A DNA stretch of 58,296 nt from an uncultured Campylobacterales bacterium (GTDB lineage Bacteria > Campylobacterota > Campylobacteria > Campylobacterales > Sulfurimonadaceae), in assembly GCA_903885085.1 (NCBI GenBank), contig CAISHH010000086.1, positions 1-58,296 on the forward strand, in the 5' to 3' direction. Below are positions 1 through 58,296 of the stretch, in pieces. Position 1 is the stretch's first letter. Each line of letters starts with the position of its first letter. The notes below the pieces were generated by a model, which saw only the letters and a list, made by a program, of their open reading frames with translations, was not told the origin of the DNA and did no database searches. The position numbers were made by a program, and so were the translations under genes.

Positions 1-81
1 CCACCGTACAATACGGGAAATGACAGTTTCAAATACAACGACAGATTTAACCACTCTACATGGTGTCAAACGAACTGCTAA
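1..81 (+). pseudogene. Truncated type III DNA methyltransferase (mod) fragment
   Basis: The first 21 codons of the window, read in frame 1, begin PPYNTGND and continue through YNDRFNHSTW. This is the catalytic motif IV region ((D)PPYNTGND) and following segment of type III restriction-modification (Mod) N6-adenine methyltransferases. In intact family members the Trp is followed by the methyltransferase core and the target-recognition domain. Here the reading frame runs directly into the IS21 left end just after the TGG at 61-63 and stops at TAA 79-81. The 5' part lies outside the window, and no 3' part of the gene is recognisable beyond the right end of the element. The gene is therefore probably inactivated. 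Family assignment rests on a short but distinctive segment. Confidence 0.72.
63..76 (+). repeat. IS21 left terminal inverted repeat
   Basis: GTGTCAAACGAACT is repeated in inverted orientation at 2165-2178. IS21-type ends usually start with TG, so the element may begin at T64 or G65. Confidence 0.85.
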
Positions 82-186
82 ACTTGGCAGTCAGTAAATC
101 ATAAAAAGTTATATTTTGATTTTTGAACCTTAAACTAATAAATTAGTTTTGCTAAACTTTAATTTCATTTTGAAATAGGAGGTTTA

Positions 187-2120
<1,934 letters not shown>

Positions 2121-2164
2121 GTTTCAGAATGTAACTTTTTTTTAATTTAACTGCCCAATTTTAG

Positions 2165-2178
2165 AGTTCGTTTGACAC
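2165..2178 (-). repeat. IS21 right terminal inverted repeat
   Basis: AGTTCGTTTGACAC is the complement of the left terminal repeat at 63-76. The 120 bases between here and the end of uup carry no recognisable gene and no continuation of the interrupted methyltransferase. Confidence 0.85.
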
Positions 2179-2298
2179 TAGTCTTGAAGATATAGTTTAA
2201 GAAGTTGCAATTGTTAGAAAAAAACTAAAAAAGGTCTGATTATGTAACCTAAGTTTTTCAGTAAATGACAACTTGGGTGATAAGCTCAAACAAGAGCT

Positions 2299-4236
2299 TT
2301 ACAACGCTTGAATCTCTTCTGCTTTTTCTTCGATGGTAAGAAGTTCGTCTACTTTTTGCTCGTAACTTTCTTTTAATTTTTGAAGTTCCTCGGCTAAAAC
2401 TGTAATACCGATCTTTTCATAACATGCAGGGTTTGAAAGACAGCCGTTTTTTTCATCTATCAGTTTTTCTAATTTCTCGATCTCTATAGGGAGTTTTTCT
2501 AAGGCTATTTTCTCTTTAAATGTCAGTTTGAGCTCTTTTTGCTTCACCCTCTCAACTGGTTTTTCTTTTGCGCTTTCTTTTTCCATCTCGGCTAATTCTG
2601 CGAGTTCATGTTCTAGTTCTAAGTACTCAGAATATTGCTGATGACTCTCTTCTATTTGTCCATCGCCTTTAAAAATCAAGAGTTTTTTTGCGATCTTATC
2701 GACAAAATATCTATCGTGACTTACGATGATAACAGCACCAGGGAAGTTTGTAAGTTTTTCTTCTAAGATATTGATAGTTGGGATATCAAGATCATTGGTT
2801 GGCTCATCGAGGATAAGGATGTCTACTTTTTTAGTAAAGAGCAGGGCGAGTGCTACACGGTTTTTTTCGCCTCCACTGAGTATGCCTACTTTTTTATCTA
2901 AAAATTCTCGTGGAAAAAGAAAGTTTTTGAGATATCCGTAGACATGCATGTTATGCCCTTGTACATCGACTCGGTCTCCGCCGTTTGGACAGAAAGTTTC
3001 AATAAGGTCTTTGGAATCATCAAGCATCTCTCTGTGTTGATCAAAATAGCCGATGGTAAATTCACCCTGTTTAATGACGCCGCATGTGGGTTTTAAACGT
3101 CCAAGAAGCGCTTTTAAAAGTGTTGATTTTCCGCTTCCATTTGGCCCCACAATTGCTATGACATCTTTTTGAAGTATTCTGGCACTAAAGTTTTCTATCA
3201 ACTTTTTTTCGCCCAAAGTAATGCCGAGATCTTCAACTTCAAAAAGCATCTTTTGTCTATTGACACTTTTATCACGGTTAAAATGTTTGGCTTCACGTTC
3301 GAGTTCTACGCTCATCTTGCGTATTTTTGCAGGGTTCACTTTTGCATCATCACGCAGATCCATCAGACGCGCTTTACGTCCCTCATTTCGCTTGAGCCTT
3401 GCACGTACTCCTCTTGAGTACCATTCATTTTCAGATTTGACAAGACGTAAAAGATTGTCATGCTGTTGCTGCATTGTACGAAGTATCTCTTCTTTTTGAG
3501 TGAGATAATCGCTATATCCACCCTTAAATTCACGAAGTTTGCAGTCTTCAACCTCAATACTCTTTGTCGCAATACGGTCGATAAAATATCTGTCATGCGA
3601 GATAAAAACAAGGGTGAATTTTTCTTTTAGTATGAGCTCTTCTAAAAATTCGACCATATAAACATCAAGGTGATTGGTAGGTTCATCAAGAAGTAAAACG
3701 TCAGGTTTCTGTAAAAGTAAAGAGGCGAGGGCGACGCGTCGCTGTTCTCCTCCACTGAGCATTAAAACAGGTTTTTCTTCAAACTCTCTAAGCTGAAAGT
3801 GATCTATGATACGCTCTATCTTATCATCTAAACTCCACGCATTGTGGTGGTCAAGATAATGGCCGAGTTTGGCTGATTCATCAAGGAGAGATCTATTTTC
3901 AAAATCATCTGCAAGTAAAAGGGAGAGCTCATCATATCTTATTTTAGCATCTATGAGTTCTTTGAGCCCATCTTTGACGGCATCTTTGACGTTTTGTCCC
4001 TCTTTAAATTCAGGACGCTGCGAGAGCATCTTCACTTCAAGATTTTGTCTTGTGATACGCTCTCCGCTATCGGCTTCAAGAGAACCGTCTACGATCTTCA
4101 TAAGAGTTGATTTTCCACTGCCATTTTTACCGATGATAACGATACGTTCACCCTCATCGACATGGAAATTGATATTTGTTAAAATTTTTTGCGCTTCATA
4201 ATGTTTTGATACGTTTAAAAGGTCTACTAATGCCAT
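2299..4236 (-). CDS. uup: ABC-F family ATPase, Uup type
   Basis: Soluble duplicated ABC ATPase without membrane domains. ABC-F proteins act on the ribosome, and Uup has also been linked to transposon excision and branched DNA. The first nucleotide-binding domain has Walker A GKNGSGKST near residue 36 and the signature LSGGEQRR. The second has GPNGSGKST and LSGGEKNR. An interdomain linker lies between them. The roughly 80-residue lysine/glutamate-rich coiled-coil tail, which follows a KLTFKEKIALEKLP segment, is the C-terminal domain typical of Uup rather than EttA. At 645 residues it is full length. The start ATG is the only well-placed one. The gene appears monocistronic, and a small inverted repeat (2282-2299) overlaps its stop codon. 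Confidence 0.9.
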   Translation of the reverse strand: MALVDLLNVSKHYEAQKILTNINFHVDEGERIVIIGKNGSGKSTLMKIVDGSLEADSGERITRQNLEVKMLSQRPEFKEGQNVKDAVKDGLKELIDAKIRYDELSLLLADDFENRSLLDESAKLGHYLDHHNAWSLDDKIERIIDHFQLREFEEKPVLMLSGGEQRRVALASLLLQKPDVLLLDEPTNHLDVYMVEFLEELILKEKFTLVFISHDRYFIDRIATKSIEVEDCKLREFKGGYSDYLTQKEEILRTMQQQHDNLLRLVKSENEWYSRGVRARLKRNEGRKARLMDLRDDAKVNPAKIRKMSVELEREAKHFNRDKSVNRQKMLFEVEDLGITLGEKKLIENFSARILQKDVIAIVGPNGSGKSTLLKALLGRLKPTCGVIKQGEFTIGYFDQHREMLDDSKDLIETFCPNGGDRVDVQGHNMHVYGYLKNFLFPREFLDKKVGILSGGEKNRVALALLFTKKVDILILDEPTNDLDIPTINILEEKLTNFPGAVIIVSHDRYFVDKIAKKLLIFKGDGQIEESHQQYSEYLELEHELAELAEMEKESAKEKPVERVKQKELKLTFKEKIALEKLPIEIEKLEKLIDEKNGCLSNPACYEKIGITVLAEELQKLKESYEQKVDELLTIEEKAEEIQAL

Positions 4237-4342
4237 TGTTTTTTATTCCCTATTTGACGGGCTTTGTTAAGCTTTTATATTTATTTTTTTTGTTTACAAG
4301 AAAACTGATTTTTTTAAGAAAATTGATCTTTTTATAGGCGGG

Positions 4343-4348
4343 ATTATA
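4343..4348 (-). promoter_or_regulatory. Candidate -10 box of uup
   Basis: The minus strand reads TATAAT about 107 bases upstream of the uup start. A perfect 6-bp inverted repeat (AACGCT-TAG-AGCGTT, 4348-4362) abuts its upstream side and could be an operator. There is no convincing -35, as is usual for Campylobacterota promoters. Confidence 0.35.
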
Positions 4349-4397
4349 ACGCTTAGAGCGTTAATAGAAGCTTATTGTATAGAAGTGTCTTTTGTCT

Positions 4398-4423
4398 GCG
4401 GATTCAAAAATTTTTTGATCCGC
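4398..4423. terminator. Hairpin terminator downstream of cetA
   Basis: GCGGAT (4398-4403) pairs with ATCCGC (4418-4423), and the CAAAAA/TTTTTG between them extends the stem. It starts seven bases after the cetA stop codon. A T-rich run follows on the plus strand only, so the orientation of termination is uncertain. Confidence 0.5.
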
Positions 4424-4430
4424 TTTTACT

Positions 4431-5873
4431 TTATTGTTTCACAGATGTTTTTGATTCTGCTAGCAATTTATCCATATGTCCAAATAATTCGTTACTTGCT
4501 TCTTCCATTGATTTAAAGTTCTGCATCACTGCATCTCTATTTTCAGACACATGATCCCCATCTTTAATGAATTCAAGATTTGCAAAAACACTATTATGAA
4601 CACTCATATGCGGTGTATTCAACTTTGCATAACTCGGTAAATGAGCAAAGTGTGCTTTTCCTGCACCACTTTCATACCATTTACCAAGTCTACAGTTATG
4701 GTGATCTGCAAACGTATGCGTTGTTTTTCCATTAAATAGTGCACTAAAGGCATTAGTTTTAAAAATGATATGATCGATTTTAGCCAAAGTAATAAAGGTA
4801 GAACCTTCAACGATACTGGCTGCCTGTGAAGTTTCAATGGCATCTGTATTAAACTCATAAAGTACATCTCGGAAGTTTTCAATTGCGCCGCTAGATTCAT
4901 TTGCGATACCACTCATAGTTTCTGCATTTGTTTGGATTTCACCTGCATCTTGTTGAAGTGATTGAATGGCAATTCCGATCTCTCCTGTTGCCTTTTGAGT
5001 ACGTTCTGCAAGTTTTCTTACCTCGTCTGCAACAACAGCAAAGCCTCGTCCATGTTCTCCTGCACGTGCGGCTTCTATAGCAGCATTAAGTGCAAGAAGG
5101 TTCGTTTGATCAGCGATATCTTTAATTAAATTAAGAACAGAATTAATCTCATTTGTTTTTTCATTGAGTGCATTAATAGAGCTTGTCGAAACCTGAACCA
5201 ATTCCAAAAGAGAACCAAGCTTAGTTATAATGATTTCAAGTTCAGATACCGTTTGACTTGAATTGTCGGCTGTTTTCTGACTTATCTGAGCGATATTAGA
5301 TAGCGCATTAATGCTTTCTCCTAAATCACTTTGTATTATAGTTAATCCGCCTGCCACACCATTACCGATTGTTGTTATTTCTGAGTTTATAGCCACCCGC
5401 TGCATATGATGATAACTCGCTTCCATAGCATCAATTCCTTTATTGACTAAGGAACAGTTATATTTAAAAAGACCGGAGAGTCCTTCACCCTGAATACGGC
5501 GATAATACAAATCATTACTTGCATGCTCAATTCCTGCTTGAATCTCACGCATAAATATTTCTGTTTGATCTAGGAGATCATTCACATTCCAAGCAAAATC
5601 ATTCATTTCTGCATGATCATGGATACCAATAATACGCGCTCCAAGATCTCCATGCTCTGCTCTTTTAATAACTGAAGCCACTTGAGAAATAGACTCTCTT
5701 GCCCAACGAACATTGGCAAATATAACCCAAGCTAACGCAAAATTCAGGAGTCCAAGGATTTGGAGAAAATGAAATCCGTAAAAAATAACTTCAAGAACAA
5801 AAGTAACTACAAAAACTCCTAAAGAAGCTATGTTCGCATACTGTGCCTTAGAGAGTGAAGATAAATTCATCAT
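4431..5873 (-). CDS. CetA-like methyl-accepting chemotaxis protein with CZB domain
   Basis: Signalling half of a bipartite energy-taxis receptor. Two closely spaced hydrophobic stretches (about residues 11-55) form a membrane hairpin with no periplasmic sensor domain, as in Campylobacter CetA (Tlp9). A HAMP-like segment follows, then an MCP signalling domain with the highly conserved hairpin tip [20 protein letters not shown]. The C-terminus carries a chemoreceptor zinc-binding (CZB) domain, seen as [12 protein letters not shown] followed by a second His cluster (HMSVH). The start overlaps the end of the PAS gene by 26 bases, which implies coupled translation and a joint complex. The CetA name rests on architecture and gene pairing; the zinc domain is extra relative to what I recall of the Campylobacter protein. 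Confidence 0.85.
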
Positions 5874-6336
5874 ACGTTTTTCCTAATTGTGCAAGTTGTG
5901 TATCGAGAAGTTTTTGTGAGGCTGCCATGCCGCCGCTTCTTTCAGCCGCAAGAAGTGCGCTGTAAAGAGGGATGATGGTTTTTAGAGCTTCTGGTTTTGG
6001 TCTTCGTCTTACCGAATGATAACCGATTGTTTTTCCATTATCATCAAAAGAAGCTGTTACATGCGCACATACCCAGTAATAATTACCTTGTTTTGTTTTA
6101 TTTTTGACATAGGCAAAAATCTCTTTGCCATTTTGAATATGGTCCCATAAAAGTTTAAAAACAAGTTTAGGCACATCTGGGTGGCGTAAAATATTATGAG
6201 GTGCTCCTATGAGCTCACTCTCCGGGTAGCCAGAAATAGATAAAAACAGAGCGTTTCCATAAGTAATCTTACCTTTTAAATCGGTTTTAGAAACAATAAA
6301 TTTTTTATCTGAAAAAGTTATTTCACTACTAGCCAT
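5848..6336 (-). CDS. CetB-like PAS domain sensor protein
   Basis: A 162-residue cytoplasmic protein made of one PAS domain of the Aer type. The segments [21 protein letters not shown] and [10 protein letters not shown] are the Aer/CetB FAD-PAS signature, and [16 protein letters not shown] is the following beta-sheet. In Campylobacter jejuni CetB senses redox or energy state through such a domain and signals through the membrane partner CetA. The gene lies directly upstream of the CetA-like receptor and overlaps it by 26 bases. The start ATG has AGGAG a few bases upstream. Oxidised/reduced FAD sensing is inferred from the family. Confidence 0.85.
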
Positions 6337-6411
6337 ACATTTCTCCTAAATTTGCGTGTATTATGTAATGTTATGGCTTAAACTCTTGTGAATACTTGTT
6401 TGAATTTCGAT

Positions 6412-6732
6412 TTAGTCCTCATTTTTTCGCTCGTGGCATAGCTGTTTGGCAACAACCCATGCGGCTATTGCTTTATCAGTATAATGAAATTCTCTTTGAT
6501 TTATAGGAATGACATCATTTCTGAGTTGTGAACGGATGATACCAATAACTAAATAGGTGATAAGCAAAGTTGCTCCAGCAAAAAAATAATCATAAAAATA
6601 CCAAATAACGATGCCCACGAGTAAAGGCGAATGAGTAAGAGAAAGAGAGAGTAGCAAAGCGATGAATTTACATTTTTTACTCTCAATTTTTGGAGTAGGT
6701 TCGATAAGTTCTAAAAAATTTTGATCCATCAC
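6412..6732 (-). CDS. Small two-helix membrane protein of unknown function
   Basis: The 106-residue protein has two predicted transmembrane segments, about residues 24-48 (FIALLLSLSLTHSPLLVGIVIW) and 51-68, with charged ends. I recognise no domain. It lies immediately downstream of a cytochrome c gene on the same strand with no gap (its start abuts the cytochrome stop codon), so the two are probably co-transcribed. A role in respiration or cytochrome handling is only a guess from position. Confidence 0.6.
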   Translation of the reverse strand: MMDQNFLELIEPTPKIESKKCKFIALLLSLSLTHSPLLVGIVIWYFYDYFFAGATLLITYLVIGIIRSQLRNDVIPINQREFHYTDKAIAAWVVAKQLCHERKNED

Positions 6733-7140
6733 TTAGAATTTTATATCTTCATAACGTTCATATATCCATTCAGCAACAGCTTGAAGCTCATCCTCTTTTA
6801 GGTGTGTAATAGCTGGCATTACGCCAAATCTTTCAACAGCTCCAGGACGACACATTGCATCTCCGATCATAGGATCTCGAATATAATCTTTTATAAAAGC
6901 GATTACAACACGTTTTTTGACATCTTCGTTTTTGTCAGCAATTATAATATTTTCCTTCAGACGATTAGAAACCTCATTCATTGAAGGAGCTTTTAGATTA
7001 TTGAGATTCGCCATCGCTTCTTTTTTTGTTAAAAGCTCAGCATGGCACTGCATACAGTTATTTTTATATATCTCATATCCTTGATCCCCAAAAGCGCCAG
7101 ATGAGAAAAGAAAAAGAGCACTCAATAAATATTTTTTCAT
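6733..7140 (-). CDS. Periplasmic monoheme cytochrome c
   Basis: The N-terminus MKKYLLSALFLFSSGAFG is a Sec signal peptide. A single heme c attachment motif, CMQCH, lies about residues 31-35, and a PAITHLKEDELQAVAEWIYERY tail is typical of class I cytochromes c. The likely distal ligand is the Met in GVMPAI. It is a small soluble electron carrier whose partners are not identifiable from sequence. The neighbouring membrane protein at 6412-6732 is probably in the same transcript. Confidence 0.85.
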   Translation of the reverse strand: MKKYLLSALFLFSSGAFGDQGYEIYKNNCMQCHAELLTKKEAMANLNNLKAPSMNEVSNRLKENIIIADKNEDVKKRVVIAFIKDYIRDPMIGDAMCRPGAVERFGVMPAITHLKEDELQAVAEWIYERYEDIKF

Positions 7141-7282
7141 AATTCTGCCTACATGTTAAGATGATAATTATTTTAGCATTTAAATGTTAAAGAAGCGTTA
7201 AGTGACGATAAAAATGATAAAAAAATAAACTTAATTCGTCAGATTACTTTCTCCTGTTTAACATTGTATTTTGATATTTTGA

Positions 7283-7288
7283 TATTAT
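7283..7288 (+). promoter_or_regulatory. Candidate -10 box for the 7317 transcript
   Basis: TATTAT lies 28 bases before the start codon in a very AT-rich divergent intergenic region, with an AAGGA ribosome site between. No -35 was recognised, so confidence is low. Confidence 0.25.
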
Positions 7289-7316
7289 TACGGTACTTAA
7301 AATAAAAGGATTCAAA

Positions 7317-7508
7317 ATGTCAGAACCAACATTGGAAGATATCTCGGATTATGATACTCTCAAAGGACAGAAGAAAAAAGTTGTTTGGTTAATAATCTTA
7401 GTTGGATTGGTTATGGGTGGAATTTATGTTCTAAGTTATACTTATTTTGGTAATGTTAGTGATTCTCTTCCTGTAGAGAAAAAAATAGGAAATGTTCCTG
7501 TTGAATAA
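7317..7508 (+). CDS. Small single-pass membrane protein, unknown
   Basis: A 63-residue protein with a charged N-terminal stretch (about 22 residues ending QKKK) and one hydrophobic helix, about residues 22-44 (VVWLIILVGLVMGGIYVLSY), then a short tail outside the membrane. The ATG is preceded by AAAGGA at good spacing, which supports translation. It precedes the Ste24-like protease by 26 bases and is likely in the same operon. It could be a modulator or substrate of that protease, but nothing in the sequence shows this. Confidence 0.6.
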   Translation: MSEPTLEDISDYDTLKGQKKKVVWLIILVGLVMGGIYVLSYTYFGNVSDSLPVEKKIGNVPVE

Positions 7509-7534
7509 ACTAACATTTACAAAGGTTTTATAAG

Positions 7535-8791
7535 ATGCTTATGACATTGATAACAGTATATTCTCTTTATGTGTTAATAAATTTATACGTGAGCACCATG
7601 CAAATCGGATATATTTCTCAAGCAAAGCGAAAAACTCCGGTTTTGATGGGAAGTGTGGAATATATGAAAGCGGCAAATTATGCTGTTGCTAAAGAGCGTC
7701 TTTCTATTGCAAGAACTATCGTTGATTATGTAGTTGTCTTAGCTTGGCTTTCATTTGGAATTACATATTTAAATAGCGCTGTTTTTATGCAAGATGCTGC
7801 ACTAGAAACTGTTGTAGTTGTACTTGGTTTTGTCTTGATTAACTCTTTAATCTCGTTGCCTTTTTCTATATATGAGAAGTTTAGTCTTGATGAAAAGTTT
7901 GGATTTAATAAATCTACCGTCGGACAGTTTGTAAAAGATACTTTAGTCACACTTGTTTTGAGCATTATCTTTGGTGGAATAGTTATTTGGGGTATCTACC
8001 TTATTATGAGTACATTTGCACTTTGGTGGTTTTGGAGCTTTGTATTTATCTTTAGTGTGATCGTTTTGATAAATATGCTTTTCCCTACCATCAGAGCACT
8101 GTTCTTTGATAAGCTAACACCGCTTGAAGATAAAGAATTGGCAACTGATATTCAAAAACTTATGGATGCGACAGGTTTTGTAAGCAGCGGAGTTTTTATC
8201 AGTGATGCAAGTAAAAGAGATGCCAGACTTAATGCATACTTTGGCGGTTTAGGTAAAACGAAAAGAGTTGTTTTGTTTGATACATTGCTTCAAAAGCTTG
8301 AAAAAACAGAATTGCTTGCTGTTTTAGGCCATGAACTCGGTCACTTTGCTCATGGAGATATCTATAAAAATATGGCTATGATGGGAGCGATGCTCTTTGG
8401 GATGTTTTTTATTTTTGGAAATCTTTCTGAAAGTTTATATCTTGAACTTGGTGTTTCCCAATCACCTTCTATAGTGATGATACTATTTTTGATCTTTATG
8501 CCTGTTCTTGGCTTTGTTATGATGCCGATCATGGGAATGGTAAGTCGACATAATGAATATGAAGCAGATAAAATGGGTGCGAAACTCAGCGGAGTAGGCG
8601 GTGAATTCTTCCTTGCAAATGCTTTGAAAAAACTTGTGACTGAAAACAAAAGTTTTCCTCTTTCACATCCTGTGTATATCTTTTTTCATTATACCCATCC
8701 ACCAGTCGTTGAGCGACTCAAAGCTTTAGGGATGGATATAGCTAGCGGTGATAAAACAGCTTTAGAGGGTGCATGTCCGACTATAGAATAG
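7535..8791 (+). CDS. M48 family zinc metalloprotease, Ste24/CAAX protease type
   Basis: Integral membrane zinc protease of 418 residues. It has the N-terminal Ste24-type multi-helix region, the HExxH catalytic motif in AVLGHELGHFAHGD (about residues 263-276) and the third zinc ligand in NEYEADKMGA. The segment ISDASKRDARLNAYFGG is diagnostic of the Ste24 branch, as opposed to the smaller HtpX. Bacterial members probably take part in membrane protein quality control; CAAX processing is not expected here. The last 19 bases overlap prmC. Confidence 0.88.
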   Translation: MLMTLITVYSLYVLINLYVSTMQIGYISQAKRKTPVLMGSVEYMKAANYAVAKERLSIARTIVDYVVVLAWLSFGITYLNSAVFMQDAALETVVVVLGFVLINSLISLPFSIYEKFSLDEKFGFNKSTVGQFVKDTLVTLVLSIIFGGIVIWGIYLIMSTFALWWFWSFVFIFSVIVLINMLFPTIRALFFDKLTPLEDKELATDIQKLMDATGFVSSGVFISDASKRDARLNAYFGGLGKTKRVVLFDTLLQKLEKTELLAVLGHELGHFAHGDIYKNMAMMGAMLFGMFFIFGNLSESLYLELGVSQSPSIVMILFLIFMPVLGFVMMPIMGMVSRHNEYEADKMGAKLSGVGGEFFLANALKKLVTENKSFPLSHPVYIFFHYTHPPVVERLKALGMDIASGDKTALEGACPTIE

Positions 8792-9609
8792 CAGATCTTC
8801 AAAAAGAGCTTGTTGCTGTTTTAGATGGCAAGATTGAAAGAGTTGCTCGTGAAGTGCAGCTTTTACTTATGAATGCTTATGCTTGTGATGAGCTATGGCT
8901 TATGATGCATAAAGATGACCTTGCTTTACATGGAGAGTTACTTTTTGAACAAGCAAAAAGACGAGCCAAAAATGAGCCTTTGGAATATATCATCAATAAA
9001 GTCAGCTTTTATTCTCAGGAATTTTTTATCGATTATGGTGCGCTGATTCCAAGACCTGAGACAGAACTTCTTATTGATGAGGTTTTAAAACGTGTAACTA
9101 ACAAAGAAGAAAAACTTACTTTTGTTGAAGTTGGGGTAGGAAGTGGCATCATTTCCATAGTATTGGCACAGCACCTTCCTAATTCAAAATTTATCGCTGT
9201 TGATATCTCTGAGGATGCTTTAAAAATAGCGAGAGAAAATATCAGAAGATTTGGACTTGAAGAGAGGATCGAACTTAGACTTGGCTCTTTACTTGACCCA
9301 ATATGTGAGAAGATAGATTTTTTAGTTTCTAATCCTCCTTATATAGCAGATAATGTAAAGTTAGAATCAAATCTCTCCTATGAACCGCAAAATGCACTGT
9401 TTGGCGGAACTGTCGGAGATGAGATTATTCAAGAGCTTCTTATAGAGTTTTTAAGAAGAGATATTAACTATTTTAGTTGCGAAATGGGTTATGACCAAGA
9501 GGATAAAATAAGAAACTTTTTACAAGATAAAAGTTTTGAAACGATAGATTTTTACAAAGACTTCAGTGGCTTTGATAGAGGTTTTACAATAAAGGCAAAC
9601 AATGAATAA
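8773..9609 (+). CDS. prmC: Peptide chain release factor N5-glutamine methyltransferase PrmC
   Basis: SAM-dependent enzyme that methylates the Gln of the GGQ motif in release factors RF1/RF2. The N-terminal helical RF-recognition region is followed by PRPETELL (about residues 94-101), the SAM-binding loop VEVGVGSGIISI and the catalytic NPPY motif (VSNPPYIADN, about 189-198). At 278 residues it is of normal length. It starts inside the protease gene and overlaps the next gene by eight bases, showing a compact operon. Confidence 0.94.
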   Translation: MSDYRIADLQKELVAVLDGKIERVAREVQLLLMNAYACDELWLMMHKDDLALHGELLFEQAKRRAKNEPLEYIINKVSFYSQEFFIDYGALIPRPETELLIDEVLKRVTNKEEKLTFVEVGVGSGIISIVLAQHLPNSKFIAVDISEDALKIARENIRRFGLEERIELRLGSLLDPICEKIDFLVSNPPYIADNVKLESNLSYEPQNALFGGTVGDEIIQELLIEFLRRDINYFSCEMGYDQEDKIRNFLQDKSFETIDFYKDFSGFDRGFTIKANNE

Positions 9610-10081
9610 AAGAATGTACGCTGACTTTAGTTATTTGATTTTACTCGCGGCTTCATTTGGAGCTGTTATGGTTTTAGGCGTTATCGTGGCGGCTGTGATC
9701 TTTCATACAGATAGCCTACATGTAGACATTCTGATAGATCGTTATAACTCAGGTGTTATTATGAGTGAGATCTTTTTGAGATTTAGTTATGTGACATATT
9801 TCCTTAGCTTTTGTGTAGCTTTGTATGAAGTGGCTATGTATAAAACAGGGCAAAGAGATAAAATTGCCATGATCTCTGCATTTTTCATTGTAGCTACTTC
9901 ACTAATGTTTAGTGCTGTCTATGTTCCAAAGATCTTAGAACTTCAGGCTATGGGCAGAGAAGCGACAAATAGTGATACTTTTGATGCTTTACATGTAGGG
10001 AGTGAGTTAGATTTTAAGATACTAGCAGTTACTCTTTTAGTCCTTTTTGTAAGACGTTTGATGCTACTTCGTCTTAGATAG
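9602..10081 (+). CDS. DUF4149/TMEM205-like membrane protein
   Basis: A 159-residue integral membrane protein with about four hydrophobic helices: residues 10-33, 58-80, 90-112 and a last one near 140-156. The pattern of a glycine-rich first helix, a central FLSFCVALYEV segment and AVYVPKILEL resembles DUF4149 (TMEM205-like) proteins common in Campylobacterota. The function is unknown. It is co-transcribed with prmC (eight-base overlap) and overlaps the convergent J-domain gene by eight bases at the 3' end. It contains two copies of TACATGTA. Confidence 0.7.
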   Translation: MNKRMYADFSYLILLAASFGAVMVLGVIVAAVIFHTDSLHVDILIDRYNSGVIMSEIFLRFSYVTYFLSFCVALYEVAMYKTGQRDKIAMISAFFIVATSLMFSAVYVPKILELQAMGREATNSDTFDALHVGSELDFKILAVTLLVLFVRRLMLLRLR

Positions 10082-10376
10082 TATCTCTCTTTGTTCCGAA
10101 CTTCTCTTCCCACCATTCTTGCGGGGAGAGAGAAATCTTCTTTAAATACTCTTCATCAAACGGATACTCATAACTGTTACAATAAGATAGAACTGTTTCA
10201 TACGCTTCATTAATCTGAGCGCTCATTTGTGTGGCAGTTTCAAAGTCATCCTTGTTTGTATCAGGGTGCCATTTTTTCATAAGATTTCTATATTTGATTT
10301 TTATTTCTGTAAGGGAAGCTTTTTCATTAAGGCCAAGGAGTGTTTTGGCCTTAATCAGTTTTGCAAAGGAGGACAA
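10074..10376 (-). CDS. J-domain (DnaJ-like) protein
   Basis: A 100-residue protein consisting of little more than a J domain. It has helix II, the HPD motif (WHPDTNKDD, about residues 36-44) and helix III (AQINEAYETVLSY). Such proteins stimulate the ATPase of an Hsp70 partner; the client is unknown because no zinc finger or C-terminal substrate domain is present. It lies seven bases downstream of ftsZ on the same strand and is probably co-transcribed. It is convergent with, and overlaps by eight bases, the DUF4149-like gene. Confidence 0.85.
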   Translation of the reverse strand: MSSFAKLIKAKTLLGLNEKASLTEIKIKYRNLMKKWHPDTNKDDFETATQMSAQINEAYETVLSYCNSYEYPFDEEYLKKISLSPQEWWEEKFGTKRDTI

Positions 10377-10382
10377 AGAGGA

Positions 10383-11501
10383 TCAGTCTTGTTGTCTTCT
10401 CATATATGTTGGAACTTCAAGATAATCATCTCCGATATCTCCACCAACAACAAGTCTAGGGCGTACAACAGCTCTTGGAGCTACTGATTTTACTTCAGGT
10501 TCAAAGTTCGCATTATTTGTTTTAAGATCTTTTTCAAAACCTGTTGCAACTAAAGTAATACGCACATAATCTTCAGGAAGAGAAACATCTGTAGATGTAC
10601 CAAAGATAACCTCTGCATCTTCATGAGCGCTTTCATGAACGATTTCCATAGAACTTGCAAGCTCAATCATAGAGAAGTTTGGATGCATACTGAAGTGAAC
10701 AAGAACACCCATAGCACCATTGATAGACATATTGTCAAGTAATGGAGACTCGATAGCCGCTTTAATTGCTTCATAAGCAGCGTTCTCGCCTTGATGCTCA
10801 CCCACACCCATAAGCGCCATACCTTTGTGACTCATAACTGTCTGTAAGTCAGCAAAGTCAAGGTTAATATCATTTGCGCCACTTGAAAGGATAACACCTG
10901 ATGTTCCGCTCACAGCTTGCGCTAAAACAGAGTCAACAATTTTGAAACTGTCTTTCATCCCAAGCTTTTTGTCGATGATAGATAAAAGTTTGTCGTTAGG
11001 GATAACAACAATACTATCACTTTCTTGTTTAAGTTCATCAAGACCGATTTCTGCAAGTTTAAGACGTTTTTTGCCTTCAAAAGCAAAAGGTTTTGTAACG
11101 ATAGAGATAGTAAGAGCACCAATCTCTTTTGCGATCTGAGCGATAACAGGAGCTGCACCTGTACCAGTACCACCACCAAGACCTGCTGCGACAAAAACAA
11201 TATCTGCACCTTGAAGTGCACTACGGATTTCATCATAGTTTTCAAGAGCAGACTCTTTGCCCACTTCTGGCTTCATACCCGCACCAAGACCTTTTGTCAG
11301 TTTTGTACCGATTTGGATCTTTCTTGCAGCGCCTGATTCCTCAAGAACTTGAGCATCAGTATTTACAACGATCATCTCAATACCGCTAACACCTTCACGA
11401 ATCATATGACCAATCATATTACCGCCGCCACCACCAACACCTACTGCTACTATACGAGCACCGCTTGCTGCTCTTGCTTCTTCTACTGAAAATGGATCCA
11501 T
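10383..11501 (-). CDS. ftsZ: Cell division GTPase FtsZ
   Basis: Tubulin-like GTPase that forms the cytokinetic Z ring. The N-terminus carries VGVGGGGGN, the tubulin signature GGGTGTGAAP lies near residue 100, and the T7 synergy-loop segment NDINLDFADL follows. The C-terminal peptide DYLEVPTYMRRQQD is the conserved anchor for FtsA and other partners. The start was set at the ATG at 11501 (MDPFSVEEARA), which has AAAGGAG eight bases upstream; an in-frame ATG 54 bases earlier would add an atypical N-terminus and overlap ftsA. It is transcribed with ftsA. Confidence 0.97.
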   Translation of the reverse strand: MDPFSVEEARAASGARIVAVGVGGGGGNMIGHMIREGVSGIEMIVVNTDAQVLEESGAARKIQIGTKLTKGLGAGMKPEVGKESALENYDEIRSALQGADIVFVAAGLGGGTGTGAAPVIAQIAKEIGALTISIVTKPFAFEGKKRLKLAEIGLDELKQESDSIVVIPNDKLLSIIDKKLGMKDSFKIVDSVLAQAVSGTSGVILSSGANDINLDFADLQTVMSHKGMALMGVGEHQGENAAYEAIKAAIESPLLDNMSINGAMGVLVHFSMHPNFSMIELASSMEIVHESAHEDAEVIFGTSTDVSLPEDYVRITLVATGFEKDLKTNNANFEPEVKSVAPRAVVRPRLVVGGDIGDDYLEVPTYMRRQQD

Positions 11502-11527
11502 CTTGTTCACTCCTTTGGTTTGATTGC

Positions 11528-12928
11528 TTAAAATAATTGTGTTGCCCAGTTCCAAAACTTGGAAACTACGCCGGTTTCATTCGGTTTTCTTTCTCTTTGA
11601 GGTGACATCTTTGGTAACTTTGCAAGTTTTGACAGACTAGAGAGTCTTGATGCGGGCTCACTGTTTTGTGGAGTTACCGGTATCGGCTCTTCTGCCATCG
11701 CCTCTTCCAAAGCTGTCTCAAACACGATATCTTGTAATGGAGCTTCGCCATGATGTCTCATACGTTTATTGACATCAATTTCATAAGTTGAATAATTATC
11801 AGCTGCATATTTTATAAGACCTACAGCAGCTGCATATTCGCCACCTTTTACATCATAAAAAAGGCCACCCATCTCATTTGGTTGTCCAATACGAACAGGC
11901 ATATTGTCAAAGATTGCAACTGCAAGTTCGCGTAAGCCTTCCATGTTGCTAAAACCACCAGTAAGAACGATACCCGCACCTAAATGCTCTTTGAGTCTGC
12001 TTTTTTCTATAGACTGAGCGATGATCATTAAAGTTTCTTCTACTCTTGCATAGATAACGTTATGAACAACTTCTAAAGAAACTTCATGGGTTGAGTTTTC
12101 ATCACCAATAATTGGAAGTTCAATCAAATCATTGCTCGGAGTATTGAGTGAGCCGTAGTTCATTTTTACTTTTTCAGCAATATTGAGTGGCGTGTGTAAA
12201 GCCATAGAAAGGTCACTTGTAATATGGTTTGAACCAACTCCAAGGAAATCATTGTATTTGATAGAGTTTCCTGAATGAATTACTATATTACAAGTGTTTC
12301 CACCCATATCAACAACGGCAACGCCAAGCTCTTTTTCATCAGTATTTAAAGTAGCGATTGCAGAAGCGTATCCTGAAAGAATAACATTTTCAACTTCCAC
12401 ACCAGCAGCTTTTACAGCTTTTTTAAGATTGTGAAGATTTGACTTTTGTGTTGTGATGATATGTGTTTCAACTTCAAGTCTTGTCGCCGTCATACCAAGT
12501 GGATCTTCTATATAATCTTGCTCATCAACTTTGAAGTTATATGGAAGGGCATGAAGTACTTCATATTCATTTGGAATATTTGCATTGTACAGAGCAGTGT
12601 GCATAACACGATTGATCTCTTTGATGCTTATCTCTTTATTTGGAATATTGACGATTCCGCTTGAGTTTAAACTTTTTGTATAAGCTCCAGAGATAGAAAC
12701 GACAGCATTTTTAATATCTGTGCCAGCCATACGTTTTGCGTCAGCTATTGCCGTTTTGATTGATTTTGATGCAAGTTCGATATTGGTTATGCTACCACGT
12801 CTTACACCTTGCGCTTTAGCTTTTCCAGAACCTGTGATCTGGATATCGCTATCATTATCACCTATCTCGGCGATAATCGCACAAACTTTCGTTGAACCGA
12901 TGTCTATGGCTAAAACAGTTTTGCTCAA
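11528..12928 (-). CDS. ftsA: Cell division protein FtsA
   Basis: Actin-like ATPase that tethers FtsZ to the membrane. Residues 1-20 contain the phosphate-1 loop AIDIGSTKVCA, the phosphate-2 loop is VVDMGGNTCNI, and the adenosine motif is GIVLTGGFSNMEGL. The last residues (VSKFWNWATQLF) form the amphipathic membrane-targeting helix. At 466 residues it is slightly longer than average because of a variable linker before that helix. One base separates it from the upstream ppiD-like gene, and ftsZ follows. Confidence 0.96.
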   Translation of the reverse strand: MSKTVLAIDIGSTKVCAIIAEIGDNDSDIQITGSGKAKAQGVRRGSITNIELASKSIKTAIADAKRMAGTDIKNAVVSISGAYTKSLNSSGIVNIPNKEISIKEINRVMHTALYNANIPNEYEVLHALPYNFKVDEQDYIEDPLGMTATRLEVETHIITTQKSNLHNLKKAVKAAGVEVENVILSGYASAIATLNTDEKELGVAVVDMGGNTCNIVIHSGNSIKYNDFLGVGSNHITSDLSMALHTPLNIAEKVKMNYGSLNTPSNDLIELPIIGDENSTHEVSLEVVHNVIYARVEETLMIIAQSIEKSRLKEHLGAGIVLTGGFSNMEGLRELAVAIFDNMPVRIGQPNEMGGLFYDVKGGEYAAAVGLIKYAADNYSTYEIDVNKRMRHHGEAPLQDIVFETALEEAMAEEPIPVTPQNSEPASRLSSLSKLAKLPKMSPQRERKPNETGVVSKFWNWATQLF

Positions 12929-12929
12929 G

Positions 12930-14396
12930 TTATAGTCCTTCCACGAATATTTCAGTTTTATATTGTTTTTTTAACATCTTTAACAAGTTTTCATTGAGTA
13001 AATCTGTTTTAAACTTTAAAACAAGAGAGTTTACATTATCTTTGGAATCATTTAGCAACTTTTGTTCCAAAATATTGAAAAGAACAATTTTTTTGTTAGC
13101 AAGTGTAACAAATCCGCGTTTTTTGTTAGCAGAAAAAAGTTTACCTAAGAATTCTGCTTCCTCCTGAGCGTTTAATCCACTCATCCCTTTTGTGTCTTTG
13201 ACTGTTATAAAGTCTGTGTTTGTTCCGCTAAATGTTGTAACAGAACTTTGAGCAACTTTTAAAAGTGCGTCCTCTCTCGCAGTTGCCATAAACAATGCAG
13301 TTACTTGAGGTTTCGCTGCATCAAAACTTTTTTGAACAGATGGGATGATCTTGTTGAGTTTAATGATAACAAATTCGTTATTAATCAGTTTTGGTTTCAT
13401 ATAAGCTTTTTGCTGTGTAAGTGTTGCAAGCTCTTTGAGTGTTTCTTGATTAAAGATGCTAGTCGAACCGTTCACTAAAGCATTTTTTATAGGAATACTT
13501 TTATCAAGTTCACCTTTTTTAAATGCGATATAAGTTTTTAAAGATTCTTTCTTTGTAGCATCTTGATTCAGTAAGTTTATGATTTGTTCTTTTGCATCTG
13601 CTTGTGTTTTTATATTTCCATTGGCATCTGTAAACTGCATTTTATTTGCGTTGTAATAATCTGTAAGTTCAGCAGCTGTGTACTCTTTGTGAGTTGTAGG
13701 CTGAACTACATAAGAAACATCATAGCCAGCCTCAGTCATAAATTCTGCTTTTTTACTTTCCCAAAGAGTTTTGAGGTTTTCTTCTGTCGGAGTTACATTT
13801 ACCATAGATGTATCTAATACTTTATAGTTGAGTTTATCAGCTACATTTAAAGCTGTTTGTACAGATTTTTCTTCAAGCGGTGTTGATGTAAGAGCAAAAA
13901 GAGCAAGGGTTTTAGAGATGAGCAACTCTTTTTTTAATCCGTTTTCATAATCTTTTGTTGTGAGATTATTTCTTGATAAAAGTGTTTTATAAAGTTCTTT
14001 GTCAAAAACACCGTTAGTAAAAAATGCTTTTTGTGCCGTTATAGCTTTTAAAATCTCTTCATCGCTCACCTTAAGGTTATAACTGTTTGCAAGATTTATA
14101 ATAAGTGCTTGATTGATAAGCTGGTTTAAAGCCTGTTTTTGAAGTCCAAACTGTTTTGCCTGTTGCTCATCAAATTTGCCTTGCATCATTTGGCTGAAAT
14201 AGTTATATAGCTCTGTATAACTTTGTTGTAACTCTTGATTTGTGATCTCAACATCTCCGACTTTTGCTACAGAAGTTGCTTTTTTTCCGTAATTATATTG
14301 TCCCCAACCAACAACGCCAGCACCAATGAAAGCGATTGTTGAAATCCAAATTGTTATAACTAACCACTTACGGTGTTTTTGCATCCATGAAATCAT
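12930..14396 (-). CDS. PpiD/SurA-type periplasmic folding factor
   Basis: Membrane-anchored periplasmic chaperone or peptidyl-prolyl isomerase-like protein. A single N-terminal transmembrane helix (about residues 11-31, KWLVITIWISTIAFIGAGVV) is followed by a SurA_N chaperone domain (DVEITNQELQQSYTELYNYF ... FGLQKQALNQLINQALI, about 45-120), a central parvulin-like region and a C-terminal helix that completes the SurA fold. The layout is that of PpiD. Clear parvulin active-site residues are not evident to me, so chaperone rather than isomerase activity is likelier. It is the first gene of a ppiD-ftsA-ftsZ-dnaJ-like unit. The start is the first ATG, near the divergent bioA promoter. Confidence 0.82.
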   Translation of the reverse strand: MISWMQKHRKWLVITIWISTIAFIGAGVVGWGQYNYGKKATSVAKVGDVEITNQELQQSYTELYNYFSQMMQGKFDEQQAKQFGLQKQALNQLINQALIINLANSYNLKVSDEEILKAITAQKAFFTNGVFDKELYKTLLSRNNLTTKDYENGLKKELLISKTLALFALTSTPLEEKSVQTALNVADKLNYKVLDTSMVNVTPTEENLKTLWESKKAEFMTEAGYDVSYVVQPTTHKEYTAAELTDYYNANKMQFTDANGNIKTQADAKEQIINLLNQDATKKESLKTYIAFKKGELDKSIPIKNALVNGSTSIFNQETLKELATLTQQKAYMKPKLINNEFVIIKLNKIIPSVQKSFDAAKPQVTALFMATAREDALLKVAQSSVTTFSGTNTDFITVKDTKGMSGLNAQEEAEFLGKLFSANKKRGFVTLANKKIVLFNILEQKLLNDSKDNVNSLVLKFKTDLLNENLLKMLKKQYKTEIFVEGL

Positions 14397-14506
14397 AAAT
14401 AATATACCTTATCTGTAAAATTCACTTATTTTATGATATTTCGTATTAAAGCTGTATAAAATAGGGCTCTAAATGGTATGAATATCTTGATTTTATGTAG
14501 TTTTGG

Positions 14507-14512
14507 TATGAT
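14507..14512 (+). promoter_or_regulatory. Candidate -10 box of bioA
   Basis: TATGAT, 20 bases upstream of the bioA start codon, with an AAGAGGA ribosome site in between. The region is shared with the divergent ppiD-like gene, and no BirA-like operator was recognised. Confidence 0.35.
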
Positions 14513-14532
14513 TTTACAAGAGGATTTGGATT

Positions 14533-15828
14533 ATGAAGAACAAAGAGTTATCGCATCAGGATTTAGAACATATTTGGCATCCGTGTACACAAATGAAAGA
14601 TCATGAGTTTTTACCCATCGTGCCGATTAAAAAAGCCCATGGAGTTTATCTTGAAGATTTTGAAGGCAATAAATATATTGATGCCATCAGTAGTTGGTGG
14701 GTAAATATTTTTGGACATACAAACGAGTATATTAATCAAAAAATTAAAGACCAGCTCGATAATTTGGAACATGTTATCTTGGCTGGATTTACACATGAAC
14801 CAATTATAAAACTTTCAAAAAGATTGGTCGCGTTGTCGCCTGCTGGACTTAATCGATGTTTTTATGCAGATAATGGTTCAAGCGCTATTGAAGTGGCACT
14901 GAAGATGAGCTATCATGCACATAAAAACAATGGGGAAAAACGAACACTTTTTGTTTCGCTCAAAAACAGTTATCACGGAGAAACGATTGGTGCTTTATCG
15001 GTAGGAGATGTAGAACTTTATAAACAAACTTATGAGCCACTCTTGATCCGTTCTATTCAGACTGAAGTTCCACGAGATAAAAGCAAAGAATCAGCCCTTG
15101 AAGCCGCAACAAAGTTTGAAGAGCTTTGTGAACAAAGAGCAGGGGAAATATCCGCTCTTATCATTGAACCACTTGTTCAAGGAGCTGGAGGGATGCATAT
15201 GTATCATCCGGAGTTCGTATCTCTTGTTAGTGTTACATGTAAGCGTTATGGAATCCATCTTATTGCTGATGAAGTGATGGTAGGTTTTGGTAGAACTGGG
15301 ACTATGTTTGCATGTGAGCAGGCCAAAATCTCACCTGATTTTATGGTTCTTTCAAAAGGACTTACTGGAGGCTACCTTCCTCTTTCTGTCGTTTTAACTA
15401 CTGATGCCATCTATAACAGTTTTTACTGCGACTATAGTGAACAAAAAGCATTTTTGCACTCACACAGTTATACCGGAAATGCACTCGCCTGTGCGGCCGC
15501 AAATGCGACTTTGGATCTTTTCCAAAACAATAATGTTATAGAAAATAACAAAAAAACTGCGGCTTACATGCTTAAAAAATTACAAAAATTTCAAGAATTA
15601 AAACAGGTTGCTTCTATCCGACAAACGGGAATGATCTGTGCGCTTGATTTACAAGGTTATGATCCGCGTGAGAGAATAGGGTTAAAAGTATATAGTTACG
15701 GGCTTGAAAATGGAGTGCTTTTAAGACCGCTAGGCTCGACGATCTATTTTATGCCACCTTATATTATCACACATGATGAGATAGATAAGATGTTTAATGT
15801 GGCATATGAAGCGATTTCACAGCTTTAA
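14533..15828 (+). CDS. bioA: Adenosylmethionine-8-amino-7-oxononanoate aminotransferase BioA
   Basis: PLP-dependent class III aminotransferase that makes 7,8-diaminopelargonate in biotin synthesis. BioA-specific HIWHPCTQMKDHE is at residues 12-24 and SSWWVN near 54. The PLP-binding regions are DNGSSAIEVALKM, the aspartate in IADEVMVGFGRTG, and the catalytic lysine in SKGLTGGYLPLS (about residue 280). The 431-residue length fits the family. It stands alone and converges on the ODP-like gene with a nine-base gap, so no separate terminator is visible. It carries one TACATGTA copy (15234). Confidence 0.95.
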   Translation: MKNKELSHQDLEHIWHPCTQMKDHEFLPIVPIKKAHGVYLEDFEGNKYIDAISSWWVNIFGHTNEYINQKIKDQLDNLEHVILAGFTHEPIIKLSKRLVALSPAGLNRCFYADNGSSAIEVALKMSYHAHKNNGEKRTLFVSLKNSYHGETIGALSVGDVELYKQTYEPLLIRSIQTEVPRDKSKESALEAATKFEELCEQRAGEISALIIEPLVQGAGGMHMYHPEFVSLVSVTCKRYGIHLIADEVMVGFGRTGTMFACEQAKISPDFMVLSKGLTGGYLPLSVVLTTDAIYNSFYCDYSEQKAFLHSHSYTGNALACAAANATLDLFQNNNVIENNKKTAAYMLKKLQKFQELKQVASIRQTGMICALDLQGYDPRERIGLKVYSYGLENGVLLRPLGSTIYFMPPYIITHDEIDKMFNVAYEAISQL

Positions 15829-15837
15829 AATGGAGCC

Positions 15838-16596
15838 TTAATAAAGTTCTGTTATAAGGTCACTGCCACATTCCAGCTCTTTAAGCCAATCTAAAAAGAG
15901 TTGCACATTTTCTCCCTCAAATAGAAGTCCATGTTGTGGTGCTATCATATGAACATCAAGATGTTCTATATGCGCCACCCAAGCGCGGCAGAGTTTATTT
16001 GAACCCATATATCTCTTATGAAATCCTTCAAGATGTTTTTTGTGATCTTCAAAGTTAGTGACATGTTTGTACTCATCGATAGCAGGAACTATTGCTGCGC
16101 CGATATCACCTGAAAATAGGATTTTAGAAACGGAATCATAGAGTGAGAAATTGCCGGGAGAATGGAGAAAATGTGCAGGTACAAATTGAATGAAGTTTCC
16201 CCCAAAATGTACTTTTGCACCATGATCTGGGAGAGCCATAATCCTACCCATATCTAAAAAGCCATAGTGACTCATAAATCTCACCCAAAGAGAAGAGAGT
16301 ATAAACTTTGCTGGAGTTGTGACACTCCACTGTGTTATAGAACCAGATACATCTGGATCTTGATGGGATAAAAAGATATATTTTATATTTTCAAGTGGTA
16401 CATATTTTGTCACAGCTTCACTGAGTTCGTCAAAGATTGCTTCGCTTCCTGGATCGATCAAAATTCCCGTATCGTTTTGCACTATAAGATATTGGTTTAC
16501 AGAGAGATAAGAGTCTTCGTGCGACTCATCATCAAAACTAAACATAATAAACTTATGTACTCCGTTGTCGAACAATATTTTTTCTTGATTTGCCAT
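15838..16596 (-). CDS. ODP-type metallo-beta-lactamase-fold diiron protein
   Basis: The 252-residue protein belongs to the flavodiiron-like branch of the MBL fold. Metal ligands are visible in LSHQDPDVSG (about residues 75-84), FLHSPGNF, the bridging Asp in LFSGDIGAA, and IAPQHGLLF. There is no flavodoxin domain, so it matches the stand-alone oxygen-binding diiron protein (ODP) family, known from Treponema and Thermotoga as an O2 sensor tied to chemotaxis. It follows a response-regulator gene by one base, which supports a sensory rather than metabolic role. O2 binding is inferred from the family and is not proven by sequence. Confidence 0.8.
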   Translation of the reverse strand: MANQEKILFDNGVHKFIMFSFDDESHEDSYLSVNQYLIVQNDTGILIDPGSEAIFDELSEAVTKYVPLENIKYIFLSHQDPDVSGSITQWSVTTPAKFILSSLWVRFMSHYGFLDMGRIMALPDHGAKVHFGGNFIQFVPAHFLHSPGNFSLYDSVSKILFSGDIGAAIVPAIDEYKHVTNFEDHKKHLEGFHKRYMGSNKLCRAWVAHIEHLDVHMIAPQHGLLFEGENVQLFLDWLKELECGSDLITELY

Positions 16597-16597
16597 A

Positions 16598-17716
16598 TTA
16601 CAACCTTTTAAATTCGCGAATTAGTTCCATCTGTCTTTTTGCTATATATTTAATAAGTGCACTTCTTTGCCCAACTTCAAAGTTTAGTAAGAAAACAACA
16701 CTATAACTTGAATCATTTTCATCTTCTCTTAAATATTTTGCGGATGCACTCAGCTCAAGAAGTTCCATCGCATTTTTTATTATGATAGTTATATTGATAC
16801 TATTTTCATCTTTATGGAGCCCAGCAGGAAGAGCATCTAAGTTAAGTTTTGCCGCATCAACCGAGATATCACTAATGGATATGTCACCTTGAAATAGATG
16901 TTCATTGACACTTAGAATAACAGTATGTTCATTATTGACAGAAACACGGACGGTTTTTCTTGTGATTGGAGAAGTTTTTTGAAGACTAAAATCCTTAAAC
17001 TCGATAAGCTCACTGTTGAATTCTAGTTTTAAAATATTTTTGCATAATAAAGTGGAACCTAAAAGTTCTGAGACAGCAAGTGTTTTGGATTCATATTGGA
17101 TAGCTTTTTGTTGCATATTATTTGTCTTGAAAGTGATGTGATTATCACCTATATCTTCGATGTATGCGTTGTTTGTAATGCTAAGACCCTTGTAATAATT
17201 GTGTAATTGTATTGGTTCACGAGAGGATTTTAGATTTTTTAAGAGTTGGATTATAGAGTCTTTTTCATCTAGCCCTTCATCTACTTTTTCTTTGGATAAA
17301 GTGGCTAACTTCTGTTTATTGATCTCAGCAACTACACCGATGAGTGCCTCAAAAAGAGATGGTGCATGGATGGGTTTTGTGAGAAGTTTAGAAATATTTA
17401 AAGAGAGTAACTCTAAAAGATTCTCTTTGGAGTCGTGCATAGTTATAACGATAATCTGTGTTTTTGGAGATATTTTTTTTACTTCTTGGATAAATTCTAT
17501 CCCATTGATATTGGGAAGTTCTATATCAGTGATAAGAATATCACATGGAATGATTTTTAAAATCTCCAATGCATCGATCCCATCACTGGAAGTTGTAACA
17601 TCATCAAAAAATTTATGTAGAAAAAGTGAAGAGTTTTCTAGAAATTTTGCACTAGAATCAATCTGAAATACACTAATAGAAGTATTTTCACGTCTGAATT
17701 TTTCTAAATCAATCAT
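16598..17716 (-). CDS. Response regulator with C-terminal PilZ-like domain
   Basis: The N-terminal receiver domain (about residues 13-130) has the phospho-acceptor Asp in ILITDIELPNINGIEF, the conserved Thr in VITMHDS and the Lys in LTKPIHAP. After a linker, a C-terminal region (about 255-370) looks like a PilZ domain: RKTVR resembles the RxxxR c-di-GMP motif and SISDIS the D/NxSxxG motif, though the final Gly is replaced. It may therefore bind c-di-GMP weakly or not at all. No DNA-binding domain is present. The ODP-like gene is one base downstream, so the pair likely links oxygen sensing to motility or surface behaviour. Confidence 0.75.
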   Translation of the reverse strand: MIDLEKFRRENTSISVFQIDSSAKFLENSSLFLHKFFDDVTTSSDGIDALEILKIIPCDILITDIELPNINGIEFIQEVKKISPKTQIIVITMHDSKENLLELLSLNISKLLTKPIHAPSLFEALIGVVAEINKQKLATLSKEKVDEGLDEKDSIIQLLKNLKSSREPIQLHNYYKGLSITNNAYIEDIGDNHITFKTNNMQQKAIQYESKTLAVSELLGSTLLCKNILKLEFNSELIEFKDFSLQKTSPITRKTVRVSVNNEHTVILSVNEHLFQGDISISDISVDAAKLNLDALPAGLHKDENSINITIIIKNAMELLELSASAKYLREDENDSSYSVVFLLNFEVGQRSALIKYIAKRQMELIREFKRL

Positions 17717-17780
17717 ATAACAAACCCTTATGCTAGAGGAATTATAATATAGTAAAGATTATGAAGGAGTTAAAATGAGC

Positions 17781-17804
17781 ATGTAAGGAAAAGAATCCTT
17801 ACAT
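17781..17804 (-). terminator. Hairpin terminator downstream of sorB
   Basis: ATGTAAGGA (17781-17789) pairs perfectly with TCCTTACAT (17796-17804) around a six-base loop. It lies 18 bases past the sorB stop. The outer arm is part of a TACATGTA copy (17800-17807), and the other arm carries a GCATGTAAGG half-match. The T-run is weak. Confidence 0.55.
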
Positions 17805-17821
17805 GTAAAGGAGGGAGAAAA

Positions 17822-18124
17822 CTATTTTCCGTTTCCGTAATAAGTAGCTAAATAATCTTCAACAATTTTTGCATCTTCATCAGAGATAGGTGCTTTAAAA
17901 GCATCTATCATTTTATGAATTTTAGCTTTCCAAAAAGCACGAGGTTGTGGCCCTTGGTTTAAAATATATCCAAAAGAGTGACACATAAGGCAGTTTCCAT
18001 TGACCTGATCAAATCCTTTACCCATTTTTATTGGATATGCAACGTATGGAACTTCTATATTTTCTTTCACTTGCGCAAAAAGTGGCGTTAATGCTAAAAG
18101 TGTTATTAGTATAATTTTTGTCAT
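17822..18124 (-). CDS. sorB: Sulfite dehydrogenase cytochrome c subunit SorB
   Basis: Small periplasmic monoheme cytochrome c of 100 residues with a signal peptide (MTKIILITLLALTPLFAQ) and one heme motif CLMCH near residues 45-49. It accepts electrons from the molybdenum subunit SorA, encoded 11 bases upstream on the same strand, and passes them to the respiratory chain. The NGNCLMCHSFGYI heme segment and the PRAFWKAKIHKMIDAFKAPI stretch fit SorB-type subunits. Assignment leans on the partner gene. Confidence 0.85.
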   Translation of the reverse strand: MTKIILITLLALTPLFAQVKENIEVPYVAYPIKMGKGFDQVNGNCLMCHSFGYILNQGPQPRAFWKAKIHKMIDAFKAPISDEDAKIVEDYLATYYGNGK

Positions 18125-18135
18125 CTTATCTCCTT

Positions 18136-19341
18136 TTATACGACTTCTACAGTTACAACGTCTATGCCGTTATACTTGTAGCCGCCACGGTTCCATAAAA
18201 CATTTTTGGCAAAAGGTTGTTCATGACCAAATTTGTCTACAGCTTTTGCCATAATTTCCAATTTGCCAAGTGTTTTTGGTTTAAAGCTAAATCTAAATGC
18301 TCTGTATGCATAACGTCCACGTGCCTCATTATCAAGTATTGAAGATTCCCATGTTTTACCGCCATCCAAAGAGATAAGAACATCTTTGATACCAATACCA
18401 CTGTCAAAAGCAACACCGCGAACTACAAGTTGTGAATTCATAGCAATTGTAGAATTGTCCTCTGGAAAACCAATAACAGATTTAATATTCATTTTCGTAA
18501 TCGGTTTTGTCTTTTTAGCTAAATGATCCGGCATTTCGCTTTCTGTTGCATTATCTGGAACACGGTAAGCTTCATCCATAAAGAAATGGTGTTGGTATTC
18601 ACTTGTTACAGTGATATTTTTAAGCATTTTAACCCAGCTATCTGAATAGTATCCCGGAAGAATTAAACGTACTGGATAACCGTTTAGATATGGAAGATCT
18701 TCTCCATTCATTTGATAAGCAACAATAACATGATCATCAAGTTCATCAAGATGGAGTTCACGTACAAAGCCAGGAGTTTTGTAATAAGCAGCAGTTTCCA
18801 TACCGTTAAATCCTATCCACTGAGCTCCTTCTTTAAGTCCTGCTCTATGGAGAAGATCACTTAAACGTACACCTTTCCATTTTGCACAGCCCATAGCGCC
18901 GCTGCCCCATAGGACACCACCAGTCGTAGGTAAAAATGCTGAACGGCTATTTCCTCCACACTGTAAAACAGCAGTCACTTCCACTTGCTCAAAATCATTT
19001 TTCAAATCTTTAAGGGAAATAACATACTCTTTTTGTACGAGTCCGTTAACACTAATAGTGAATTTTTCAGGATCAGTGTATGTCGGAATCTCAGGCATGT
19101 GCCATCTGACGAAAAACTCGTCATTTGGTGTTATTGCTTGAGTGAAAACATCACGAGTTGATTCTAAAAGCGGTGGACGATCCGAATGCGTGATCATCGG
19201 TCTCTTTTCGGGAAAATTAAATTTAGATATAGGTCTATTATCGATTGGCTGTTGTATTTTAACTTCACTGCCAAAAGCGCTGCTACCAAGAGTTGCGGCT
19301 CCCATAACAGCAGCAGTTTTAAAGAAATCTCTTCTCTTCAT
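18136..19341 (-). CDS. sorA: Sulfite:cytochrome c oxidoreductase, molybdenum subunit SorA
   Basis: Periplasmic sulfite-oxidising enzyme of the sulfite oxidase family. A Tat signal (MKRRDFFKTAAVMGAATLG) directs the folded cofactor-loaded protein across the membrane. The oxidoreductase molybdopterin domain includes the Mo-ligating Cys in VLQCGGNSRS (about residue 144). A C-terminal Mo-co dimerisation domain starts around residue 290 (VIGFPEDNST). At 401 residues it is full length. With SorB it oxidises sulfite to sulfate, fitting a sulfur chemolithotroph. It is transcribed divergently from a LysR regulator. Confidence 0.92.
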   Translation of the reverse strand: MKRRDFFKTAAVMGAATLGSSAFGSEVKIQQPIDNRPISKFNFPEKRPMITHSDRPPLLESTRDVFTQAITPNDEFFVRWHMPEIPTYTDPEKFTISVNGLVQKEYVISLKDLKNDFEQVEVTAVLQCGGNSRSAFLPTTGGVLWGSGAMGCAKWKGVRLSDLLHRAGLKEGAQWIGFNGMETAAYYKTPGFVRELHLDELDDHVIVAYQMNGEDLPYLNGYPVRLILPGYYSDSWVKMLKNITVTSEYQHHFFMDEAYRVPDNATESEMPDHLAKKTKPITKMNIKSVIGFPEDNSTIAMNSQLVVRGVAFDSGIGIKDVLISLDGGKTWESSILDNEARGRYAYRAFRFSFKPKTLGKLEIMAKAVDKFGHEQPFAKNVLWNRGGYKYNGIDVVTVEVV

Positions 19342-19389
19342 AAGTGTATGCTCCTTCTTTTTTTAGGAAGTTTATCATAAAATAGTGTT

Positions 19390-19405
19390 AACTTATATAT
19401 TAGTT
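19390..19405. promoter_or_regulatory. Candidate LysR operator between sorA and lysR
   Basis: AACTTATATATTAGTT is a near-perfect dyad (AACT-N8-AGTT with an alternating TA centre) in the 123-base divergent region. LysR-type regulators bind T-N11-A dyads in such positions. It may be only AT-rich coincidence. Confidence 0.4.
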
Positions 19406-19434
19406 TGTTAATCTTCTTATTCAATTTTTTTGTA

Positions 19435-19440
19435 TATAAT
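19435..19440 (+). promoter_or_regulatory. -10 box of lysR gene
   Basis: TATAAT, 24 bases before the start codon, with AAAGGA between. It lies 30 bases downstream of the candidate operator, consistent with autoregulation. Confidence 0.5.
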
Positions 19441-19464
19441 TGTAAAAGTTATAAAGGAAAAGTA

Positions 19465-20331
19465 ATGTTCACACTCAAACAGCTTGAAGTATTTATCTCT
19501 TTAGCACATAAACAAAAAGTGATTGATGTTGCATCTGAGTTTCAAATGAGCCAGTCTGCCATCTCTATGTCGATAAAAGAACTTGAAAGAATAGTCGGTG
19601 AAAAGCTTTTCGAACGCATTGGAAAACGTTTGACACTCAATGAGAGAGGCATACTTTTTTTAGAGCAGGTTTCCTTACATATAGATGCTTTGCAAAAAGT
19701 ATATACAAATTTTTCCTCTCAAAAAATCGAAGGAAATCTGAGATTGTGCGCAAGTGTAACAATAGCGAACTATCTTATGCCCAAATATATTGATGAATAT
19801 ATCAAAATACATCAAAATGTAAAATTTTCATTAAAATCTACTAACACTAATGATGTTATTCGTTTGATTAAAGAGGGAACTTACGATATAGGTTTTATAG
19901 AGGACAAATGTAGTGATGAAACGCTTACATGTAAGAAGATTGCTTCGGATGAACTTGTGGTTGTTACAGTAAATCAAGAACTTGCAAAAAAAAATCTACA
20001 TTTTATTGATACGCTCGCAACGATGCAGTGGATTATGAGAGAAGTAGGTTCAGGCACGAGATCGACATTTTTGGACGCTATATCTCCAGAGAGTGTCAAT
20101 ATTTATATGGAATTTGACCACACTGAAACCATCAAAAAGTTTTTAAAACTGAGTTCAAACTATATTAGTTGTTTGCCTCGTATCTCTATTGCACAAGAAC
20201 TCAATGAAGGTGCTTTATTTGAACTTCCTATCCGAGGGTATGAATTTAAACGCGATTTTATTCTTATCATGAGAAAGGACAAAAAAAGCAGTATGTTAGT
20301 TGATGATTTTATGAAGTTTATTTCGAATTAG
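19465..20331 (+). CDS. LysR family transcriptional regulator
   Basis: The N-terminal winged helix-turn-helix (FTLKQLEVFISLAHKQKVID ... SQSAISMSIKELERIVGEKLF, about residues 1-60) is followed by a type 2 periplasmic-binding-fold effector domain (about 90-289). The ATG at 19465 was chosen because AAAGGA precedes it and translation then begins at the canonical LysR N-terminus; an upstream in-frame start would add 20 hydrophobic residues. It is divergent from sorAB, so it probably regulates them, with sulfite or a related sulfur compound as a possible effector. That target and ligand are inference. One TACATGTA copy is at 19926. Confidence 0.88.
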   Translation: MFTLKQLEVFISLAHKQKVIDVASEFQMSQSAISMSIKELERIVGEKLFERIGKRLTLNERGILFLEQVSLHIDALQKVYTNFSSQKIEGNLRLCASVTIANYLMPKYIDEYIKIHQNVKFSLKSTNTNDVIRLIKEGTYDIGFIEDKCSDETLTCKKIASDELVVVTVNQELAKKNLHFIDTLATMQWIMREVGSGTRSTFLDAISPESVNIYMEFDHTETIKKFLKLSSNYISCLPRISIAQELNEGALFELPIRGYEFKRDFILIMRKDKKSSMLVDDFMKFISN

Positions 20332-20332
20332 A

Positions 20333-20338
20333 TATAAT
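20333..20338 (+). promoter_or_regulatory. -10 box of rsmH
   Basis: TATAAT immediately after the lysR stop codon, 34 bases before the rsmH ATG, giving rsmH its own promoter. Confidence 0.45.
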
Positions 20339-20371
20339 TCGACCTCAAAGAAAAATAAAGGTTTGTTATTT

Positions 20372-21295
20372 ATGCAAGATATTCCGCATATTCCAGTTTT
20401 ATATCGTGAAGTATTAGAAGCTTTTGATGATGTAGAGAGTGGAATTATCGTTGATTGTACTATGGGATATGGTGGACACTCTTCACTGCTTTTAGAAAAT
20501 AAACCAAACATTAAACTCATAGGGATTGATCAAGATCAGACGGCTATCGATTTTTCTACTGTAAGACTTGAACCTTTTAAAGAGAGAGTGGAGATTAAAA
20601 AAGGGCGTTTTTCTAAAGTGATCAAAGAGATTTTACAAGAGAATGATATCTCACAAATTAAAGGTATCTTAGCAGATATTGGGGTTTCGTCCTTGCAGCT
20701 TGACCAAAAAGAGCGGGGATTTTCTTATACAAGTGAAAATCTTGACATGAGAATGGATAAAGACGCACCTTTATGTGCTTCTGATGTCATTAACAGTTAT
20801 TCCGTTGTCAATCTTGAAAGAGTTCTAAAAGATTACGGTGAGATGCGAAACTATAAACAAGTCGCTGCTTTTATATCCGCGAACCGTCCTTTTCACTCTG
20901 CAAAAGAGTTAAGTGACAAACTACAGCATCTCTTGCCTCACGGCAAAAAGATTCATCCGGCAACTCTTTTGATGCAAGCGATTCGTATTGAAGTCAATGA
21001 CGAACTAGGAGAATTAAATACACTTTTAGATGAGATACAGAGTATTGGACTTGTTGATACGGATGTAGCAATCATCTCCTTTCATTCATTGGAAGATAGA
21101 ATAATCAAGCAAAGATTTACTCTCTGGGCACAAAACTGTATCTGTCCACCAGAAGCTTATAGATGTACATGTAGTAGAGATAATGCAATCGGTAAAGCAA
21201 AATTTAAAAAGCCACTCACTTCGCAAAATAATGAATTAAAACAAAATCCAAGAAGCCGTAGTGCAAAATTACGTGTATTTAAGATAAAAAGATGA
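20372..21295 (+). CDS. rsmH: 16S rRNA m4C1402 methyltransferase RsmH
   Basis: SAM-dependent methyltransferase (formerly MraW) acting on C1402 in the ribosomal decoding centre. It begins IPHIPVLYREV, has the SAM-binding segment VDCTMGYGGHS, and shows the family motifs LADIGVSSLQLD, RGFSY, LDMRMD and SFHSLEDRIIKQRF. The Cys cluster near the C-terminus (CICPPEAYRCTC) is normal for the family. The ATG at 20372 is preferred to a TTG nine bases earlier because of ribosome-site spacing. The stop overlaps the next gene (ATGA). One TACATGTA copy is at 21166. Confidence 0.96.
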   Translation: MQDIPHIPVLYREVLEAFDDVESGIIVDCTMGYGGHSSLLLENKPNIKLIGIDQDQTAIDFSTVRLEPFKERVEIKKGRFSKVIKEILQENDISQIKGILADIGVSSLQLDQKERGFSYTSENLDMRMDKDAPLCASDVINSYSVVNLERVLKDYGEMRNYKQVAAFISANRPFHSAKELSDKLQHLLPHGKKIHPATLLMQAIRIEVNDELGELNTLLDEIQSIGLVDTDVAIISFHSLEDRIIKQRFTLWAQNCICPPEAYRCTCSRDNAIGKAKFKKPLTSQNNELKQNPRSRSAKLRVFKIKR

Positions 21296-21570
21296 ACGAA
21301 AAAAATCAGATGCTCGATGAGCTTTCATCGTTAAATAGAGAAAAAAAAGAGTTAGATGCAAAGTTTTTACTACATTTTTTTCTTATAGTGGCTTTCGTCT
21401 TTGTTGTGATATTTCCAAAGATGTTTTTACAACATGAGATTTACTATAAAAGTAGAGAAATAGCAAAGCTAAAGCGAGAATATGATTCTCTTAAAGAAGA
21501 AAACGAGATTATTAGCTCAAAAGTCGAGACGATGAAGTTTAAAAATCAAGTAGTAGACACTATCTTTTAA
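21292..21570 (+). CDS. FtsL-like division protein (tentative)
   Basis: A 92-residue bitopic protein with a charged cytoplasmic N-terminus, one transmembrane helix (about residues 26-46, LLHFFLIVAFVFVVIFPKMF) and a heptad-like coiled coil (YKSREIAKLKREYDSLKEENEIISSKVETM). This topology and the position directly after rsmH, with a four-base overlap, are those of FtsL in division-and-cell-wall clusters. FtsL sequences are poorly conserved, so the name rests on architecture and context. A hairpin terminator follows. Confidence 0.6.
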   Translation: MNEKNQMLDELSSLNREKKELDAKFLLHFFLIVAFVFVVIFPKMFLQHEIYYKSREIAKLKREYDSLKEENEIISSKVETMKFKNQVVDTIF

Positions 21571-21586
21571 AATTTTAAAATCATTT

Positions 21587-21613
21587 GGAAGTCCTTCGTA
21601 TGTAAGGATTTCC
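21587..21613 (+). terminator. Hairpin terminator after ftsL-like gene
   Basis: GGAAGTCCTT (21587-21596) pairs with AAGGATTTCC (21604-21613), with one G-T wobble and a seven-base loop containing GTATGTAAGG, a half-match to the TACATGTA family. The gene upstream ends 17 bases earlier. Confidence 0.55.
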
Positions 21614-21628
21614 ATATTATCTCAGTGC

Positions 21629-21634
21629 TATAAT
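21629..21634 (+). promoter_or_regulatory. Extended -10 promoter of the DUF2018-hemA operon
   Basis: TGCTATAAT (TGn extension plus TATAAT) 32 bases before the next start codon, directly after a terminator hairpin. This marks a new transcription unit. Confidence 0.5.
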
Positions 21635-21665
21635 CGTCAAATTTTATTTTGAAACGGATGTTTAC

Positions 21666-21947
21666 ATGTATAATATATTTGAAGATGAAGATGATATCTT
21701 TATGGGTTCTCCAAAAAGTAAATTTTTGGATGTAGTTTTTAATGCAAATCGTGGAGTTGCAGAGTTTGAGCTTGAGCGTATTATGGAGCGTATGGCTATT
21801 TTGGAAATGATGCTGAACATTGAAGATGTAGAAGCTTTTGAAAAAACAATATCTCAGTACGCATGGGAAAATAAAGATGCGATTGAAACAAAAGTCAAAA
21901 GTCTTTATATAGAGAGTATGGGAAATGTTTTAACTCAATGTGAGTAA
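21666..21947 (+). CDS. DUF2018 family protein (HP0242-like)
   Basis: A 93-residue acidic, all-helical protein resembling the Campylobacterota-specific DUF2018 family. Its Helicobacter pylori member HP0242 is an intertwined helical dimer of unknown function. Gene order supports this: HP0242 precedes, in the same order, a secreted protein, a prenyl synthase, hemA, proS and hemC. The segment FELERIMERMAILEMMLNIEDVEAFEKTI is the conserved helical core. The start ATG lies inside a TACATGTA copy (21663-21670). The function is unknown. Confidence 0.78.
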   Translation: MYNIFEDEDDIFMGSPKSKFLDVVFNANRGVAEFELERIMERMAILEMMLNIEDVEAFEKTISQYAWENKDAIETKVKSLYIESMGNVLTQCE

Positions 21948-21952
21948 AAAAG

Positions 21953-22381
21953 GTGAAGAGATTTTCCCCTTTCTTTTTGTTACTCTTTTTTTTGAATGTT
22001 TCGATTTATGCACAAGAATATAGAATGAAGCAGACAATAGTGTTAAAAAAGGATAAAACAGAAAAGTTTCTTGTAAAATACGGTGAGATAAAAAAAGAGT
22101 TCAGATTTAACTGGACTCTTTATCAAAACAGCGGGTTGGTTGTCAAAACCAATTACGACCGTTTTAATTCTCAACATGTGCTCTATATGAACCATGTTAA
22201 TCAATCGATTCGTATCGAATTAAGATCAATTTCTATGCAAAGACGCTGGTTGCCATATATTATTGTAAAATTTGTAAAATTTGATACGAATAGGCAAGAA
22301 GCTACTTTTGATCTCTTTTTATTTGATAAAAAAGAGCAAATAGAATTTACGCAACCCCAGAAGGAAACGCCAAAGGCATGA
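21953..22381 (+). CDS. Conserved exported protein (HP0241 position)
   Basis: A 142-residue protein with a Sec signal peptide (about residues 1-20, FSPFFLLLFFLNVSIYAQ) and a mature beta-rich, basic part with no domain I can name. It occupies the place of HP0241 in the H. pylori operon, between the DUF2018 gene and the prenyl synthase. A GTG start at 21953 follows an AAAAAAGG tract. The stop overlaps the next start (ATGA), so it is translationally coupled. A periplasmic role is inferred from the signal only. Confidence 0.7.
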   Translation: MKRFSPFFLLLFFLNVSIYAQEYRMKQTIVLKKDKTEKFLVKYGEIKKEFRFNWTLYQNSGLVVKTNYDRFNSQHVLYMNHVNQSIRIELRSISMQRRWLPYIIVKFVKFDTNRQEATFDLFLFDKKEQIEFTQPQKETPKA

Positions 22382-23268
22382 TAGAAAAAGTAGAAGAAGA
22401 GATACAAAGATTACTCCAAGAGATCAATTATGATGAAGTTACTCGTCTTTTTTCGACTCTCTCCGGCGGAAAACGTTTACGCGCCAAACTTATCTTTAAA
22501 ATTGCATCGCAGATAAAAGAATCTTTGACTCTTGCTGCTATCGTTGAGTTGATTCATGCTGCGAGTCTCCTGCATGATGATGTGATTGATGATGCCTCGC
22601 TTAGACGCGGGACGGCTTCGGTGAATGCGACTGAGGGAAGTAAGACAGCGATTATGCTCGGAGATATTCTTTATTCAAAAGCATTTTCATCTTTAGTGTT
22701 TTTTGACAAAGCAATTGCATCTCGTATATCATCGGCTGTTACTGCCTTGTCTATCGGAGAGATGCAGGATGTTGCTTTGGCAAAAAGTTTTAATTCTGAT
22801 GAAAAGATTTATCTCGATATGCTCTATCTCAAAACCGCTTCACTTATAGAAGCGAGTGCAGCTGCAGCTGCATTTTTAGCAAAAAAAGATGTTGATGCAT
22901 ATGCCCTTTATGGAAGAAATCTTGGGCTTTCATTTCAGATCATAGATGATATTTTAGATATCGTTTCAGACGAAAAAACACTTGGGAAACCTGCTATGAA
23001 TGATTTTGTAGAGGGTAAATGTACGCTTCCTTATATTTACTTGTATCACTCCTTAGATGAAGATGGTAAAGTAAAACTCCTATCTTTGCACGCTAAAAAG
23101 ATAACAGAAGATGAAACTTTCTGGATAAAAGAAAAGATGGCCGAGTTTCAATCTGTAGAAAAATCTTTTGCTTTAGCCGTGAGACTCTCAGATGAAGCAA
23201 AACTGGCAATCGGTGGTGAAGCAGAGTTGATTGCTATACTCGATACTATGATTAAAAGAAGTTACTGA
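22378..23268 (+). CDS. Polyprenyl diphosphate synthase
   Basis: Trans-prenyl diphosphate synthase that probably makes the side chain of menaquinone. The first aspartate-rich motif is DDVIDDASLRRG (about residues 64-75) and the second is DDILD in FQIIDDILDIVSDE (about 187-200). GGKRLRAKL near residue 27 binds the diphosphate. The bulky residues before the first motif suggest a long-chain rather than a farnesyl product, but chain length cannot be read with certainty. It overlaps hemA by one base. Confidence 0.88.
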   Translation: MIEKVEEEIQRLLQEINYDEVTRLFSTLSGGKRLRAKLIFKIASQIKESLTLAAIVELIHAASLLHDDVIDDASLRRGTASVNATEGSKTAIMLGDILYSKAFSSLVFFDKAIASRISSAVTALSIGEMQDVALAKSFNSDEKIYLDMLYLKTASLIEASAAAAAFLAKKDVDAYALYGRNLGLSFQIIDDILDIVSDEKTLGKPAMNDFVEGKCTLPYIYLYHSLDEDGKVKLLSLHAKKITEDETFWIKEKMAEFQSVEKSFALAVRLSDEAKLAIGGEAELIAILDTMIKRSY

Positions 23269-24554
23269 TGCATTATTTGACAATAAGTTTTACACATAAA
23301 AACTCGACGATTGAGATACGTGAAAAACTCTCTTTCTCAGGAGATGATCAACTCAAAGAGTGTTTGGCTAAACTCAATAATTCAAACTCGATCAATGAAA
23401 GTATTCTTATCTCTACATGTAACAGGATTGAAGTATTTGTCAGTTGTACAAGTGTTATGGGTGCGACTGAACATATTTTTAATCTTTTAAGCGAACGTTC
23501 CAATATAAATATAGAAGAGCTCGAAGGGCGTGCAGATATCTTTGATGACCAAGGTGCTGTTCATCACCTTTTTAGTGTGGCATCTTCGTTGGATTCACTG
23601 GTTGTTGGCGAAACGCAGATAGCAGGACAGCTAAAAGATGCATTTCGTTTTTCATATGATAGTGGTTACTGTGGACAAAAACTCTCTCGTGCGATGCACT
23701 ATGCTTTTCGCTGTGCAGCAGAGATAAGAAATCTCACAAATATCTCTTCAAAGCCAGTTTCTATCGCAAGTGTTGCAGTTGCAAAACTGCGTGATATTCT
23801 TAAAAATCTCGAAGGAAAAAAAGCTTTAGTTATAGGTGTCGGTGAGATGTCTGAGATAACTGCAAAACATCTTATCTCCAATGGTGTTGAGGTGCATATT
23901 GTAAATAGAACAAGAGAACATGCAGAGAATCTCGCAGTTGCTTGCGGTGCAAAAGTAAAAGATTTTTCTGACCTTGCTACGCTTGTCAATGAATATGAAA
24001 TCCTTTTTACTGCTACATCTTCCAATGAAGCAATCATTACCGATAACATAATAAAAAGCTGTGATTTTAAGCGTTACTGGTTTGATATGGCGCTCCCTCG
24101 TGATATCAGTTTTTCTCATGGAGAAAATATCAATCTTTATGTCATCGATGATCTTAAATCGATTGTGAGTGAAAATATCACTATTCGTGAAGATGAGGCA
24201 AAACGTTCTTATACAATCATAGGGCGTCAAACAATGCAATTTTATGAATGGCTCAGAACGCTTGCTGTAGAGCCGCTGATAAAAGATATCTATGAGCATG
24301 CACAAATAGCAGCACAAAAAGAGACCCAGCGTGTTCTCTCTCATGGATATATTCCAAAAGAGTATGAAAAAGAGATTTTAAAGATGAATCAGCAAGTACT
24401 CAAACGTTTTTTACATGAGATTACGCATAAAATTCGCCAGATATCAGGCGAATCAAATGCAGATACTATGATAGAATCGCTCAAATTCTTGCTCAATGAA
24501 GATAAGTCAAAATTGCCAGACAAATACAAATGTGAATATACGATAAAGGGTTAA
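23268..24554 (+). CDS. hemA: Glutamyl-tRNA reductase HemA
   Basis: First committed enzyme of the C5 pathway to 5-aminolevulinate and heme. The catalytic Cys is in STCNRIEVF (about residue 49), the substrate-binding signature is HLFSVASSLDSLVVGETQI, and the NADPH-binding Rossmann loop is VIGVGEMSE (about 186-194). A C-terminal dimerisation helix region is complete at 428 residues. The TACATGTA at 23414-23421 encodes part of the STCN active-site motif. Heme demand fits the many cytochromes in this window. Confidence 0.97.
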   Translation: MHYLTISFTHKNSTIEIREKLSFSGDDQLKECLAKLNNSNSINESILISTCNRIEVFVSCTSVMGATEHIFNLLSERSNINIEELEGRADIFDDQGAVHHLFSVASSLDSLVVGETQIAGQLKDAFRFSYDSGYCGQKLSRAMHYAFRCAAEIRNLTNISSKPVSIASVAVAKLRDILKNLEGKKALVIGVGEMSEITAKHLISNGVEVHIVNRTREHAENLAVACGAKVKDFSDLATLVNEYEILFTATSSNEAIITDNIIKSCDFKRYWFDMALPRDISFSHGENINLYVIDDLKSIVSENITIREDEAKRSYTIIGRQTMQFYEWLRTLAVEPLIKDIYEHAQIAAQKETQRVLSHGYIPKEYEKEILKMNQQVLKRFLHEITHKIRQISGESNADTMIESLKFLLNEDKSKLPDKYKCEYTIKG

Positions 24555-24560
24555 AAGAAA

Positions 24561-26261
24561 ATGAGGTTATCAAATTTATATCTACCAACAACAAAAGAAG
24601 CACCATCAGATGCATCACTTCCAAGTCATATTTTTCTCTCACGCGCGGGATTTATCTCTCAAGTCGCAAGTGGTCTATATAATTTTTTACCTCTTGGTAA
24701 GAGAGTTTTAAAAAAGATAGAAAATATTATCAATGAAGAGATGGAAGCTATCGGCGCTCAGGAAGTGGAACTGAGCTTTGTGACACCTGCTGAGCTTTGG
24801 CAAGAGAGCGGTAGAATCGAGAAATTTGGAAAAGAGCTTTTACGTTTTAAAGATAGAAAAGAGAATCTTTTTGTTTTAGGGCCGACGCATGAAGAGATGA
24901 TGGTTAATCTTGTCCGTAACAAAGTGACAAGTTATAAGCAACTTCCATTACATTTGTATCAGATCAAAACAAAGTTTCGTGATGAAGCACGTCCTAGATT
25001 TGGTCTTATGCGCGGTAGAGAGTTCTTAATGAAAGATGGCTACAGTTTTCACTCAAATGCAGAAGATCTTGACCGTGAATTTAATGCTGTTGAAGAAGCT
25101 TACAAAAAAGTTTTAACGCGTTTAGGACTAAATTTTAGAATCGTAGAAGCTGACAGCGGTGCGATTGGCGGAACTGGTTCAAAAGAGCTTATGGTACTCG
25201 CTGATAGCGGTGAAGATACCATTGCAGTTTGTTCAAAATGTGAATATGGTGCGAATATCGAAGCAGCAAAAAGATCAGAGCGTGCAGATATCCCAAAAGC
25301 GCCAGAGGGACAGTTCAATAAATTTTTAACACCAGATGTTAAAAGCATAGAAGATTTGAGTGAGTTTCTCAAAGTCGATTCCTATTACACTGTAAAAGCG
25401 GTTGCCAAACGTCTTGTATTTGAAGATAGAACTGAAGTCGCGCTCTTTTTCCTCCGTGGATGCGATTCTTTACAAGAAAAAAAAGCGCAAAGCGTGACAA
25501 AAGCTATCGATTTGGTTGATGTTGATGAGAGTGAGCTCGAAGCTGTTGGACTCATCGCTGGATTTATGGGACCGCTTGATCAGGATAAAGTAAAGTATGT
25601 GATAGATGCAGATTTATATGAAGCAAAAGATATGATCTGTGGCGCGAATGAAAAAGATTATCATTTTGTAGGCGTCGATATGTCTGTTTTAAATGAGGCA
25701 TTTTTTGCGGATATCGTCGAAGTAAAAGAGGGTGATGGATGTCCATATTGTGATGGAACACTCTCATATACAAAAGGGATCGAAGTAGGGCATATCTTTA
25801 AACTTGGCACGACCTATTCAAAAGCATTAAAGGCAGAGTTTTTAAATGAAAGAGGTCAGGCTGAACCTTTTATCATGGGAACTTACGGAATGGGTGTAAG
25901 CCGTTTGGTGGCAGCAATCATCGAACAACATCATGATGAACATGGCTGTATTTGGACAAAAGAGAGTGCCCCGTATATGGTTAATGTTATGGTTTCAAAT
26001 GTAAAAGATGAGGCACAGTTAGCCCTTGGTGAAAAATTGTATGCCGAGCTAAAAGCTAAGCGTGTCGAAGTTATTTTTGATGATAGAAAAGAGCGTTTTG
26101 GATTTAAGATGAAAGATGCAGAACTTGTTGGTTATCCATATACGATTGTCATTGGTAAAGAGCTTGAAAATGGGATAGTTCAGATATTTGAACGTGCAAC
26201 TTCAAATAAAGAAGATGTAAAGGCAGAAAATATTTTAGACGTAATTATGGATCGCATCTAG
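24561..26261 (+). CDS. proS: Prolyl-tRNA synthetase
   Basis: Class II aminoacyl-tRNA synthetase of the bacterial (ProS type 1) form, 566 residues. Motif 1 lies near [15 protein letters not shown], motif 2 in [21 protein letters not shown], and motif 3 in [13 protein letters not shown]. An editing (INS) domain occupies roughly residues 230-390 between motifs 2 and 3, and the anticodon-binding domain is C-terminal. It lies six bases downstream of hemA, in the order conserved in Helicobacter. Confidence 0.97.
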
Positions 26262-26684
26262 ATGCTCTATTTTTTGATATACCTTTTCTTGGAAGTACTT
26301 GTTTCTACAGAGATAAGCTCCTACATCGGAGGTTTAGCTACTTTCTTTGAGATAATTGGTTCTGCCATGATTGGTATAGCGATACTCATGAATTTTCGAA
26401 CTACATTTATGCAAAATCTCCAAGCCGTTTCTATGCAGCGTATTGATTTAAAAGAGTTTCAAAAATTGAATCTCTTTACGATCATTGGAGCAATTTTTCT
26501 TATCTTACCAGGATTTTTAACAGATATAATAGGAATACTTTTACAATTTTCGGTTATTACATCGATGTTTGTTAATCAATATAATGTAAAATCCACAAAT
26601 TATAAAACGCAAGATGATTTTAAAAAAAAGGATGATGATGTTATCGATGTCGAAGTTATTAGTGACACTATTACTCACAAGTAG
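26262..26684 (+). CDS. FxsA family membrane protein
   Basis: A 140-residue inner-membrane protein with the FxsA (F-exclusion suppressor) arrangement: N-terminal helix (LIYLFLEVLVSTEISSYIG), a second helix rich in small residues, and the conserved ILPGFLTDIIGILLQF segment near residue 85. The tail is charged. The molecular role of the family is unknown. It starts directly after the proS stop. The tail overlaps the signal peptide of the next gene by about 47 bases. Confidence 0.82.
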   Translation: MLYFLIYLFLEVLVSTEISSYIGGLATFFEIIGSAMIGIAILMNFRTTFMQNLQAVSMQRIDLKEFQKLNLFTIIGAIFLILPGFLTDIIGILLQFSVITSMFVNQYNVKSTNYKTQDDFKKKDDDVIDVEVISDTITHK

Positions 26685-27498
26685 TTTATTCAGTGTTGGA
26701 GCTTATGCAAAAACTCAGGATTATTCAGCGCAGGTTGTAGATTTTTTAAAGAAAAGTATTGGAGGTAATCCAAATATTATCTCACTTGATGTTAAAGTTG
26801 TAGATAAAAAAGATTTGGAAAAACCACAAGGCTGGCAAGCATATATTGTTTCATTTGATGGTAAAGCAAAAGTTGGTAATGATGAGAAAAAGATTTCTCA
26901 AAGTTCTATCTATTTTGTAAAAGACGGTATTTTAGCGACTGAGCTTATTGATATGAAAACAGGTATAAAACTCAATGATACAGTGACTCCAAAGTTTCAA
27001 AATAGCTTTTATACAAAAGAAAATCTTTTGTTCGGAAGTGCAAATGCAACGCATAAAGTCGCAATTTTCTCAGATCCATTGTGTCCATTTTGTAAAAGCT
27101 TTGTTCCTGGGGCACTAACATACATGAAAAAATATCCAAGAGATTTTGCAGTGTATTACTATCATTTTCCTTTAGAAGGTTTACATCCGGCTTCACCTAC
27201 GATCTGTAGAGCAGCTATCTATATGGAGATGGGTGGAGATAAAGACTCTATCTTTAAAATATATAATCTAAAAATCGATCCAAGAGAGACTGATGAACAA
27301 AAAATACTCGATATTGTAAGTGCTGCGGTGGGCAAAAAGATTACAAAAGAAGCGATTCACTCTTCTGTAGTAGAAGCTCAGTACAATGCAGGTCAAGATA
27401 TCGCCCGTGCTCTTTTAGTCAATGGTACTCCTAGTGTGTATTTTGACGGAGAAAAAGATGCTGCAAAAACTAAATACAAAAGCGTAAAGGTACACTAA
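26638..27498 (+). CDS. Periplasmic thioredoxin-fold disulfide protein (DsbC/DsbG-like)
   Basis: An exported protein with a signal peptide (LLVTLLLTSSLFSVGAYA), an N-terminal domain of about 120 residues resembling the DsbC/G dimerisation region, and a thioredoxin-fold domain with the active-site motif CPFC (SDPLCPFCKSF). The cis-proline loop is NGTPSVYF. It likely oxidises or isomerises disulfides in periplasmic proteins, possibly including cytochrome c precursors. The ATG at 26638 was chosen because AAGGA precedes it at workable spacing; several neighbouring ATGs are possible. It overlaps fxsA in another frame. Confidence 0.8.
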   Translation: MLSMSKLLVTLLLTSSLFSVGAYAKTQDYSAQVVDFLKKSIGGNPNIISLDVKVVDKKDLEKPQGWQAYIVSFDGKAKVGNDEKKISQSSIYFVKDGILATELIDMKTGIKLNDTVTPKFQNSFYTKENLLFGSANATHKVAIFSDPLCPFCKSFVPGALTYMKKYPRDFAVYYYHFPLEGLHPASPTICRAAIYMEMGGDKDSIFKIYNLKIDPRETDEQKILDIVSAAVGKKITKEAIHSSVVEAQYNAGQDIARALLVNGTPSVYFDGEKDAAKTKYKSVKVH

Positions 27499-27501
27499 GT
27501 G

Positions 27502-28452
27502 ATGAAAAAACTAACAATCGCGACTCGTGGAAGTCAGCTTGCATTATGGCAGTCTAACTATATTAAATCTGTTTTAGAAGCACAAAATCCAGATCTTGAA
27601 GTTGAGCTCAAAGTGATCATTACAACGGGAGATCGTATCTTAGATAAAGCACTTTCTCAGATAGGTGGGAAAGGGCTATTTTTAAAAGAGCTTGAAGAAG
27701 CGATGCAAAGAGGCGAAGCACAAATTGCGGTGCATTCACTTAAAGACGTGCCAACAGAACTTCCAGAGGGTTTTGTTCTTGGTGCTATTACTGAGCGCGA
27801 GGATGCTAGAGATGCGCTTTTAAGCGAAAAATATGAAAATATTGATGCACTGCCAGAGGGTGCGATTGTAGGAACATCATCTTTAAGAAGAAGAATGCAG
27901 ATAGAAGCGCTTCGTCCAGATTTAATTATCAAAGATCTTCGTGGTAATGTTGACACACGTATCAAAAAACTTCAAAACGGAGATTTTGATGCGATTATCT
28001 TAGCATCTGCTGGGATTAATCGTTTAGGTTTTGGTGAATCTGTCAAATATATCTATAATATTTCACTCGCTGAGATGATTCCATCTATGGGTCAGGGTGC
28101 GTTAGGGATTGAAGCTGTGAATGATCCAGAAGTTTTAGCGATGGTCTCACGTCTTCAAGATGATGCAACTATGATTGCTACAACAATTGAGCGAGATTTT
28201 GTTGATTCACTTGATGGCGGATGTCAGGTTCCTATCGGTGTGAATGCAGTTGTCAATGGAGATGATGTTTCTATCAAAGTCATCTTAGGTCTTCCTGATG
28301 GAACTGAGATTTTACGTGAAAGTACGATAGCAAAAACTTCAGATTATAAAACTATCGGCAGAATTATGGGTCAAGATATGATTGCTAAAGGTGCAAAAGA
28401 ACTTCTTCACCGAGCAGAGATCATGGCCGCTGCTACACCGTCTACCCTTTAA
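27502..28452 (+). CDS. hemC: Porphobilinogen deaminase HemC
   Basis: Makes hydroxymethylbilane from four porphobilinogens in heme synthesis. It begins KLTIATRGSQLALWQ and has the substrate-binding segments GGKGLFLKELE and HSLKDVPTELP, plus RRMQIEALRPDL. The dipyrromethane cofactor Cys lies in SLDGGCQVPIG (about residue 241). Its 316 residues are normal. The ATG at 27502 is preferred over the overlapping GTG at 27499. Hairpin 28466-28487 follows. Confidence 0.97.
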   Translation: MKKLTIATRGSQLALWQSNYIKSVLEAQNPDLEVELKVIITTGDRILDKALSQIGGKGLFLKELEEAMQRGEAQIAVHSLKDVPTELPEGFVLGAITEREDARDALLSEKYENIDALPEGAIVGTSSLRRRMQIEALRPDLIIKDLRGNVDTRIKKLQNGDFDAIILASAGINRLGFGESVKYIYNISLAEMIPSMGQGALGIEAVNDPEVLAMVSRLQDDATMIATTIERDFVDSLDGGCQVPIGVNAVVNGDDVSIKVILGLPDGTEILRESTIAKTSDYKTIGRIMGQDMIAKGAKELLHRAEIMAAATPSTL

Positions 28453-28465
28453 ATATAACTTCAAA

Positions 28466-28487
28466 CTCTTCTTACGTGTAAGGAGAG
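28466..28487 (+). terminator. Hairpin between hemC and the ubiD remnant
   Basis: CTCTTCTTAC pairs with GTAAGGAGAG across a two-base loop, with one T-G pair. The core CTTACGTGTAAG is one base away from the TTACATGTAA family. It has no strong T-run, so it may attenuate rather than stop transcription. Confidence 0.45.
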
Positions 28488-28505
28488 ATCTACTAAAGAG
28501 AAACA

Positions 28506-30231
28506 ATGCAAAAAACAATAGATTTACTGAAAAAATCAAATGAACTCACAATTATAAAAAAGAACGTTGATATATATTTAGAGATTCCTCACCTAGCTTA
28601 TGCTGAAGTAAAAAAGGCAGACGGCGGCAAAGCTTTACTTTTTACTCATCCAGTGGATTCAAAGAGTGGCAAAGTATTTGATGTACCCGTACTTATGAAT
28701 ATTTTTGGTTCATATAAAAGATGCGAACTCCTTTTTGGCAGACCAATAGAATCAGTTGCAGATGAGATCACAAAACTTCTTCACATGAAACCGCCAAGCG
28801 GACTGAAAGAAAAGTTTTCAATGCTTGGCGATCTTTTTTCTTTAAAAGATATTTTTCCAAAACGCTTAAAATATGAGGGTGCATGTCAAAAGATAAAATA
28901 TCTTAATGATGATATAGACCTTTATAAACTTCCAATTCTTACAACTTGGGAAGGGGTATGATAAAAATCATTTAGGAATGCACTGGCAAATCCATAAAGA
29001 CTCTTCCCACTTTTTTGACCAGTACCAAAAAGCGGGTAAAAAGATGCCAGTCACTGTTGCAATAGGCGGCGATCCACTTTACACTTGGTGTGCAACAGCA
29101 CCGCTTCCTTATGGAGTAAATGAACTTTTACTGTATGGACTCATTAAAAAAGAATCCGCGCAACTTGTTGCGTCACTGACGAACCCATTATTTATTCCCG
29201 CAGATGTTGATTATGTGATAGAGGGTTGGGTTGATCCTTTGGAATTCAAAAAAGAGGGGCCTTTTGGTGATCATACCGGATATTACACTCTAGAAGAGAA
29301 CTATCCGATTATGGAAGTAAGTGCTATAACGACGAAGAAATCTCCAGTATACTTAGCGACTGTTGTAGGGAAACCACCTTTAGAAGATAAATATATGGGT
29401 TGGGCAACTGAGCGCATATTTTTACCGCTTTTAAAAACAAATGCGCCTGATCTTGTAGATTATCATATGCCTGAAAATGGGGCTTTTCATAATCTTATAT
29501 TAGCAAAAATGCAAATACTTTATAAAGGGCATGCGAAACAGTTTATGCACCTTTTTTGGGGTTCGGGACAGATGAGCTTTGTGAAACATGCGATCTTTTT
29601 GGACAGCGGTGCTCCCAAACTTACAAATTACAGTGCGCTTGTGACGTACATCTTAAACAGATTTACACCGAAATCTCTTTTTATAACTGAGGGGATTACA
29701 GACGCGCTTGACCATTCATCGCCTGAAGCTTTGATAGGTGGAAAACTGGGTATTGATGTGACAGCTGCTAATGTAGTTTTGCCACCTCAAATTTTAGGAG
29801 AGGATGAATTGCTTTTAGCCGCTCAAAAGCTTTCTCCTGAAATTGTAGGCTTGGTTCAATATATGCTGCATACGAAGAATCCTGTGACAGTCATCTCGGT
29901 GAAAAAATCGAGATCTTTAAAAGAGTGCTTTGACGCCCTAACCCCTCTTAACGAGAATATACGTATAGTTGTGTTTGTAGATGAAGAAAAAAATGATATT
30001 ACAAGTCCTTATATGCTTTTATGGAGAGTAGTCAATAATATAGATGCTACGCGTGATATTTTTATCTCTGGATTGATGGTTGGAATTGATGGAACAAATA
30101 AAAATAAACTTGATGATTTTCATAGAGAATGGCCTGGAGATGTTGAGTGTACTCCAAGTGTTATAGAAAGCTTAAAAGTGCGTAATCTATGGACACTTGA
30201 GGATAATTTAAGCAAAAAATATCAAATCTAA
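28506..30231 (+). pseudogene. ubiD: UbiD-family decarboxylase disrupted by internal out-of-frame deletion
   Basis: Two ORFs encode the two ends of one UbiD-type prenylated-FMN decarboxylase. The first (28506-28961, 151 residues) runs to KLPILTTW and then EGV-stop. The second frame, readable from TAT at 28957 as YDKNHLGMHWQIHKDSSHFF, continues to 30231. In intact homologues about 30 residues lie between TTW and YDKN, including the NxGxYR segment whose Asn and Arg help bind metal/prFMN and act in catalysis. About 95 bases (2 modulo 3) seem missing, so the frame is lost. In Campylobacterota this protein is thought to serve menaquinone (futalosine pathway) synthesis. Either the gene is dead here or this is an assembly error. 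Confidence 0.85.
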
Positions 30232-30309
30232 AACTTTTGAAGAGTGAATAAGGTTGATATTAGAAAAACTGATGTAATATGAGCAACTATTTTTTAAAAG
30301 GTGTCATGT

Positions 30310-30645
30310 ATGAATAAAATATTGGCTTCTGTAATTTCCCTGTTTTTCATTACTGAATTAACAGCGAGCGCTGCTGTGTACAAAGGACAACGTGTATATG
30401 TTAAAGAGTGTCGCGCATGTCACGGTGGTGGACAAGCAATGGCTGCTTCCAAAAGAGGAAGAGAGTGGAAAAAAATGTTTAATAATGATGGAGAAGAGCT
30501 TGCAAGAGTACATACAGAGAGCCAAAAAGCTCAAGATTCTTGGGAGTATTTTAAAGGCGATCAGTTTGGATCAAAAGCGAAACACTTAAAAGACTTTTTG
30601 ATGGAATACTCAAAAGACAGTGGTAAAGTTCCCGCGTGTAATTAA
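30310..30645 (+). CDS. Small periplasmic cytochrome c
   Basis: A signal peptide (NKILASVISLFFITELTASA) precedes a single heme-binding motif CRACH (VKECRACHGGG, about residues 30-40) in a 111-residue protein rich in Lys. The ATG at 30310 is chosen over a GTG nine bases earlier. It is a basic monoheme carrier of unknown partner. The ubiD remnant ends 78 bases upstream, and a hairpin terminator follows, so it is probably a unit of its own. Confidence 0.8.
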   Translation: MNKILASVISLFFITELTASAAVYKGQRVYVKECRACHGGGQAMAASKRGREWKKMFNNDGEELARVHTESQKAQDSWEYFKGDQFGSKAKHLKDFLMEYSKDSGKVPACN

Positions 30646-30651
30646 ACTGTA

Positions 30652-30674
30652 ACCTATGTTTCTTAAACATAGGT
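30652..30674 (+). terminator. Hairpin terminator after cytochrome gene
   Basis: ACCTATGTTT pairs perfectly with AAACATAGGT over a three-base loop, seven bases past the stop codon. No T-run follows. Confidence 0.6.
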
Positions 30675-30748
30675 ACAACAAAACTCCCTCTAAGCCTAGC
30701 TTATAACAACTTTAGTTAAAATTCTTTACTTTTTACTTTGGAGATATT

Positions 30749-32137
30749 ATGGATAAAATGTGGTCTGGCCGTTTTACTAAAGGCGCATCCTCTTTACTTG
30801 ACGCATTCAATGCTTCAATTATGTTTGATAGAAAACTTTACCTCGAAGATATTGAGGGTTCAATCGCTCATGCAACTATGCTTACAAAGCAAAATATCCT
30901 CACACAAGATGAACTAGCTTCCATCATCAAAGGACTTAATCAAGTCAAAGATGAAATAGAGTCTGGCGAATTTGAGTGGAAGATCAGCGATGAAGATCTT
31001 CATATGGGAATTGAGAAAAGATTAACTGCAATTATCGGTGATGCGGGTAAAAAACTTCACACAGCACGTAGTAGAAATGATCAAGTGGCAGTTGATTTTA
31101 GAAGATATGTTCTTCGTAAAAATAAGGAACTCGTTGTTGCAATCAAAAAAGTCATGGAAGTTTTAGTTGAGACTGCTTCAAGTCATACAGAGACGCTTTT
31201 ACCAGGGATGACACATTTGCAACATGCGCAACCGATCAATTTTGGATTTCACCTTCTTGCGTATGTTTCAATGTTTAAACGTGATATAGAAAGATTTGAA
31301 AGCTCATTTCTTCGTAATAATTTTTCACCTCTTGGATGTGCCGCACTCGCAGGTACACCGCATAAAATCGACCGTGCTTATACAGCGGAACTTCTAGGAT
31401 TTGATTCTGTCAGTGTTAACTGTCTCGATACTGTCAGTGATCGCGATTTTGCTTTAGAGATTTTATTTAATATTTCGACTATGATGATGCATATCTCACG
31501 TTTAAGTGAAGAACTTGTCATGTGGTCGAGTTATGAGTTTAAATTTATCGAGCTGAGCGATGAGTATTCAACGGGTTCATCTATTATGCCACAGAAAAAA
31601 AATCCTGACGTTCCTGAACTTTTACGCGGAAAAACAGGACGCGTCTATGGTTCTTTGATGGGTCTTTTAACGGTTATGAAAGGACTTCCTTTAGCATATA
31701 ACAAAGACACGCAAGAAGATAAAGAGGGTGTTTTTGATGCTGTTGAGACAGCTGAACTTTCACTAGAAATCTTAAAAGAAGCCTTAGCTACTATGGATGT
31801 AAAAGTTGAAAATATGCACAGTGCATGTAAAGTAGGGCATTTGAGTGCAACGGATTTGGCTGATTATCTCGTAGAAAAATGTGGAATTCCATTTCGTGAA
31901 GCCCATTTTATCACTGGAAAAGCGGTTGCAAAAAGTGAAGAACTCAAAATCGATCTCAGTGATATCGCTTACGAAGAGTTACATAAAATTGACAACAGAA
32001 TTCAAGATGATGTGATAGAAAAACTCTCTATCAAAAACTCTATGAATGCAAGAACATCACAAGGTGGAACATCAACAAAAGGTACACTTGAACAACTTGC
32101 ATATTTTAAAAACTACCTTGGAGAAAAAAAGTCATGA
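30749..32137 (+). CDS. argH: Argininosuccinate lyase ArgH
   Basis: Last enzyme of arginine synthesis, releasing fumarate from argininosuccinate. It belongs to the fumarase/aspartase superfamily: signature [20 protein letters not shown] near residue 277 with the catalytic serine loop, plus [10 protein letters not shown] and the catalytic His in [14 protein letters not shown]. At 462 residues it is complete. It starts [12 protein letters not shown], characteristic of the family. The stop overlaps the OsmC-like start by four bases. Confidence 0.97.
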
Positions 32138-32598
32138 AAATAGTTGTTTCACATAAAGAGGATATGAAGTTCGAAGCTAAAACTGAAAAAAGTAGCTTTA
32201 TTATCGATTGTCCACAAATCAGTCCGATTGAGTATTTTTTAAGCAGTATCATCGCATGTAGTGCAACAGATATGATTATGATCCCTAAAAATCAGGGAAA
32301 AACTGTTACAAATTTAAGCGTTGAAGGCGATGCTACAAGAAATGAGGATTTTCCTCGCAAATTCAATACCCTTCATCTCGTTTATAACTTTGACTCTGAT
32401 GCTGATGATACAATGGCAGCGCGCTTTGTAATGGCATCTTTAGAGACTTACTGTTCTACAATCAATACGATCCGTGATAGCGTTAAAATTAGCTATACGA
32501 TCATTCATAATGGCAAAACGATTAGAGAAAATGAATCAATGATCTCAGGTGGCGGTGTGAAGATAGATATGGGTGGAATCGAGAGTTGTCCGCAGTAA
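32134..32598 (+). CDS. OsmC family protein
   Basis: A 154-residue OsmC/Ohr-superfamily protein. The two conserved cysteines are in IIACSATDM (about residue 47) and LETYCSTI (about 109), the pair that reduces peroxides in this family. The overall pattern is nearest to the YhfA-like OsmC group rather than Ohr. It overlaps argH by four bases (ATGA), which suggests co-expression without a functional tie that I can state. It converges with the HIT gene across a strong hairpin. Confidence 0.85.
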
Positions 32599-32608
32599 AA
32601 AAGGTTTA

Positions 32609-32635
32609 CATGTAAAGGTCTAAAATCTTTACATG
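32609..32635. terminator. Bidirectional terminator between osmC-like and HIT genes
   Basis: CATGTAAAG (32609-32617) pairs with CTTTACATG (32627-32635), nine-base loop. The left arm belongs to a full TTTACATGTAAAG copy and the right arm to a near copy (TTTACATGCAAG), so two inverted motif copies build the hairpin between convergent genes. Confidence 0.65.
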
Positions 32636-32656
32636 CAAGAACTTCCAAAATCTCTT

Positions 32657-33013
32657 TTAAAAGAAATCTTGAGGATCTGCATCTGCTAAGTGATCCCATC
32701 TGAGTTTTGAGCCGCCAAGGATGTGCCAGTGAAGATGATTGATCTCTTGCCCACCGTTTTCTCCGACATTGGTGATGACTCTGTATCCGCTTTTATCAAT
32801 CCCTAGGCGTTTAGCCACTTCTTGAATAAATGGAGTCATTCCCTTCATAGTCTCAGGAGAAACTTCATTGAAACTGTCTACATGTAATTTTGGAATCGCA
32901 AGGATATGCACGGGAGCTTTTGGATTGATATCGTGAAATGCTATAAAATCATCATTTTCTAGTTCGATATTTGCTGGAATCTCGTTATTAACAATTTTGC
33001 AAAATAAACACAT
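32657..33013 (-). CDS. HIT family nucleotide-binding protein (HinT-like)
   Basis: A 118-residue histidine-triad protein, probably a nucleoside phosphoramidase. The catalytic triad is in HLHWHILGG (about residues 96-104), and the N-terminal CLFCKIVNNEIPA is typical of HinT. It faces away from pheS; the same HIT-pheS neighbourhood occurs in Helicobacter (HP0404-HP0403). It holds one TACATGTA copy at 32879-32886, read as Leu-His-Val. Confidence 0.93.
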   Translation of the reverse strand: MCLFCKIVNNEIPANIELENDDFIAFHDINPKAPVHILAIPKLHVDSFNEVSPETMKGMTPFIQEVAKRLGIDKSGYRVITNVGENGGQEINHLHWHILGGSKLRWDHLADADPQDFF

Positions 33014-33130
33014 TTGAAACCTCTTTCATACTCTGGTAAATTAGGGTTAAATTTTATCATAAATGTTATTTTTTTACTTTAAATAAGTGCGAGAATCAAT
33101 TCATCAAGCTTTTTGTAATGGAGTTTTTTG

Positions 33131-33136
33131 TACAAT
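33131..33136 (+). promoter_or_regulatory. Candidate -10 box of the pheS operon
   Basis: TACAAT with a preceding T-run (TTTTTTG), 31 bases before the pheS start; no -35 recognised. Confidence 0.35.
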
Positions 33137-33167
33137 CCAAAAAAAATAAACTACTGGAGACTCTATA

Positions 33168-34160
33168 TTGAAAGAGTGGTATGAAAAAATCCAAACAGCC
33201 ATCAGCGTTGAAGATTTAGAAAATATACGTATAGCGATTTTTGGTAAAAAAGGTATTTTGGCAAAACAGTTTGAAGAGATGAAAGCTGTGCCAAATGAGG
33301 AAAAAGCAAATTTTGCAAAAGAGCTCAATACCCATAAAAATGAGCTGACTTCACTATTTAACCAGCAAAAAACTGTTTTACAGACAAAAGAGTTGTATGA
33401 AGCTATGAAGGCTCAGGCTCTTGATGTCTCTCTTTACTCTACAACTTCGAGAAAAGGTGCATTGCACCCTGTCATGGAGACTATGGATAGGATTGTAGAG
33501 TATTTTTCTTCTATGAACTTTTCAGTAGAAACAGGACCGATGGTCGAAGATGATTTTCATAATTTTGAAGCATTAAACCTTCCTAAATATCATCCTGCGC
33601 GCGATATGCAGGATACGTTTTATTTTAAAGATGAGATGCTACTTCGTACACATACTTCACCAGTTCAGATTCGCACGATGCTTCATACAAAACCACCTAT
33701 TCGTATGATCGCTCCAGGTGCTGTATTTCGTCGTGATTATGATTTAACACATACACCGATGTTTCATCAAGTCGAGGGTTTACTTGTAGATGAAGAGGGT
33801 AAAGTCTCCTTTGCAAATCTTAAATATATCTTAGAAGATTTCTTAAAATATATGTTCGGCGATGTCGAAGTGCGTTTTAGACCAAGCTTTTTTCCTTTCA
33901 CGGAACCCTCAGCTGAAGTAGATATCTCATGTATCTTCTGTAAAGGCAGTGGATGTCGTGTTTGTTCACAAACAGGCTGGCTTGAAGTATTAGGCTGTGG
34001 AATCGTAGATCCAAATGTCTTTAAAGCAGTTGGATATGAGCATGTAAGCGGATATGCATTTGGGCTTGGCGTTGAGCGCTTTGCTATGCTTATTCATCAT
34101 ATTGGGGACCTTCGCTCTTTATTTGAGGGAGATGTTAGACTTTTGGAGCAGTTTCAATGA
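33168..34160 (+). CDS. pheS: Phenylalanyl-tRNA synthetase alpha subunit
   Basis: Catalytic subunit of the heterotetrameric class II synthetase. It has an N-terminal coiled coil (about residues 1-85) for tRNA binding, motif 2 in [10 protein letters not shown] and [18 protein letters not shown], and motif 3 in [14 protein letters not shown]. The start is a TTG at 33168 with CTGGAGA upstream; it matches the expected N-terminus. Its 330 residues are normal. It overlaps pheT by four bases. Confidence 0.97.
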
Positions 34161-36499
34161 TAATTACAAAAAGTTGGTTAAACGAATTTATCAATATCGA
34201 AGATAAGTCAGCAGATGAGTTGGCAAAAACGCTAAATTCGATCGGTTTAGAAGTTGATAGAATTGTAAATTATACTATTCCTTCGAAGATCGTTTTTGGT
34301 CATATTTTAGAGTGCGAAAAACATCCAGATGCTGATAAATTAAACGTCTGTAAAGTAGATGTCGGAACTGCTATACATCAAATAGTATGTGGTGCTGCAA
34401 ATGTTCGTCAAGGCTTACACGTAGCGGTTGCTACTCTTGGAGCACGTATGCCAAACGGTTTAGAGATCAAACCTGTACAACTTCGCGGAGTTGACAGTGA
34501 GGGGATGATCTGTTCTGCAAGCGAGCTTGGTTTAGCTGATGCAAGCAGTGGAATCATAGAGTTTGATAGTTCGATCGGCAAGATTAAACTCGGTCAAGAG
34601 CTATGTGAAAACAGATATCTGCAAGATACGCTTATCGAGATAGAACTCACAGCCAATAGAGGCGATTGTTTGAGCATCTATGGTGTGGCACGTGATCTTT
34701 GTGCTGCTTATAATCGTCCGCTTATCAAGATAGCTGATGGCGAGGGTGAAGAAAGACGTATGGGAATCGGTAGAATTCTCCAGCTGACTCATGCAGATGG
34801 CTTAGATATCAATTTGAGATATAAAGCAATCGATATGAAAGAGTTGAAATTACCATTTTTGATCTCACTTCGTTTGTCTCAGATAGAGGAAAAACAAGCA
34901 TCAGAACTTGATGCATTTTTATTTTATACGACATATACAACAGGTGTAGTCCTGAGAGCATACGATTATAATTTTTTTAAAGTCAGTGATGATGCAGAGA
35001 AAAAAGCAAAAATCTCTCTGTCTTTGGATAATCTTGGATTTGCGACTATTTACGCAAAAGAAAAAGTTGTTTCAGTAGTAGGAGTTAATCAACAAGATTG
35101 TTCGAAAATGCCTGAAAATGAGGGTATTGCAATTATTGAAGCGAGTTATATTGCTCCGCATATTATCTCTAAGCAGATGGCAGAAAACAAGATCGAAAGT
35201 GGGCCGCTTTTTTATAGAACTTCACGAGGCAGTGAACCGACACTCAACATTGGGCTGAACTATTGTATAGGATTGTTTGATAAAAATTCAAGCTCTGAAA
35301 TATATGGTGGAAGTATAGAGCTTTGTGATGAGTATGAATCAGTTCTAATTACTATTTCAGTTGATGAAATCAATAGTATTATCGGTGCGAAGATAGATAA
35401 AACAACGATCACAAGAATTCTTCAGAATTTAGGGTTTGATATAGGCAAATCACAAGGGACGAATTTTGTTGTTTGTGTTCCAAGATACCGCCATGATATT
35501 GTCAATAAACAAGACATAGTTGAAGAGATAGTACGTTTAGTAGGAATAGATAATATTCCATCAAAACCATTTATACTTAAAGAAAAGAATCCTCTTTCAG
35601 CTGGATATTTCGAATTTAAAAAGTTAAGAAAATACAGACACAGTGCTGTCAATCAAGGTTTCTTTGAAACAGTACATTTTGTGTTTAATGAAAAAGCAAA
35701 ACTTAAAGAGCACGGCTTTGCATGTATAGATGAAACTCTTGAACTTTTAAACCCGATTGTAAACACTTTAGACACAATGCGTCCAACTTTAATGTTAGGT
35801 CTTTTAAATGCTGTAAGTTTGAATGTGAAATCCGGATATAAAGATGTCAGACTTTTTGAAATTGGTTCTGTTTTTTCATCCACGCGCAAAGAGTCTACCA
35901 AAATGGCATTTATCTACAGTGGTGATGCGTATAAAGATGGAATCTTAAATGGCGGAAAATCTAGCAAAATGGATTTTGGTGCTTTTGTTCAGTTAGTTTC
36001 AAATGTTGTAGGTGATATTGATCTAGTAGCATATGTACCTGAACATACACTGGCAAATCCTTACCAGTGCGCGAAAATAATGCTCAATAATCAAGCAATC
36101 GGTGAGCTGTTTAAACTCCATCCTGTAGTTCAAGATGCAATGGATTTAGATGAAACTTTTATCTGTGAGATCGATTTTAGTAAGTTGTCATTTAATCTTG
36201 TTGAAGCAAAACCATACTCAAGATATCAAGCTTCTTTTAGAGATTTAAGTCTTGTTGTACCAAACAGTTTAACGTATGATGAGATACAGCAAGTTATCAA
36301 AGAGAGTAAATCTGAGCAAATAGTACGTTTTTATCCTGTAGATAAATATATCGATCAAAGCTTAGGTGAAAATTCAAGTTTAACTTTGCGTTTTATTTTA
36401 CAGTCTTTAGAAAAAACGCTTGAAGAGGATGATATTACATCTAATATGAATACTATTTTAAATGTATTAAATGAAAGATTGGGACTCACACTCAGATGA
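34157..36499 (+). CDS. pheT: Phenylalanyl-tRNA synthetase beta subunit
   Basis: The 780-residue beta subunit. Domains in order: EMAP/OB-fold tRNA-binding segment (about 39-150, [20 protein letters not shown]), B3/B4 editing region (about 200-390), B5 domain (about 400-475), catalytic-like core, and C-terminal FDX anticodon-binding fold (about 690-780, [16 protein letters not shown]). It overlaps both pheS and aroA by four bases, so the three are translationally coupled. Confidence 0.97.
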
Positions 36500-37776
36500 A
36501 AAGTGTCAACATAGTTCCGGCAAAGCCTTTTGATTTTAAAACCGATAAAATTGCTTCAGACAAATCTATCTCTCACCGTTCTGTGATGTTCGCTCTTCTT
36601 GCAGACGGCGAGTCAAAGATCAGAAACTTCTTACGCGCTGAAGATACTTTAAACTCGCTAGAGATTGTAAAAAATCTTGGTGCGAATGTCCAAGATGACG
36701 GCGAACTTATAGTAATTAGTTCATCAGGTATCAAAGAGAGTGAGCATATTTTAGATTGTGGTAATTCTGGAACTGGAATGCGTTTATTTTGTGGACTTTT
36801 AAGTTCAGCAGAGGGACATTTTATTTTGAGCGGCGATGAATATCTTTGCCGTCGTCCTATGAAAAGAGTTACCGCTCCACTACGTTCTATTGGCGCAAAA
36901 CTTGATGGAAGAAATGATGGAGATTTAGCGCCACTAAGCATAAGAGGTGCTTCACTAAAAGCATTTCACTATGAGAGCAAAATAGCTTCTGCTCAAGTCA
37001 AAAGCGCGATGATCTTAGCGGCGCTTCGCTCTGATGGAGTTTGTACTTACACAGAACCTGAACTTAGTCGTGACCATACAGAACGCATGTTAAAAGGGAT
37101 GGGGGCTGATATAAAAGTCGATGGATTGACTACTACAATAGCACCGATGAAAAATCTTTTATCACCTTTAGATATAAGAGTTCCAGCTGATCCTTCAAGT
37201 GCATTTTTCTTTGCAGTGGCTGCTGCTATCACTCCAAACTCTTGTGTTGTTTTAGAGGGTGTTACACTTAACAAAACTCGTATCGAAGCCTTTAAAGCAT
37301 TAGAACGTATGGGTGCTGATATCACCTACAAACTCACCGATGATAAATATGAACCTATTGGCGATATTACAGTCAAATATGCTCCCCTTCATGCGATAAC
37401 AATCGAAGATAACATCTCTTGGCTCATAGATGAAATTCCCGCTCTTTCCATCGCATTTGCATGCGCAGAGGGTGTGAGTATTGTGAAAAATGCCGAAGAA
37501 CTTCGTGTCAAAGAGAGTGACAGAATCTCTACGGTTGTCGTGGGCTTGAGAGCTTGTGGCATTGAAGTCGATGAAGTTAAAGATGGATATAGCGTCAAGG
37601 GTGGAGAGCTTCACAGCGCAGTTATTGACAGTCATGGAGATCATAGAATCGCTATGAGTTTTATTATCGCAGGTTTGCGATGCGGTATGCAAGTGAAAGA
37701 TATCGATTGTATCCAAACTTCGTTTCCAAACTTTTTTGAACTTTTGCAAAATTTAACAAAAATCGAGTACATGTAA
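36496..37776 (+). CDS. aroA: 3-phosphoshikimate 1-carboxyvinyltransferase (EPSP synthase)
   Basis: Shikimate pathway enzyme joining PEP and shikimate-3-phosphate. It has the substrate loop SDKSISHRSVMFALL (about residues 19-33), the signature DCGNSGTGMRLF (about 89-100), and RVKESDR near the C-terminus. The length of 426 residues is usual. The final codons GAG TAC ATG TAA place the stop codon inside a TACATGTA copy. Placement between pheT and ispH is the conserved Campylobacterota order. Confidence 0.97.
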   Translation: MKSVNIVPAKPFDFKTDKIASDKSISHRSVMFALLADGESKIRNFLRAEDTLNSLEIVKNLGANVQDDGELIVISSSGIKESEHILDCGNSGTGMRLFCGLLSSAEGHFILSGDEYLCRRPMKRVTAPLRSIGAKLDGRNDGDLAPLSIRGASLKAFHYESKIASAQVKSAMILAALRSDGVCTYTEPELSRDHTERMLKGMGADIKVDGLTTTIAPMKNLLSPLDIRVPADPSSAFFFAVAAAITPNSCVVLEGVTLNKTRIEAFKALERMGADITYKLTDDKYEPIGDITVKYAPLHAITIEDNISWLIDEIPALSIAFACAEGVSIVKNAEELRVKESDRISTVVVGLRACGIEVDEVKDGYSVKGGELHSAVIDSHGDHRIAMSFIIAGLRCGMQVKDIDCIQTSFPNFFELLQNLTKIEYM

Positions 37777-37777
37777 G

Positions 37778-38608
37778 ATGAAAATAGAACTTGCTGAAAA
37801 TTATGGCTTTTGTTTTGGTGTCAAACGTGCGATAAAGATCGCAGAAGAAAATAAAAACTCTGTCACTTATGGGCCATTAATTCATAATGCAAAAGAGATT
37901 CAAAGACTTGATCTTGATTATAAAGTTGGTTTGACTGAAGATATCTCAACTTTTAAAACGGGTGATAAAGCTGTTATACGAACTCATGGTATTCCAAAAG
38001 CTGACCTTAAATTTTTAAAAGAGAAGGGTGTCAATGTTGTCGATGCGACTTGCCCTTATGTGACAAAACCGCAGCAGATTTGTGAAGAGATGAGCGCACT
38101 TGGATATGATATTATCATCTTTGGAGATGATGAACATCCAGAGATTAAGGGTGTGAAAAGTTATGCATCAAACGGCGCATATGTCGTGAGTTCAGTAAAA
38201 GATTTAGAAGAGTTAAAACTCAAAGATCACATAGCGTTAGTGGCACAAACAACAAGAAAAGTGGAAGATTATCTCGAAGTTGCCAATTACTTAATCCCAC
38301 GCCATAAAGAGGTGCGAGTTTTTAATACTATCTGTAATGCAACATTTGAAAATCAAGATGCGGTGCGAAAACTTGCAAAAAGAGCTGATGTTATGATCGT
38401 CATCGGTGGTAAAAATTCATCAAATACAAAACAACTCTTTAGCATAGCAAGAGAATTTTGCCCAGAGAGTTACCATATTGAAGATGAAAAAGATATCGAT
38501 TTCTCTTGGTTTAAAGGCAAAAAACTTTGCGGTATCAGTGCTGGAGCTTCTACTCCCGATTGGATCATTCAAAAAGTGGTCGATTCCATCAGTAACAAAG
38601 AACAATGA
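37778..38608 (+). CDS. ispH: 4-hydroxy-3-methylbut-2-enyl diphosphate reductase IspH
   Basis: Last enzyme of the MEP isoprenoid pathway, a [4Fe-4S] protein. The three cluster cysteines lie in YGFCFGVKRA (about residue 12), DATCPYVT (about 94) and NTICNAT (about 188). At 276 residues it is complete. It supplies precursors to the prenyl synthase at 22378. One base separates it from aroA. In Helicobacter the next gene would be rpsA; here the glycogen operon follows instead. Confidence 0.97.
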   Translation: MKIELAENYGFCFGVKRAIKIAEENKNSVTYGPLIHNAKEIQRLDLDYKVGLTEDISTFKTGDKAVIRTHGIPKADLKFLKEKGVNVVDATCPYVTKPQQICEEMSALGYDIIIFGDDEHPEIKGVKSYASNGAYVVSSVKDLEELKLKDHIALVAQTTRKVEDYLEVANYLIPRHKEVRVFNTICNATFENQDAVRKLAKRADVMIVIGGKNSSNTKQLFSIAREFCPESYHIEDEKDIDFSWFKGKKLCGISAGASTPDWIIQKVVDSISNKEQ

Positions 38609-38621
38609 TTCAACATTGTTC
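38600..38621 (+). terminator. Hairpin terminator overlapping the ispH stop
   Basis: GAACAATG pairs with CATTGTTC around a six-base loop; the TGA stop lies at the top of the left arm. T-rich sequence follows within about 20 bases. It ends the pheS-pheT-aroA-ispH unit. Confidence 0.6.
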
Positions 38622-38739
38622 TTGCTAAATCCATTCCTTCTTTTTTAATTTTTCTTTCTAAATTACCTAACCTTTTTTAACATATTAGCTTTAGTCAAAA
38701 TTTAAGCAATATTGATACGTAATCGTTATAAACATTGTG

Positions 38740-38745
38740 TATAAT
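38740..38745 (+). promoter_or_regulatory. Promoter of the glycogen operon
   Basis: TATAAT preceded by TGTG, 32 bases before the first start codon of the ten-gene operon; AAGGTAA near 38769 is the ribosome site. No further internal promoter is obvious, because the genes that follow are almost gapless. Confidence 0.5.
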
Positions 38746-38777
38746 CATAAGAATAGCTAAAACAAGTAAGGTAATCT

Positions 38778-40427
38778 ATGAAACTTCACTCTTATGATAT
38801 AAGTCCAAAATGTACTACAAGCGTTGCTTATTTTTCTATGGAGTTTGCCATCGATCAAGCTTTAAAAATTTATTCGGGTGGACTCGGATTTTTAGCGGGT
38901 TCTCACATGCGCAGTGCATACGATCTCAAACAAAATGTTGTTGGTATCGGCCTTTTATGGAGTTTTGGTTATTATGATCAAGAACGAAATGAAGACCGTA
39001 CTTTAAAACCTCAATATACTCGTAAATATTACTATTTTTTAGAAGAACTTAAAGAAAAAGTCACTGTTAAAGTCCAAACAAAAGATGTTGTCGTAAAAGC
39101 ATTTTTACTTCATGCAGAAGTGTTTGGAACAGCTCCAATTATCCTGCTTTCAACTGATATAGATGAAAATGATTATCTCTCTAGAACCATTACCCATAAA
39201 CTGTATGAATCAAATGAAAGAACTCGTGTGGCTCAAGAGATTGTTTTAGGTATCGGAGGAGTGAAAATTTTAGAAGCATTAGGGCGAAAAACAGATATCT
39301 ATCATATGAATGAGGGGCATGCGCTTCCGCTTGTATATGAGTTAACTAAATATTATCCCCAGATAGAGAGCTTAAGGGAACATGTTGTTTTTACGACTCA
39401 TACACCAGAAGCTTCTGGCAACGAGACCCATGACATTAATTTTTTACATGAAATGGGCTTTTTTAATGGACTGAGTTTAGAGAAAGCTCGTAGTTTAAGT
39501 GGCTATGAAAATGATGATAATTTTTCTCTGACCGTTGGCGCGCTAAGAGCTTCTAAAAGAGCCAATGCCGTCTCAAAGATTCATGGAAAAGTATCCAATG
39601 AGATGTGGCACCATGTAAGTAATAAATGCGAGATTATCTCAATTACAAATGCTCAAAATAAAAAATATTGGACAGATAAAACACTGATCCGTGCCCTTGA
39701 TGAGCATGAAGACTATGAACTTGTCGCACGAAAAAAACACCTGAAGAAAGTTCTTTTTGATGAAGTGGCGGATCAGACAGGGAAGATGTTTGATCCAGAA
39801 ATTTTCACAATTGTCTGGGCAAGAAGATTTGCTGAATATAAACGTCCAGGACTCTTAAAATATGATTTTGAAAGATTTATAAAGTTAATAGAAAATACGC
39901 AGATGCCTGTTCAAATCATTTGGGCTGGAAAACCTTATCCAACAGATCACGGCGCAGTAGATATGTTTAATGAGCTCATTCATATTAGTCGTCAATATCC
40001 AAATATTGCCGTGCTTATCGGTTACGAGCTTTTTCTCTCAAAACTTCTAAAACAGGGAAGTGATCTTTGGCTGAATACTCCAAGACTCACCCGTGAAGCA
40101 AGTGGAACAAGTGGTATGACTGCGAGTATGAACGGTTCTGTACATTTTTCTATTAATGACGGATGGCATCCTGAGTTTGCACGAGATGGTAAAAATGCTT
40201 TTACGATTCCAGAAATTGATCATAATCTGAGTATTTTAGAGCAAGACAGACTCGATAATAAAAATATGATGGATATTTTAGAAAACACGATTTTGCCTAT
40301 TTACTATACAAATCAGCATAAATGGACTCGTATTATGAAAAATGCGATGACTGAGATAGAGATAGAATTTGATTCAGGTCGTATGGCAAAAGAGTATTTC
40401 GAACTTATGTACAATTACAAGGCATAG
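38778..40427 (+). CDS. Alpha-glucan phosphorylase family protein lacking the PLP lysine
   Basis: GT35-type protein of 549 residues, shorter than classical GlgP (about 800) and like the short TIGR02094-type phosphorylases. It has AYFSMEFAI...YSGGLGFLAG at the N-terminus (about 15-40), EGHALPLVYEL, and the phosphate-site ARRFAEYKRPGLL. The cofactor region reads EASGTSGMTASMNGS (residues 440-454); in characterised phosphorylases the residue at 448 is the Lys that carries pyridoxal phosphate, and here it is Thr (codon ACT). It may be inactive as a phosphorylase, may use another cofactor arrangement, or may be regulatory. It heads the operon, so a role in glycogen turnover is likely, but the reaction is not certain. 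Confidence 0.82.
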   Translation: MKLHSYDISPKCTTSVAYFSMEFAIDQALKIYSGGLGFLAGSHMRSAYDLKQNVVGIGLLWSFGYYDQERNEDRTLKPQYTRKYYYFLEELKEKVTVKVQTKDVVVKAFLLHAEVFGTAPIILLSTDIDENDYLSRTITHKLYESNERTRVAQEIVLGIGGVKILEALGRKTDIYHMNEGHALPLVYELTKYYPQIESLREHVVFTTHTPEASGNETHDINFLHEMGFFNGLSLEKARSLSGYENDDNFSLTVGALRASKRANAVSKIHGKVSNEMWHHVSNKCEIISITNAQNKKYWTDKTLIRALDEHEDYELVARKKHLKKVLFDEVADQTGKMFDPEIFTIVWARRFAEYKRPGLLKYDFERFIKLIENTQMPVQIIWAGKPYPTDHGAVDMFNELIHISRQYPNIAVLIGYELFLSKLLKQGSDLWLNTPRLTREASGTSGMTASMNGSVHFSINDGWHPEFARDGKNAFTIPEIDHNLSILEQDRLDNKNMMDILENTILPIYYTNQHKWTRIMKNAMTEIEIEFDSGRMAKEYFELMYNYKA

Positions 40428-40428
40428 T

Positions 40429-41649
40429 ATGACTACAAATATTAAATATATGAGCGGTGTGAAGAGTTTAAAAGATATTGATGTATATGGCAAACGTGTT
40501 TTGATACGAGTGGATTTCAATGTCCCGCTTGATTCACATGGAAATATTTCTGATGATCGCCGCATTAAAGCAGCCTTACCGACGATCAACTATTGTATAG
40601 ATCACAATGCCTGCTCTATCACTTTAGTGTCGCATCTTGGGCGCCCAAAAGGTGAGTATGAAGAAAAATACTCACTCAAACATATTCAAAAAAGGCTTGA
40701 GCGATTACTTGATAAGAGAGTGGAGTTTATCGATGATTTTGAGAGTGCTAAAGGCGAGATTGCTACTTGTTCTAAAGAAAGAGTTTTTTTACTTGAAAAT
40801 ATCCGCTTTCACGAAGGTGAGAAAAAAAATGATAAAGAGTTTTCAAAAAAACTCGCCTCTATCTGTGATGTGTATGTCAATGATGCTTTTGGAACAAGTC
40901 ACAGAGAAGACTCTTCTACATTTGGGATCACAGAGTTTGTAGATACAAAAGTTGCTGGATTTTTGATGATGAAAGAGATAGAAGCATTTTCAAAAGCACT
41001 CGAAGAGCCTGTTCGTCCCATAGCTTTAGTCGTTGGTGGAGCAAAGATCTCTTCAAAGATTACACTTTTGGAATCGGTGTTACAAAAAGTAGATAAACTC
41101 ATCATTGGCGGAGCCATGAGTAATACATTTTTAAAAGCTTTGGGTTATGATATGAAAGATTCTTTATATGAAGAGGATTATGTTGCAACTGCCTTACATG
41201 TAATGACTGGAGCGCGTGAAATGGGTGTAAAAATCTATCTTCCTGTGGATCTTGTTGTAACGGACTCTGTAGAGACGCCGGTCGATGTAAAAGTTGTACC
41301 CGCGCAAGATGTACTTGATGGATTTAAAGCTGTGGATATTGGACCGGCAACTGTGAAACTTTTTAGTGAAGCAGTGGAAATGTCAAACACCATTATCTGG
41401 AATGGGCCGATGGGCATCTATGAGCAAGATAAGTTTTCAAAAGGAACTTTTAAATTGGCAACGGCAATAGCTGACTGTTATGCTTACACAATCGTCGGGG
41501 GTGGTGACACGGCTGACGCTGTAGAGAGATGTGGAGAAGCAAGTAATTTTAGTTTTATCTCTACTGGCGGTGGAGCGAGTCTGGAACTTTTAGAGGGAAA
41601 AATATTACCTGGATTTAAAAACTTGGACAGAAGAGAGGAGAGTATCTAA
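40429..41649 (+). CDS. pgk: Phosphoglycerate kinase
   Basis: Glycolytic/gluconeogenic kinase converting 1,3-bisphosphoglycerate and ADP to 3-phosphoglycerate and ATP. Key motifs are RVLIRVDFNVPLD, the substrate-binding LVSHLGRPKGE, FGTSHREDSST and the nucleotide loop GGGDTADAVE near the C-terminus. The chosen ATG at 40429 follows the glgP stop by one base with AAGG upstream; the ATG at 40450 is an alternative. It contains one TACATGTA. Placement in a glycogen operon ties storage polymer to triose metabolism. Confidence 0.95.
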   Translation: MTTNIKYMSGVKSLKDIDVYGKRVLIRVDFNVPLDSHGNISDDRRIKAALPTINYCIDHNACSITLVSHLGRPKGEYEEKYSLKHIQKRLERLLDKRVEFIDDFESAKGEIATCSKERVFLLENIRFHEGEKKNDKEFSKKLASICDVYVNDAFGTSHREDSSTFGITEFVDTKVAGFLMMKEIEAFSKALEEPVRPIALVVGGAKISSKITLLESVLQKVDKLIIGGAMSNTFLKALGYDMKDSLYEEDYVATALHVMTGAREMGVKIYLPVDLVVTDSVETPVDVKVVPAQDVLDGFKAVDIGPATVKLFSEAVEMSNTIIWNGPMGIYEQDKFSKGTFKLATAIADCYAYTIVGGGDTADAVERCGEASNFSFISTGGGASLELLEGKILPGFKNLDRREESI

Positions 41650-42608
41650 TGGCTTTGGCGATCATGTGTTCGGGCGGTGATGCACCGGGGATGAATCCTG
41701 CTATCAAAAAGTTTGTGGATTATGCACTTCACAAGGGTCAAGAAGCATATCTGATTTATGATGGACTCGAAGGACTTATAGATGGAAAGATAAAAAAAGC
41801 TACCCATAAAGATGTTGCTGGAATTGTGCATTTTGGTGGGACTATTATCCGTTCTTCACGTTCAAAAAGATTTTTCGAATATGAGTATAGAGAAAAAGCG
41901 TACAATAATATAAAACAGAGTAGCATTAAAGGTATTATTGTTTTGGGCGGTGATGGTTCCTTTCGGGCAATGCAAAGATTCAGCTCTGAGTTTGATATTA
42001 ATTTTGTCGGTATTCCCTCCACTATCGATAATGATATTTATGGCACAGAGTATTGTCTTGGTGTTGATACCTGTTTAAATGTTATCAGAGATGCCCTAGA
42101 TAAGATAAGAGATACCGCATCCTCATTTAACCGTGCTTTCTTGATAGAGGTGATGGGTAGAGACTGCGGATATCTCGCTGTGGCTTCGGCTATGGTGAGT
42201 GGTGCTGAGATTTGTATCATCCCTGAGCTGGAGTTTAATAAAGAAAAAATGGAAGCGAAGCTTGTAAAAGAGATAGCAGAGGGCAGAAACTATGCCTTAG
42301 CCATTATCTCCGAGGGTGCGAAAAAAACGACCGAGATTCACCAGTGGATGGAGGAAAAACTTGGTCTTGAAACAAGAGTGAGTATTTTAGGACACATCCA
42401 AAGAGGTGGAAATCCTACTTTTTATGACCGTATGATGGCTTTTGATTTTACGATTGCAGCGGTTGATTATCTTCTTTCACATAATGATTCGAACAAAGTT
42501 GTCGTGTTTAATAAGGGTGAGTTTAGTTTTATAGAGATCGACGATGTAGTACAAAACAAATATGAGTTACCAAAGCATTTTATAGATGCTGTAAATTATT
42601 TAGATTAA
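41649..42608 (+). CDS. pfkA: ATP-dependent 6-phosphofructokinase
   Basis: A 319-residue PfkA-family enzyme, phosphorylating fructose-6-phosphate in the committed glycolytic step. The N-terminal MCSGGDAPGMNPAI binds nucleotide. GGDGSFRAM carries Gly (not Asp) at the position that distinguishes ATP- from PPi-dependent enzymes. The catalytic segment is GIPSTIDNDIYGT, and GHIQRGGNPTFYDR closes the sugar site. Its start overlaps the pgk stop by one base. Many Campylobacter and Helicobacter species lack PFK, so its presence implies a forward glycolytic route from stored glycogen. Confidence 0.93.
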   Translation: MALAIMCSGGDAPGMNPAIKKFVDYALHKGQEAYLIYDGLEGLIDGKIKKATHKDVAGIVHFGGTIIRSSRSKRFFEYEYREKAYNNIKQSSIKGIIVLGGDGSFRAMQRFSSEFDINFVGIPSTIDNDIYGTEYCLGVDTCLNVIRDALDKIRDTASSFNRAFLIEVMGRDCGYLAVASAMVSGAEICIIPELEFNKEKMEAKLVKEIAEGRNYALAIISEGAKKTTEIHQWMEEKLGLETRVSILGHIQRGGNPTFYDRMMAFDFTIAAVDYLLSHNDSNKVVVFNKGEFSFIEIDDVVQNKYELPKHFIDAVNYLD

Positions 42609-42618
42609 AAGGAGAAAT

Positions 42619-45123
42619 ATGAAAGCAGTAGTTATGGCAGGCGGATTTGGAACAAGGATCCAGCCTCTGACACATTCAAGACCAAAACCGATGTTGCCTA
42701 TTATGAATAAGCCGATGATGGAGCATACGATGATGATGCTTAAAGATCTTGGCATTAGCGAGTTTATCGTGCTTTTATATTTTAAGCCTGAAATTATTCA
42801 AGATTATTTTAAAGACGGAAGCGATTTTGGTATCAAGATCACTTATGTTATTCCTGATGATGATTATGGAACTGCGGGAGCTGTGAAGCTTGCAGAGGAG
42901 TATATTGGAGATGAAAACTTCATTATTATCAGTGGTGACCTTGTAACAGATTTTGATTTCTCAAAACTATTTGATTTTCATACAAGTAAAAATGCAAAAC
43001 TCTCTATCGGTCTAACTTCTGTTGAAAATCCTCTGCAGTTTGGAGTTGTGATCGCTAATGAAAACAATGTGATCGAAAAGTTTCTCGAAAAGCCAAGTTG
43101 GGGTGAGGTGTTTAGCGACACAATCAATACAGGAATCTATATCATAGAACCGGAAATACTCAAATATATTCCAAAAAATGAGAATTTTGATTTTGCAAAA
43201 GATCTTTTTCCTTTCTTAATGGGAAAAAATATCCAACTTATGGGATATAGTCTCAGTGGATATTGGCGCGATGTCGGCAACCCTGAGAGTTACCGTGAAG
43301 TGTATGAAGACCTTTTATCTAACAAGGCAAATTTCCAGATCTCGGGGATAAAACAAACGTATCCAGATGGCGTTCTTTATAGCAAAAGTACCTATAAGCT
43401 TGATAACTCTATTGAAATCGTCGGTACCGTTATGCTTGGAGAAAATGTCACAATAGCAAAAGATGTAAAACTTATCAATGTGGTTATCGGCGATAATGTC
43501 ACTATTGCAAGTGGTTCTAAGATAAGAAACAGTGTCTTATGGGACAAAGTTACAGTCGGAAAAAATGCTAAACTTGATAACTGCGTTATCTGTAATGACA
43601 ATATTATCGGTAAAAATGTCAAAGCTAAAGCAGGGATGATATTGGCAGAAGGTTGTGAGATCGGTGAACTCGCAATGATCGAGCAAGATGTCATCATCTG
43701 GCCAAATAAAAATATTGAAGCAGCATCGATTGTGAGTCATAATCTTGTCCTTGGTACAAAATATAAAAATTCTATTTTTGAAAATGGAAGCGTTTCTGGA
43801 AAAAGCAATATGGAACTTTCATGTGAGATGGCAACAAAACTCGCAGAAGCTTTTGCCGCGCAACTTCCCGTAGGCTCTAAAATAATTGTTGGACGTGATG
43901 ATGATAAAAGCTCGCGTATGCTCAAGCGTGCATTTTTAGGAGGAATGCTCTCAGCTGGAATAGATGTTTTAGATATTAAAAATGTTCCTCCATCTGTTCT
44001 TCGTTTTGCTTTGGCGCATGATCCAAAACTCGTTGGTGGCGCTCACTTTAAGAGATGTATCGAAGATACGCTAAATTCTGAGATAACACTTTTTAATGAG
44101 GAAGCGATTCGAATCGACTTAAACTCTGCAAAGTCTATAGAAAAATCATTTTTTAGTGAAAAGTTTCGTCGCGTTGATTATACGCAAATCGGTACTATAC
44201 ACGAGACTTTGCATCATATTGAGTGTGTAAATTATAAACAGACTATGGAAGCTAAGATTAACCATTCTATCATTAAATGTAAAAACTTTAAAGTTGCTGT
44301 AGATTTGATGCATGGAACTACCGCGGAGATTTTTCCTAAACTTTTAAATGATCTTGGGATTGAAAATATCATCCTTAACAGTTATTATGATGAGAAAAAA
44401 TTAGCAAATGTCACAGCTTTAGAGAAAAAATCTTATGCGAATATCTCTTCTATCGTGAAAAGTTTAGATTACGATATGGGTGTGATTATCTATCCAAATG
44501 CACAGAAAGTGACTTTAGTGACGGAAGAGGGTGTGATACTCGATAAAGTGAAAATCCTTTATAGTGTTTTGGGTCTTTTAAATATCGATGCAAAAGAGAA
44601 GAAAAAACGGGTCTTTTTACCGACATGGGCACCTGATATCAAATACTTTGAAAACCTTGAGATAGAGCGTGGAAAATATGTAAATCTTAAAGCTTCAGAA
44701 TTGCAAAAATATGATCTGATCGCTACAGTAGACGGCAACTTTTCTTTTACAGAGTTTGGCTATACACGTGATGCTATGTATGCGAGTTTGAAAGTTATGC
44801 AACTCCTGAGCTGTCATGATGTCAAGCTTTCAGAACTGGCAAAAAGTGTAGATAATTTTTACTATAAATCACTTAAAGTTGATTGTACTCAAGCGCTCAA
44901 GGGCAAAATGATGAGAAAATTCTTAGAAGATGCCAAGGGCAAAAAATCATCATCTTTGGATGGTGTGAAAATATGGGAAAATGAAACTGATTGGATTTTA
45001 ATGATTCCAGATCAATATTCAGAGCATCTCAATATCTATATCCAAGCTATCGATACTGTTTGTGGAGAAGCACTTTATGAGCGTTATATGCAAAAGATTG
45101 CTGCTTGGTCCATAGGAGCTTGA
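42619..45123 (+). CDS. Nucleotidyltransferase / degenerate phosphohexomutase fusion
   Basis: An 834-residue fusion. Residues 1-235 form a sugar-phosphate nucleotidyltransferase (GGFGTRIQPLTHSRPKPMLP, with the Asp in ISGDLVTDFD). Residues about 250-370 are left-handed beta-helix hexapeptide repeats (GENVTIAKDVKLINVVIGDNV). Residues about 385-834 are a phosphoglucomutase/phosphomannomutase fold. In that last part the phosphoserine loop TASHNP is replaced by GAHFKR (about 473-478) and the metal loop DxDxDR by YPNAQK (625-630), so mutase activity is unlikely. With no GlgC in the operon, this may provide the nucleotide-sugar for GlgA; GDP-mannose-type activity is the other reading of the family. 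Confidence 0.82.
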   Translation: MKAVVMAGGFGTRIQPLTHSRPKPMLPIMNKPMMEHTMMMLKDLGISEFIVLLYFKPEIIQDYFKDGSDFGIKITYVIPDDDYGTAGAVKLAEEYIGDENFIIISGDLVTDFDFSKLFDFHTSKNAKLSIGLTSVENPLQFGVVIANENNVIEKFLEKPSWGEVFSDTINTGIYIIEPEILKYIPKNENFDFAKDLFPFLMGKNIQLMGYSLSGYWRDVGNPESYREVYEDLLSNKANFQISGIKQTYPDGVLYSKSTYKLDNSIEIVGTVMLGENVTIAKDVKLINVVIGDNVTIASGSKIRNSVLWDKVTVGKNAKLDNCVICNDNIIGKNVKAKAGMILAEGCEIGELAMIEQDVIIWPNKNIEAASIVSHNLVLGTKYKNSIFENGSVSGKSNMELSCEMATKLAEAFAAQLPVGSKIIVGRDDDKSSRMLKRAFLGGMLSAGIDVLDIKNVPPSVLRFALAHDPKLVGGAHFKRCIEDTLNSEITLFNEEAIRIDLNSAKSIEKSFFSEKFRRVDYTQIGTIHETLHHIECVNYKQTMEAKINHSIIKCKNFKVAVDLMHGTTAEIFPKLLNDLGIENIILNSYYDEKKLANVTALEKKSYANISSIVKSLDYDMGVIIYPNAQKVTLVTEEGVILDKVKILYSVLGLLNIDAKEKKKRVFLPTWAPDIKYFENLEIERGKYVNLKASELQKYDLIATVDGNFSFTEFGYTRDAMYASLKVMQLLSCHDVKLSELAKSVDNFYYKSLKVDCTQALKGKMMRKFLEDAKGKKSSSLDGVKIWENETDWILMIPDQYSEHLNIYIQAIDTVCGEALYERYMQKIAAWSIGA

Positions 45124-45124
45124 T

Positions 45125-47146
45125 TTGAAACTAAGTTTTATATGGCATATGCATCAGCCGGACTACCGCGATGGTAGTGGAATCATGCAAATGCCTTGGG
45201 TGTTTTTACATGCGATAAAAGATTACTATGATATGCCATGGATGATGGCCCGTCATAGCAGTGTCAAAGCTACTTTTAATATCACGCCAACACTGATCCA
45301 ACAGTTAAAACTATATTATATTCAGCCTCAAGCAAGTGATCGCTTTTTGGCTTTGTGGTCTGTTCATCCCTCTTCATTGGCTGAAGAAGACAGAAAATGG
45401 GTGATTAAGATCTGTAAAAGTGCAACTGCAAAGACAATGTTTGAGTCTTCTGCTAGATATAGAGAACATCATACTCAGGAGCATTTTAATAATAGTGAGC
45501 TCATTGACTTAGAGATGCTGTTTGTACTTTCGTGGTGCGGTGCATATCTCAAAGAAAATAATACTATCGTACAGCAACTCATCGCCAAACAAAAAGATTA
45601 TACCAATGATGAAAAACTCACTCTGTTAAACGAGCTTTCCGTTTTTATCGCAGGAATATTTGATTATTATCTTAAGCTTCATAATGATAGTCTCATCACA
45701 CTCTCGACTACGCCATTAACTCATCCGATATTACCGCTTTTAATGGATATGAACAATGCATTAAGTGCAAATCCAAGTACGGATATTCCAAAAGATTTTA
45801 TGGATCTCTCAGAGGATGCACGCTTACATGTAACAAGAGCAAAAGATCTATTTTTTGAGACGTTTGGCTACATGCCAACTGGTTTTTGGCCTGCAGAGGG
45901 CGCAGTGGACACAAAAAGCGTAGCACTTTTAAAAGAGTGCGGTGTTGAGTGGATTGCTACAGATGAAGAGATATTGTTCCGTTCACTCAACTCTTCAGTG
46001 AGAGAAAATCTTTATACTCCTTACATGTATAAAGGGATGCGTATTGTTTTTCGAAATCATTATCTCAGCGATTTGATAGGTTTTACTTATTCTAAAATGG
46101 AAGCCTCACAGGCTGTGTCAAATTTTATGCATGAGCTTGACAAGATAGAACACTCCGATCCTGATGCGACTGTTTTTGTTATCTTGGATGGTGAAAATGC
46201 TTGGGAGTTTTTTACTAATAACGGCTTTGATTTCTTTGATCTCTTGTATAAAAATCTCCAAGAATCTACATGGTGTGAGAGCGTAACGATGGATCAAGTA
46301 TCGCAACTACCCGCAAGAGAATTGGCATATTTGGCGGCAGGTAGCTGGATCCATGGAAATTTTAATACTTGGGTTGGACATCGTGAAAAAACAAGAGCTT
46401 GGGAGTTGATCTATTTGACCAAAAGAGATTATGAACATCATAAAAACTCATTGGATAAAGAGACTCGCGAGAAGATAACGGAACATTTTTTATTGGCTGA
46501 ATCCTCAGACTGGTTTTGGTGGTATGGAGATGATCACTATAGTGAATTTGGAGCAGAGTTCGATGAGCTTTTTCGCTTCCATCTCATAGATATCTATACT
46601 CTGATCAACATAGCTCCGCCATCAGATCTTTTTATCCCTATTATTGAGCATAAAAGCACACAAAATTTTTGGTTACAGCCCCAATCAGATATCTCTCCAA
46701 TCATTAATGGTAAACATGATTCCTTCTTTGAGTGGATTGGTTGTGGGATCGTCGATGAGAGTAAACTTTTTTCCACTATGGACAAAGAGCGTGGGCCGAT
46801 AAAGAAAATTTTGTATGGACAAGATGATTTGAAACTCTATTTTGCCTTTGAAGCGAGGATGAGTGAGCTTTGCGGTACTTACACAATGGAGGTTATTATA
46901 GAACCTCTTGGACTAAGAAAAAAAGTAAATTTTGAGATACAAACAGATTTTATTGGTGAATTAGAACTTTATGTTATGTGCCAAGATCTTTTAGAAATGA
47001 GCATAGACAGAAGTAAAATTACGATCGATGAGATCTCTATAAAGTTTGAGCTTGAAAAAGATGGTCAGATTATTCAGATATTACCAGGATTTGGCGAGCT
47101 TAAAATCGATCTGAGTAATGATTATAGTAGAAACTGGTTTATATAA
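45125..47146 (+). CDS. GH57 glycoside hydrolase, amylase/amylopullulanase-like
   Basis: Alpha-glucan-acting enzyme of family GH57, 673 residues. WHMHQPDYRD near residue 7 is conserved motif 1. The catalytic nucleophile is Glu258 (GFWPAEGAVD) and the acid/base Asp355 (VILDGENAWEF), a pattern typical of the alpha-amylase/amylopullulanase-like subgroup. The last 150 residues form a beta-rich C-terminal domain. No signal peptide is seen, so it acts on internal glycogen. The start is TTG at 45125 with AGGAG six bases upstream. It contains TACATGTA at 45825 and 46022. Confidence 0.85.
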   Translation: MKLSFIWHMHQPDYRDGSGIMQMPWVFLHAIKDYYDMPWMMARHSSVKATFNITPTLIQQLKLYYIQPQASDRFLALWSVHPSSLAEEDRKWVIKICKSATAKTMFESSARYREHHTQEHFNNSELIDLEMLFVLSWCGAYLKENNTIVQQLIAKQKDYTNDEKLTLLNELSVFIAGIFDYYLKLHNDSLITLSTTPLTHPILPLLMDMNNALSANPSTDIPKDFMDLSEDARLHVTRAKDLFFETFGYMPTGFWPAEGAVDTKSVALLKECGVEWIATDEEILFRSLNSSVRENLYTPYMYKGMRIVFRNHYLSDLIGFTYSKMEASQAVSNFMHELDKIEHSDPDATVFVILDGENAWEFFTNNGFDFFDLLYKNLQESTWCESVTMDQVSQLPARELAYLAAGSWIHGNFNTWVGHREKTRAWELIYLTKRDYEHHKNSLDKETREKITEHFLLAESSDWFWWYGDDHYSEFGAEFDELFRFHLIDIYTLINIAPPSDLFIPIIEHKSTQNFWLQPQSDISPIINGKHDSFFEWIGCGIVDESKLFSTMDKERGPIKKILYGQDDLKLYFAFEARMSELCGTYTMEVIIEPLGLRKKVNFEIQTDFIGELELYVMCQDLLEMSIDRSKITIDEISIKFELEKDGQIIQILPGFGELKIDLSNDYSRNWFI

Positions 47147-47154
47147 GGATGGAC

Positions 47155-49188
47155 ATGAAAAAAGTATCGCTTCTCTTTGGTATCCACATGCATCAGCCCG
47201 TTGACAATTTCGGAGATGCGGTGGAAGAGGCCATAAACCTATGTTATAAACCTTTCTTTGAGACAATGGTAAGATATCCTGAGTTTAAATTTGCAGTGCA
47301 TTCAAGCGGTTGGTTACTCGATGAGATACGCACTAAACATCAAGATATCTTTGAAAATATGCAGGTTTTGACAAAACATGGTTCTATCGAATGGATCAGT
47401 GCCGGATATTATGAACCGGTGTTAAGCTCTATTCCCTCTTGCGATAGAGTCGCACAAATTGAGATGATGAATAAATTTTTGAAAAAACATTTTGGCGTAC
47501 AACCAAGAGGATTATGGTTGACAGAGCGAGTTTGGGAAAGCGCATTGGTTCCTGATCTCTCTACATGTAAGATCGATTATGTGCTTGTGGATGATTATCA
47601 TTTCTTAAGCAGCGGTTATGATGCTTCTTCAATGGATGGATATTATACGACAGAAGAGAGTGCCAAAGAGCTCTCTCTTTTTCCAATAGCAAAATCATTG
47701 CGTTATGCTCTCCCTTTTTACAGCGTACAAAGATCCATAGAGGCTATTTTGGCTCGTTCAAAACGTGAGAATTCTGCGGCTATTATCTTTGATGATGCTG
47801 AAAAGTTTGGTTTATGGCCTAAAACGCATGCGTGGGTATATGAAAAAAAATGGCTGGAGCAGTTTATAGAAGCTGTTTTATCACATGAGCAGATCATTCC
47901 AGAACATTACAGTCACTATATGAAGAAAAATCGTTCTTTAGGGATTGCATATCTTGGCAACACCTCTTATATAGAGATGGGTGAATGGAGTTTACATGCC
48001 GAGCAAACGCTCTCTCTTGAAAAGCTCAAACAGGATGTCGGTGAAAAGTATTTTAACGATATCGGTGTGGCTTTTATAAAAGGTGGTATCTGGAAAAACT
48101 TTTTTGTTAAATACCATGAAAGCAACTATCTGCATAAACGTATGCTTTACTTTAGCAAGGATCGAGAAAAACTTTCAAAGAGCGCTTTGGAGTCTTTGTA
48201 TAAGCTTCAGACAAATGATGTATTTTGGCATGGAGTTTTTGGCGGTTTATATCTTCCAAACCTTCGAGATAATGCCTATAGATATCTTCTTGAACTTGAA
48301 AAATCAAGAGCGAAAAAAGGGATTAGTTTTGAAGTGCTGGATATTGATAAAGATGGGCATGATGAGTTAAAAGTACTCACACACAATATCAGTGCTATTT
48401 TTTCAAGTAAATTTGGCGGACAGATGGTAGAGTTTGGTTCTTTTGACACACTCTTTAACTGGCAAAACACGCTTATGCGACGTTATGAAGCCTATCATGA
48501 AAAGATATTTCAAGCTAAAGATGCAGTGCTTGTGCATGAACAAAGAAGTGATGAGATAGCAACGATTCACCATGACAGCGTCGCACAAGATGAAGAACTC
48601 AAAGCGGAACTTATCTATGATTGGCATCCAAAAAACTCTTTTATCGAACATATTTGTACCGATCCTTTGACATTTGATAATTATAGAAAATTAGAATTTA
48701 AAGATGTTGCAGATTTTGCAAATCAGCCATTTATCCTTGCAAAAAATAAAACTGTTTTTAGTCGTGAGGGCGCTATTTACTTGGATGAAACTTACAAAAC
48801 GATGATGAAAAAAGAGTATGCTTTTGATACAAACTCCGTTGTCTTGAAGCTCGATTGTAAAACTGCTTACGAAGGAAGTCTCTATTTTGCACAAGAGTTT
48901 AATTTTCATTTTGCGCATCCTCATAAAGTGACTTTTAATGGTAAGACCATTGAAGAGGGACTCAGTGAGTATGACTGTAAAGAGCTTGTCATTATAGATG
49001 ATTTTACAAATAAGGTTCTCAAAATCAAGATGAGTCAAAAGTGTACAATTATTGGATATATCTTAAATACGGTTTCACAAAGTGAAAGCGGTTTCAATAA
49101 AATGGCGCAAGAAATCTCCTTTGTTTTAACGTTGCCATTTGTCAAAAATCTTACATGGAGTGTGGAATTGGAGCTGGAAAATGTCTGA
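47155..49188 (+). CDS. GH57 4-alpha-glucanotransferase-like enzyme
   Basis: A second, different GH57 protein of about 677 residues. It resembles the Thermococcus 4-alpha-glucanotransferase branch with extra C-terminal beta domains: GIHMHQPVDNFGD at the N-terminus, nucleophile Glu in WLTERVWE (about residue 124), acid Asp in IIFDDAEKFGLW (about 213). It probably disproportionates malto-oligosaccharides during glycogen turnover. Start 47155 is preferred because AAGGA lies five bases upstream; an ATG six bases earlier overlaps that site. It overlaps the GalT-like gene by eight bases. Confidence 0.87.
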   Translation: MKKVSLLFGIHMHQPVDNFGDAVEEAINLCYKPFFETMVRYPEFKFAVHSSGWLLDEIRTKHQDIFENMQVLTKHGSIEWISAGYYEPVLSSIPSCDRVAQIEMMNKFLKKHFGVQPRGLWLTERVWESALVPDLSTCKIDYVLVDDYHFLSSGYDASSMDGYYTTEESAKELSLFPIAKSLRYALPFYSVQRSIEAILARSKRENSAAIIFDDAEKFGLWPKTHAWVYEKKWLEQFIEAVLSHEQIIPEHYSHYMKKNRSLGIAYLGNTSYIEMGEWSLHAEQTLSLEKLKQDVGEKYFNDIGVAFIKGGIWKNFFVKYHESNYLHKRMLYFSKDREKLSKSALESLYKLQTNDVFWHGVFGGLYLPNLRDNAYRYLLELEKSRAKKGISFEVLDIDKDGHDELKVLTHNISAIFSSKFGGQMVEFGSFDTLFNWQNTLMRRYEAYHEKIFQAKDAVLVHEQRSDEIATIHHDSVAQDEELKAELIYDWHPKNSFIEHICTDPLTFDNYRKLEFKDVADFANQPFILAKNKTVFSREGAIYLDETYKTMMKKEYAFDTNSVVLKLDCKTAYEGSLYFAQEFNFHFAHPHKVTFNGKTIEEGLSEYDCKELVIIDDFTNKVLKIKMSQKCTIIGYILNTVSQSESGFNKMAQEISFVLTLPFVKNLTWSVELELENV

Positions 49189-50197
49189 GATACGACTGGA
49201 TAGAATCCACAATAAATATGTTGTAATAGCGCCGGAGAGATTATTTCGGCCAAATCTAAATTGTCGTAATGAGAAAAAAAACAGTGTATCTCTGATTTGC
49301 CCTTTTTGTGATGGTAATGAAGATCTCACTCCGCCTGAGATCTTTGCCCTACGTGATAATGAGGCAAATGAACCTTCTTGGAGGACAAGAGTTGTTCCAA
49401 ATCTTTACAAAGCGGTGCAGGTAGAACTCTCCGATATCTCTAAAAGAGATGGAATATTTGAGTCGATTCCTGGAGTCGGTGCGCATGAGATTCTCATCGA
49501 TTCTCCCTGTCATGAATGTGATTTTTACCAGCTAGATACCTCTGCTATAGAAGATTGGCTTCGAACTATGATTATCCGTATTGAGGATTTGAAAAATGAT
49601 ACGCGATTAATTTATCTGAGTATCTTTAAAAATGTCGGTATTAACGCAGGTGCGACACAAGAACATCCACACACTCAACTTTTGGCTTTGCCTATTATGC
49701 CAAAAGAGGAGATGGCATTTTTAGAGGAAAATATGCGATACTATCGGAGTCACGGACGCGGCTTAGTTGAAGATGTACTCTTTAATGAACTTGCATCCAA
49801 AAAAAGGATTGTTGTACGCCATGGCAATTTTGTTGCATTTTGTCCCTTTGCGAGTGCTTATCCTTTTGAAGTGATGATAGCGCCTCTTACAAATATTGCC
49901 TCTTTATGTAAATGCAGTAGAAAAGATGTATCAGATCTCTCAGTTTTGATCAAAAGGGTGTTTGAAAGCTTACATAAACAGCTTGGAGTCTTTGCTTATA
50001 ACCTCTCTTTGAAGATGGCACCACTCAATACAAATTTTGAAAATGAAATGTATATGAACCATTTGGATAAAAATTACCGTTTTATTTTGCGTATTACTCC
50101 ACGTATCTATAATCTTGGCGGTTTTGAGATCTCTACTGGTATGGCGATAAACAGCGTCGTGCCGGAAGAATCTGCAAAAATGCTCGGCGGAGAGTAG
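49181..50197 (+). CDS. GalT-like hexose-1-phosphate nucleotidyltransferase
   Basis: A HIT-superfamily nucleotidyltransferase of the galactose-1-phosphate uridylyltransferase type, 338 residues. The zinc-type cysteine pair is CPFC (about residue 40), HEILIDSP follows, the active-site His loop is EHPHTQL (H162-P-H164), and the C-terminus has the conserved GGFEISTGMAIN. There are no other galactose (Leloir) genes nearby. In a glycogen operon it may instead interconvert ADP-glucose or UDP-glucose with glucose-1-phosphate, as shown for some GalT-like proteins. The start was moved to the ATG at 49181, giving the family N-terminus SEIRLDRIHNKYVVIAP. Confidence 0.83.
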   Translation: MSEIRLDRIHNKYVVIAPERLFRPNLNCRNEKKNSVSLICPFCDGNEDLTPPEIFALRDNEANEPSWRTRVVPNLYKAVQVELSDISKRDGIFESIPGVGAHEILIDSPCHECDFYQLDTSAIEDWLRTMIIRIEDLKNDTRLIYLSIFKNVGINAGATQEHPHTQLLALPIMPKEEMAFLEENMRYYRSHGRGLVEDVLFNELASKKRIVVRHGNFVAFCPFASAYPFEVMIAPLTNIASLCKCSRKDVSDLSVLIKRVFESLHKQLGVFAYNLSLKMAPLNTNFENEMYMNHLDKNYRFILRITPRIYNLGGFEISTGMAINSVVPEESAKMLGGE

Positions 50198-50200
50198 AAG

Positions 50201-51610
50201 ATGAAAGTTCTTTTTGCCTCAAGTGAGATATTTCCATATGCAAAAAGCGGCGGACTTGCGGATGTAGCGGATGCGCTTCCAAGGGCATTGAGTTCTTATA
50301 CTGAACTCTACAGCGTGATCCCTTTGTATGGCTTTATGAGTAAAAAAGATCTTGAATTATCCCAGAGTTTTGAAGTAAGTCTAGGGGATGAAAAATACAA
50401 AATCAATCTCTATACAAAACTTCAAAATACTCTAAACCTCTTTTTTCTTGAAGCACCACTTTTAAGTGAAACTAAAACTCTTTACTGTGACAAAGATGGA
50501 GATTACGCAGATAATGATCTTCGTTTTGCAATCTTTTGCAAAGGAATTGTCGCTCTTGCTGAGCGCTTACATGTAGAGGTTTTACATCTTAATGATTGGC
50601 ATACCTCTTTATGTGCGCTTTTTGCCAAAGAGCAAAAACTAGTTCTCAAAACAATTTTAACTATTCATAATCTTGCGTATCAAGGTGTCTTTGAGAGAGA
50701 GACGCTAAAAAAAATTGGGATAGATGAAAAATATTTTACGATGGATGGCTTAGAGTTTTATGGCAAGGTGAACTTTTTAAAAGCGGGCATCGCGTACAGT
50801 GACGCAGTGACAACAGTGAGTCCAAGCTATGCAAAAGAGATACTCACATCGGAGTTTGGATGCGGGCTTGAAGGGTTTTTAACACATCACAAAGCAAAAC
50901 TCAGCGGTATTTTAAACGGTATCAATGAAGTGGTTTTTGATCCTCGCAGCGATAAAGCACTTTTCGTGTCTTATGAAAATATAGAGAGAAAATATCAAAA
51001 CAAAGTTGCTTTGCACAAAACTTCAAAACTCAAAGATCCTAGACGTCCTTTATTTGTCATGATCACTCGGCTGGTTGAACAAAAAGGGATTGATCTTGTC
51101 CTGGAATCGATGGAAACATTACTACAAAATAAGCTTAATCTTTTTATCATTGGCGAGGGTAAGGCCAGATTTGCAGAGCAGTTGCAAACTCTTTCCTTAA
51201 AACATGAGAACTTTGAGTTTTTTAATGGTTATGATGAGGTATTATCACATCAGCTTTATGCCGCGGCAGATTTTTTGCTGATGCCATCACGCTTTGAACC
51301 TTGCGGTCTAAACCAAATGATTGCGATGCGTTATGGAACGATTCCCATCGTACATGCAACGGGAGGATTAAAAGACAGTGTTCACGAAAATAGATCCAAA
51401 TGCGGACAAGGGATACTCTTTAAAAAGCAGAGTAAGCAGGCACTTTTACTCGCACTCAAGAGAGCTTTGAACCTTAAAAAAGAGAAGAGGCAGTTTGAGT
51501 CCATGGTGAGTTTTAATATGCAATGCGATTTCTCATTTGAACAAAGTGCATTGGCATATCTCAAAATCTATGAGAGCCTTGTATCAGTCCACGCGGCTTT
51601 ACTTTTATAA
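50201..51610 (+). CDS. glgA: Glycogen synthase, first of two paralogues
   Basis: GT5 glycogen/starch synthase of 469 residues that extends alpha-1,4-glucan from a nucleotide-glucose. The substrate loop is KSGGLADV (residues 15-22), the GT-B C-terminal domain starts near ITRLVEQKGIDLV with the conserved Arg and Lys, and the catalytic Glu lies in RFEPCGLNQ (about residue 367). All key residues are present. It is more divergent than the second copy, with a shorter N-terminal domain. It lies three bases after galT. One TACATGTA at 50568 is read as Leu-His-Val. Confidence 0.92.
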   Translation: MKVLFASSEIFPYAKSGGLADVADALPRALSSYTELYSVIPLYGFMSKKDLELSQSFEVSLGDEKYKINLYTKLQNTLNLFFLEAPLLSETKTLYCDKDGDYADNDLRFAIFCKGIVALAERLHVEVLHLNDWHTSLCALFAKEQKLVLKTILTIHNLAYQGVFERETLKKIGIDEKYFTMDGLEFYGKVNFLKAGIAYSDAVTTVSPSYAKEILTSEFGCGLEGFLTHHKAKLSGILNGINEVVFDPRSDKALFVSYENIERKYQNKVALHKTSKLKDPRRPLFVMITRLVEQKGIDLVLESMETLLQNKLNLFIIGEGKARFAEQLQTLSLKHENFEFFNGYDEVLSHQLYAAADFLLMPSRFEPCGLNQMIAMRYGTIPIVHATGGLKDSVHENRSKCGQGILFKKQSKQALLLALKRALNLKKEKRQFESMVSFNMQCDFSFEQSALAYLKIYESLVSVHAALLL

Positions 51611-51621
51611 AAGGATAAAAT

Positions 51622-53100
51622 ATGGGAACAAGAAAATTAAATATCTTATTTGTGGCTTCAGAAGTTGTGCCATTTGCAAAAACAGGCGGACTAGCAGATG
51701 TGGCTGGCGCACTTCCAAAAGCACTTAAAGCTCTTGGGCATAATATCATTGTCGTGATGCCAAGATATTATAAGATCGATCCATCAAAACTCACAAAACT
51801 TGAATCTCCACTAGGTGTGCCGATGGGAGCGATGGGAGAGCTTTGGGCTGGAGTTTATACATCAACTTTGTCAGGGAATAATGTTCCAATCTATTTTATA
51901 GATCATGAGCGTTACTTTGGAAGAGGGGGCTTGTATGAAGATCATGACGGCTCTTATGAAGATAATGGCAACCGTTTTGTTTTCTTTTCAAAAGCGGCTT
52001 TACAGCTATGTAAGATGCTCTCCTTTACGCCTGATATTATCCATGCAAATGACTGGCATACAGCGATTGTGCCCCTTTTGGCAAAGACGAGATTTGTTCA
52101 TGACTTTGCCAATGCAAAATCAGTACTCACGATCCATAACTTACAACACCAAGGACATTTCCATAAAAATTTGATGGATCTCATGGAAGTGGGTTGGGAA
52201 CATTTTAATGCACGTGAATTTGAGAGTTTCAATGGTGTCAACCTTTTAAAAGGTGGAATCATGCACGCTGATGCGATTACGACCGTTTCAAAAAAATATG
52301 CCGATGAGATCCAAACAAGAGAGTTTGGTTTTGGACTTGAAGGTCACATCCGAGCACACAGTGAAAAGCTTTTTGGGATTTTAAATGGCGTGGACTATGA
52401 TGAATGGAATCCATCAGTGGACAATCTGATAGCCCAAAAATTTGATGTGGGTGATATGGATGGAAAGCTTACATGTAAGCATGATATACAGCGTCATTTT
52501 AATCTTGAAGTACGTGATGATGTGCCGCTCATTGGTTTTGTGGGACGTTTTGCAGAACAAAAAGGAATAAGTCTTATCGCTGGGATCATTCATGGTCTGC
52601 TTGATATGGATATCCAAATCGTGATGCTCGGAGCTGGCGAGAAATGGGCTGAGGAATTTTTTAGTGATGTTGCAACGCATCGAAGTAATTTTGGTTTACA
52701 TGTAGGGTACTCTGACGCGCTTGCACATAGTATTGAAGCCGCAAGCGATATGTTTTTGATGCCCTCACTTTTTGAACCTTGCGGACTCAACCAGATCTAC
52801 AGTCTTCGTTATGGAACATTGCCGATAGTTCGAGCAACGGGCGGACTCGATGACACCATCCAAAACTTTGATGAAGACCATGAGCATGGAAATGGATTTA
52901 AGTTTTTTGATGCCACTCAGGAAGCTTTGTATTACACAGTTTTATGGGCAGTAAATATCTATAAAAATGATAAAAAAAGTTTTCTAGATATGCAAGAAAG
53001 AGCGATGAAACAGCACTTTGGTTGGGATGATTCGGCAAAAAGTTATGAAGCTGTTTATAACTATATCTTAGGTTTTGAAGCCGAAAAGCCTTCAGTATGA
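51622..53100 (+). CDS. glgA: Glycogen synthase, second of two paralogues
   Basis: GT5 synthase of 492 residues, closer to the bacterial GlgA consensus: KTGGLADVAGALPKAL (about 20-35), VGRFAEQKGISLI (about 310), LFEPCGLNQIYSLRYGT (about 385-401). The start has AAGGA at good spacing. The stop overlaps glgB by four bases. Two adjacent synthases suggest division of labour, for example priming of short chains against elongation, as for paralogous synthases elsewhere. This is an inference. It carries TACATGTA at 52470 and 52697. Confidence 0.94.
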   Translation: MGTRKLNILFVASEVVPFAKTGGLADVAGALPKALKALGHNIIVVMPRYYKIDPSKLTKLESPLGVPMGAMGELWAGVYTSTLSGNNVPIYFIDHERYFGRGGLYEDHDGSYEDNGNRFVFFSKAALQLCKMLSFTPDIIHANDWHTAIVPLLAKTRFVHDFANAKSVLTIHNLQHQGHFHKNLMDLMEVGWEHFNAREFESFNGVNLLKGGIMHADAITTVSKKYADEIQTREFGFGLEGHIRAHSEKLFGILNGVDYDEWNPSVDNLIAQKFDVGDMDGKLTCKHDIQRHFNLEVRDDVPLIGFVGRFAEQKGISLIAGIIHGLLDMDIQIVMLGAGEKWAEEFFSDVATHRSNFGLHVGYSDALAHSIEAASDMFLMPSLFEPCGLNQIYSLRYGTLPIVRATGGLDDTIQNFDEDHEHGNGFKFFDATQEALYYTVLWAVNIYKNDKKSFLDMQERAMKQHFGWDDSAKSYEAVYNYILGFEAEKPSV

Positions 53101-55016
53101 AAAATCAAATCTTTTATGATGTGACGCTTTTCACCGAATTTGACATCTATCTTTTTAAAGAGGGAACACACGCGAAACTTTACAACCATCTCGGCTCGCA
53201 TTTTATGCAAAGAGATGGTAAAGATGGAGTTTATTTTGCAGTGTGGGCACCCAATGCAAACGCTTTACATGTAAGAGCTGATTTTAATGATTATAGTACG
53301 ATCTCTCATCCGCTTCAACTCCGTAATGATGGTTCTGGAATCTGGGAAGGCTTTATCGAGAGCGTGGATGAGGGGATGAGTTATAAATATCATATCAACT
53401 CAAATGCCCTACATGTAAGCTCTGATAAGGCTGATCCATACGCTTTTTTTGCAGAAGTTGCACCAAGTTCAGCATCAAGAGTTTGTAAGCTTGATGGCTA
53501 TATCTGGGGTGATGATGAGTGGATGAAAACACGTCATAAACATAACTCTCATAAAGCTCCAGTCTCGATTTATGAAGTGCATCTTGGTTCATGGCGAAGA
53601 AAAGTTGAAGAGGAAAATCGCTTTTTAACTTACACAGAGCTCGCAAATGAATTAGCCGAATATATCAAAGAGATGGGTTTTACGCATGTGGAGATCATGC
53701 CGATCACCGAGTATCCTTTTGAGGGGTCTTGGGGATATCAAACGACTGGCTATTTTGCCCCGACCTCGCGTTATGGAACGCCGAGTGAGTTTATGAGTTT
53801 TGTGGATATTTTGCATAACAACGGCATCGGCGTTATCCTTGATTGGGTACCTTCACACTTTGTGACAGACGGTCATGGACTTTCAAATTTTGACGGCTCA
53901 TGTCTGTATGAGCATAAAGATCCGCGAAAAGGATTTCATCCAGAGTGGGGCAGTGCGATTTTTAATTATGATAGAAATGAAGTTCGCGCATTTTTGGTAA
54001 GCTCGGCACTTTTTTGGCTCGAATACTATCATCTCGATGGCATAAGAGTCGACGCGGTAGCTTCGATGCTTTATCTTGATTATGCAAGAGAAGAGGGAGA
54101 ATGGATTCCTAACGAAGATGGAAGCAACGTCAACCGCGGCGCTGTACAGTTTTTAAAACAGTTAAACTCCACGGTGTATGAAGAATACAACGACATCATG
54201 ATGTTTGCAGAGGAATCCACAAACTACTCAATGGTTAGTCGCCCAGTGGTGGAGGGTGGACTGGGATTTGGATATAAATGGAATATGGGTTGGATGCATG
54301 ACATTTTAAAATATATGAAGTTTGATCCACTTTTCCGCCAGCATCATCATCAACATCTTACTTTTAGTTTTGTTTACATGTACAACGAAAACTACTTATT
54401 ACCGCTCAGTCACGATGAAGTGGTGCATATGAAGGGCTCACTCATTAACAAGATGCCGGGAGATAATGAGAAGAAATTTGCGAACTTGCGTGCACTTTTT
54501 TCTTTGATGTATGCGCACCCAGGGAAAAAACTGCTCTTTATGGGCGGAGAGTTCGCACAGTTTTCTGAATGGAATTTTGAGCAAAGTCTAGACTGGCATC
54601 TGCTTGCGTATGATGGACATGAGGGTGTACAAAATGTTGTCAAAGAACTCAATTATATTTATAAAACAGAACCTTCTTTGCACAGAAATGACGTAGAAAA
54701 AGAGGGATTTTCTTGGATAGATGAAAATGATTATCAGGCAAATGTGATTTCATTTATAAGAAAAGGTGCGAGAAATGAAAAGCCTCTTATCATCATCTGT
54801 AATTTCTCAGACAAAGAGCATATCGGTTATCCGATAGGTGTGCCGACACGCGGAGAATATGTAGAAATTTTTAATTCAAATGACTCATTATACGGCGGAT
54901 ACGGCCAGACAAATGCGACTCCACTTAAGACACAAGCCAAAGAGTGTCACGGAAGAAAAAACAGCTTACATGTAAGCCTGCCTCCACTGAGTGTGGTTTA
55001 TCTTAAAAAGATCTAA
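53097..55016 (+). CDS. glgB: 1,4-alpha-glucan branching enzyme GlgB
   Basis: GH13 enzyme making alpha-1,6 branches in glycogen, 639 residues. After a short N-terminal extension, a CBM48 domain (about 35-125) precedes the TIM barrel. The catalytic triad is Asp in GIRVDAVASM, Glu in FAEESTN and Asp in LSHDEVVH. The C-terminal beta domain is complete. The first N-terminal domain of long-type GlgB (about 100 residues) is absent, as in many bacteria. It carries four TACATGTA copies (53266, 53410, 54375, 54967), the densest of any gene here. It ends five bases from a convergent gene. Confidence 0.96.
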   Translation: MKNQIFYDVTLFTEFDIYLFKEGTHAKLYNHLGSHFMQRDGKDGVYFAVWAPNANALHVRADFNDYSTISHPLQLRNDGSGIWEGFIESVDEGMSYKYHINSNALHVSSDKADPYAFFAEVAPSSASRVCKLDGYIWGDDEWMKTRHKHNSHKAPVSIYEVHLGSWRRKVEEENRFLTYTELANELAEYIKEMGFTHVEIMPITEYPFEGSWGYQTTGYFAPTSRYGTPSEFMSFVDILHNNGIGVILDWVPSHFVTDGHGLSNFDGSCLYEHKDPRKGFHPEWGSAIFNYDRNEVRAFLVSSALFWLEYYHLDGIRVDAVASMLYLDYAREEGEWIPNEDGSNVNRGAVQFLKQLNSTVYEEYNDIMMFAEESTNYSMVSRPVVEGGLGFGYKWNMGWMHDILKYMKFDPLFRQHHHQHLTFSFVYMYNENYLLPLSHDEVVHMKGSLINKMPGDNEKKFANLRALFSLMYAHPGKKLLFMGGEFAQFSEWNFEQSLDWHLLAYDGHEGVQNVVKELNYIYKTEPSLHRNDVEKEGFSWIDENDYQANVISFIRKGARNEKPLIIICNFSDKEHIGYPIGVPTRGEYVEIFNSNDSLYGGYGQTNATPLKTQAKECHGRKNSLHVSLPPLSVVYLKKI

Positions 55017-55021
55017 GAGGT

Positions 55022-56122
55022 TTAATCTTCTTCATCTTCCTCTTCTATCACATCAAACTCTTTTGGTGCTTGAATGGTCTTCCATTTGAGTCCCTCTTTG
55101 TGAAGTCTTTTTAGATGTCTATCTATATTTTGGCTGGTGACTAGATTTTTGTTGGCTTGTATTCTTTCTAAGATGAGATGATTGATCTTTTCTGAATAAT
55201 GATAAAGATCTTTATAATTTGTAAAATCATAGATAAATGGCTCTTGCTGAAAATCATATACTCTGACGTTTTTACATAATACTAATGTTTTGAGCACATA
55301 CTCTTGAAATTTGATAATATTATCCAAAGATCCTGTTTCATCCGCATGTTTCCAACTAAGATAGGAATAGGGTGGGAGAAAAATAATAAAGCGAATATCT
55401 TGGTTTGCATTGATAATGGAAAGAAATTCTGTATCAAAATTCTTTTTTAAAGCTGCAAAATTGAAATCTTTTTTATTATATTTATTTTTTCTATCCGTTT
55501 CATTTCTGTCTCTCCAAAAGTTTTGCACAGCCTCTGCGTTAAATTTACACTCTTGGTACCAGCAAAAAGCGTTTTCATAGGCTTTTGAAACTCTCTTATA
55601 ATAGGTGTTTTCCAAAACAAAATAGCTTTGTTGCAGAGTTTTGTAAGAGATAAGATACTTTAGATTTGAGAGTAGATCGTTATGATACATCTCTGTTGGA
55701 AAAGGGGGTTCACTCATTTTAAAACCATCATCACGCAATTGATTTTTATAAGCAAAATAATCCAAGCCGTAAATGATCGTATTGGCTTTTTTCTGAGAAA
55801 GGAGGTGATTTAACAAAATAGAAAATTCATGTCCGCTTCCGCCTGAAAATGGCAGTTTGACAGATTTGACATTCATTACTTCATCAACATCATTAATATT
55901 GAAATTTTCTATCATAGATGTTCCGACAACTGCCGTATCGTAATACATATGCTCTGCAATCCCCGAATCTATATATCTTTCATCAGCGTAAGTATAAAAA
56001 TATTTGAGATCAGGATTTACTCTAAATTTCATAAAGGGGTCTACAAACCAATTGGCACTCATAATCATAAGTTCGACAATGAATACAATAGCTAAAATTT
56101 TAAAACTGTTTTTTTCCCACAT
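55022..56122 (-). CDS. Membrane-anchored SGNH-like partner of MBOAT acyltransferase
   Basis: A 366-residue protein with one N-terminal membrane helix (about residues 8-26, KILAIVFIVELMIMSANWF) and a periplasmic domain. VVGTSMIENFN (about 64-74) resembles the GDSL/SGNH block I serine motif, and LYHYSEKINHLI near the C-terminus could supply block V His. The tail is very acidic (EEEDEED). Such proteins are usual partners of AlgI/DltB-type MBOATs, completing O-acetylation of a surface glycan. It lies nine bases downstream of the MBOAT gene, so it is one operon. The substrate is unknown. Confidence 0.7.
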   Translation of the reverse strand: MWEKNSFKILAIVFIVELMIMSANWFVDPFMKFRVNPDLKYFYTYADERYIDSGIAEHMYYDTAVVGTSMIENFNINDVDEVMNVKSVKLPFSGGSGHEFSILLNHLLSQKKANTIIYGLDYFAYKNQLRDDGFKMSEPPFPTEMYHNDLLSNLKYLISYKTLQQSYFVLENTYYKRVSKAYENAFCWYQECKFNAEAVQNFWRDRNETDRKNKYNKKDFNFAALKKNFDTEFLSIINANQDIRFIIFLPPYSYLSWKHADETGSLDNIIKFQEYVLKTLVLCKNVRVYDFQQEPFIYDFTNYKDLYHYSEKINHLILERIQANKNLVTSQNIDRHLKRLHKEGLKWKTIQAPKEFDVIEEEDEED

Positions 56123-56131
56123 GTCAAAACC

Positions 56132-57544
56132 CTAAAATTGAAAATAGATAAATTCACTTACCTTTGAAAGGTAGAGAATTCCAATTATTAAGAGCAAAGC
56201 AGTGAAGAGTTGATATTTCAACGTTGCTTTTTGCATCTTCGCCCATTGATTTGAGTTTTTAAATACAAGTGTCATAATGACTCCGAGTATGACCTGCCAA
56301 TACACACTGCTGTCGTAAATATCATCTAAATTAAATTCTGAAATATCAAACATTGCTATGACAACATTGGTTGCATCCTCCCAAGTGGGCGATCTAAAAA
56401 ATACCCAAGCAAGGTTGACAAAGTTAAAGGTGATAAACCAAGCAAATACTGTTGGAAGTTTAAAGCCGAATGATTTCCATGCATGGTTGATAACTAAAGC
56501 AACACCGTGTAAAAATCCCCAAAACACATAAGTCCAGCCAGCTCCATGCCAGATTCCACCGATGACAAAAGTAGCCATAAGATTGACATAGGTTCTGAAA
56601 CTTCCTTTTCTGCTGCCGCCGAGAGGAATGTAGATATAGTCACGTAAGAAACGAGAAAGCGTCATATGCCATCTTCTCCAAAAATCCTGAATGCTTGTGG
56701 CTTTATACGGAGAGTTAAAGTTGACAGGAAGTTTGATATTAAAAAGCAAACTCACCCCGATCGCCATATCTGTATAACCACTAAAATCAAAATAGAGTTG
56801 CAGGGTATAAGTCAGTGACGCAGCCCAAGCTTGAAGCATATCTAAATTGATAGTGTCGGCATAAAAATAGTTCGCATAGTCAGCAAAAAAATCAGCGATA
56901 ATCACTTTTTTAAATAAACCGATTGAAAATAAAAAGAGTCCAGCTCCAATATTACGCCATCTTAGAGCATAATTCCATTTGCTTGAAAACTGAGGCATCA
57001 TCTCTTTATGATGTAAAATTGGACCTGCAAGTAAGTGCGGAAAGTAAGTTACAAAGAGCATATAGCGCAAAAGGTCGTACTCTTTGACTTCATGTTTATA
57101 GGCATCCACTAAAAAAGCTATCTGGGTAAAGGTAAAAAAACTGATACCAAGCGGTAAAATAATATGCGATAAAGGAACATGTGTACCAAAAATACCGTTA
57201 AAATTTACAAGAAAAAAATCTGTATATTTAAAATAGGCCAAAAGAGCGATATTGAAAAATAGACCAAACAAGAGAAGCTGTTTGGAAGAGAATGTTTTGA
57301 GCAGCTTTGCTCTTCTTTTTCCTCGCGGTGCATCTGACATTGCCGAACCCACGGAAAAGTTTATAAAGATGCTTGTAAGAAGAAGAGGGATGTAGATAAT
57401 ATTCCAGTAGCCATAAAATACAAGACTGCCACCAACAAGCCAGACTTTTGAGCCTAGAACGAGCCTGTTATGTAAGAGCCAAAAGTAACCCACAAGCATA
57501 AGAGGCAAAAAGAGAAAAATAAAAGCATAAGAATTAAATAACAA
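56132..57544 (-). CDS. MBOAT family O-acyltransferase (AlgI/DltB-like)
   Basis: Polytopic membrane O-acyltransferase of about 470 residues with around ten helices. The MBOAT core is recognised by LYFDFSGYTDMAIGVSLLFN, FWRRWHMTLSRFLRDYIYIP and GGIWHGAGWTYVFWGFLHG, which holds the catalytic His pair. It transfers acyl groups, probably acetyl, to an exported polysaccharide together with the SGNH-like protein downstream. I prefer a TTG at 57544 (start of LFNSYAFIFLF, usual family N-terminus, GGCGG upstream); another TTG at 57556 would add four residues. A TATAAT lies about 30 bases upstream. Confidence 0.88.
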   Translation of the reverse strand: MLFNSYAFIFLFLPLMLVGYFWLLHNRLVLGSKVWLVGGSLVFYGYWNIIYIPLLLTSIFINFSVGSAMSDAPRGKRRAKLLKTFSSKQLLLFGLFFNIALLAYFKYTDFFLVNFNGIFGTHVPLSHIILPLGISFFTFTQIAFLVDAYKHEVKEYDLLRYMLFVTYFPHLLAGPILHHKEMMPQFSSKWNYALRWRNIGAGLFLFSIGLFKKVIIADFFADYANYFYADTINLDMLQAWAASLTYTLQLYFDFSGYTDMAIGVSLLFNIKLPVNFNSPYKATSIQDFWRRWHMTLSRFLRDYIYIPLGGSRKGSFRTYVNLMATFVIGGIWHGAGWTYVFWGFLHGVALVINHAWKSFGFKLPTVFAWFITFNFVNLAWVFFRSPTWEDATNVVIAMFDISEFNLDDIYDSSVYWQVILGVIMTLVFKNSNQWAKMQKATLKYQLFTALLLIIGILYLSKVSEFIYFQF

Positions 57545-57571
57545 TGTTACCGCCAACGAATTAAGTAAGGA

Positions 57572-57577
57572 ATTATA
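57572..57577 (-). promoter_or_regulatory. Candidate -10 box of the MBOAT operon
   Basis: The minus strand reads GATATAAT about 28 bases before the chosen start. A leader this short favours the start at 57544 over the one at 57556. Confidence 0.4.
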
Positions 57578-57611
57578 TCGTTTTTGGCTTTAGATATTTG
57601 TATAAAATTAT

Positions 57612-58133
57612 TTAAAGACGACTTAATAACTCAGCTTTTTTAGAGTTGAATTCATTATCATTTAGTACACCAGCATCGTGTAGCTTTGCAACTTTTTCGA
57701 TTAGTTCGATAATTGTACTAGAAGACTGATTTGGCTGCTCATTTATCTCTGGTTTGATCGGTTGAGTAGTTACATTTGTGACAAAAGGCTCTGGATTTAA
57801 AAAGTTGTTGTTTGTCGGTTGAATAAAATTGCTTTGCGGCGCAACAGTGTTAGCACCTGAAACAATAGGAAGTGTAGAAACTGCGATAGTTCCGTACTGA
57901 CTGCTAAAAGTAAGTGAATCATTTCCGCCTTGTTGCTGAGAAACTCCGCCAATGTTATTATCAAGCGTATCATAAACAGTGACTTGACCATTTAATTCAA
58001 CAGCAAGTCTATGAGGAAAAACTGCGTAACGGATGTTATTTTGAGATCCGCTACTAAAAGGAACACCCAAATCAGTTGGCCACCATTGATTACTTCCTGG
58101 TGTTCCCGCAGGGATAACTGGAAATATTTGCAT
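57612..58133 (-). CDS. SHOCT domain-containing protein
   Basis: A protein of about 173 residues. The N-terminal domain has QWWPTDLGVPFSSGSQNNI, RYAVFPHRLAVELNGQVTVY and DNNIGGVSQQQGG, a pattern I recall from proteins that end in a SHOCT module. A Pro/Asn/Gln-rich linker precedes a C-terminal SHOCT helix pair (IEKVAKLHDAGVLNDNEFNSKKAELLSRL), thought to mediate oligomerisation. The function is unknown. The open frame extends upstream to an ATG at 58229, but the extra 32 residues look non-conserved and no ribosome site supports either start. It stands alone beside the MBOAT operon. Confidence 0.68.
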   Translation of the reverse strand: MQIFPVIPAGTPGSNQWWPTDLGVPFSSGSQNNIRYAVFPHRLAVELNGQVTVYDTLDNNIGGVSQQQGGNDSLTFSSQYGTIAVSTLPIVSGANTVAPQSNFIQPTNNNFLNPEPFVTNVTTQPIKPEINEQPNQSSSTIIELIEKVAKLHDAGVLNDNEFNSKKAELLSRL

Positions 58134-58230
58134 TGAAGCTAGAGCATTGGTTGGATGGGAGTTCCTTGTATTTGGTGATTGAGAGTATATATATTTTATA
58201 TTTCTGTAGGTGAGTGAAGACAGACACATA

Positions 58231-58281
58231 ATATAGGATAAAATTAAGTGTAGCTAGAATTGTACTACAATTATCCTATAT
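58231..58281. repeat. 11-bp inverted repeat upstream of the SHOCT gene
   Basis: ATATAGGATAA (58231-58241) and TTATCCTATAT (58271-58281) are exact inverted copies separated by 29 bases. An inner TGTAG/CTACA pair (58249-58253 and 58265-58269) extends the dyad. It may be an operator, a cruciform site or the end of a small element, and it lies in the promoter region of the gene to its left. Confidence 0.55.
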
Positions 58282-58296
58282 CCTTGTGTTGAGAGA

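Follow-up and report, generated by a model that had tools for sequence, protein, structure and literature searches.

GT35 homologues without the PLP lysine form a conserved branch in Bacteroidota and Campylobacterota

Judged by its sequence, the gene at positions 38778-40427 (+ strand) of the window, which is the whole analysed stretch of 58,296 nucleotides from an uncultured Campylobacterales bacterium, is a member of a large and strongly conserved bacterial branch of GT35 that lacks the PLP lysine. Glycogen phosphorylase is a textbook example of an enzyme with PLP, and to our knowledge its PLP lysine is treated as universal. Clade proteins are annotated by NCBI as glgP, alpha-glucan family phosphorylase. 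A full-text literature search yielded no description of a lysine-less or PLP-free glycogen phosphorylase, which is weak evidence of absence, as subscription journals were largely outside its reach.

The window gene and the extent of its clade

The gene is an intact open reading frame of 549 amino acids with an ATG start and no internal stop. The encoded protein reaches 450.2 bits with the NCBIfam profile TIGR02094 (alpha-glucan family phosphorylase, cut-off 191.7) and 51.1 bits with the Pfam profile PF00343 (cut-off 27). Its cofactor loop reads TREASGTSGMTASMNGS (EASGTSGMT, residues 440-448, positions 40095-40121, + strand), and the frame contains EASGTSGMTASMNG, with ACT (Thr) at codon 448 (40119-40121). 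In the alignment T448 falls on K646 of E. coli MalP (loop EASGTGNMK), and the Schiff-base lysine of GT35 is thereby absent from the window protein; we take rabbit K680 and E. coli GlgP K662 to be equivalent to K646. The latter is the PLP (Schiff-base) lysine according to the literature, and K also occupies this site in those classical phosphorylases that were examined. The earlier note on this DNA, which had described Thr in place of the PLP lysine, was thus correct. It was also right that no single sequencing error would give AAA or AAG, as either requires two changes from ACT, and the landmarks it reported as kept (SGGLGFLAG and RRFAEYKRPG) are both found in the protein.

The codon itself differs between orthologues: a 93%-identical orthologue has ACA instead of ACT, and further ones use AGT or TCC (Ser). 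Because orthologues encode T or S with different codons, and because T, S or A occupies the site across the clade, a sequencing error or a single isolated mutation is ruled out. A decaying gene is ruled out as well, since dN/dS is 0.03-0.09 in four close pairs (two further pairs yielded no dS value), in agreement with the selection on the protein that the earlier note had assumed.

That note had proposed asking whether a clade shares Thr at this site. Joint alignment of 123 clade members displays T in 92, S in 30, A in one and K in none. Outside the clade, K is found in 26/26 aligned TIGR02094 relatives, a set comprising the Campylobacterota long form and proteins of cyanobacteria, chlamydiae, rhizobia, Meiothermus, Parabacteroides and others. 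The short lysine-less form is present in 47 of 100 genomes, a set made up of the host and 99 relatives from its family and order. Scanning 84,980 species genomes gave at least 595 relatives, and hence the clade is probably larger than counted; the best 80 of these relatives all lack the lysine (68 T and 12 S). The hosts are nearly all Campylobacterota and Bacteroidota. A few records are labelled Verrucomicrobia, Beijerinckiaceae or Sphingomonadales; these are metagenome bins, and their labels may be wrong.

In a tree of TIGR02094 proteins the lysine-less members are set apart from the rest by a long branch with full support. In a second tree, rooted on GT5 glycogen synthases and computed without the lysine site, they form one clade (96/100). 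Its sister is L135 (96/99), a short lysine-bearing TIGR02094 protein of 541 amino acids from genome G128, and the whole is nested among lysine-bearing proteins. L135 is of the same length as the window protein and shares K30 with it, but keeps the PLP lysine and has N, D, G and V at positions 415, 417, 421 and 425. As the lysine-less clade is one branch nested among lysine-bearing GT35, these trees indicate that the lysine was probably lost once. The idea of an ancestral relic from before the use of PLP is unsupported, as the clade nests inside lysine-bearing TIGR02094 in the GT5-rooted tree, in which outgroup and classical phosphorylases sit on long branches and the deep root is unsure.

Active-site residues and predicted fold

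Residues H208, N291, W298, R349, R350, K355, Y416, E440 and T444 are invariant in the clade (123/123). Their rabbit equivalents are presumably H377, N484, W491, K568, R569, K574, Y648, E672 and T676, in this order. According to the sequence, the glucose subsite (H208, N291 and E440-G443) and the residues for the substrate phosphate (R350 and K355) are kept, and so are R349 and T444, by which ordinary phosphorylases bind the phosphate of PLP. The set of glucose- and phosphate-binding residues of TIGR02094/GT35 (H208, N291, R349, R350, K355, E440, T444) is therefore present in the window protein. In the alignment, the segment R349-R350-F-A-E-Y-K355-R (39822-39845, + strand) corresponds to the phosphate sites that we take to be K568, R569 and K574 of rabbit. 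The equivalents of R569/K574, H377, N484, E672 and T676 are shared with the classical phosphorylases E. coli GlgP and MalP; these enzymes differ in having the lysine (K662 and K646, respectively) and in their length of about 800 amino acids, and are distant.

The segment G415-Y416-E417...S421...K425 (40020-40052, + strand), which in the predicted structure leads into a helix of residues 418-427, has been altered in the clade. E417, S421 and K425 are each found in 123/123 members, with D, G and V in their places in the lysine-bearing sister L135; the position of K425 is V, I, T, Y or L in 26/26 lysine-bearing relatives. Their spacing puts the three residues on a common face of the model helix, which, by analogy with classical structures, would line the PLP pocket. 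Position 415 is G in the clade instead of D or N, and there are further clade-specific changes near other active-site segments (V346-W347, A292-Q293 and N215-E216). As E417, S421 and K425 show no variation in the clade, in contrast to the lysine site itself, this pattern suggests a rebuilt pocket that is in use, rather than decay.

The AlphaFold2 model of the window protein (mean pLDDT 92.1, pTM 0.91) has a GT-B fold nearest to glycogen phosphorylase, and the 50 PDB matches listed for it are all phosphorylases. Closest among them is GlgP of Segatella copri (PDB 9l6i; TM 0.91 by query length, 28% identity). A sequence search for a solved structure of a lysine-less clade member found none. The window protein thus resembles TIGR02094 phosphorylases such as the Segatella enzyme in scoring above the family cut-off, in having its nearest solved fold there and in its glucose and phosphate residues; unlike them, it has neither the PLP lysine nor the DUF3417 N-terminal region, and it carries the E417/S421/K425 helix that is specific to the lysine-less clade.

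Operon and co-occurrence with glycogen genes

The window gene heads a glycogen/glycolysis operon in which all genes lie on the same (+) strand. It is followed by pgk (phosphoglycerate kinase, 40429-41649, named from its sequence) and, on the basis of profile matches, by pfkA (6-phosphofructokinase, 41649-42608), a nucleotidyltransferase/phosphosugar-mutase fusion (42619-45123), a GH57 protein (45125-47146), a GH57 protein of the alpha-amylase/4-alpha-glucanotransferase type (47149-49188) and a GalT-like uridylyltransferase family protein (49139-50197). The GT5 glycogen synthases glgA1 (50201-51610; TIGR02095, 494 bits) and glgA2 (51622-53100; TIGR02095, 549 bits) and the branching enzyme glgB (53097-55016; TIGR01515, 855 bits) complete the set. 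The mutase domain of the fusion reads LVGGAHFKRCIEDT and has no SHNP serine loop, and it is the second apparently disabled catalytic centre in this operon. A PF00343 profile search of the host genome found no second phosphorylase; the window gene is its only GT35.

Two observations concern other parts of the window. A UbiD-like decarboxylase gene at 28506-30231 seems split, with about 30 residues missing and a frame shift around 28950-28977, and may be a pseudogene or an assembly fault. At the contig end (187-2120) there is a transposase with an ATP-binding helper, a pair like istA/istB of IS21.

Within the 100 genomes, GlgA is present in 45/47 Campylobacterota with the lysine-less gene versus 8/53 others (Fisher p ~1e-17, a statistic that ignores relatedness). 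Three of these eight GlgA genomes carry the lysine-bearing long GlgP instead. Genome G092, also of Campylobacterota and without the lysine-less gene, has a lysine-bearing GlgP immediately ahead of the nucleotidyltransferase-mutase fusion, where L033, L034 and L035 have the lysine-less gene. Both forms coexist in about ten Campylobacterota genomes, and hence the two are not simply interchangeable or fully equivalent.

A further 30 genomes, most of them from Bacteroidota, were examined, and in 27 of these the lysine-less protein is the only GT35; the second copies in two of the remaining three proved lysine-less on reading, which did not extend to the copy in G119. Glucan synthesis in this set is represented by GT5 GlgA in 20 genomes, by GT3 in three and by GlgM in three, with GlgE confirmed in one of the latter. 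GlgE adjoins GlgB in Rhodocytophaga and in one Pontibacter, where a TreS-maltokinase fusion is also present; gene order is the same in the other Pontibacter. For these two genera, GlgE rules out that the lysine-less protein is the only polymerase where GT5, GT3 and GlgM are lacking. One enzyme accompanying the GT5, GT3, GlgM and GlgE routes points to a shared breakdown step rather than to another synthase. The gene neighbours in Bacteroidota gave little signal, being mostly unrelated genes.

Two further features were seen in these sets. Most genomes of the series G100-G129, nearly all of them Bacteroidota, carry a protein of 260-300 amino acids whose match to GT5 is confined to the N-terminal half of the synthase (TIGR02095 positions 2 to about 224). 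Plasmids from Pseudorhizobium, Indioceanicola and Pontibacter (L181, L183, L189) have short glgP genes, both lysine-bearing and lysine-less, beside or near a type II glyceraldehyde-3-phosphate dehydrogenase.

Possible chemistry and its alternatives

Based on this dataset, we tentatively hypothesize, at somewhat less than even odds, that the protein is a catabolic enzyme of the alpha-glucan phosphorylase type, which would transfer or remove terminal alpha-1,4-glucosyl units to phosphate without PLP at the usual lysine. In ordinary phosphorylases the acid/base beside the substrate phosphate is proposed to be the 5'-phosphate of PLP and not its aldehyde (PMC6411801; for the acid/base role also PMC11046441); Parrish 1977, as cited in PMC6411801, concerns phosphate analogues in the pyridoxal-reconstituted enzyme. 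Because the residues that hold the PLP phosphate are retained, phosphorolysis of glycogen might proceed with a phosphate group at the T444/R349 site that is untethered at residue 448. Such a dianionic phosphate would act as proton relay and could be supplied by free inorganic phosphate, by non-covalently bound PLP or by a nucleotide. The resulting glucose-1-phosphate would feed the adjacent glycolytic and sugar-nucleotide genes. A phosphorylase is supported by the fact that this is the only GT35 of the host genome although the operon has two glgA genes and glgB. The invariant active-site residues, the association with GlgA in Campylobacterota, the lysine-bearing GlgP at the corresponding place in G092, the variety of synthesis routes in Bacteroidota and the nearest solved fold point the same way. 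The clade-specific residues V346-W347, A292-Q293 and N215-E216 count against it, as do the genomes with both forms, and so does the rebuilt pocket helix together with a closer likeness to glycogen synthases than lysine-bearing relatives have, as would be expected had the donor or the cofactor changed. The PLP-free glycosyltransferase or phosphorylase considered in the earlier note is consistent with the kept substrate residues and the rebuilt helix. A regulatory glycogen-binding protein, its other suggestion, is disfavoured, as every catalytic position checked except the lysine is invariant.

The main rival, which we consider unlikely although it deserves the most weight among the alternatives, is a return to common GT-B chemistry, in which the freed nucleoside site would serve the reaction glucan + NDP <-> NDP-glucose in the direction of synthesis or breakdown. 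Clade members score 16-41 bits (median 29) with the GT5 profile versus -2 to 20 bits (median 11) for lysine-bearing relatives, and the loop before the helix is GY in 119/123 of them, as in GlgA (aligned Tyr Y355), instead of D/N-Y. A 2024 review (PMC11046441) proposes that, in a proto-GT35, PLP took over from a nucleoside monophosphate, and the operon contains nucleotidyltransferase and GalT-like genes. With GT5 GlgA (E. coli GlgA and glgA1/glgA2 of the window) the protein shares the GT-B fold and the GY loop; Y355, E377, R300 and K305 of GlgA likewise have equivalents in Y416, E440, R350 and K355, which are unspecific for GT5 because lysine-bearing GT35 has them too. However, the window protein is absent from the TIGR02095 matches, being below the cut-off, and the nucleotide-phosphate loop of GlgA (KTGGL, with K15 in KTGG) is replaced by YSGGL. 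The GT5 likeness is secondary according to the tree, and most hosts already encode one dedicated glucan synthase or, often, two. A moved anchor appears more doubtful still. By its sequence, K425 is a candidate for the alternative Schiff-base lysine that the earlier note had named as a refutation; it may reach PLP from the opposite side of the pocket, which would leave an ordinary PLP phosphorylase. Its invariance in the clade, the contrast with all 26 relatives, its place four residues after S421 and eight after E417, both likewise clade-specific and invariant, and the kept pocket neighbours W298, Y416 and N433 are consistent with this, but in the model K425 is seven residues into the helix and may be too deep.

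Loss of the cofactor lysine, and the lysine-bearing GlgP that co-occurs in about ten genomes, could also be explained by a catalytically dead protein that binds glycogen or regulates; this is improbable in view of the examined catalytic positions, which, the lysine aside, are all invariant over two phyla, in a protein that is the only GT35 of most carrier genomes. Least probable is a glucan hydrolase or glucanotransferase, in which water or another sugar would take the place of phosphate, PLP would be unneeded and free glucose would pass to a glucokinase. A ROK (glucokinase-like) domain is fused to the lysine-less GT35 in L030 (1438-3999) and L068 (5577-8207), and ROK-like genes adjoin the lysine-less gene in L062, L064 and L109. 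This association is unspecific as a sign of hydrolysis, because a ROK gene also follows a lysine-bearing glgP on a Tsukamurella plasmid, and the phosphate site is kept.

More broadly, a large natural clade may have switched from the PLP-dependent phosphorylase mechanism to a PLP-free one, in which the cofactor site, once vacated, would take up free phosphate or a nucleotide, a proposal to which we give slightly less than an even chance. If true, glycogen metabolism in these bacteria would be independent of vitamin B6, and the clade would represent a natural reversal of the proposed replacement of a nucleotide by PLP in GT-B enzymes. Many annotations of glycogen breakdown in Bacteroidota and Campylobacterota rest on this lysine-less enzyme, which is often the sole GT35 of its host, and many genes labelled "glycogen phosphorylase" probably rely on another chemistry or on another arrangement of the cofactor. 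The clade offers a natural test of the role that PLP plays in enzymes of this fold, and of the idea that it displaced a nucleotide.
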